Assembly (NCBI GenBank): GCA_012729095.1
Contig: JAAYDU010000015.1
Location: 1 to 36,674 of the forward strand
DNA from: Methanobacteriota archaeon
Lineage (GTDB): Archaea > Thermoplasmatota > Thermoplasmata > Methanomassiliicoccales > UBA472
Direction of reading: 5' to 3'
Length of the DNA: 36,674 nucleotides
The translations under genes and the position numbers were made by a program. Shown here one piece after another: positions 1 to 36,674 of the stretch; the first letter of the stretch is position 1; every line of letters begins with the position of its first letter. The notes beneath the pieces are model-generated. The model saw only the letters and a list, made by a program, of their open reading frames with translations, made no database searches and had not been told where the DNA came from.

Positions 1-56
1 ATGGTGGCGATGACCGGCGAGACGGCCTTGTTGTTCTTCTTCCACATTTTCTTCAT
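1..56 (-). CDS. Archaeal type IV pilin-like protein, N-terminal fragment (truncated by window edge)
   Basis: Reverse complement from 56 reads MKKMWKKNNKAVSPVIAT..., the typical archaeal class III signal peptide/pilin N-terminus; SD-like AGGAG just upstream. Confidence 0.75.
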   Translation of the reverse strand, partial: MKKMWKKNNKAVSPVIAT

Positions 57-222
57 ATGTGTTCAGTCTCCTGGTAGGTTGCCCTACCGGACCATTATCT
101 TACATTGGGGAAATAAATAACTATCTGTGCTGGAATCATTGAAAATCGGAAATATCGCAATTGTTTGGTCTGTTTTCCCGCATCAAGCGAAGCATCGTGA
201 TCGATGAACGCCCCTTTCAACG

Positions 223-792
223 TCACTTGAGCGTCACGATCTGATCGCAGACCAGCTGCAGCATCTCGAGCAGCTCGGGCTTCATCTGCTCCTCGATGCT
301 GAGCAGCACCGGGTACGCCCCCCGGCTCTTCGTGCTGGCCATTAGCACCTGCATGAACTCGTACAGCATGCGAACCTCGTTGTGCGCGGCCAGGGAGTTC
401 ACCGAGTCCATGATGACCATGAACTGCTCGTCCCTCCCCTTGCGGAACAGGTACTCCGTCTTCAGGATCACGTATTCCAGCATGGTCGGGCTCTCCACGA
501 ACACCGTCTGGGCGTCGTCGTCGGTAGAGCATTCCATGGTGGCGAACGATATGCAGTCCACGAACCTCAGCTTGTCCGTGGATATCTCCAGGGACTCCAG
601 CGCGGAGCGTATGGTGGAGGCGGGGACCGTCACCGAGATGTAGATGCAGGAAAGGCCTTTCTTGTTGCAGAAGCGGTCTATCAGAGCGGTGAGCGTGTCG
701 AAGTAGGCCTCCACGCTTATGTTCAGATCGATCGACACGGCCGGACCTAGCTCGTTCAGCTTCCCGATTATCTGCGGGGCCACCTCTTCCAT
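223..792 (-). CDS. KaiC/RecA-superfamily-like protein lacking a recognisable Walker A (degenerate paralog)
   Basis: 189 aa ORF, 1 bp downstream of the KaiC-like gene; Walker B-like QFMVIMDSVNSLAAHN but no GxxGxGK. Confidence 0.6.
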   Translation of the reverse strand: MEEVAPQIIGKLNELGPAVSIDLNISVEAYFDTLTALIDRFCNKKGLSCIYISVTVPASTIRSALESLEISTDKLRFVDCISFATMECSTDDDAQTVFVESPTMLEYVILKTEYLFRKGRDEQFMVIMDSVNSLAAHNEVRMLYEFMQVLMASTKSRGAYPVLLSIEEQMKPELLEMLQLVCDQIVTLK

Positions 793-793
793 G

Positions 794-1504
794 TCAGACC
801 CCCCTGAGCATCGGCGTGATCAGCATGCCTTCCGATGTCATGTCCATGACGTACTTGGCGCGGGAGTGCCCGGCCCCGGACATTTTGACGACCTCAAGAA
901 CGCGGTAGTTGTCGCCGCGCCGCACGGCGGTGTCCAGCTTCACTATCCCGTCGGAGATGGTGTGTTCCAGGGAGTCCAACGACCCCCCCTCCGAGATGAT
1001 GATCCCGGTGCACTTGCTGTCGAAAAGCAGGTTCGATAGGGCGATCAGGAAACGGCGGGCCACCCAGCCCTCCATCTCCAGCATCAGCGGGTTGATGGCG
1101 TCCAGCACCAGGCGGCCGGCCTTGACCTCCTTGATGACGGACGCGATATCCTCGATTATGGCCTCCGCCTCTTCCCTGGTTATCCTGCCGTCGTCCCTCT
1201 CCCCCGACCCCATGTCATCAATGTGCCTGAGAGCTATCTTGCCGTCCTCCAGGAGCTTGGCGTCCGCGTAGTCCAGCTTGGGTATGAAGGCCATCATCTT
1301 CTCCGGCCGGTGTGCGGTGGAGATGTACACTCCCTTGTGCCCGGCCAGCGCCCCGCGCATCAGGTATTCGATGCCGAACAGGGTCTTGCCTGAACCGCAC
1401 GGACCGCTGACGGAGATCATCCCTCCGACGGGGAAGCCCCCGCCCACGATGTGGTCTATGCACTCCATGCCGGTGCAGATCTTCGAGCCGGGGGATATGG
1501 CCAT
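794..1504 (-). CDS. KaiC/RadA-like single-domain ATPase
   Basis: Start CTGMECIDHIVGGGFPVGGMISVSGPCGSGKT (Walker A), GRLVLDAINPL (Walker B). Confidence 0.85.
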   Translation of the reverse strand: MAISPGSKICTGMECIDHIVGGGFPVGGMISVSGPCGSGKTLFGIEYLMRGALAGHKGVYISTAHRPEKMMAFIPKLDYADAKLLEDGKIALRHIDDMGSGERDDGRITREEAEAIIEDIASVIKEVKAGRLVLDAINPLMLEMEGWVARRFLIALSNLLFDSKCTGIIISEGGSLDSLEHTISDGIVKLDTAVRRGDNYRVLEVVKMSGAGHSRAKYVMDMTSEGMLITPMLRGV

Positions 1505-1580
1505 GCCCTGATGATGACCATCTGCGGATATATTATTTTTTGAAGGAAAGAATTAGTATTCTGGCGGAGATTGACTGGTC

Positions 1581-2879
1581 ATGAAACCGGTTTTGCAGGT
1601 GGCCTTGGACCTCATGCATCTGAAGCGCGCGGTGGAGATCGCCCGCGAATCCCTGGAGGGAGGAGCGGACTGGATCGAGGCGGGCACGCCGCTCATCAAG
1701 AGCGAGGGGGCGGAGTGCCTGCGCGTTCTGAAGAAGGAGTTCCCCGGGCGGACCCTGGTCGCCGACATGAAGACAATGGACGTCGGCGCGTTCGAGGTGG
1801 AGATAGCCGCGAAGGCGGGAGCGGACGTGGTCACCGTCCTCGGGCTTTCCGATGACGGCACCATATCCGAATCCGTGCTGGCCGCGCGCAAGTACGGCGC
1901 GGCGGTGATGGTCGATCTGATCAACGTCCCCGACCAGGCAGCGAGGGCCAGACAGGTAGAGGGGATGGGAGTCTCCTATGTCTGCCTGCACGTGGGAATA
2001 GACGAGCAGATGAAGGGCGAGGGCTCGTCCTTGGACGTGATCGCCAAGGTCTCCTCGGCCATAGGCATCCCCTTGGCCGTGGCTGGCGGCATAACGGCCG
2101 AGACCGCTCCCCGCATGATCGAGCGTGGCGCCTCCATAATCATCGTCGGCGGCGGCATCATAAAGACCAGCGACGTGCGCTCCGCGGCCAGGGCCGTCAA
2201 GGGCTCCATGACTACCGGCAAGGGGCTGCCGAACGCCCTGTCCAGGAAGTACGGGCAGGAGGAGCTGTTCGAGGCCTTCGCCAAGGTCTCCACCTGCAAC
2301 ATCGCCGACGCCGCGCACAAGCGCGGGGTGATGGACAACGGCATCGTCCTTCGCAACGGCCATGGGGCGAAGGCGGTGGGGCGCGCGCTTACGGTGCAGA
2401 CGAGCAAGGGCGACTGGGCCAAGCCGGTGGAGGCCATAGACCGCGCGAAGAGGGGGGACATCATCGTCATAGACGCCGGGGGGAGCGAGATATCCGTCTG
2501 GGGGGAACTGGCGGCCAACAGCGCCCTGGTAAAGGGCGTGGCCGGAGTGGTGATAGACGGCTCCGCCCGGGACATAGACGGCATAATCGATCTCAAGTTC
2601 CCATGCTTCAGCCGGCACGTTTCACCGCACGCCGGCGAGCCCAAGGGCTACGGCGGGATAGGCATGGAGATCGTCTGCGGGGGGCAGATGGTACGCACTG
2701 GGGATTGGATCATAGGGGACGAGAACGGCGTCATCGTCATCCCCCAGGAGCACGCCGTGGAGCTGGCCAACCGCTCCGTGGACGTTTGGGAGAGGGAGGA
2801 ACGCGTCAGAGAGGAGATCAAGCGTGGGGGCACGCTGTCCAGCGTGATGCAGCTGGAGAAGTGGGAGCAGGTGAAGTAG
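1581..2879 (+). CDS. Fusion of 3-hexulose-6-phosphate synthase and RraA-like/HMG aldolase-family domain
   Basis: N-terminal LQVALD...VADMKTMDVGAFEVEIAAKAGADVVTVLG (Hps); C-terminal DGSARDIDGI...GGQMVRTGDWIIGDENGVIVIPQE (RraA family). Confidence 0.88.
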   Translation: MKPVLQVALDLMHLKRAVEIARESLEGGADWIEAGTPLIKSEGAECLRVLKKEFPGRTLVADMKTMDVGAFEVEIAAKAGADVVTVLGLSDDGTISESVLAARKYGAAVMVDLINVPDQAARARQVEGMGVSYVCLHVGIDEQMKGEGSSLDVIAKVSSAIGIPLAVAGGITAETAPRMIERGASIIIVGGGIIKTSDVRSAARAVKGSMTTGKGLPNALSRKYGQEELFEAFAKVSTCNIADAAHKRGVMDNGIVLRNGHGAKAVGRALTVQTSKGDWAKPVEAIDRAKRGDIIVIDAGGSEISVWGELAANSALVKGVAGVVIDGSARDIDGIIDLKFPCFSRHVSPHAGEPKGYGGIGMEIVCGGQMVRTGDWIIGDENGVIVIPQEHAVELANRSVDVWEREERVREEIKRGGTLSSVMQLEKWEQVK

Positions 2880-2939
2880 AGACCTCCATCTTTTTCCCAC
2901 AAACGCATTCGAACCTTTCTCCCGTTCTCATCATTTTTT

Positions 2940-2954
2940 ATTCCTAATAGGAAT
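2940..2954. repeat. Perfect odd-length palindrome ATTCCTA-A-TAGGAAT
   Basis: Direct reading in the intergenic region upstream of amt. Confidence 0.8.
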
Positions 2955-2977
2955 CGCTTGATTCTAATCCTACAAAT

Positions 2978-2996
2978 GTACAGTATTTTTCTGTAC
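2978..2996. repeat. Inverted repeat GTACAG-N7-CTGTAC
   Basis: Direct reading: GTACAGTATTTTTCTGTAC. Confidence 0.8.
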
Positions 2997-3316
2997 TATG
3001 CTTGTTTGTTTGCTTAGATAACTATTTATTATACATTTATCTACACTTATTCCGATGTGTTCGATAAACGTCTATTGGAGCACTGAGAAAAGAAACAAAC
3101 GCCGGGAACGGCCGCCCATTCCTCGCCGGAGGAGCGTGCGGGACCGCTTCACCGCTGTGGAATGCATGGTCACCGCGGCCGAGATGGCCGTGGCCGAAGG
3201 CGCTCCCTGCGGGGCCTATCTCCTTCTCCCAAACGCGTTCGAAGGCATGGGTTCTGGAGAGTTGAAACTTAAAATGTGCGGGAACGAACGTTTGATGAAA
3301 GAAGGGAGCGGGAACG

Positions 3317-4732
3317 ATGCGTAAGTACGCAGTTCTCGCCCTGACATTGCTAGGCCTCGTGGCCATGCTTCCGGCGGCATCGGCCGCCGATCCGAGCGGC
3401 GCGTCGAACCCGGCGACGCTCGAGGGCGTCATGAGCTCGATCAACTACATCTGGGTGCTGATATGCGCCTTCCTGGTGTTCTTCATGCAGGCCGGCTTCG
3501 CCATGGTCGAGGCCGGCATGGTTAGGGTAAAGAACGTCGCGAACGTCCTGATGAAGAACTTCATGGACTTCGTGATGGGCACCGTGGTGTTCCTGGTCAT
3601 CGGTTACTCCCTGTTCATGGGGACGGACATCGGTGGCATCGTGGGCGATCCCACCACGGCCTTCCTGCTTGTAGGGGACGCGTACGACGTCAGTACGATG
3701 CTGTCCTGGTTCTTCATGCTGGTGTTCGCTGCGACCGCCGTGACCATTGTGTCGGGCGCCATAGCGGAGAGGCCCAAGTTCAAGACCTACCTCGTATACA
3801 GCGCCGTGGTGACCGCGTTCATCTACCCGATGTACGCGCACTGGGTGTGGGGCGGGGGTTGGTTGGCGACCTCTGACCTAATGGTCGACCTGGGCGGCGG
3901 GTATGGCGCGCTGGACTTCGCCGGTTCCGGCGTGGTGCACGCGCTCGGCGGAATGCTGGCCCTGGCGGCCTGCGTGGTCATCGGACCGCGCATCGGCAGG
4001 TACACCAAGGACGGGAAGCCGCTGCCCATACCCGGTCACAACCTGACCATGGTCATGCTGGGCGGTTTCATACTCTGGTTCGGTTGGTTCGGCTTCAACG
4101 CCGGCAGTACCCTGAACGGCAACCAGCTGATCATAGCCAAGATCTGCGTGACCACGGTGATCGCTGCGGCCGGGGGCGCATTGAGCGCGCTGCTCATCTC
4201 CTGGAAGAGGGCGGGCGCGGCCGATCTCGGCCTAACGGTCAACGGCATGCTGGGCGGGCTGGTGGGCATCACAGCTGGCTGCGCGTGGGTGGAGCCGTGG
4301 GCGGCGCTGCTGATCGGCGTGGTGGCCGGCTTCATCGTTTGTTACGGGGTCTGGCTCATGGAGCGGAAGGGCGTGGACGACGTTGTGGGCGCCATCAGCG
4401 TGCACGGCTTCAACGGCCTGTGGGGCCTCATCGCCTTGGGCCTGTTCGCCGACGGCACCTATGGCGTGTACACCGCCGACGGCCCGCTGGTGACCGGTCT
4501 GCTTTACGGCAACGCTGGCTTCCTTGCGGTGCAGCTCATCAACGCGGCGGTCGTGGCCATGTGGGCGCTGGGCACCGGTTTCGCCCTGTTCTACGGGCTG
4601 AAGAGGACCGTGGGCATCCGGGTCTCCCCGGAAGAGGAGCTGCAGGGGCTGGACATAAGCGAGCACAACGTCTCCGCCTACCCGGAGATGGTGACCAAGG
4701 AGCTGACCATGAGCAAGGAGGGGATGCAATGA
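3317..4732 (+). CDS. amt: Ammonium transporter (Amt/MEP/Rh family)
   Basis: N-terminal signal-like segment, then QAGFAMVEAGMVRVKNVANVLMKNFMDF and WFGFNAGSTL; followed by GlnK. Confidence 0.95.
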   Translation: MRKYAVLALTLLGLVAMLPAASAADPSGASNPATLEGVMSSINYIWVLICAFLVFFMQAGFAMVEAGMVRVKNVANVLMKNFMDFVMGTVVFLVIGYSLFMGTDIGGIVGDPTTAFLLVGDAYDVSTMLSWFFMLVFAATAVTIVSGAIAERPKFKTYLVYSAVVTAFIYPMYAHWVWGGGWLATSDLMVDLGGGYGALDFAGSGVVHALGGMLALAACVVIGPRIGRYTKDGKPLPIPGHNLTMVMLGGFILWFGWFGFNAGSTLNGNQLIIAKICVTTVIAAAGGALSALLISWKRAGAADLGLTVNGMLGGLVGITAGCAWVEPWAALLIGVVAGFIVCYGVWLMERKGVDDVVGAISVHGFNGLWGLIALGLFADGTYGVYTADGPLVTGLLYGNAGFLAVQLINAAVVAMWALGTGFALFYGLKRTVGIRVSPEEELQGLDISEHNVSAYPEMVTKELTMSKEGMQ

Positions 4733-5067
4733 AAATGATACAGGCGATAATCCGGCACGAGAAGCTTGGCGACGTAAAGTCCGCCCTCTACGATATCGGG
4801 GTGGTCGGTCTGAACGTCACCGAGATCCAGGGCCGCGGGGTGCAGAAGGGCGCGACGCGCCAGTGGAGGGGGGCGGTCTACGACGTGGACCTGCTCCCCA
4901 AGATCAAGCTGGAAACGGTGGTCGATGATGCCCTCGTGGAGAAGGCCGTGGATATCATCCAGAAGGCCGCCTGCACCGGGAACATCGGTGACGGGAAGAT
5001 ATTCGTCTGGACCGTGGACCAGGTGGTCAGGGTGCGCACGAACGAGCGGGGCAGGGGGGCCATATGA
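4729..5067 (+). CDS. glnK: Nitrogen regulatory protein P-II (GlnK-like)
   Basis: 112 aa MKMIQAIIRHEKLGDVKSALYDIGVVGLNVTEIQGRGVQKG...; ATGA overlap with amt; GNIGDGKIFV motif. Confidence 0.93.
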   Translation: MKMIQAIIRHEKLGDVKSALYDIGVVGLNVTEIQGRGVQKGATRQWRGAVYDVDLLPKIKLETVVDDALVEKAVDIIQKAACTGNIGDGKIFVWTVDQVVRVRTNERGRGAI

Positions 5068-5099
5068 GCTGACGATGAAAAGCGATCTCACAACCCCTG

Positions 5100-5134
5100 A
5101 GGGGAGGGGTGTGCCCTCCCCTCCAAACCTTTTT
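5100..5134 (+). terminator. Putative intrinsic-type terminator after glnK
   Basis: AGGGGAGGG (5100-5108), GTGTG loop, CCCTCCCCT (5114-5122), then CCAAACCTTTTT. Confidence 0.6.
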
Positions 5135-5183
5135 CCCGTTCTGTACAAGCCTTTATATCGTAGGGGATGCGGATAATGCCCTG

Positions 5184-5888
5184 ATGTCCTACCCGCGCAT
5201 GAACCTCCATACCCATACCCTGTACTCGGACGGGGACTTCACGGTGATGGAGGTGGTGCGCTCCGCGTTCCAGGCCGGTCTCACGCACATCGCGATAACG
5301 GACCACTTCGAGACCTGCAAGATAATCAATCCCCTGAAGCGCATGGACTTCGAGCTTTACCTCAGGGACATCAAGGCCGCCCGGATGATGTACGAGGGGC
5401 GCCTGAACGTGCTGGCCGGCGTGGAGATAGACACCAACCCGGAGAGATGCGATTTGCACGAGCTGCCCTTCGACCTGCTGAACGAGCTGGACCTGGTTCT
5501 GTTCGAGTACGTGGAGGACCCCCTGCAGGGAGGCATACCGCTTAACGAGCTGCGCTCCCTGGTCAGGGGGCTGAGGGTTCCCTTCGGCCTCTGCCACTGG
5601 GACATGGACCGCATATACCGGGAAAGGGACCCGGCGTGGCTGGCCGAAAGACTTGCGGAGATGGGCGCTTTCGTGGAGGTTCCCACGTCCCAGCATTACG
5701 CCAGGCAGGGACGGTTCCTCTACGAGCATTCCGAACGGTTCTACCGGGCCTTCGACGGCAAGGTCAAGGTGTCCATAGGCACGGACATGCATCACTCCTT
5801 GGGGGAAGTGGGCAACATCGGCCGCGGTCTGGAGTTCCTCTGCGCCAATGGGCTGTGCGGACAGCTGCTGTTCAACGGCCGTGAATGA
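5184..5888 (+). CDS. PHP-domain metal-dependent phosphoesterase
   Basis: MSYPRMNLHTHTLYSDGDFTVMEVVRSAFQAGLTHIAITDHFET; late SIGTDMHH. Start chosen at 5184. Confidence 0.85.
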   Translation: MSYPRMNLHTHTLYSDGDFTVMEVVRSAFQAGLTHIAITDHFETCKIINPLKRMDFELYLRDIKAARMMYEGRLNVLAGVEIDTNPERCDLHELPFDLLNELDLVLFEYVEDPLQGGIPLNELRSLVRGLRVPFGLCHWDMDRIYRERDPAWLAERLAEMGAFVEVPTSQHYARQGRFLYEHSERFYRAFDGKVKVSIGTDMHHSLGEVGNIGRGLEFLCANGLCGQLLFNGRE

Positions 5889-5905
5889 GAGATTGGTAAG
5901 AGGTT

Positions 5906-6775
5906 TCAGAACCTGCCCATTTCGCTGGCCTGCTGCTTCAGCCTCTTGATCCGCTCGGCCATGGGCGGGTGGGTCATGAACAGATTGGCCAGCCCCCCGC
6001 CCCGGAAGGGGTTCACTATGAACATGTTGGAGGACGAGGGGTTGCCGAAACGGATGGGGTCGCGGCGATTGGCGTACTCCAGCTTTTCCAAGGCCCGGGC
6101 CAGATGCATCGGCCGGCCTATGAGCTTGGCCCCCTCGCGATCGGCCTTGTACTCCCGGTTGCGGGATATGGCCAGCTGAACTATCATCGCCGCTATCGGA
6201 GCGGTTATGGCCACCAGCAATGCGATGATCATCCCGCCCTCGTTACGGCGACCGTTGAACAGCGCGCCGTAGAAAGCGAAGCGCGCGGCGAAGGATATCG
6301 CTCCGGCTATGGTGCTGGCCACGCTCATCACCAGTATGTCCCTGTTCTTTACGTGGGCCATCTCGTGGGCCATCACGCCTGCCAGCTCGTCATCGTCCAG
6401 CAGACGCATGATGCCCTCCGTGGCGCAGACCACGGCGTTCTTCGGATTGCGCCCGGTGGCGAACGCGTTGGGGTTGCTGGTCGGGATTATCCCGACCTTG
6501 GGCATGGGCATGCCGTTCATGGTCGCGATGTTGCGCACGATGCGGTACAGCCTGGGGGACTCGGCCTCGCTGACCAGCCGTACGCGGTACGACCAAAGCA
6601 CTATCTTGCTCGAGTAGAAGTACGATATCACGTTGATCAGGCTGGCCAGGACCAGGAACATCAGCGCTCCCAGCACCCAGTTCCCCAGGAACATCGAGCC
6701 TACCAGCCAGCCTATGGCCACGAACAGGCCGAGCATGAACATGAACAGACCAAAGGTCCTAATGGACGCTCCCAT
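5906..6775 (-). CDS. htpX: Membrane-bound zinc metalloprotease HtpX (M48B)
   Basis: VMAHEMAHVKNRDI (HExxH), N-terminal TM segments, AISRNREYKADREGAKL. Confidence 0.93.
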   Translation of the reverse strand: MGASIRTFGLFMFMLGLFVAIGWLVGSMFLGNWVLGALMFLVLASLINVISYFYSSKIVLWSYRVRLVSEAESPRLYRIVRNIATMNGMPMPKVGIIPTSNPNAFATGRNPKNAVVCATEGIMRLLDDDELAGVMAHEMAHVKNRDILVMSVASTIAGAISFAARFAFYGALFNGRRNEGGMIIALLVAITAPIAAMIVQLAISRNREYKADREGAKLIGRPMHLARALEKLEYANRRDPIRFGNPSSSNMFIVNPFRGGGLANLFMTHPPMAERIKRLKQQASEMGRF

Positions 6776-6797
6776 CTCTTTTCACCCGCTCGATTCG

Positions 6798-6813
6798 ATA
6801 TTGGCGGCAATAT
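6798..6813. promoter_or_regulatory. Inverted repeat ATATTG-GCGG-CAATAT in the htpX promoter
   Basis: Perfect 6-bp arms, directly next to a TTTAAAT TATA-like sequence on the minus strand. Confidence 0.45.
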
Positions 6814-6939
6814 TTAAAGTTTGTTAGTGGTTCTATAAAACATTATCTTAGAAGCCGGGCGTCCAGCATATTGCGACGGATCCGGCCTTGCGTTCCAGGA
6901 AGGATTAATACCGCGCAGGCTTTCACCGTTCCGATAGAA

Positions 6940-7884
6940 ATGAGGGCAGTGGTTACAGGGGCCGCGGGGTTCATAGGAAGCACGCTCACCGACCTTCTTC
7001 TGGCCGAGGGGCACGAGGTGGTGGGGGTCGACAACTTCGACGATTACTACTCGGGCAAGATGAGGTTCCTGAGCAGGCACCTGGAGAACAAGGACTTCAA
7101 GCTGCTGGAGACGGACATACTGGACCTGGACGCCTTGCGTCAGAGCTTCGAGGACGCCGACGTGGTGTTCCACCTGGCCGCCCAGGCCGGGGTGCGCATC
7201 TCGGTGAAGGACCCCCTCCGCTCGCATCACGCCAACACCACCGGCACCTTGAACGTGCTGCTGGCCGCCCGGGACGAGGGCGTCAGGAGGGTGGTCAGCT
7301 CCTCCTCGTCCTCCGTGTACGGCAACGCGGTGCGGCTTCCGGCCAGGGAGGAGGATCCCACGGTGCCCATATCGCCCTACGCCGCCAGCAAGCTTGCCGC
7401 GGAGCAGTACTGCCGCCTGTTCTACGAGCTGTACGGCCTGCAGAGCGTGTCCCTGCGCTACTTCACCGTCTACGGCCCGCGGCAGCGCCCGGACATGGCC
7501 ATACGCATATTCACCGACCGCGCCCTGGACGGTTTGCGTCCGCAGATCTTCGGGGACGGCGAGCAGACCAGGGACTTCACCTTCGTTTCCGACGTGGTGG
7601 ACGCCATAAGGCGCTGCGCGGACTGCCCCGATCCGAAAGGGGGGGCCCTGAACATCTGCAGCGGCTCCACCGTCAGCGTCAATCAGGTGGTGAGTTCCAT
7701 ACTGAAGGCGGTGGGCCGCGAGGACCTGGAACCGGAGCACCTTCCGTCGCAGCCGGGGGACGTCGATCACACCTGGGGCGACAGCGGCAAGGCCAGGGAG
7801 CTTCTGGGATGGCAGCCTAAGATAATGATGGACGAGGGGCTGGGCCGCTTCGTCGATTGGTACAGGACCGTGGGAAAGGTCTAG
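6940..7884 (+). CDS. NAD-dependent nucleotide-sugar epimerase/dehydratase (GalE/WbpP-like SDR)
   Basis: MRAVVTGAAGFIGSTLTDLLLAEGHEVVGVDNFDDYY; catalytic YAASKLAAE. Start at 6940 preferred over 6871. Confidence 0.9.
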   Translation: MRAVVTGAAGFIGSTLTDLLLAEGHEVVGVDNFDDYYSGKMRFLSRHLENKDFKLLETDILDLDALRQSFEDADVVFHLAAQAGVRISVKDPLRSHHANTTGTLNVLLAARDEGVRRVVSSSSSSVYGNAVRLPAREEDPTVPISPYAASKLAAEQYCRLFYELYGLQSVSLRYFTVYGPRQRPDMAIRIFTDRALDGLRPQIFGDGEQTRDFTFVSDVVDAIRRCADCPDPKGGALNICSGSTVSVNQVVSSILKAVGREDLEPEHLPSQPGDVDHTWGDSGKARELLGWQPKIMMDEGLGRFVDWYRTVGKV

Positions 7885-8477
7885 GCCGCCAGGTATATGA
7901 CGCTGCGCCCCTTCTGCTCGGCGCGTATGGCACCTTTCTCCACCAGCTCCAGAAGCCTCTGGGAAAGCTCCTCCTCTTCCATGGGCACGGCCTTGAGCAG
8001 CTCGTGGAACGTGCGCCCCTCCTTGAGCTCGTCCATGAGCACCTGCCGGGAGCGCTCGGCCATGACCTTGGCCTCCGCGGCGGCCACCTCCTCCTGCCGC
8101 TCGGCGATTATGCCGTCCAGATAGGCGTTCACCTTCTCGTGCACGGCGGACCGGAAGCTCTCAGGGTCCTCTTCCAGCAACCCGCTCAGCTCCATGGGCT
8201 CCATGTTCAGCTCCCGCAGACGGGATAGCCTCTGGCGGTAGCCGGTGGCCGCCATCCCCTCCACCGTTCCCAGGGTCGGGATGTATCGGACCTCCAACCC
8301 CTTCAGGGCCTCGTGCGTTCCCTCCAGCAGCTGGGCCATCTCGGCCTCGTTCAGAACCTCGATCTCGTATCCTGGGACGCCGGGCACCTTCTTGAAGCCC
8401 TTGCCCTGGAACACCAAGTCCACCTGGCCGGGGGAGCTGCCGTCGCTGGAGTATATGACCCTGATGTACGCCTTCAT
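7881..8477 (-). CDS. Hypothetical protein with possible C-terminal winged-helix region
   Basis: ORF 7881..8537 with likely start MKAYIRVIYSSDG at 8477; divergent from priS; C-terminus LSQRLLELVEKGAIRAEQKGRSVIYLA resembles a wHTH. Confidence 0.65.
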   Translation of the reverse strand: MKAYIRVIYSSDGSSPGQVDLVFQGKGFKKVPGVPGYEIEVLNEAEMAQLLEGTHEALKGLEVRYIPTLGTVEGMAATGYRQRLSRLRELNMEPMELSGLLEEDPESFRSAVHEKVNAYLDGIIAERQEEVAAAEAKVMAERSRQVLMDELKEGRTFHELLKAVPMEEEELSQRLLELVEKGAIRAEQKGRSVIYLAA

Positions 8478-8575
8478 GCCGATCGGGACAAAATATTCCG
8501 GGTTGCCTATATAGTTTGGTATGTCGCCCGGGCGCATTACAACCTATTTATCCGCCGGATGGCATCGGGGATGGC

Positions 8576-9781
8576 GTGAACAGGGAGACCGCGTTCGCCA
8601 TGGACCTATTCCGGGAACACTACCGCAGGTCCCCCCCGCCAGCCCCGGCCGATCTGCGGCAGCGGGAGTTCGGCTTCATGTTCTTCGATCGCGATTTCGT
8701 GAGGAGGCACATGGGCTTCCTGGAGGAGAACGACCTACGGCGATTCCTGCTGAACCAGGTCCCGTCGCACGCCTACTTCTCCTCCGCGCTGTACGAGCGC
8801 CCCTCGGCCCCCACCATGGACCTCAAGGGCTGGAAGGGGGCGGACCTGATCTTCGACCTGGACGCCGACCACATCAGGGGAGCGGAGGGGCTTTCCTACG
8901 AGGATATGCTGAAATTGGTGAAGAAGGAGGCCATGGCCCTGCTGGACCGTTTCATATTCGGGGAGTTCGGTTGCGACGAGCGGCTTGTTCGCATAACCTT
9001 CTCCGGGGGGCGCGGGTATCACATACACGTTAGGGACCCCAGGGTGCGCCGCCTCGGCTCGCACGAGCGCGGCGAGATAATCGATTTCGTCACCGGCACC
9101 GACCTGGACCTTGAGAGCGTTTTCCCCTCCTCGGCGGTCATGAAGAAGGATTTCAAGGAGAGGGTCAAGGTGGAGCGCGCGTATCGCATCCCCGGGAAGG
9201 AAGAGGGGGGCTGGCGCCTTCTTGGCCGCGAGGCCTTGGAGATGGTGGCCAAGGAGGCGGGGGTCATGAACGACGAGGGGCTTCGTGAAAGGTACCCGGC
9301 GCTGCAGAGGGCCAAGGACGCCACCCTGGCCGACCTGCGGCGGTCCCTGCACGGCATGCGCGGGGACTGCACCGGGCTGGAGCTGATGCTGCGAGAGAAC
9401 AGCCTGGAGTACTTCACCTCCGACCGGGTGAAGGAGCTGTTCATACAGATGGTGCTGCAGACCCTCAAGGAGAGGATGACCGGGCAGATCGATGAGCCGG
9501 TCACCAGGGACGTCAAGAGGCTGATACGCCTTCCCGGCTCGCTGCACGGGAAGACCGGGCTCAAGGTGGTCACGCTGGAGCGGGACGCCATGAACGACTT
9601 CGATCCCCTGCGGGACGCCGTTCCGGACGCGTTCCCGGACCGGCCGGTGAAGGTGCGCCTGAAGGAGCCCGTGTCGATACGCGTCCGGGACCACCTTGTG
9701 CACGGTTCAGGCGACATGGAGGTGCCGGCCTTCGCCGCCCTTTTCCTGGTCCTGCGCAGATGGGCCGTCCTGGTCCCGTGA
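8576..9781 (+). CDS. priS: DNA primase small subunit (PriS)
   Basis: DLIFDLDADHI and FSGGRGYHIHV motifs, VTRDVKRLIRLPGSLHGKTGL. GTG start at 8576, consistent with a TATA-like ACCTATTTAT about 27-35 bp upstream. Confidence 0.93.
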   Translation: MNRETAFAMDLFREHYRRSPPPAPADLRQREFGFMFFDRDFVRRHMGFLEENDLRRFLLNQVPSHAYFSSALYERPSAPTMDLKGWKGADLIFDLDADHIRGAEGLSYEDMLKLVKKEAMALLDRFIFGEFGCDERLVRITFSGGRGYHIHVRDPRVRRLGSHERGEIIDFVTGTDLDLESVFPSSAVMKKDFKERVKVERAYRIPGKEEGGWRLLGREALEMVAKEAGVMNDEGLRERYPALQRAKDATLADLRRSLHGMRGDCTGLELMLRENSLEYFTSDRVKELFIQMVLQTLKERMTGQIDEPVTRDVKRLIRLPGSLHGKTGLKVVTLERDAMNDFDPLRDAVPDAFPDRPVKVRLKEPVSIRVRDHLVHGSGDMEVPAFAALFLVLRRWAVLVP

Positions 9782-9839
9782 GATTACGGCCCTGACAGGA
9801 ATCTTTATTAAGTGGCCAGGGAATTATTTGCGGGACCTC

Positions 9840-10679
9840 ATGAAATATGACAGCGGGCGTTTTGGGGGCGGTTATCGCCTAATGCATATACACAACACCA
9901 AGAGGTACCTGTTCCTGGTGCAGGCCGCCCTGGTGCTTATATTCGCCGCCTATCTGGTGTACGCCGGTGGCGGCCTGGTGGCCAAGCCTTTCTACCTGGG
10001 CATCAACTCCTTCCTGTACTTCGTGCTGCTGATGGTCCTCCTGATAATGGCCGAGTCGTACGTCTTCACCGCCCTGGAGATGCGCTTCGTCGACAGCGAA
10101 AGCGCGAAGTTCCTGATCACTCAGCGCACCTTCCGCGCCGCCCTGTCCTGGGCCGTGGTCTGGTTGGTCGTGATGCTGCTCTTCGTGCTGCCCTTCCTGC
10201 CGGGAGCTGTGACGGACGTCACCCGCAGCAATGGGCAGCTGACCGCCGATTCCTCGGACGTCCCAGCCCATTTCGTGATGTTCAACAGTGACATGTTCGG
10301 GCTGACCGAGGCCTCCATCATCGAGGTGACCGCCTTGGGGGAGGTGGACGTCTTCGTGCTCACGGAATACAACTACCTTCTCTTCGAGGACCGGGGGGCG
10401 GAAATACTGGGCGGTTACCGGGTGAACGCCAACGATTACCTGGCCGCCCCGGACCTGACGATTGATTTCCCCGACATGCCGCATGGCCGGTTCTACGTTC
10501 TGTTCTACTCCCTGAACGACGTGCCGGTAGAGGTCGATTACACGGTGGAGAAGGAGATCTCCAACAGCCTGATGGACTACATGCCCTTCATGTCCCTGGC
10601 CTTCATAGCCCTGAACGGGCTGGCGGCGGGGTACATGATGCTGCTGAACCGGCGCTACAAAGAGGGCATCTACCGGTGA
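9840..10679 (+). CDS. Multi-pass membrane protein of unknown function
   Basis: MKYDSGRFGGGYRLMHIHNTKRYLFLVQAALVLIFAAYLVY...; about four TM segments and a presumed external domain. Confidence 0.7.
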   Translation: MKYDSGRFGGGYRLMHIHNTKRYLFLVQAALVLIFAAYLVYAGGGLVAKPFYLGINSFLYFVLLMVLLIMAESYVFTALEMRFVDSESAKFLITQRTFRAALSWAVVWLVVMLLFVLPFLPGAVTDVTRSNGQLTADSSDVPAHFVMFNSDMFGLTEASIIEVTALGEVDVFVLTEYNYLLFEDRGAEILGGYRVNANDYLAAPDLTIDFPDMPHGRFYVLFYSLNDVPVEVDYTVEKEISNSLMDYMPFMSLAFIALNGLAAGYMMLLNRRYKEGIYR

Positions 10680-11482
10680 AGAGCGCAGCAGACGCTGCTC
10701 TCCAGGATGCTCCAGCCCCTTTCGCGGATGGCGTTCAGCGTTCCCTTTGACGGGTTCGCGATCCCTGCCGCCCCCGCCTCCAGGGCCGCCATCTCCACGT
10801 CCGGACGGCCGCGGGGCCGCATGCACCCCAGCAGGACCGGGCGATGTTGCTCGCGGCATTCCTCCACCGCCCTGATCAGTCTTTCCTCCCAGCCCCCGAC
10901 CTTTCGTCCGAGGAGGGAGAGCAGCACCAGGCAAGGCACGTCCGCCCGGCAGGCGGCCCGTACCGCCTCCAGCTCGCACCCCTCGTCTCCCGCCCCCAGG
11001 AGCACGTGGGGCGCCACCCTTCCCGGGGCGGCCCGGCAGAGGGCCCGGAAGGAGACCAGGTGGTCCTGGTGGGCGCCCCTCAGGTGCATCCTTTCCCTGA
11101 TGAGGGCGGGGTCCAGCACCAGGTCGAACGATATGCGGTCGGCCTTGCTGCTGGCCAGCATTTCCGCCTCGCCCTCCGTGACCAGTCCCGGGTGCAGGTT
11201 CACCAGCAGCGGGGTGGCCTCCTTGATGCACTTCACCGTATCCAGGTATGGGAGCAGCGGCACCTTTCCCTGGGCATCGCAGCCGCCGCTGAGCAGGAAC
11301 CCGGAGCATCCCCGCGCCAGCAGCCCCTCGGCGAGGTCCCGGAGCGCGCCAGGGCCTTCGACCTTGGTCATGCCCTTTAGGTAGCGCCCGCGGCAGTGCT
11401 CGCACATGAGCTCGCATCGATCTCCGGTGACGGAGAGGGAGGGAAAGCACCGCCCGGGCCGGTAGACGGCGATGGTCCGCAT
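10670..11482 (-). CDS. Radical SAM protein (COG1856-like)
   Basis: PSLSVTGDRCELMCEHCRGRYLKGM with CxxxCxxC; TIM-barrel-like length. Confidence 0.75.
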   Translation of the reverse strand: MRTIAVYRPGRCFPSLSVTGDRCELMCEHCRGRYLKGMTKVEGPGALRDLAEGLLARGCSGFLLSGGCDAQGKVPLLPYLDTVKCIKEATPLLVNLHPGLVTEGEAEMLASSKADRISFDLVLDPALIRERMHLRGAHQDHLVSFRALCRAAPGRVAPHVLLGAGDEGCELEAVRAACRADVPCLVLLSLLGRKVGGWEERLIRAVEECREQHRPVLLGCMRPRGRPDVEMAALEAGAAGIANPSKGTLNAIRERGWSILESSVCCALHR

Positions 11483-11551
11483 GGTTGGCGGATGCGCTGC
11501 CGACCAAAAGCTTTATTGGGTGAACCTCGTTCCTCGGCCGAGGCAAGCCCG

Positions 11552-11794
11552 ATGAAAGCTTTTCAGGTTATAGGCTCCTACGATGCTAGCAGAGTTGGCT
11601 ACCGCAAGAGCATGCAGAACTTCAGCGTCCAAGTGGCCGCCGAGGATGAGAACGCTGCCAGGGAGAAGGTGCTGTCCGATCTGGGCAGCAAGCACCGCAA
11701 GAAGCGCGTTGAGATAACCTTCAGCGAGATCAAGCCGCTGGCCGGCGCCGACGTGACCGACCCGATCGTGAAGCACCAGATCGGTGAGGATTGA
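11552..11794 (+). CDS. rpl18a: Ribosomal protein LX (L18Ae/L20a)
   Basis: MKAFQVIGSYDASRVGYRKSMQNFSVQVAAEDENAAREKVLSDLGSKHRKKR; followed by prefoldin alpha and ftsY, a common archaeal arrangement. Confidence 0.88.
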   Translation: MKAFQVIGSYDASRVGYRKSMQNFSVQVAAEDENAAREKVLSDLGSKHRKKRVEITFSEIKPLAGADVTDPIVKHQIGED

Positions 11795-12198
11795 TGAACG
11801 AGCAGGAGATGCGCCAGGCCATGGGGGTCCTGGAGGCCTACAAGGCCCAGCTCGAGGCGATCAACGAGCAGGGCCAGCTGCTGCAGATGTCCCTGGAGGA
11901 CTATTTCCGGGCCAAGGACACGCTGTTGGCCGTGTCCAAGGGAAAGCCCGGGGACGAGGTGCTCATGCCGGTGGGAGGCAGCTCTTACGTTCACGCATCG
12001 ATAGTGCACAGCGACCGCGTGCTGGTCGGGGTGGGCACCAGCGTGTCAATGGACAAGCCGGTCGAAGAGGCCATTGCCACCGTCGAGGCGCGCATCGGGG
12101 AGATGATGGATGCCTTGAAGAAGGTGAGCGAGAGCCGCACCGTCCTCGAGTCGAAGATGCAGCAGCTGTCCCAGGGCCTGCAGCAGGGCCTGAAGTGA
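11791..12198 (+). CDS. pfdA: Prefoldin subunit alpha
   Basis: Coiled coil, VLMPVGGSSYVHASIVHSDRVLVGVGTSVSMDKPVEEA. Confidence 0.9.
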   Translation: MMNEQEMRQAMGVLEAYKAQLEAINEQGQLLQMSLEDYFRAKDTLLAVSKGKPGDEVLMPVGGSSYVHASIVHSDRVLVGVGTSVSMDKPVEEAIATVEARIGEMMDALKKVSESRTVLESKMQQLSQGLQQGLK

Positions 12199-12205
12199 AG
12201 GGTCC

Positions 12206-13147
12206 ATGTTCGATTCCCTGAAGAAGCTCTTTGGCCTTAGCAAGAAGGAGATAGAGCCTTCCGTCAAGGTCGAGGAGGTCGTCGGCGACTCCGGGAGGAA
12301 GATCTCGGAGAAGGACCTTGACGAGCTCCTCTGGGAGCTGGAGCTCGTTCTTCTTGAGGCGGACGTCGCCCTGCCCATAGTGGAGGAGATCAAGGCGTCC
12401 GTCAAGGCCGACCTGATGGGCAAGCGGGTAGACCGTTCCTACCGGGTGGAGGACGCCATCGAGATGGCGCTGAAGAACGCCGTGCGCAGCGTTCTCAAGG
12501 GAAGCGAGTTCGATTTCGACTCTTTCATCGCCGGCCATGAGAGACCGGTCATAGTCATGTTCTTGGGGATAAACGGAACGGGAAAGACGACAGCGATAGC
12601 CAAGCTCACCAAGCGCCTGCAGGCGCAGGGCTACAGCGTCGTGCTCTCCGCCTCGGACACCTTCAGGGCGGGGGCCATAGAGCAGATAACCATTCACGGC
12701 GACCGTCTGGGCAGCAAGGTGATAAAGCACCAGGCCGGGGGCGACCCGGCAGCGGTGGCGTACGATGCATTGGAGCACGCCAAGGCCCGCCAGAAGGACG
12801 TCGTGCTGGTAGACACCGCCGGGCGCATGCAGACCAACGCCAACCTCATGGACGAGATGAAGAAGATCAAGCGCGTGGTCAAGCCCCATCTCACCGTTTT
12901 CGTGGGGGACTCCCTGGCCGGCAACGATGCTATCGAGCAGGCCAGGACGTTCGAGCGGGAGATAGGGATCGACGCGGTGATCCTGACCAAGATCGACGCG
13001 GATGCCAAGGGCGGGGCCGCGCTGTCCATAGCCCACTCCATAAAGAAGCCGATAGCCTTCCTGTCCACCGGTCAGGGCTACGACGACATCATCAGGTTCG
13101 AGGGGCAGTGGATGGTGGACCGGCTCTTCAACGACAATAAGGGTTGA
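12206..13147 (+). CDS. ftsY: Signal recognition particle receptor FtsY
   Basis: GINGTGKTTAIAKL, DTFRAGAIEQ, DTAGRMQTNANLMDEMKK, TKIDADAKGGAALS. Confidence 0.96.
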   Translation: MFDSLKKLFGLSKKEIEPSVKVEEVVGDSGRKISEKDLDELLWELELVLLEADVALPIVEEIKASVKADLMGKRVDRSYRVEDAIEMALKNAVRSVLKGSEFDFDSFIAGHERPVIVMFLGINGTGKTTAIAKLTKRLQAQGYSVVLSASDTFRAGAIEQITIHGDRLGSKVIKHQAGGDPAAVAYDALEHAKARQKDVVLVDTAGRMQTNANLMDEMKKIKRVVKPHLTVFVGDSLAGNDAIEQARTFEREIGIDAVILTKIDADAKGGAALSIAHSIKKPIAFLSTGQGYDDIIRFEGQWMVDRLFNDNKG

Positions 13148-13156
13148 AGGGGTTTT

Positions 13157-14419
13157 TCAGGCCTGGAACTGGCTGCCGCAGCACAATGCCGCCAGGACTA
13201 TGGCGAACACCTTGGCGTCGTTCACCAGGTTTTCCACGACGCTGTACTCGTTCGGAGTGTGCGCCAGTTCATCTATGGTCTGCCACACGTAGGCGTTCAT
13301 GCCTGCCAGTCGGAAGAAGTTGGCGCAGGTCCCGCCGCCTATGCCCACCGGGTGGGGTTCGCTGCCGCGGACGCGCTTGACCGCCCACTTCAGCGCCTTC
13401 ATGCCCTCCCCTTCCAGGTCGGACGGGGGCCCGCTGCGGGTCAGCTGCACCGTCTCCATCTTGATCTGGGTGCCGGTCTTCTGCTCGAATATGCCCAGCA
13501 CCGCGGTGATGTCGCTGCGCACGGCGTCGACGTCGTAGCGGGGGAGTACGCGGCAGTCGAAGTAGAAGACGTCCTCGCCGGGAATGGTGTTCACGTTCCC
13601 GACGGTCTGCAGTCGCTTGGTCGGCTCGAAGGTGCTGCGGCCGGGGTTGAACAGGTCGTCGGACTCGTTGTACTTGCGGTGCAGGAAGTCCTGCAGGAAG
13701 ACTATGAGCTCGGAACCGACGCGCATGGCGTTCGTGCCCAGGTCAGGCCGGGAGGCGTGAACCTGCTTCCCGGTGACGGTGAACTTCAGCCACATTATGT
13801 GCTTCTCGGCGATCTCCACCTCGTCCCCGCGGGGCGTCCCGTGGTCGGGCACGAATATGATGTCGTCCTTGCCGAACACCCCTTCCTTGAGCAGGAACTG
13901 TATGCCGTGCTCGTTGCCCGCCTCCTCGTCGGCCACCAGCACCAGTCCCAGGTTGCGCTCCATCTCCACGCCCATGTTCATCAGCGTCTCGGAAGCGAAC
14001 AGCCCGGCCACAAGCGCTTGTCCGTTGTCCTCGGATCCCAGCCCGTACAGCTTGCCGTCCACCAGGCGCGGCGAGAACGGGGGAGTGTTCCAGGAGTTGA
14101 GGTCGCCCGGAGGCACGGTGTCCATGTGCGCCACTATCCATACCGTCTGGTCTACCTTGCCCTTCTTCTTGGCGACGATGTTCGGCCTCAGCCGCAGACG
14201 GACCCTCTCATCGAGCGCGTCGTACATCTCAACGTCGTCGAACTTGGAGTGGTCCAGTATGTCCCTGAGATAGCGGGACCTCTCCAGCTCGCCGCTCCCT
14301 CCGCTCTCCGGACCTATGGCCGGTATCCTTATGAGCTCGCTGAGGGCCTCGACCATCTCATCCTTGTGGGACCCTACCTGGGCCAGTAACTGTTCGAGAC
14401 TGGGCATTGGAATCGACAA
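13157..14419 (-). CDS. M20-family metallopeptidase (ArgE/DapE-like)
   Basis: VAHMDTVPPGDLNSW, ADEEAGNEHGI, VPDHGTP, GGGTCANFFR. Confidence 0.9.
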   Translation of the reverse strand: MSIPMPSLEQLLAQVGSHKDEMVEALSELIRIPAIGPESGGSGELERSRYLRDILDHSKFDDVEMYDALDERVRLRLRPNIVAKKKGKVDQTVWIVAHMDTVPPGDLNSWNTPPFSPRLVDGKLYGLGSEDNGQALVAGLFASETLMNMGVEMERNLGLVLVADEEAGNEHGIQFLLKEGVFGKDDIIFVPDHGTPRGDEVEIAEKHIMWLKFTVTGKQVHASRPDLGTNAMRVGSELIVFLQDFLHRKYNESDDLFNPGRSTFEPTKRLQTVGNVNTIPGEDVFYFDCRVLPRYDVDAVRSDITAVLGIFEQKTGTQIKMETVQLTRSGPPSDLEGEGMKALKWAVKRVRGSEPHPVGIGGGTCANFFRLAGMNAYVWQTIDELAHTPNEYSVVENLVNDAKVFAIVLAALCCGSQFQA

Positions 14420-14459
14420 TAATTGAGATTGATATTATAAAATGTATTGGTAATGGGTT

Positions 14460-15635
14460 TCAGACGCGGACGGCCATGGACACCGCGTTCCCTCCGCCAA
14501 GGCACAGGGTGGCCAGGCCAGTGCTCTTGCCCCGGTCCTTCAGGGCGTAGATCAGGGAGGTCAGCACCCTGGCCCCTGAGCATCCTATGGGGTGCCCGAG
14601 GGCTATGGCCCCGCCGTTCACGTTGAAGCGGTCCTCCGGCACCTTGAGCTCCTGGCGCACCACGTGAGATGCGGTGGCGAAGGCCTCGTTGTGCTCGAAC
14701 AGGTCGAACTGCTCTATGTCCATGTTCAGCTTGTCAAGCAGCCTGCGCGTGGCCGGGATGGGGGCCTCCATGATAAGCTCCGGCCGGGTGCCTCCGGTGG
14801 CGTATCCCATGATCTCCGCCAGCGGCTCTATCCCCCGGGCCTCAGCGAACTCCCGGGAGCACACCACCAGGGCGGCCGCCCCGTCGCTGAGCTGCGAGGC
14901 GTTCCCGGCGGTCACCACGCCGCCCTTCTTGAAGGACGGGGACAGCTTGGCCAGCACCTCGGGGGTGGTGTCCGGGCGTATCCCCTCGTCCCTGTCGAAG
15001 ACGGTGTCGGCCTTCCTGCCCTTGACCACTACGGGCACTATCTCCTTGTCGAACCGGCCCTCCGTTTGCGCCCTGTGCGCCTTCAGGTGTGACTGGCAGG
15101 AAAGCAGGTCCGCCTGCTCCCTCGTCACGTTGAACCTCTCGGCGGTGATCTCGGCGGTGATGCCCATGTGCGTGTCGTTGAATATGTCCCACAGCCCGTC
15201 GTGCACCATGTGGTCTATCATCTTGCTGTCCCCGAGGCGATAGCCGAAGCGTGCCTGCTTAAGAAGATAGGGCGCCGAGTTCATGTTCTCCATCCCACCG
15301 GCCACTATCGCCTGGTATTCCCCGGCCTTGATGGCGTTCGCGGCCAGCATTACTGTTTTCATCCCGGACCCGCAGACCTTGTTGACGGTGGTGGAGCCGA
15401 TCTCGTAGGGAAGGCCGGCACCCACGGCGGCCTGGCGCGCCGGGTTCTGTCCCAGCGAGGCCGAGAGAACGTTGCCCATGAGGCACTCCTCGATGTCCGA
15501 CGGCTGAAGGCCCGATCGCTTCACCGCTTCCTTTATGACGACCTCCCCCAGCTGGGTGGCCGGCACGTCCTTGATGGTCCCGTTGAACTTGCCCACGGCG
15601 GTCCTTGCCGCACTGATGATGACGACATCCTGCAT
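14460..15635 (-). CDS. Acetyl-CoA acetyltransferase (thiolase)
   Basis: [45 protein letters not shown]. Confidence 0.94.
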
Positions 15636-15729
15636 GATATTTCACCCCGCCAGATGGCTGGTCGGGTTTTTCATCTCATAGAACGATGGGGTATAAATCT
15701 GTGTCGATAACGTCATACGGCTACTGTCG

Positions 15730-17022
15730 TTACAGGCCCATTCGCTTGAGCGGTTTTCCGAGATGCCGGCGGGCGCAAACCGGCGGTTCATACCATCCCG
15801 GGGAGATCGCCCTGGGCACCTCTTCCATCAGCGGCTCCAGCTGGTTCCTGCTGCGGCATCTCTTGCAGCGATAGCCTCCCGAGGAGCCGATGGACTTGGT
15901 CGGCCCGCCACACGAGGGGCATCGGGGATTGGCCATCTTCCTGGTCACCGGGACCAGGGATATCACCTGCATCTTCTCCACGTTCAAGGTCCTGGGCTCC
16001 TCCCTGAGCTCTCCGAAAAGACGCAGTCGGTCCCCGGGGCGCAGCTCGCGGACGATGTCCCGGAAGTCCTTGGTTGGCTCGTACGCCGCGCACTCGAGCC
16101 TTCCTTTCGAGGTGGAAACGGGGAAGATGACGTGCCCCCCGGCCACCGTCGATGGGTCGCCGATGACGGTGGCCATGAAATCATAGGAGCGGTTCGGCAG
16201 GTCCGGTTCCCCGCGTACGAGGTGATCGTCAGTGCCCTGGTTGCTGAGGAACATCAGCCAGCGGGCCGGCGGTTCGGACCTGATGCTGAAGACGGCGGAC
16301 ATGAGCTCGCGGGGATCGTCCCCCCTCACTCCGAACAGCACCGGGCAGGGGGTGTGCGGCGATATGGCCCTTCTCCCGGTGCGGTGGTCGAAGTTGTTGA
16401 ACGTGCTCGTGTAACGAAGGTCCATCTCCTTCACCGATATATCGTCCAGGTATCGGGGGGTCCCCCATCTCTCCCTTTCCCGATAGGATATGATCTCGTA
16501 TGTGCGGTCCCGGGGCCTCCAGGCCATGGCGGCCGACGCTCCTATCAACCCTCGACCTCCCTCCCATCCCACCATGTCGGCGCCGATGCGCTGCAGCTCC
16601 TGCAGGGTGTCCTCCTTTCGAACGATCTCGCGCACGGCCTTCCAATAGAGCGCCTGGGCAGGCTTCCTGTCGCTGACCACCAGCCCGGGGCTGGCATCCT
16701 CCGATGTCCTGGACCATTTTTCGACGGTCCTTTCCGCAACTTCCAGGACCAGGGAGCGGTCGGCCTCCTCGTACATCCTGCGGTAGCTGTACACCGGGGT
16801 GCCGTCCAGCTCCCCGACCATGTCGCACTCCCCTCGTCCGATGCCCAGGTTCAGGCACAGCGCCCCGTTCCCTCTTGTTTTCCAGGGCACGGCGGGGTTC
16901 AGCCTTACCAGCCTGGGAAGGCCTATGAGATCGTACACCCTGAGGGCCTTGATAATCTCGGTGGCTAGGAAGGTCGTGCACATCGATTCCAGAGAATCGG
17001 TGTCGTCGAAGGCGACTAACAT
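15730..17022 (-). CDS. tiaS: tRNA(Ile2) 2-agmatinylcytidine synthetase TiaS
   Basis: MLVAFDDTDSLESMCTTFLATEI, PWKTRGNGALCL, C-terminal zinc ribbon CPSCGG...CKRCRSR. Confidence 0.93.
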   Translation of the reverse strand: MLVAFDDTDSLESMCTTFLATEIIKALRVYDLIGLPRLVRLNPAVPWKTRGNGALCLNLGIGRGECDMVGELDGTPVYSYRRMYEEADRSLVLEVAERTVEKWSRTSEDASPGLVVSDRKPAQALYWKAVREIVRKEDTLQELQRIGADMVGWEGGRGLIGASAAMAWRPRDRTYEIISYRERERWGTPRYLDDISVKEMDLRYTSTFNNFDHRTGRRAISPHTPCPVLFGVRGDDPRELMSAVFSIRSEPPARWLMFLSNQGTDDHLVRGEPDLPNRSYDFMATVIGDPSTVAGGHVIFPVSTSKGRLECAAYEPTKDFRDIVRELRPGDRLRLFGELREEPRTLNVEKMQVISLVPVTRKMANPRCPSCGGPTKSIGSSGGYRCKRCRSRNQLEPLMEEVPRAISPGWYEPPVCARRHLGKPLKRMGL

Positions 17023-17106
17023 GCTGTTCCGGCGAGCGGGTTGGGCCTAGAAGTAACTTTCATCGAGGTGAAATCTTGAATACTTGGTTTTTCGATTTCC
17101 CCCTTC

Positions 17107-17454
17107 ATGACCAAGCCGATCAGTGTGGAGAGGGGGCTGGAGATATCGTCCTTGTCCATCGTCCTAGGTGCCGTTCTTCTTCTGGTCGGGGTGGCCGACG
17201 CTCTGGACTGGTCCTTGGACCTGGGCGGATGGGGTTTCTACGCGGGAGCCGCGGGCGTTCTAGTCATGATCGTCGGTGTGGTCTGGACCGTTTCGATATT
17301 TCAGAGGAGATGGAGGTTCAGTGTTCTTATGGGGGAGAGGAGCAAGGCCGCCTTCGTACGCTCCTTGGACGAGATAGAGTATGCGGCTTGGAGGCTGCCT
17401 TCGAAGTATGACGAGCTTCTTGCAGATAAGAAGAGGGAAATGGGAGTGAAGTAG
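17107..17454 (+). CDS. Small membrane protein (possibly DUF3198-like)
   Basis: 115 aa with two TM segments; family guess from Thermoplasmata-type small membrane proteins. Confidence 0.6.
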   Translation: MTKPISVERGLEISSLSIVLGAVLLLVGVADALDWSLDLGGWGFYAGAAGVLVMIVGVVWTVSIFQRRWRFSVLMGERSKAAFVRSLDEIEYAAWRLPSKYDELLADKKREMGVK

Positions 17455-17468
17455 AGGGGGACCCCATT

Positions 17469-17482
17469 GTTTCATATGGAAC
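17469..17482 (-). promoter_or_regulatory. ORB-like origin motif (minus orientation) GTTCCATATGAAAC
   Basis: Plus strand GTTTCATATGGAAC; minus strand continues AATGGGGTCCCCC, a G-string. Confidence 0.65.
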
Positions 17483-17512
17483 CGTTCTTAGGGCGTCGGT
17501 CTCTGGACAGTC

Positions 17513-17600
17513 GTTATTTGATCGGAAACATTGTTTTTTAATAGTTTATAATCATATATAATATAATCAATAAAAATCGATTATCTATCTATCATATATC
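17513..17600. other. AT-rich candidate duplex-unwinding element
   Basis: ATTGTTTTTTAATAGTTTATAATCATATATAATATAATCAATAAAAATCGATTATCTATCTATCATATA, between two inverted ORB-like motifs. Confidence 0.6.
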
Positions 17601-18871
17601 GAATCGGTTCCACTTGAAACGTCACGGATCCCCGGCAATGAATAGAGTCGGTCCATAACCTTTTCCAGGTAGTCATGGTGGCATCTGAACGTCACATCGG
17701 CCAGCTCGGTGTACACAACCGACTCCACGAAGCACTCGTCGAACAACCTGGATATCTCGGTGGCGGCCCTCTCTCCGTTGTCCGCTTTGAAACGGACTAT
17801 CACTGGTGGTAGGAAGAAGGAACGCACCGTATCAAGAAGCTCGTCCACTCCCTCCCCGGTCACCGCCGAGACGCCGATAACAGACAACGGGTCCAGAACG
17901 TCATATATCATCCCTATCATCTCCATCGGCCGATCAGGGTCCTGGTCCATCTTGTTCAACGCTACAAGCAACCTGCCTTTCAACACACCCTTCCCCAGTA
18001 TCTGCTGGACGGCCATAACCTTGGAGCTTACGTCGAACAAAGGCTCCGATGAATCCACCACCAAAACCACAAGGTCGGCGGTGAACACGTCCTGCAAGGT
18101 GTTCCTGAAGGATTCCACCATGAAATGCGGCAGGTCCTTGAGAAATCCCACGGTGTCGGTCAGCAGCACCCTGGAAGAACCGACCCTCCTGGTCGTTGTT
18201 CCCAAAGTGGAGAACATCCTGTCGGCCACCAGGACCTCCTCCCCGGTCATCCTGCGCATCAGGGAAGATTTTCCGGCGTTCGTGTAGCCGGCCAGGCAAA
18301 CGGTCCTGAAACCCTTGTAGCGTCGAACCCCCCGGCGCAGGTCCCCGTCCCTGGCCAATGACCTAAGCTCTCCCTCTATCTGAGCGATCCTGCGCCTTAT
18401 GAGGTTGTAGTAAACGTCCACCTGGTATTCCCCGCCTCCCAGGAACCCCGGGTGCTCCCCCGCCTTGGCGCTGTGCACCCACTCCCTCATCAACGGCACC
18501 TGGTAACGAAGCTTTGCCAGCTCCACCTGCAGTTTAGACTCTCTCCCCTCGGCCCTGCTGGTGAATATGTCCAGAACCACCGCTATGCGGTCCAGGCACT
18601 CCACCTTGAGACCGTTCTCGATGTTGAAGTGCTGCGATGGTTTGAGCTCCCCGTTGATCACCAGCACCTCCACCGGGCTCTCGCCCAACAGCTCCTTAAG
18701 CTCGTTGAACCGCCCCCTTCCCAGGTAATATGTCTGGTCCGGATGCGAGCGCCTCTGCATCACCTCGTACACGATCTCTATATCGGCCGAGCGGCACAGC
18801 TCCTCTATCTCCGCCGTGTCCCGGTCGAGACTTATCAACGCTCCCCTTCTCAAGTCAGTACATCCTCGCAC
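17585..18871 (-). CDS. hflX: GTPase HflX
   Basis: LGRGRFNELKELL, SKLQVELAKLRYQVPLMREW, GYTNAGKSSLMRRMTG, DTVGFLKDLPHFMVESFRNTL. Confidence 0.95.
   Translation of the reverse strand: MRGCTDLRRGALISLDRDTAEIEELCRSADIEIVYEVMQRRSHPDQTYYLGRGRFNELKELLGESPVEVLVINGELKPSQHFNIENGLKVECLDRIAVVLDIFTSRAEGRESKLQVELAKLRYQVPLMREWVHSAKAGEHPGFLGGGEYQVDVYYNLIRRRIAQIEGELRSLARDGDLRRGVRRYKGFRTVCLAGYTNAGKSSLMRRMTGEEVLVADRMFSTLGTTTRRVGSSRVLLTDTVGFLKDLPHFMVESFRNTLQDVFTADLVVLVVDSSEPLFDVSSKVMAVQQILGKGVLKGRLLVALNKMDQDPDRPMEMIGMIYDVLDPLSVIGVSAVTGEGVDELLDTVRSFFLPPVIVRFKADNGERAATEISRLFDECFVESVVYTELADVTFRCHHDYLEKVMDRLYSLPGIRDVSSGTDSIYDR
17607..17620 (+). promoter_or_regulatory. ORB-like origin motif (plus orientation) GTTCCACTTGAAAC
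   Basis: Inverted relative to 17469-17482; the CG-extended 16-mers match at 14/16. Lies in the 3' end of hflX. Confidence 0.6.
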
Positions 18872-18891
18872 CTCAATCCCCCACGGTTCAT

Positions 18892-18907
18892 TTACCTTAT
18901 TTGGTAA
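18892..18907. promoter_or_regulatory. Palindrome TTACC-TTATTT-GGTAA in the hflX/cdc6 divergent region
   Basis: Perfect 5-bp arms; on the minus strand followed by GTGGGGGATT. Confidence 0.5.
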
Positions 18908-18921
18908 CAGACCTTTTCAGC

Positions 18922-18948
18922 GTTCCAAAGGAAATCAAGGGGTGGGGG
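18922..18948 (+). promoter_or_regulatory. ORB-like origin motif with G-string GTTCCAAAGGAAATCAAGGGGTGGGGG
   Basis: TTCCnnnGGAA dyad plus downstream G-string, matching archaeal ORB architecture; upstream of orc1/cdc6. Confidence 0.7.
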
Positions 18949-18999
18949 CTGTATCTGGAAATATGAAAACGCTAGCGCTTACTTCCTGTAAAAGGGATA

Positions 19000-19047
19000 A
19001 AAGTAAGGTTCTAGTAAATAGACACGTAATGTCCTCTTCCTTACTTT
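19000..19047. promoter_or_regulatory. Inverted repeat AAAGTAAGG ... CCTTACTTT in the cdc6 promoter/leader
   Basis: Perfect 9-bp arms at 19000-19008 and 19039-19047; left arm overlaps the TATA-like GGATAAAAGT. Confidence 0.6.
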
Positions 19048-19078
19048 GTAGGGCCTTAATCGACCTGAGAGGGGCACC

Positions 19079-20317
19079 ATGGAATCCAATGTATTCACCC
19101 AGCATATGGACCGCAAGCAGATCTTCAAGAAGAACAACAGGGAGATCCTGCGCCCCTCCTACATACCGGACGTCCTTCCGCACCGTCAGGACGAGATCAA
19201 CTCCCTGGCCTCGGTGCTGGTCACGGCCCTCAAGGGGGAGCGGCCCAGCAACATCCTCATATTCGGGAAGACAGGAACGGGAAAGACAGCCTGCGTCAAG
19301 TTCATCGGCAACGAGATCAAGAAGGCCGGCGGCGACGAGGGCAAGGTCACGTTCATCTACATGAACTGCGAGGTCGTGGACACCTCCTACGGAGTGCTGC
19401 AGAACATCGGCAACCAGTTCGTCAAGGACTTCGATCAGCGCATTCCCTTCACTGGGTTGAGCATAATGCAGGTGTACAACATGCTCAGGGACAAGCTGGA
19501 CGAGCAGAACCACGTCATAATAATAGCCCTGGACGAGATAGACAAGCTGGTCTACAAGAGCGGGGACGACGTGCTGTACCACCTTTCCAAGATAAACGAC
19601 GATCTGCGGCACGCCCGGGTGTCCGTGATCGGGATATCAAACGACCTCCTCTTCACCGAAATGCTGGACCCCCGGGTGCGCAGCCGCATGGAGGGGGAGA
19701 AGATGGTCTTCCCTCCATACAACGCCGACCAGCTGAAGGACATTCTTAGGCAGCGGTCCTCGTTAGCCTTCGATGATGGGGTGCTCGAGGAGGCCGTGAT
19801 CCCTCTGTGCGCGGCATTGGCCGCCCAGGAGCACGGGGACGCCAGGCGCGCTCTCGATCTTCTGCGCATCGCCGGCGAGATAGCCGAGAGGGAGAACGTT
19901 GACAAGGTGCAGGAGATGCACGTGCTCAAGGCCAAGAACAAGATGGAGCTGGACTGCGTGAGCGAGGCCATACGCACGCTGCCCACGCAATCCAAGCTGG
20001 TGCTCATGTGCATAGTCAACAACGTGGAGAGGGGAACGGAGAGGCTCACAACCGGGGACGTGTACGAGACGTACAAGGAGACCTCCCGGATCTTGGGAAT
20101 GGGCCCCCTGACCCAGAGAAGGATCACCGACCTCATATCCGAACTGGACATGATGGGCATCATACATGCCAGGGTGCGCTCCTTCGGCAGGGGAGGACGG
20201 ACCAAGGAGATAGACATGGGCGTGCCCCTGGCGGATGCGAAGAAGGTGCTGGAGGAGGACGAGGTGTTCGTGGGCCTCAAGCACTACAAGCAGAAGAACC
20301 AGACCACGTTGATGTGA
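19079..20317 (+). CDS. cdc6: Orc1/Cdc6 replication initiator
   Basis: PSNILIFGKTGTGKTACVKFI, HVIIIALDEIDKLVYKSGDDVLYHL, C-terminal winged helix. Confidence 0.96.
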   Translation: MESNVFTQHMDRKQIFKKNNREILRPSYIPDVLPHRQDEINSLASVLVTALKGERPSNILIFGKTGTGKTACVKFIGNEIKKAGGDEGKVTFIYMNCEVVDTSYGVLQNIGNQFVKDFDQRIPFTGLSIMQVYNMLRDKLDEQNHVIIIALDEIDKLVYKSGDDVLYHLSKINDDLRHARVSVIGISNDLLFTEMLDPRVRSRMEGEKMVFPPYNADQLKDILRQRSSLAFDDGVLEEAVIPLCAALAAQEHGDARRALDLLRIAGEIAERENVDKVQEMHVLKAKNKMELDCVSEAIRTLPTQSKLVLMCIVNNVERGTERLTTGDVYETYKETSRILGMGPLTQRRITDLISELDMMGIIHARVRSFGRGGRTKEIDMGVPLADAKKVLEEDEVFVGLKHYKQKNQTTLM

Positions 20318-21226
20318 TCACTTCTCGCGCCGCAGGCGCTTCCTGATCCCGGCCCAGACATCTATGCCCCTTCTCTGAAGCACAAAGCCCGCCACGTCCA
20401 AGGCGAGGGGTACCAGTATCACCAGGGCCAGGACCACCAAGAGGCCGGTCTTGCTGTTCTCCGGGGTGCTATCCGGCATGTCGCCGTTCACCCACAGTTT
20501 TATAAGCCCGAGCCAGGGAAGTTCCGCCTTGGCCTCGCCTATTATCCACTCGTCCCTCACCGGCTCCCGGCAAATGGCGGCGGTGGACTGGTCGTATATG
20601 CCGACGTACTGGCCCCCGTTGAAGGCCACGTTGTGGTCACCCATGGTGATGAGCCCGTCATGACCGAGGCCGCGCTCGAGGTAATGGGAGATCAGCGAGG
20701 ACAGGTCGACCTGAAGCAGCGCCGACATGTACCCCACGTCATAGATCTCGACCACGCCGGTGAGGTTCCACCAGCGCCCGTCCTCAAGGTCCCCGTTCCC
20801 CCACTTGCCCGCAGGCAGGCCGGCCAGCGACGGTATGTCGAAGCTGGAGGAACTGGCGTTGAACTCCAGCCGCAGCATGGCCCGGTGTATGATGGGGGTG
20901 AGGTCGGAACGGCCGTAGCGCTCGTACACGATCACATCGCCATAGTCCCCGAAGGTGCGGGACCCGTCCGAATAGCATTCCACGTACGTTCGGACGTCGG
21001 AACCGTCCGAGGACCGCACGATGACCAGGTCCCCTGTGTCTATCACCCCCAGGTAGCTGCTGTCATCGCTGTGCTGCATGCTGGCCGATTCCACGACGTA
21101 CACCGGAGGCCACATGCCGGCGTAGACCAGCATGGCCATCAGCAACAGGCCGGCGATAAGAAGACCGCCGAACAGCACCTTGTACTGTTTTACCGAACCC
21201 CACAGCTTACCAGGTAAATCGGACAA
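20318..21226 (-). CDS. Signal peptidase I (S26B, archaeal/ER type)
   Basis: Two TM segments, VESASMQHSDDSS, GDLVIV, TPIIHRAM, GDHNVAFNGG. Confidence 0.85.
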   Translation of the reverse strand: MSDLPGKLWGSVKQYKVLFGGLLIAGLLLMAMLVYAGMWPPVYVVESASMQHSDDSSYLGVIDTGDLVIVRSSDGSDVRTYVECYSDGSRTFGDYGDVIVYERYGRSDLTPIIHRAMLRLEFNASSSSFDIPSLAGLPAGKWGNGDLEDGRWWNLTGVVEIYDVGYMSALLQVDLSSLISHYLERGLGHDGLITMGDHNVAFNGGQYVGIYDQSTAAICREPVRDEWIIGEAKAELPWLGLIKLWVNGDMPDSTPENSKTGLLVVLALVILVPLALDVAGFVLQRRGIDVWAGIRKRLRREK

Positions 21227-21304
21227 TGGACCACTTAACCAACTTTCCGGTTATTAAGAGTGCCGAACAAGGGATTAATATCACCCGCTGTCATGCGGGG
21301 AACG

Positions 21305-21757
21305 ATGAGCGAAAGGCCTGACAACGACACCTACTTCATGCGCATGGCCGAGCTGGTGGCCACCCGCTCCACCTGCCTGCGCCGCCACGTGGGGGCCGTT
21401 ATCGTCAAGGAGAAGAGAGTGCTGACCACCGGGTACAACGGAGCGCCCCGCGGCCTCAAGCACTGCGAGGAGGTAGGCTGCGTTCGCCAGCAGAACAACG
21501 TGGAATCCGGGACCCGCCACGAGCTATGCCGCGGCGTCCACGCCGAGCAGAACGCGGTCATCCAGGGCGCGTACTTCGGCATCAGCATAAAGGGGGGAAC
21601 GGTGTACACTACGAACTTCCCGTGCGTGCTCTGCGCGAAGATACTGCTTAACGCGGGCATCGAAGAGATCGTCTACCAGGATAACTACGTGGACGAGCTC
21701 TCCAAGCAGATATTGGAGGAGGCGGGGATCAAGGTGAGGCGCTACGAGAAGAATTAA
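21305..21757 (+). CDS. dCMP deaminase-like cytidine/deoxycytidylate deaminase
   Basis: RSTCLRRHVGAVIVKEKRVLTTGYNGAPRGLKHC, GVHAEQNAV, TNFPCVLCAKIL. Confidence 0.92.
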   Translation: MSERPDNDTYFMRMAELVATRSTCLRRHVGAVIVKEKRVLTTGYNGAPRGLKHCEEVGCVRQQNNVESGTRHELCRGVHAEQNAVIQGAYFGISIKGGTVYTTNFPCVLCAKILLNAGIEEIVYQDNYVDELSKQILEEAGIKVRRYEKN

Positions 21758-21928
21758 TATTACAACATAATATATATTATATTTCTAATCATTAACGGTT
21801 CCGCCGATTCCTATGTTAATTTTTAACGCTCAAATGCTGGCATTTTACTCATAATTCCTATGAAGAATCGTAATTAATGACACCCGAAGCTTAATTTTTC
21901 ATCCACTCAGGCTCGAAATAGCAAATGA

Positions 21929-21937
21929 TTTATATAC
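21929..21937 (+). promoter_or_regulatory. Predicted TATA box of the ATP synthase operon
   Basis: GCAAATGATTTATATACTTT; about 41-49 bp upstream of the GTG start of atpH. Confidence 0.65.
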
Positions 21938-21977
21938 TTTGATTAAATTCTCCGAACAACCTTCCGGAGAGACACCT

Positions 21978-22322
21978 GTGAACAGATCTGACATTCTTCT
22001 CCAAGTAAAGGACGCCGAGTCCAAGGCGCAACAGATCGTCAAGGAGGCGGAGGACGGGCAAAGGTCTATCATAACCTCGGCCCGAAGAGAGTCCTCCACC
22101 CGCGTGAACGAAGCCGACGAGAAGCTTAGGGCCGAGTACGAATCCAGGTTCGCCAAGGAGCGCGAGAGCATCGCCTCCGAGAAGCAAACCTATCTGAACA
22201 AGGGCAAGGAAGAGGCCGCGGACATTAAGGCCAAGGCCGACACCAAGGTCCCTACCGTCATTACCCATCTTATGAAAAGCTTCGAGAGGACTTTAGATGT
22301 TGCTGCCAAAACAGATGACTAG
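21978..22322 (+). CDS. atpH: A-type ATP synthase subunit H
   Basis: Coiled-coil VNRSDILLQVKDAESKAQQIVKEAEDGQRSI; GTG start; first gene of operon. Confidence 0.85.
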   Translation: MNRSDILLQVKDAESKAQQIVKEAEDGQRSIITSARRESSTRVNEADEKLRAEYESRFAKERESIASEKQTYLNKGKEEAADIKAKADTKVPTVITHLMKSFERTLDVAAKTDD

Positions 22323-24357
22323 GGTCCTCATCGTAGGGTCCCGAAACGCGCTGAAGGACACCATAGAGGTGCTTTACCAGCTTGAGGCAGCCCACCTGAT
22401 AGATTTCAGTGCCGAGGAGGAAGGTTTCTCGCTTGGTGCTCCCCTGCCCGAATCATCCGTGGCTTCCCAGAGGCTGCTAAAGCTGAGGTCCCTGGAAAAG
22501 GACATGGGGATCGACGATGAGGACGTCTCGGGCCAAATGGAAACCGGCCAGATCGAGATGGACCTGGCGTCGACCATCGACGGACTTGAGGCCGAGATCA
22601 CCGGGGCCATCGAGTCCAAGAACAAGATCAACTTGCGCATAAACGAGCTGGAGGCCGACAAGGCCGTCCTGCAGAGCTTCCAGGCATTGCCGCTCGACCT
22701 GGAGCTTTACCATGATTACGATTCATTGAAGGTCTTCACCGGCAAGGTCCGCGGAGACCCCAGCGCCTTGGTTAAGGCGGCCGCTCCCCAGAGCGAGGTT
22801 TTCCTGTCCGGCAACGGCGATTTCGCAGCCGTGTTCGTCAACACGGCCCAAGCGGACGAAGCGCAGAAGGCCCTTGTGCAGGTCGGGTACACCGAGGTTC
22901 CGGCCCCTGCCGGCCCCGGCTCGCCGCAGAAGCACGTGGCCAAGATAGACGAGGAGCTCGAGGCGCTCAGGTCCAGCATGAAAGAGGCCGTGGACAAGTT
23001 GGACGAGCTGAAGGATAAGCACTCCACCTTCGTCAAGGCCGCCGACGAGCACCTGTCCATAATAGTCGAAAAGGCCGAGACGCCGCTGCGCATCGGGACC
23101 ACCGAGTACACGTTCGCCATGGACGCCTGGGTCCCCACCTCGGAAATGCCCAAGGTGGAGAAGGCCATCGCGGAGAAGCTGGGGAACAGGGCCCACCTGG
23201 AGTCCCTGGAGGTAATGTCCCGCATGGAGCCCCACGGCCATGATGAGGAAGGGGAGGAGCACGCCCCGGCCAAGGTCGAGGAGATACCGGTCAAGCTCGA
23301 GAACGGCAAGACCGCCAAGAAGTTCGAGTTCATGTCAGGCATGCTCTCTACCCCGAAGTACCGGGAGATAGACCCGACCTCGGCAATGATGATCACGCTC
23401 CCGATATTCTTCGGCCTGATGGTCGGGGACATCGGTTACGGGATCCCCTTCATGCTTCTGGGCCTCATAGGCCTGAAGAAATGCGTTTCCGACGAGTGGA
23501 AGACCATATCCACCCTGCTCTTCTTCGGTGGCATATGGGCCACCGTGTTCGGGGTGTTCCTGTTCGGGGAGGCGTATGGAATACACTTCGCCGAGCAGGC
23601 CCACGACCTCAGCTGGTCCTCGCTGCTGGGCGTTCAACTTCCGCACGAGCTCGTGCTCGGCGGGTTCGAGATACCCCTGGGCATATACAGCAAGCTGCAC
23701 AGTGTGAAGCAGATACTGTACATGTCGGTATGGATCGGCATAGCCCACCTGTTCATAGGGTTCTGCATCGGGTTCTACAACAAGAGCATCAGGTACGGTA
23801 TGAAGCACGCCATAATCGAGAAGATCAGCTGGCTGATGATCCTGGTCGGCGGAGCGCTTCTCCTGCTGTTCGTGGTTGACTTCATGATACTCGGGAAGGA
23901 CGTGGCGCTCACCGACATACGGATGCTGGTGGCCGCTGTCCTGCTCGTGATAGGCATCGGGATGGCCTACAAGGGCGAGGGTTCCGGGGCCATACTCGAG
24001 CTGCCCGGGCTGATGGGGAACATAATATCCTACACTCGTTTGGCCGCCATCGGCATGTCCAAGGCCGGTCTTGCCTTGGCCTTCAATACCATCGCTTTCG
24101 AGGTGATGTGGGGGCACGACTTCCACGTACTCGGCTCGAACAGCGGTGACATCGTCATGCTCATCGCCGCGCTGGGAATATTCCTGGTCGGACACCTGAC
24201 CATATTCATCCTAGCCATCATATCGGCCGGGTTGCACAGCCTCAGGTTGCACTACGTGGAGTTCTTCATGAAGTTCTACGAGGGCGGCGGTGTGGAGTTC
24301 AAACCCTTGAAAGTGATTCGTAAGTATACGATAGAGAAAAACGGAGTGAGTGAGTAA
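22297..24357 (+). CDS. atpI: A-type ATP synthase subunit I (a-subunit)
   Basis: Large N-terminal cytoplasmic domain followed by TM domain with FGLMVGDIGYG and ISYTRLAAIGMSKAGLALAFN. Confidence 0.95.
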   Translation: MLLPKQMTRVLIVGSRNALKDTIEVLYQLEAAHLIDFSAEEEGFSLGAPLPESSVASQRLLKLRSLEKDMGIDDEDVSGQMETGQIEMDLASTIDGLEAEITGAIESKNKINLRINELEADKAVLQSFQALPLDLELYHDYDSLKVFTGKVRGDPSALVKAAAPQSEVFLSGNGDFAAVFVNTAQADEAQKALVQVGYTEVPAPAGPGSPQKHVAKIDEELEALRSSMKEAVDKLDELKDKHSTFVKAADEHLSIIVEKAETPLRIGTTEYTFAMDAWVPTSEMPKVEKAIAEKLGNRAHLESLEVMSRMEPHGHDEEGEEHAPAKVEEIPVKLENGKTAKKFEFMSGMLSTPKYREIDPTSAMMITLPIFFGLMVGDIGYGIPFMLLGLIGLKKCVSDEWKTISTLLFFGGIWATVFGVFLFGEAYGIHFAEQAHDLSWSSLLGVQLPHELVLGGFEIPLGIYSKLHSVKQILYMSVWIGIAHLFIGFCIGFYNKSIRYGMKHAIIEKISWLMILVGGALLLLFVVDFMILGKDVALTDIRMLVAAVLLVIGIGMAYKGEGSGAILELPGLMGNIISYTRLAAIGMSKAGLALAFNTIAFEVMWGHDFHVLGSNSGDIVMLIAALGIFLVGHLTIFILAIISAGLHSLRLHYVEFFMKFYEGGGVEFKPLKVIRKYTIEKNGVSE

Positions 24358-24358
24358 A

Positions 24359-24577
24359 ATGGCAGACGCAGGTTTGATAGCACTAAGCGCTGGAATCGCT
24401 GTTGGAATAACCGGTATGGCCTCGGCCTGGGCGGAGAAGGAGATCGGATCCGCCGCCATTGGAGCCATGGCCGAGAACGAGAAGCTCTTCGGTAAGGGTC
24501 TTATCCTGACCGTTATCCCGGAAACCATCGTAATCTTCGGTATGGTCGTCGCGATTCTGCTCTGGCTCAACATGTGA
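24359..24577 (+). CDS. atpK: A-type ATP synthase subunit K (c-subunit, single hairpin)
   Basis: 72 aa, two TM helices, VIPETIVIF in helix 2. Confidence 0.93.
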   Translation: MADAGLIALSAGIAVGITGMASAWAEKEIGSAAIGAMAENEKLFGKGLILTVIPETIVIFGMVVAILLWLNM

Positions 24578-24623
24578 GCGGCGCTGGAAGCAACAGTGGC
24601 AACAAAAGGTATGAGGCCGACGC

Positions 24624-25181
24624 ATGGCATTGGATGAAGTAATTGAGAGTGTGGTGGACAGCGCCAAGCAGAAAGCGGAAGCGCTGCGCCAGGAGGCCGA
24701 GAAGGAGCGGGCAGCCATCCTCAAACAGGCGGACGACAAGATCGCCGTCAAGAGGCTGGCACAGCAGAAGGAGCTGGAGGCCGCCCTGAAACGCCTCAAA
24801 CAACAAGAGATATCCAGTGCCGAGCTTGAAGCGAAAAGGATCGTCCTGAACGCCAAGAAGGACGTGATGGACAGATCGTTCCAGGAGGCCCTTAGCTCAC
24901 TACTCGACATGGACGAAGGCAACCGGGGCAGGATGTACCGCAAGATACTGGAAGGCGGCAAGACCGTCATCCAGTCCCCTGTGGTGCTCTGCCCGCGGGG
25001 CGAGTCCAAGCTGATAAGTGGCGTGGCTGGCTTGGGAAAGGTGGAGGAGACCGACATGGAGACCGGGCTGATACTAGAGGACGCCTCGGGTAACGTGCGG
25101 TTGGACTACCGGTTCCGAGTCATACTGGAAAGTGTTTGGGACAAGGAACTGAAGAACGTCTCAAACATATTGTTCGGGTGA
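24624..25181 (+). CDS. atpE: A-type ATP synthase subunit E
   Basis: MALDEVIESVVDSAKQKAEALRQEAEKERAAILKQ peripheral stalk pattern and operon position. Confidence 0.9.
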   Translation: MALDEVIESVVDSAKQKAEALRQEAEKERAAILKQADDKIAVKRLAQQKELEAALKRLKQQEISSAELEAKRIVLNAKKDVMDRSFQEALSSLLDMDEGNRGRMYRKILEGGKTVIQSPVVLCPRGESKLISGVAGLGKVEETDMETGLILEDASGNVRLDYRFRVILESVWDKELKNVSNILFG

Positions 25182-25185
25182 AAGG

Positions 25186-26247
25186 ATGCTGTCTATCCGG
25201 GGTAGTAAGGGTAATTATGCCTACGTGACCGCCAGGGTCAAAGCGAAGAAGAGCCTGCTCATCTCGAAGGACAACTACCCCAAGCTAATGCTCATGGACC
25301 TGAACGAGATAGGCCGCTTCCTAGGTGAGACCCAGTATCAGGTCGAGATGACCGAGCTGGCCACCAAGTATGACGGCGTCAATCTCATCGAGCTCGGCAC
25401 CAGCAGGAATTTGGCCAGGGTGTTCACGGACATCCTGAACTACAGCAAGGGGGACCTCCGCAACATGCTGGAGCGTTACCTGATGCGCTGGGACATTTGG
25501 AACATTAAGACCGTAATGCGCGGCAAGTACTACGGCGCCTCCGCGGAGGACATCCAGGAGGACATCGTGGCTGCCGGCAAGTTCGACGAGGGATACATCA
25601 ACATACTGATATCCCTGGAGAACGTGGAAGCGGTGCTCAAGGAGCTGAAGAACAGGGAGGGCCTGGAGATCCCGGACGAGTTCGTCAAGGAGTTCCAGGA
25701 GACCCAGACGCTCGCGCCCATCGAGGACTATCTGGACCAGCTGTACTACGCTGAGGTCCTGGCCTGCGTGAAATGCCGGGACAAGGCCGAGAGGTTGTTC
25801 AAGCAGTTCCTGCGCAAGGAGGTGGACGTCACCAACCTGATGACCCTCCTGAAGCTGAAGAAGGAAGGACTTGCCCCGGAGCATCCGGAGAAGTACTTCA
25901 TCGAAGGCGGCGATGAGCTTCAGATCAAGGCGCTGGTCGATCTGAGCGGGGCGGAAAGCATGGACCGTCTGGCCAGCGAACTGACCAGGTATTCATTTTA
26001 CGCGGACATTAAGGACGCGCTCGAGGAGTTCAAGAAGACCGGATCGCTAAGCCCGGCCGGGCTGGCGATGCAAAGGCACCTCCTCAGGAGTTCGGAGAAG
26101 TTTTCGCACATATATCCGCTGTCCGTACTTCCGATAATGGACTACATGCTCAGGAAGAAGCAGGAAGTGGACAACATAAGGATAATCGCGAGATGCAAGG
26201 AGAGCGATCTGGCACCGGACCAGATAAAGAAGCTGTTGGTGATGTGA
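25186..26247 (+). CDS. atpC: A-type ATP synthase subunit C
   Basis: NYAYVTARVKAKKSLL; operon position. Confidence 0.93.
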   Translation: MLSIRGSKGNYAYVTARVKAKKSLLISKDNYPKLMLMDLNEIGRFLGETQYQVEMTELATKYDGVNLIELGTSRNLARVFTDILNYSKGDLRNMLERYLMRWDIWNIKTVMRGKYYGASAEDIQEDIVAAGKFDEGYINILISLENVEAVLKELKNREGLEIPDEFVKEFQETQTLAPIEDYLDQLYYAEVLACVKCRDKAERLFKQFLRKEVDVTNLMTLLKLKKEGLAPEHPEKYFIEGGDELQIKALVDLSGAESMDRLASELTRYSFYADIKDALEEFKKTGSLSPAGLAMQRHLLRSSEKFSHIYPLSVLPIMDYMLRKKQEVDNIRIIARCKESDLAPDQIKKLLVM

Positions 26248-26546
26248 TGGACATTGCGGTACTAGGCAGCGACGAGTTCGTGTTGGGGTTCCGGCTGGGC
26301 GGCGTGAAGCGCATTTACACCGCCAAACCCAAGGATTACGAGACCAAGGCGCTGGAGCTCATAGCTGACAGCAGCATTGGCGTGCTAGCGATCGATTCCT
26401 CCGATCTGGAGCTCTTGAGCCCCAACGCTAGGAGGAAAGTAACTGAAAGCATCGCCCCCGTCGTGGTGATGGTGGGCAAGGCCGAGAGCGACCTCAGGGA
26501 GAAGGTCAAGCGGGCCATCGGTGTTGATCTGTACAAAACTAATTGA
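26247..26546 (+). CDS. atpF: A-type ATP synthase subunit F
   Basis: [29 protein letters not shown] overlap with atpC. Confidence 0.92.
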
Positions 26547-26556
26547 GGGGTTTGAC

Positions 26557-28287
26557 ATGGGAAAGGAAGGCGTGATCTATAGAGTTGCAGGGCCTGTCGT
26601 AACGGCGGTCGGCATATCGCCTAGGATGTACGACGTTATCCTAGTGGGCAAGGAGCAGCTCATGGGAGAGGTCATCAAGATCGTGGGCGATAAGACCGTC
26701 ATTCAGGTGTACGAGGATACCTCAGGCGTGCGACCGGGAGAGAAGGTCGTCGATACTGGACAGCCCCTCGTTGCTGAACTGGGACCCGGCCTGTTGGGAA
26801 GCGTGTACGATGGTATACAGAGGCCGTTGCCGGTGCTCATGGAAAAGATGGGGGACTTCATCGAGAGAGGAGTTACCGCACCAGGTCTGGACCACAACCT
26901 GAAGTGGCCGTTCACCCCCGTGGTGAAGCAAGGCGACAAGGTGACCGAAGGGCAGATCATTGGTACCGTTCCCGAACGGGCCATCACCCACAAGGTCATG
27001 GTGCCCCCGGGCATCAACGGGACCGTGGACATGATCAAGGCCGGCGAGTTCACCGTCGACGAGATAGTGGCGGTAATCGACGGTAAGGAAGTAAGGATGA
27101 TGCAGAAATGGGCGGTCCGCCGTGGTCGGCCCTTTGCCAAGAAGACGGCGCCCGACGAACCGCTCATCACCGGGCAGAGGGTCTGCGACACGCTGTTCCC
27201 CCTGACCAAGGGCGGGACGGCAGCCATCCCCGGAGGTTTCGGAACCGGGAAGACGGTCACGCAGCAGCAGCTGGCCAAGTGGTCCGATGCGGAGATAGTC
27301 GTTTACATCGGATGCGGCGAGCGCGGCAACGAGATGACCGAGGTGCTCACGTCCTTCCCGGAGCTTAAGGACCCCCGGTCCGGAAAGCCCCTGATGAACC
27401 GAACGGTCCTTATCGCCAACACATCCAACATGCCAGTGGCCGCCAGGGAAGCCAGCGTCTACACCGGCATGACCATAGCCGAATACTTCCGCGACATGGG
27501 CCTGAACGTCTCGCTTATGGCCGATTCGACGTCCAGGTGGGCAGAGGCCATGAGGGAGATATCATCCCGTCTGGAAGAGATGCCCGGAGAGGAAGGCTAT
27601 CCCGCCTACCTGTCCGCCAGGCTGTCCGAGTTCTACGAGAGGGCCGGCAGCGTCGTCGCGCTGTCCGGAACCCCCGGGTCCATCTCCGTGGTGGGCGCCG
27701 TGTCGCCGCCCGGCGGTGACCTGAGCGAGCCGGTCACGCAGAACACCCTGCGTATCGTGCGCGTGTTCTGGGCACTGGACACAAAGTTGAGAGAGAGGAG
27801 GCACTTCCCGGCCATCAACTGGCTCACGTCCTACTCGTTGTACTCCGGTCAGCTGGACGGGTGGTACAAGAAGAACGTGGCCGAGGACTTCCCCGAGATG
27901 CGCAACTGGGCCATCGGCCTGCTTCAGAAGGAGGCCGAGCTGCAGGAGATCGTGCAGCTGGTCGGTTCCGACGCTCTGCCGGACGAGCAGAAACTGACCT
28001 TGGAGATAACCAGGATGATACGCGAGATATTCCTGCAACAGAACGCCTATCACCCGGTGGACACCTATTCCCCGATGAGCAGGCAGTACACCTACCTGAA
28101 GCTGATCAACCGGTTCGCCTCCCACGCCGCCAAGGCCGTGGAGAACGAGGTGTCCGTGGAGGCCATCGCCAACATGGACCTGCGCAACCGCCTCGCCAAG
28201 TCCAAGTTCGAGGACAACATCGAGGATATCCTCAAGGACATAGCCGATACCATGGACAAAGAGTTCGAAGCCCTGGGAGGTAAGTAA
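26557..28287 (+). CDS. atpA: A-type ATP synthase subunit A (catalytic)
   Basis: [49 protein letters not shown]; no intein. Confidence 0.98.
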
Positions 28288-29673
28288 ATGACATCCAAGG
28301 AATACCGTTCCATCACCCAGATCGCCGGGCCTCTGGTCTTCGTGGAGAAGACCGAGCCCGTGGGATACAACGAATTGGCCGTGGTGACCCTGCCCGACGG
28401 CAGCGAGAGGATGGGCCAGGTGCTCGATTCCTCAGACGATATCGTGGTCATCCAGATGTTCGAGGGGACCTCCGGCATCCCGCGCACCGCCGGCGCGCGC
28501 TTCTTGGGCGAAACGATGAAGATGCCCGTGTCCAAGGACATGCTCGGCAGGATACTGTCCGGAAGCGGCAAGCCTCTGGACGGTGGACCGGCCATAGTGC
28601 CCGAGGACAGACTGGAGATCGGAGGGGCGGCCATAAACCCGTGGGCGAGGGACAACCCGTCCGAGTTCATTCAGACCGGCATCTCCACCATTGACGGGAT
28701 GAACACCCTGGTCCGGGGACAGAAGCTGCCGATCTTCTCCGCGTCCGGTCTGCCTCACAACGAGATCGCCTTGCAGATCGCCCGCCAAGCAAAGGTGCTC
28801 GGCGGTTCCGAGGACTTCGCAGTGGTGTTCGCCGCCATGGGGATCACCAACGAGGAAGCTCAGTACTTCATGAGGGACTTCGAGAGGACCGGGGCCTTGA
28901 AGAGGGCCGTGGTGTTCCTGAACCTGGCGGACGACCCGGCCATTGAGAGGATCATCACCCCGAAGCTCGCGCTGACCACCGCCGAGTACCTGGCGTTCAC
29001 TCTGGACATGCACGTGCTGGTCATACTGACCGACCTGACGAACTACTGCGAGGCGCTGCGCCAGATAGGCGCCGCCCGTGAAGAGGTTCCTGGCCGACGC
29101 GGTTACCCGGGGTACATGTACACGGACCTCGCCGGTATCTACGAGCGCGCCGGGAGGATCAAGGAGAAGAAGGGTAGCATCACCCAGATCCCCATCCTGT
29201 CCATGCCTGGCGAGGATATCACCCATCCCATCCCCGACCTTACCGGTTACATCACCGAGGGACAGATAGTCGCCAAGAGGGAGCTGCTCAGGGCGGGCAT
29301 ATACCCGCCCATCGACGTCGGCTCGTCCCTGTCCCGTCTGATGAACGAAGGCATAGGGAAGGGAAGGACGAGGGAGGACCACAAGGCTGTCTCCGACCAG
29401 TGCTACGCCGCTTATGCCGAAGGCCGCGACCTGCGCGGACTGGTGGCCATCGTCGGAAAGGAGGCATTGTCCGACAGGGACCGCAATTTCCTTGAGTTCG
29501 CCGACGAGTTCGAGAAGCGCATCGTCCAGCAGGGCCGCGACGAGGACCGAACCATAGAAGGAACGCTGGACCTGATGTGGGAGCTGCTGGGATCGCTTGA
29601 CGAAAGGCAGCTTACCAGGATAGACCGCAAGTACATCGAGATATACCACCCGAAGTACCGCAAGAAGGATTGA
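28288..29673 (+). CDS. atpB: A-type ATP synthase subunit B
   Basis: [66 protein letters not shown]. Confidence 0.98.
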
Positions 29674-29674
29674 G

Positions 29675-30310
29675 ATGCCCGCCGCAGACGTCAAACCTAC
29701 CCGCTCCGAACTGCTGGAGATCAAGAAGAAGATCAAGCTGACCAAGTCAGGCTACAAGATCCTCAAGATGAAGCGGGACGGTCTGATCCTGGAGTTCTTC
29801 AAGATACTTGAGCAAGCCAAGGACATCCGTGACAAGGTCAACCACGACTACGAGGAGGCGATGCAGCGTATCGCGGTTTCCAAAGCGGTCGACGGGGCCA
29901 TCACGGTCCAGAGCGCCGCCTTCGCCCTGAAGACGCATCCGGAGCTTTCCCTCCGTTCAAAGAACATCATGGGCATAGTGGTGCCGGAGATCGAGGCCAA
30001 CTCGATACGCACGCCCATGGACCAGCGCGGCTACGGCGTGATCGGCACCTCCGTCTACATCGACGAGGCGGCCAAGGCCTTCGAGAACCTGGTGCAGACC
30101 ATCATAGAGGCCGCGGAGATCGAGACTACCATGAAGAAGCTGCTGGACGAGGTGGAGAAGACAAAGCGTCGCGTCAACGCCCTGGAGTTCAAGGTCATCC
30201 CGGAGCTGCAGGAGTCCGAGGCCTTCATACGCCTGCGCCTGGAGGAGATGGAGAGGGAGAACACCTTCCGTCTCAAGCGCGTCAAGCAGAAGGCGGAAGC
30301 GCACGGATGA
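29675..30310 (+). CDS. atpD: A-type ATP synthase subunit D
   Basis: PTRSELLEIKKKIKLTKSGYKILKMKRDGLILEF; C-terminal RRVNALEFKVIPEL. Confidence 0.96.
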   Translation: MPAADVKPTRSELLEIKKKIKLTKSGYKILKMKRDGLILEFFKILEQAKDIRDKVNHDYEEAMQRIAVSKAVDGAITVQSAAFALKTHPELSLRSKNIMGIVVPEIEANSIRTPMDQRGYGVIGTSVYIDEAAKAFENLVQTIIEAAEIETTMKKLLDEVEKTKRRVNALEFKVIPELQESEAFIRLRLEEMERENTFRLKRVKQKAEAHG

Positions 30311-30435
30311 TGTTCGAAAAGCATATCGGAACGCCTGAAAAAAAGAAGGCCCTTCTTCTCAGATGGGCCTGGCTCATTTCCCTTTTTATGCTGGTGCTGG
30401 GCTACGCCCTCATATTCCTTTTCTGGGACGGCTGA
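30307..30435 (+). CDS. 42-aa single-TM microprotein, translationally coupled to atpD
   Basis: ATGATG overlaps the atpD stop; MMFEKHIGTPEKKKALLLRWAWLISLFMLVLGYALIFLFWDG*. Below the ORF track size cutoff. Confidence 0.65.
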   Translation: MMFEKHIGTPEKKKALLLRWAWLISLFMLVLGYALIFLFWDG

Positions 30436-30989
30436 GCGAAGCGCACCCGGCCGCTGTCCAGGTCATAGAGGGCGGTGAAAACCCTGACCGGCAGCCCGGG
30501 CAGTATCCTGGGAAGCAGGTCCCTCAGCCTGTCGGCCTGCCTCTCCGCCCATTCCCATTCCGGGACATGATGGAACCCCAGCCAGTCTCCCAGGTCCTCT
30601 ATGCTGCGGCCTAGGCCCGCCGACAGTCCCTCAACGTCCACCGCCTCGGACACCCGGCGATCGAGATCCCCTGGGCAACGCATTCCGCAGCATGTGTGCC
30701 CAACCACCAGCACCTTGCGGCATTCCATGGCTGTAAGGCATACGATGAGGGAGCGCAGGGCGTCGTCGGTCACCGAGTTCCCGGCATTCCTGATTATGAA
30801 GGCCTCGCCGGGCGCCAGTCCCAGCATCTCCAAGGGCGGTATCCTGGAATCCATGCAGGTGAGCACGACCGCCTTGGCCGACCCGTTCACCTCCGGGCGT
30901 CGATATGCGGAGGCCCATGCATCGTTCCCCCTCTGCAGGCGCTCGCAAAAACCATCCCGGCCATGCTCTTCGGTCGGCGGTGTCGACAT
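30402..30989 (-). CDS. Beta-class carbonic anhydrase
   Basis: VLTCMDSRIPP, NAGNSVTDDALRSL, VGHTCCGM. Confidence 0.93.
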   Translation of the reverse strand: MSTPPTEEHGRDGFCERLQRGNDAWASAYRRPEVNGSAKAVVLTCMDSRIPPLEMLGLAPGEAFIIRNAGNSVTDDALRSLIVCLTAMECRKVLVVGHTCCGMRCPGDLDRRVSEAVDVEGLSAGLGRSIEDLGDWLGFHHVPEWEWAERQADRLRDLLPRILPGLPVRVFTALYDLDSGRVRFAQPSQKRNMRA

Positions 30990-31027
30990 CAGGCCACTAG
31001 CCCAAGGGCAGCTATTTCAACGTTTCC

Positions 31028-32488
31028 TCAGAAGTCGGCCACGGCCGGCTTCCCGGTGCCCAGGTGCACCAGTACCAGCTTGGCCGGGTCAGGGACGAAA
31101 TTGTGCATCTTCTGGAAGGAGGTCTGGTCCTGCCAGGTGGAGGCGTTTATCAGGCGGATGCCGTTGTAAAAAGACACCCCGGCGCCGTGCACGTGCCCGG
31201 TGACGAATATGTCTGGCACCTCGTCGATGACCAGGTAGTCCCTCCTCTCCGGGGCGAAAGGCGTCTTGCCTCCGTACATGGGGGCCATGTGCCTTCTCTT
31301 CAGCATCTCCTCCATGGCCTTGAGGGGCTGGGAGTATGACAGCCCCTTGATCCCGTTGACCATGTCGTCGAAGCTCTTGCCGTGATAGGACAGTATGGTC
31401 CGCCCCTCTATACGCAGATAGGCGGGGTTGCCGATCTGGAGTATGTTGGAATCGAACAGTTTGGCCACCTCCTCACCGAGGGCTGGCTGCGGCTCCGCCG
31501 GGCGCACCATGTCATGGTTCCCCGGCTGCATGACTATGCGGATGTCGTCCGGAACCTCCTTGAGAAGCTCGGCAAGGGCGCGGTACTGGTCTATGATGTC
31601 CTCGATGACCAGTTCCTCCTCCTGCCCGGGGAACACCCCCACGCCGTCCACGCAATCACCGGGTATGACTATGTAACGCAGGTCCAGGTCCCCGGCCTCC
31701 TCCTTGAGCCAGGCCATCATGTTCCTCCAGCGGTCCTCCAGGAACGTGTTGCTGCCGATGTGCACGTCGGACATGAAGGCCACCTGCGCCGTGGAATCCG
31801 TCACCTCCATGCCGGAGCTGAACGGCACGTCCGGGCGGATAAGGTCCTTAAGTATCATCTTCCGGTCCCGGCGGGACATCTTGCCCACGACGCCTATGAC
31901 CTCGTCCTGCATCACGGAGTCCTTGGCCACCTTGTTGTCCTTGGGCACCATGACCGTCATTCGTCCGGTGTCGTCCTCCAGTTCGATGATCTTCTCCCCC
32001 GAGCGGGTCTCCCGGACCTCGTTGACCATGCCGATGACCTTGACCTCATCGGCCTGCAGCTTGTTGGGGTCCATGGCCCTCTGTATGGAGGTGGCGCCCA
32101 TCATGTCCCGGCGCCGCAACAGCAGCCCCTTCAGCGAAGCGTAGCGGTCCTGGAAGTAGCGGGCGAAACCCTCCACGGACCCCAGGCAGTCCGACTGGGC
32201 GGTGATGTCCTTCATCACCTGCACCTCGCCTATCCTTCTCACGGACACCGGTTCCGGGCGCTGCACCGTCTCCAGCCTGGGGGCGTCGACCCTGACCACG
32301 GTGCGCAGGTCGCGCAGGGTCACCACCAGAGGCTGATAGGGTATCTGGGGGATGACATGGCGCGCGAACTGCAGCGGGGAGGGCTGTTCCAGAATGAATT
32401 CCTCGGCCTCCTGGTCCAGAAGATAACCGTCATTGGCCAGGGCCTCGACGACCTTGCTACGCATCCAGCCTTCCCATGCCGCCCCCAT
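31028..32488 (-). CDS. polD1: DNA polymerase D small subunit (DP1, 3'-5' exonuclease)
   Basis: OB-fold segment plus VAFMSDVHIGS, IPGDCVDGVGVFPGQE, QPGNHDMVRPAEPQPA, FVTGHVHGAG. Confidence 0.95.
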   Translation of the reverse strand: MGAAWEGWMRSKVVEALANDGYLLDQEAEEFILEQPSPLQFARHVIPQIPYQPLVVTLRDLRTVVRVDAPRLETVQRPEPVSVRRIGEVQVMKDITAQSDCLGSVEGFARYFQDRYASLKGLLLRRRDMMGATSIQRAMDPNKLQADEVKVIGMVNEVRETRSGEKIIELEDDTGRMTVMVPKDNKVAKDSVMQDEVIGVVGKMSRRDRKMILKDLIRPDVPFSSGMEVTDSTAQVAFMSDVHIGSNTFLEDRWRNMMAWLKEEAGDLDLRYIVIPGDCVDGVGVFPGQEEELVIEDIIDQYRALAELLKEVPDDIRIVMQPGNHDMVRPAEPQPALGEEVAKLFDSNILQIGNPAYLRIEGRTILSYHGKSFDDMVNGIKGLSYSQPLKAMEEMLKRRHMAPMYGGKTPFAPERRDYLVIDEVPDIFVTGHVHGAGVSFYNGIRLINASTWQDQTSFQKMHNFVPDPAKLVLVHLGTGKPAVADF

Positions 32489-32519
32489 TTTAAATAGTTT
32501 CTCAAATTATCCATACCCG

Positions 32520-32903
32520 ATGTTCGAGGTCGTGGCCAGTACCGGTGTTTTTCCCACCGAGGACGCGGAGAGGGTGAGCCGCTGCCTTCTCAACATCTTC
32601 CCGGAGGCAGGTCTGACGGAGGAAGGGGGAAGGATGAGCGCGAGGAGCGAAGATCTCGACCGCTTCAAGGAGATCATACGCAACCACCGCATACTGGACA
32701 GCACCAGGGCGGTCATGCTGCGCGGTCTCTCCGATAACAGCATAACGTTCCATCTGAACAAGCAGGCGGCCTTCGTAGGCAAGGTCTCCTTCGCGGAAGG
32801 GAACGCGCCGCTGGGTCACATCGAGGTCCTCATCAAAGGCGAGGAGCTGGAGGCGCTGATAGACGACGTCGCCCCCCGGACGATAGACGGGGAGATACCA
32901 TGA
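32520..32903 (+). CDS. UPF0201 family (COG1931) protein
   Basis: VFPTEDAERVSRCLLNIFP...IIRNHRILDSTRAVMLRGLSDNSITFHLNKQAAFVGKVSF. Confidence 0.88.
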   Translation: MFEVVASTGVFPTEDAERVSRCLLNIFPEAGLTEEGGRMSARSEDLDRFKEIIRNHRILDSTRAVMLRGLSDNSITFHLNKQAAFVGKVSFAEGNAPLGHIEVLIKGEELEALIDDVAPRTIDGEIP

Positions 32904-33664
32904 TCGCCATATCCTCCCCGCACATATCGCGCCTGGACCTCCCCCGCGCCCTAGGCAGGGTTGCCGAGCATTACCAAGCCTGGGAGATAGTTGCCGAGGG
33001 CAAGCACCTTCTGCGGGACATATGCGACGAGTTCCTTGCGCTGGCCCCCTCGTACGACCTCGAATTCTCCGTGCACGCCCCCCTGAGCGACGTGAACATA
33101 GGGGCGCTCAACCCGCGCATGAGGGAAGCAGCGCTGAACGAAGTGCTGGAGACCATGGACCTGGCGCATCGGATGGGCATAGACCTGATCACGGTGCATC
33201 CCGGCTTCCTGTCCCCGCAGGCCATGTTGGACCGGGAGGGGGCGGTCCGGGCCACCAAAGGCTCGCTGAAGGCCATAGGCTCCCGGGGAAGGGAACTGGG
33301 CATGCGCGTCGCCCTGGAGAACATGCCGGAGATGCCGGTTTCCATGGCCAAGACGCCCGAGGAGCTCCTGAACTTCCTGGAAGGCACGGAGATGGGGGTG
33401 TGCTTCGACATCGGCCACGCCAACACCGTTGGGAACATCCCGGACTTCCTGGGCATAAAGGACCGCTTCATCAACATGCACGTGCACGATAACGTGGGGG
33501 ACAGGGACCGCCACATGGTGATCGGGGAAGGCAACATAGATTTCCGTAAATGGCTGGATGCCTTCCGCCCCTATCGCGGCAGGTACGTGATCGAGGCCCG
33601 CGAGCTCGAGCGGTCCCTCGTGTCCAGGGACCGGCTGCGCGGCGTTCTGAACTCCCTCGATTGA
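32900..33664 (+). CDS. Xylose isomerase-like TIM barrel / sugar phosphate isomerase-epimerase family
   Basis: LEFSVHAPLSDVNIGA, LITVHPGFLSP, VALENMPE, VCFDIGHANT, INMHVHDNVGDRDRHMVIGEGNIDF. Confidence 0.88.
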   Translation: MIAISSPHISRLDLPRALGRVAEHYQAWEIVAEGKHLLRDICDEFLALAPSYDLEFSVHAPLSDVNIGALNPRMREAALNEVLETMDLAHRMGIDLITVHPGFLSPQAMLDREGAVRATKGSLKAIGSRGRELGMRVALENMPEMPVSMAKTPEELLNFLEGTEMGVCFDIGHANTVGNIPDFLGIKDRFINMHVHDNVGDRDRHMVIGEGNIDFRKWLDAFRPYRGRYVIEARELERSLVSRDRLRGVLNSLD

Positions 33665-34933
33665 TCAGTTCTCCCCGCCGCAGCGCGAGCAGATGAACTT
33701 GCCGTCCACGTACCTGGCCTCGGTGCCCCCGCAATGCTTGCAGACGAAACCGAAGGTCCTGGCGGCCTCCTCGTCGTAAGGCACGTACCTGGCCTTTGGG
33801 GATAGCGGCCGATAGTACACGCCTACCGGACGGGGGTCGCCCCATTTCCACAGCTCCAGGCCGCTGAACAGTTCCAGAGCCCTTATGGAATAGTACACGA
33901 GGTACACGACGCCAAGGCCCATGAAGGCCAGCAGAAGCAGGCCCATGACCATGTCGGTGCCCACCCCGGGCCAGACGTCCATGGGCAGGCTCAGATAGTC
34001 GATGAAGAAGTGCAGCATGACGCTGGCGTAAACACCATACTTGAGGAACAGGTAGCCCAGCGCCAGGCCGGCCAGGAAGGTGGGGGGTACCTTGTAAAGG
34101 TCCCAGCTGAAGACGTGGGCCAGGGCGAAGATGGCCGACGACAGCACCAAAAAGAACTTCTCCCAGGGGCCGAACTTGAAGTTCCCCCCGAATATGTAGC
34201 GGCGGTAAGGGCCCCCCTTCCCCTTGAGCGCGTACACGACCCCCAGCGGCAGTCCGATGTAGAGTATGCGGCATATGACCTCCTCCCAGACCGACGCCCG
34301 CAGCAGGCTCCACAGCTTCTCCCACAGCTCGCCTGAAACCCCCCCGGAGGAGGGGTCGATGCCGATGAACCCCAGAAAAAGATAGTAGACCGCGTTCATG
34401 GCCAGCACGGCCAGGAATATGGTGCTCACGGCGTACAGGGAGGAATGCTCGGTCGGCTTGAAGGTCAGCTCCTTCAGGAACCGCCTCCCGCTCAGGCAGA
34501 GCATGGCCGCGTAGGAGAGCAGGACGGCGGCCACCAGCAGTATGTAGTAGACGACGAACCAAACGCCCGGCAGCCCCAGGACCTTAACCAGCCAGGGAAG
34601 CACCAGGAACAGGGACGTGGCGGACTCGAAGGCCTCCGGGACCACCAGCTGCATGCCCCACAGCATTATTCCCACGTTTATCGTTGCCAGAACGAGCACG
34701 ATGAGCGTCATGTACGCCCCTATGCCCCTCATGACCTCCCGGGCCGCCTGCAGGCTGCTCTTTTGCCTCACAGGCCTGGGGGAGGGAGCGTAGAAAGAGT
34801 ACTGGCGGGAGACCTCGTCCCCGCCGTTCAGGGGAAGCCCGCATCTCGGGCAGAACGAAGCGTCCGGAGGCAGCTCGGCCGAGCAACGCGGGCATGATCG
34901 CTTCGGGGCCTCGCCATCCATGCTCCCTTTCAT
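33665..34933 (-). CDS. CPBP-family intramembrane metalloprotease homolog with zinc ribbons at both termini
   Basis: WEEVICRILYIG (EExxxR), FALAHVFSW, MLHFFIDY; CPRC-x10-CPRC near the N-terminus and CKHC...CSRC at the C-terminus. Confidence 0.85.
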   Translation of the reverse strand: MKGSMDGEAPKRSCPRCSAELPPDASFCPRCGLPLNGGDEVSRQYSFYAPSPRPVRQKSSLQAAREVMRGIGAYMTLIVLVLATINVGIMLWGMQLVVPEAFESATSLFLVLPWLVKVLGLPGVWFVVYYILLVAAVLLSYAAMLCLSGRRFLKELTFKPTEHSSLYAVSTIFLAVLAMNAVYYLFLGFIGIDPSSGGVSGELWEKLWSLLRASVWEEVICRILYIGLPLGVVYALKGKGGPYRRYIFGGNFKFGPWEKFFLVLSSAIFALAHVFSWDLYKVPPTFLAGLALGYLFLKYGVYASVMLHFFIDYLSLPMDVWPGVGTDMVMGLLLLAFMGLGVVYLVYYSIRALELFSGLELWKWGDPRPVGVYYRPLSPKARYVPYDEEAARTFGFVCKHCGGTEARYVDGKFICSRCGGEN

Positions 34934-35094
34934 TCCCGCCTTTCTATTTTTAACTGTCGATGCTGGTGCCGGAACAGGCCAATGGGACCATCAATCCACC
35001 CATAAGAATAATTTTGCCAGTACCGCATATCCATAAGGCAAACCTTTATAATTTTACCGATTGTTGCATACCTACCAAAAGGGAGGCAACCGCA

Positions 35095-35346
35095 ATGGAT
35101 GACGATGCGCCGGGAAAGAACGTGGATTTTGTGACGCTAAGCGCCGAGAAGATACCCTTCGGCCGAAATAACTTCATAGAGATCGCTCGGAAGAAGGCCA
35201 TTACAAAGGAGGGGGAGAACGAGTTCATCTCGCTGTCACGCGGCTACTACCTGCCGGACGGCACCGAGCGGTTCAAAAAGTCCGTGACCATACCTGACGA
35301 TCCCAAGATAAAGGACTTCGTGATCGAGAAGATCCGTTCTATGTGA
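35095..35346 (+). CDS. Small conserved-looking hypothetical protein (83 aa), possibly PC4-like
   Basis: Start MDDDAPGKNVDFVTLSAEKIPFGRNN; SD GGGAGG and CCTTTATAATTTT TATA-like element upstream. Confidence 0.7.
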   Translation: MDDDAPGKNVDFVTLSAEKIPFGRNNFIEIARKKAITKEGENEFISLSRGYYLPDGTERFKKSVTIPDDPKIKDFVIEKIRSM

Positions 35347-35871
35347 TCATCCTCGACCCTTTTCCACGAGCAGCTCCAGATAGGAGCGGCGCTCGTTACC
35401 CCTCAGCCCGAGCTTTTGCTTGAGCTCCATTATCTTTTCCCTTCCCCTCCCGATGTCGTCCCCCTGCCACTCCATCTCCACGAACTCGCCCAGCCCCTCC
35501 GGCCGGTCCAGGCAGAAATGGACGCCCTCCAGTTCGTACACCTTGCGGCGCTTGGCCACTCGCATCACCGGCCTGAACCCGATCCTCTCCAGCAGCGACG
35601 ACATGAGCTCCAGGTCCTCGATCCCGAGCTCGATCTCCTCCCGCAGCTTGGTATCCCTGTCGAGTTTCGGTCCCTTGTAGGTAATGGCGGTCCTCTCGTT
35701 CTCCCTTCTCAGGCGCAGGGCCTCGTCCGTAGACCCGAAGTCCCTTGAAGGGTGGGAGAAGTACAGGTCCACCTGATCAAGCTCCTCCACGAACCGGGCG
35801 CCCATTTCCCCGAGCTTGCTCTCCAATCCTCCCAGGTCATCGCAGGGGACCTTGACCTCCAGTTCCTTCAT
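35347..35871 (-). CDS. CYTH-domain protein (class IV adenylate cyclase/CyaB-like)
   Basis: MKELEVKVPCDDLGGLESKLGEMGARFVEELDQVDLYFSHPSRDFGSTDEALRLRRE...TYKGPK. Confidence 0.9.
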   Translation of the reverse strand: MKELEVKVPCDDLGGLESKLGEMGARFVEELDQVDLYFSHPSRDFGSTDEALRLRRENERTAITYKGPKLDRDTKLREEIELGIEDLELMSSLLERIGFRPVMRVAKRRKVYELEGVHFCLDRPEGLGEFVEMEWQGDDIGRGREKIMELKQKLGLRGNERRSYLELLVEKGRG

Positions 35872-35930
35872 GCCCCTCCCTACCGGATTGGAATATATAA
35901 AAACCTGGAACCGATTAGTGTATCGATAAG

Positions 35931-36458
35931 ATGGAAGGGAACGACCTGGGCCTCCTGCACGTGTACACCGGCGATGGCAAGGGCAAGACCACCGCCGCCC
36001 TGGGACTGGCGCTGCGCGCGTGGGGGCATGGCATGAGGGTGTGCATCATCCAGTTCATGAAGCGCGGGGAGGATTACGGCGAGGTGATGGCCATGCGCCG
36101 CCTCAACGTGGAGGTGTTCCAGTTCGGGTCCGGCAAGCTGATCATGAAAGGAAAGCACTGCCAGGAAGACCTGGATTGCGCTTCGCGCGCCCTGGAGCTG
36201 GCAAGCTCGATCATGGCATCGGGGGAGTTCGACGTGGTCATACTGGACGAGATCAACGTGGCCATATCCTTCGACCTTCTGAGATGCTGCGACGTCCTGG
36301 ACGCCCTCCGAACAAGGGCCTCCGACGTGGAGGTCATCTGCACTGGCCGCAACGCCCCCGAGGAGCTGAGGCGGGAGGCCGACCTGGTGACGGTCATGAC
36401 CGTAGAGAAACATCCTTACGACGGGGGACTGAATGCCAGGAAGGGCATCGAGTACTGA
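35931..36458 (+). CDS. cobO: Corrinoid adenosyltransferase (CobO/BtuR family)
   Basis: LHVYTGDGKGKTTAALGLALRAWGHGMRVCIIQFMKRGEDYGE; VILDEINVAI. Confidence 0.94.
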   Translation: MEGNDLGLLHVYTGDGKGKTTAALGLALRAWGHGMRVCIIQFMKRGEDYGEVMAMRRLNVEVFQFGSGKLIMKGKHCQEDLDCASRALELASSIMASGEFDVVILDEINVAISFDLLRCCDVLDALRTRASDVEVICTGRNAPEELRREADLVTVMTVEKHPYDGGLNARKGIEY

Positions 36459-36546
36459 GACCACTTTTATAGTCCAGGCAAACATTAAATATCCTCCCAT
36501 TACATAGATTATGCTCTAGAGCGATAGCTTTAGCGAGGGAAGTGAC

Positions 36547-36674
36547 ATGGTCCGATTCAAGAAACAGCTCAGGAGATGCCGCAGGGCAGTGTCCGACATC
36601 ATCGGCAACCTGCTTATCCTGGCGATCACGGTGACATTGTTCTCCAGCATCATGTTCTACGTGGCCACCATACC
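36547..36674 (+). CDS. Archaeal type IV pilin-like protein, N-terminal fragment (truncated by window edge)
   Basis: MVRFKKQLRRCRRAVSDIIGNLLILAITVTLFSSIMFYVATI: basic n-region followed by a class III-type hydrophobic segment. Confidence 0.75.
   Translation, partial: MVRFKKQLRRCRRAVSDIIGNLLILAITVTLFSSIMFYVATI

Follow-up and report, generated by a model that had tools for sequence, protein, structure and literature searches.

The stretch of DNA analysed here (the window, 36,674 nucleotides from a 1.68-Mb draft genome in 72 contigs) very probably contains the chromosome replication origin of a methane-making archaeon. With a probability of about 0.87, we interpret the locus as the orc1/cdc6.1-linked chromosomal origin (oriC, of the archaeal oriC1 type) of a Methanomassiliicoccales archaeon, operating through the steps proposed below, an interpretation well supported by the adjacency of orc1/cdc6.1, by outward-facing origin recognition boxes (ORBs) found throughout the order, by an adjacent candidate for the DNA-unwinding element and by diverging gene orientation. 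Apart from skew, the sequence features of the oriC1 type that we checked are present. A previous sequence-only reading had proposed an origin at this place with its core at 17455-17620, formed by two inverted ORB-like motifs around an AT-rich element. The origin itself is well supported by orc1/cdc6.1 and the conserved ORBs, but the core had been drawn too narrowly: the conserved partner of the left ORB is a site at 18922-18948 and not the copy at 17605-17620.

Two full ORBs bracket hflX

Re-reading of the sequence placed both motifs of the earlier pair, the G-string of the left one and the 130-bp gap exactly where they had been reported, the minus strand being CGGTTCCATATGAAAC at 17469-17484 followed by AATGGGGTCCCCC to 17456 and the plus strand being CGGTTCCACTTGAAAC at 17605-17620. 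Taken simply as an inverted repeat, the pair does not stand out, with 22 pairs detected in 2.1 kb by a repeat finder, several of them equally good, and it was rejected as evidence for an origin given the equal or better repeats nearby. The short motif at two mismatches was found 10 times in the window vs 7.0 expected, which is chance level. The case must therefore rest on context and conservation. The frequency of the motif in the genome, one of the checks suggested earlier, was determined by pattern searches, as were all genome-wide counts given here; exact GTTCCANNNGAAAC is rare, with three matches in 1.68 Mb, two of them at this locus and 138 bp apart.

The ORB pattern TTCCANNNGAAAYNNDGGGGT had three exact matches in the genome, at 17461-17481 (minus strand), at 18923-18943 (plus strand) and on contig C8. 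A profile built solely from ORBs outside the genus, in other genera and families, scored 30.0 bits at 18922 (plus strand) and 22.9 bits at 17482 (minus strand), the third-best site of the window reaching 5.1 bits. The left motif with its G-string (CGGTTCCATATGAAACAATGGGGTCCCCC, 17456-17484, minus strand), already recognised as ORB-like, is a true ORB, and lies directly after the stop codon of a small ORF. The right ORB with its G-string (GTTCCAAAGGAAATCAAGGGGTGGGGG, 18922-18948, plus strand) lies 157 bp upstream of orc1/cdc6, within the 207-bp interval between hflX and orc1/cdc6, and fits the published Methanomassiliicoccales ORB consensus GTTCCAGTGGAAATGG-AGGGGT (PMC4153887). The G-strings are GGGGTCCCCC on the left and GGGGTGGGGG on the right, with none at 17605-17620. 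The two ORBs are inverted, with G-strings facing outward, and stand 1.44 kb apart with hflX between them. The sequence-only reading mentioned neither orc1/cdc6 at 19079-20317 nor the ORB at 18922-18948, the best of the window.

The initiator gene and its neighbourhood

The gene at 19079-20317 (plus strand, 412 aa) encodes the initiator Orc1/Cdc6.1, matching NF001625 with 560 bits (cut-off 501 bits) as well as Cdc6_C and Cdc6_lid. Among proteins of solved structure, the initiator is closest to Sulfolobus Orc1-1 (2qby_A, E 2e-108) and Aeropyrum ORC1 (2v1u, E 4e-101), and no Cdc6 relatives were found in viral contigs. A second orc1/cdc6 paralogue with 31% identity is encoded elsewhere in the genome (G000:C70:3702-4832, L053), and the 5.5 kb around it contain no ORB. 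The gene between the two ORBs encodes the GTPase HflX (17585-18871, minus strand; TIGR03156, 286 bits), and the conserved small ORF ending at the left ORB (17107-17454, plus strand) encodes 115 aa with a weak DUF3198 match. Alignment of the nine genus members revealed two further conserved elements in the interval upstream of orc1/cdc6, namely TTTACCTTATTTGGTAAC (plus-strand reading; 18891-18908, minus strand), a putative promoter element of hflX, and the TATA-box-like GATAAAAGTAAGG (18996-19008, plus strand), a putative promoter element of orc1/cdc6. The genes for the primase small subunit (8516-9781) and for a DP1-like protein (PolD small subunit; 31028-32488) flank the origin region, as expected of a replication gene neighbourhood.

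Conservation across the order

The small ORF (plus strand), hflX (minus strand) and orc1/cdc6 (plus strand) are syntenic in 18 genomes of the family, the small ORF lying beyond the available stretch in one of them; in the relatives too the left ORB closely follows the small ORF stop codon, with the right ORB upstream of orc1/cdc6. Allowing up to one mismatch, the ORB pattern was detected in 72 of 76 genomes of the order, nearly all of them at least 90% complete, usually two to five times per genome, and the reversed control pattern gave few matches in the same set. We compared 36 loci, including that of the window, from six families of the order (f1 to f6). In every one of the 35 loci for which both flanks are available, the left side has a strong minus-strand ORB and the right side one or more strong plus-strand ORBs, so that the G-strings point outward; in three loci, a weaker minus-strand match also occurred among the right-hand sites. 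In f1 to f5 the pair brackets hflX, except in G032, where no hflX was detected and the two ORBs stand 0.25 kb from each other. In f6 the pair brackets orc1/cdc6 in seven of eight loci, hflX being absent there (for example L083-L089).

The ends of the boxes differ between families: those of f1 to f5 mostly have GGGGTCCCC at the left ORB and GGGGTGGGG at the right one, and those of f6 have GGGGTGGGG at both. The GGGGTCCCC form of the left end is palindromic, in the window (17456-17465) and in relatives. The same outward polarity was seen in other families of the class, with pairs about 3.05 kb apart in f9 (G131:C115:8341 and 11392) or 0.6 kb apart in f11 (G159:C20:689 and 1280). Some genomes carry extra ORBs outside the origin core, some of them 12-25 kb from orc1/cdc6 (G067:C27:42125 and 67011; G060:C65:36052; G055:C1:1569069; and several contigs of G037), which are possible titration sites or second origins.

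The AT-rich tract and the right-hand copy

The strongly AT-rich tract noted earlier between the two motifs was readily confirmed, no other 100 bp of the window being as rich in AT (78%) or as unstable as 17500-17599. The tract as a whole (17500-17604) includes a conserved ATAAAAATCGATTATCTATC block over the hflX stop codon in the alignment of nine genus members, and overlaps the 130-bp convergent gap between the small ORF stop codon (17454) and that of hflX (17585). The accompanying statement that the other convergent junctions measure up to about 17 bp is slightly inaccurate, as that at 9781/9879 spans about 97 bp if the ORF concerned is real. This ORF (9879-11546, minus strand), beside the primase gene, encodes 555 aa with no Pfam match. 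T-rich terminators are expected at the shared 3' end of convergent genes, which is what the AT-rich tract is. A scan for bacterial-type sites revealed no stem-loop terminator at the tract, and an RNA gene was rejected, as Rfam gave no match up to E 0.1.

All nine genus members have the least stable 80 bp of the locus just inside the left ORB. In sister genera and other families the least stable DNA is elsewhere, mostly between the ORBs. The tract is consequently a good candidate for an unwinding element at the level of the genus. In the sister genera represented by G011 (L044), G005, G010 and G012, the least stable DNA falls inside the hflX alignment, about 1250 bp upstream of cdc6.

The copy at 17605-17620 (plus strand) resembles an ORB core and, as previously pointed out, lies within the hflX coding sequence, where it covers the last codons. 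It was absent from the matches to the full-ORB profile, and a core-only profile gave 15.8 bits (17607, plus strand). In seven of nine genus members it is the best site for the core TTCCAnnnGAAAC within the hflX coding sequence, with scores from 4.2 to 19.2 bits; the copy is missing or unrecognisable in two of the nine (G021 and G017). In excess synonymous conservation, the codons covering it take third place among 408 windows in hflX from the nine genomes, with the valine codon being GTT in all nine. Because this conservation exceeds that of nearly all of hflX, the copy may be a secondary mini-ORB, weak and at best genus-level, that flanks the AT-rich tract; the conserved partner of the left ORB lies elsewhere.

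Gene orientation and nucleotide skew

Gene orientation diverges at the locus, as had been inferred from the neighbouring genes. Cumulative strand bias has local minima at hflX/cdc6 within the window and on contig C6 of G017, and in G011, the one complete relative of the family, the detrended cumulative gene-strand bias over the whole chromosome is lowest at the orc1/cdc6 sample, at the coarse resolution of 20 kb sampled every 45 kb (40 samples). The GC skew gave no comparable signal: the inflection sought by the earlier reading was not seen at cdc6 in the 40 samples of G011, in which skew was weak and had no extremum there, and neither the window nor contig C6 of G017 had a usable extremum.

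A further ORB in the mcm intein

The third exact ORB of the genome is located inside mcm, the replicative helicase gene, within a mini-intein of 163 aa (G000:C8:24873-24893; L070:1274-1294). We compared 30 mcm inteins from f1 and f3 to f6, in which the identity of intein-plus-flank proteins to the query fell to about 45%. The ORB pattern was found at the same codons in 28 of them, mostly as ACC CCT TCA TTT CTT GTG GAA; the remaining two have ACG CCG GCC AGA and ACG CCG GAG AGG. Among 99 windows, the intein ORB is the peak of excess synonymous conservation, with an observed identity of 0.87 vs 0.35 expected from codon use, and the position between the invariant CCT and TTT is taken in 28 of 28 inteins by a codon with A or G as its third base, as the ORB requires. 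Among the matches listed, the exact pattern is missing from some further f6 inteins, and the intein ORB is thus not universal. Where both share a contig, it lies 14-30 kb from orc1/cdc6.

It is reasonably probable that the protein-coding sequence of the mcm mini-intein contains one more box for Orc1, belonging to the same origin system and with its DNA maintained by codon-level selection across several families. The intein would then carry a DNA element for initiator titration, for mcm control or for a second initiation site. In Haloarcula, ORBs outside the origin core control the origin negatively, probably by titrating the initiator (PMC3936714), and in Thermococcales ORBs occur in the DP1 gene (PMC2643942). 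We found no published ORB inside an intein, of mcm or otherwise, in a literature search that drew mostly on sources outside subscription journals and is therefore weak evidence of novelty.

Discussion

From the features above we infer the following course of initiation. Orc1/Cdc6.1, the product of the gene at 19079-20317, would bind the two outward-facing ORBs at 17484-17456 (minus strand) and 18922-18948 (plus strand), and initiators bound at both would cause melting somewhere between the two sites, with the AT-rich tract (17500-17604) next to the left ORB as the most likely place. The initiators would also load MCM, and replication would proceed in both directions. The copy at 17605-17620 may act as a weaker mini-ORB at the opposite edge of the tract.

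An origin of this kind was already predicted for the order. Borrel et al. 2014 (PMC4153887) predicted the origins of Ca. M. alvus, Ca. M. intestinalis and M. luminyensis from ORBs beside orc1/cdc6.1, in a setting that also includes neighbouring ATP synthase genes and a further orc1/cdc6 lacking ORBs, and the origin of ISO4-H5 was predicted in the same manner (PMC5011839). The locus of the window resembles those three in its ORB sequence, its linkage to orc1/cdc6.1 and ATP synthase genes, its inverted ORBs and a second orc1/cdc6 lacking an ORB, and is to this extent a solid but mostly ordinary find. It differs in that the pair brackets hflX, and the sections of that account considered here list ORBs per genome and mention no polarity rule for the whole order, no bracketing of hflX and no unwinding tract.

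In Sulfolobus and in haloarchaea, oriC1 is defined by an AT-rich element enclosed by inverted ORBs beside the initiator gene (PMC12141716, PMC3936714, PMC4010727). As in haloarchaeal oriC1 (Haloarcula hispanica, PMC3936714; PMC4010727), the ORBs here are inverted, have G-strings and enclose AT-rich DNA. The gene context there, with a GTP-binding protein, cdc6, a signal peptidase and a polymerase gene (PMC3936714, PMC4010727), corresponds here to hflX, cdc6, a weak match to signal peptidase I and, further on, the DP1-like gene. The locus likewise resembles Sulfolobus oriC1 (PMC12141716), in which inverted ORBs flank an AT-rich unwinding element beside orc1-1, and the initiator is, among solved structures, closest to Sso Orc1-1. 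Spacing sets it apart from both, as haloarchaeal ORBs belong to one compact AT-rich minimal origin and Sulfolobus oriC1 is compact as well. This separation of the full ORBs by 1.44 kb and a gene, wider than in either type of core, speaks against the oriC assignment, as do the restriction of the AT-rich tract beside the left ORB to its own genus and its place at the shared 3' end of two convergent genes, the GC skew of G011 without an extremum at cdc6 and the derivation of the strand minimum from 20-kb samples every 45 kb.

One alternative is that 17455-17620 alone is the whole origin, as a compact inverted ORB pair around the unwinding element, with the site at 18922 being only regulatory. There, inverted core motifs 120 bp apart flank the least stable tract, comparable to the ORB3-DUE-ORB2 arrangement of Sulfolobus (PMC12141716), the right copy attains 15.8 bits with the core-only profile, and the tail codons of hflX over it rank with those of highest synonymous conservation. 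However, this copy has no G-string and is missing or unrecognisable in G021 and G017, and none of the loci compared has a full ORB at its place. The ORB at 18922 is the stronger site and conserved throughout, and we consider a self-contained compact origin unlikely. Chance matches in T-rich intergenic DNA at the tail of two convergent genes, with no origin at all, would agree with the unexceptional inverted repeat and with the chance-level count of the short motif, but the rest of the genome has almost no exact full ORBs, and the position and orientation of those at the locus are conserved across six families. Such conservation refutes a chance origin of the left ORB and of the ORB at 18922, and a locus devoid of an origin for this reason is barely conceivable.

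The boxes might instead be Orc1/Cdc6 sites mainly for transcriptional control, with replication starting elsewhere. The ORB at 18922-18948 does lie between the conserved promoter-like elements of the divergent hflX and orc1/cdc6 genes, a position suited to autoregulation; archaeal Orc1-2 is reported to regulate transcription, and in Haloarcula ORBs are known to act by titration (PMC3936714). The left ORB, on the other hand, is at the end of the small ORF and not at a promoter, the pair persists in f6 around orc1/cdc6 (seven of eight loci) although the gene order shifts, and the strand bias turns at the locus. A mainly transcriptional role is accordingly judged very unlikely, and we retain the oriC assignment.

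As an oriC, the locus provides a well-defined, testable predicted origin in a little-studied order of methanogens. The rule that outward-facing ORBs bracket one gene, hflX or, where hflX is absent, mostly orc1/cdc6, extends over six families and makes origins callable in draft genomes of the order. The ORB in the mcm intein, if real, would represent an uncommon situation in which the coding sequence of a self-splicing element preserves a regulatory DNA site tied to the same initiator as the origin, and is possibly more novel than the origin itself.
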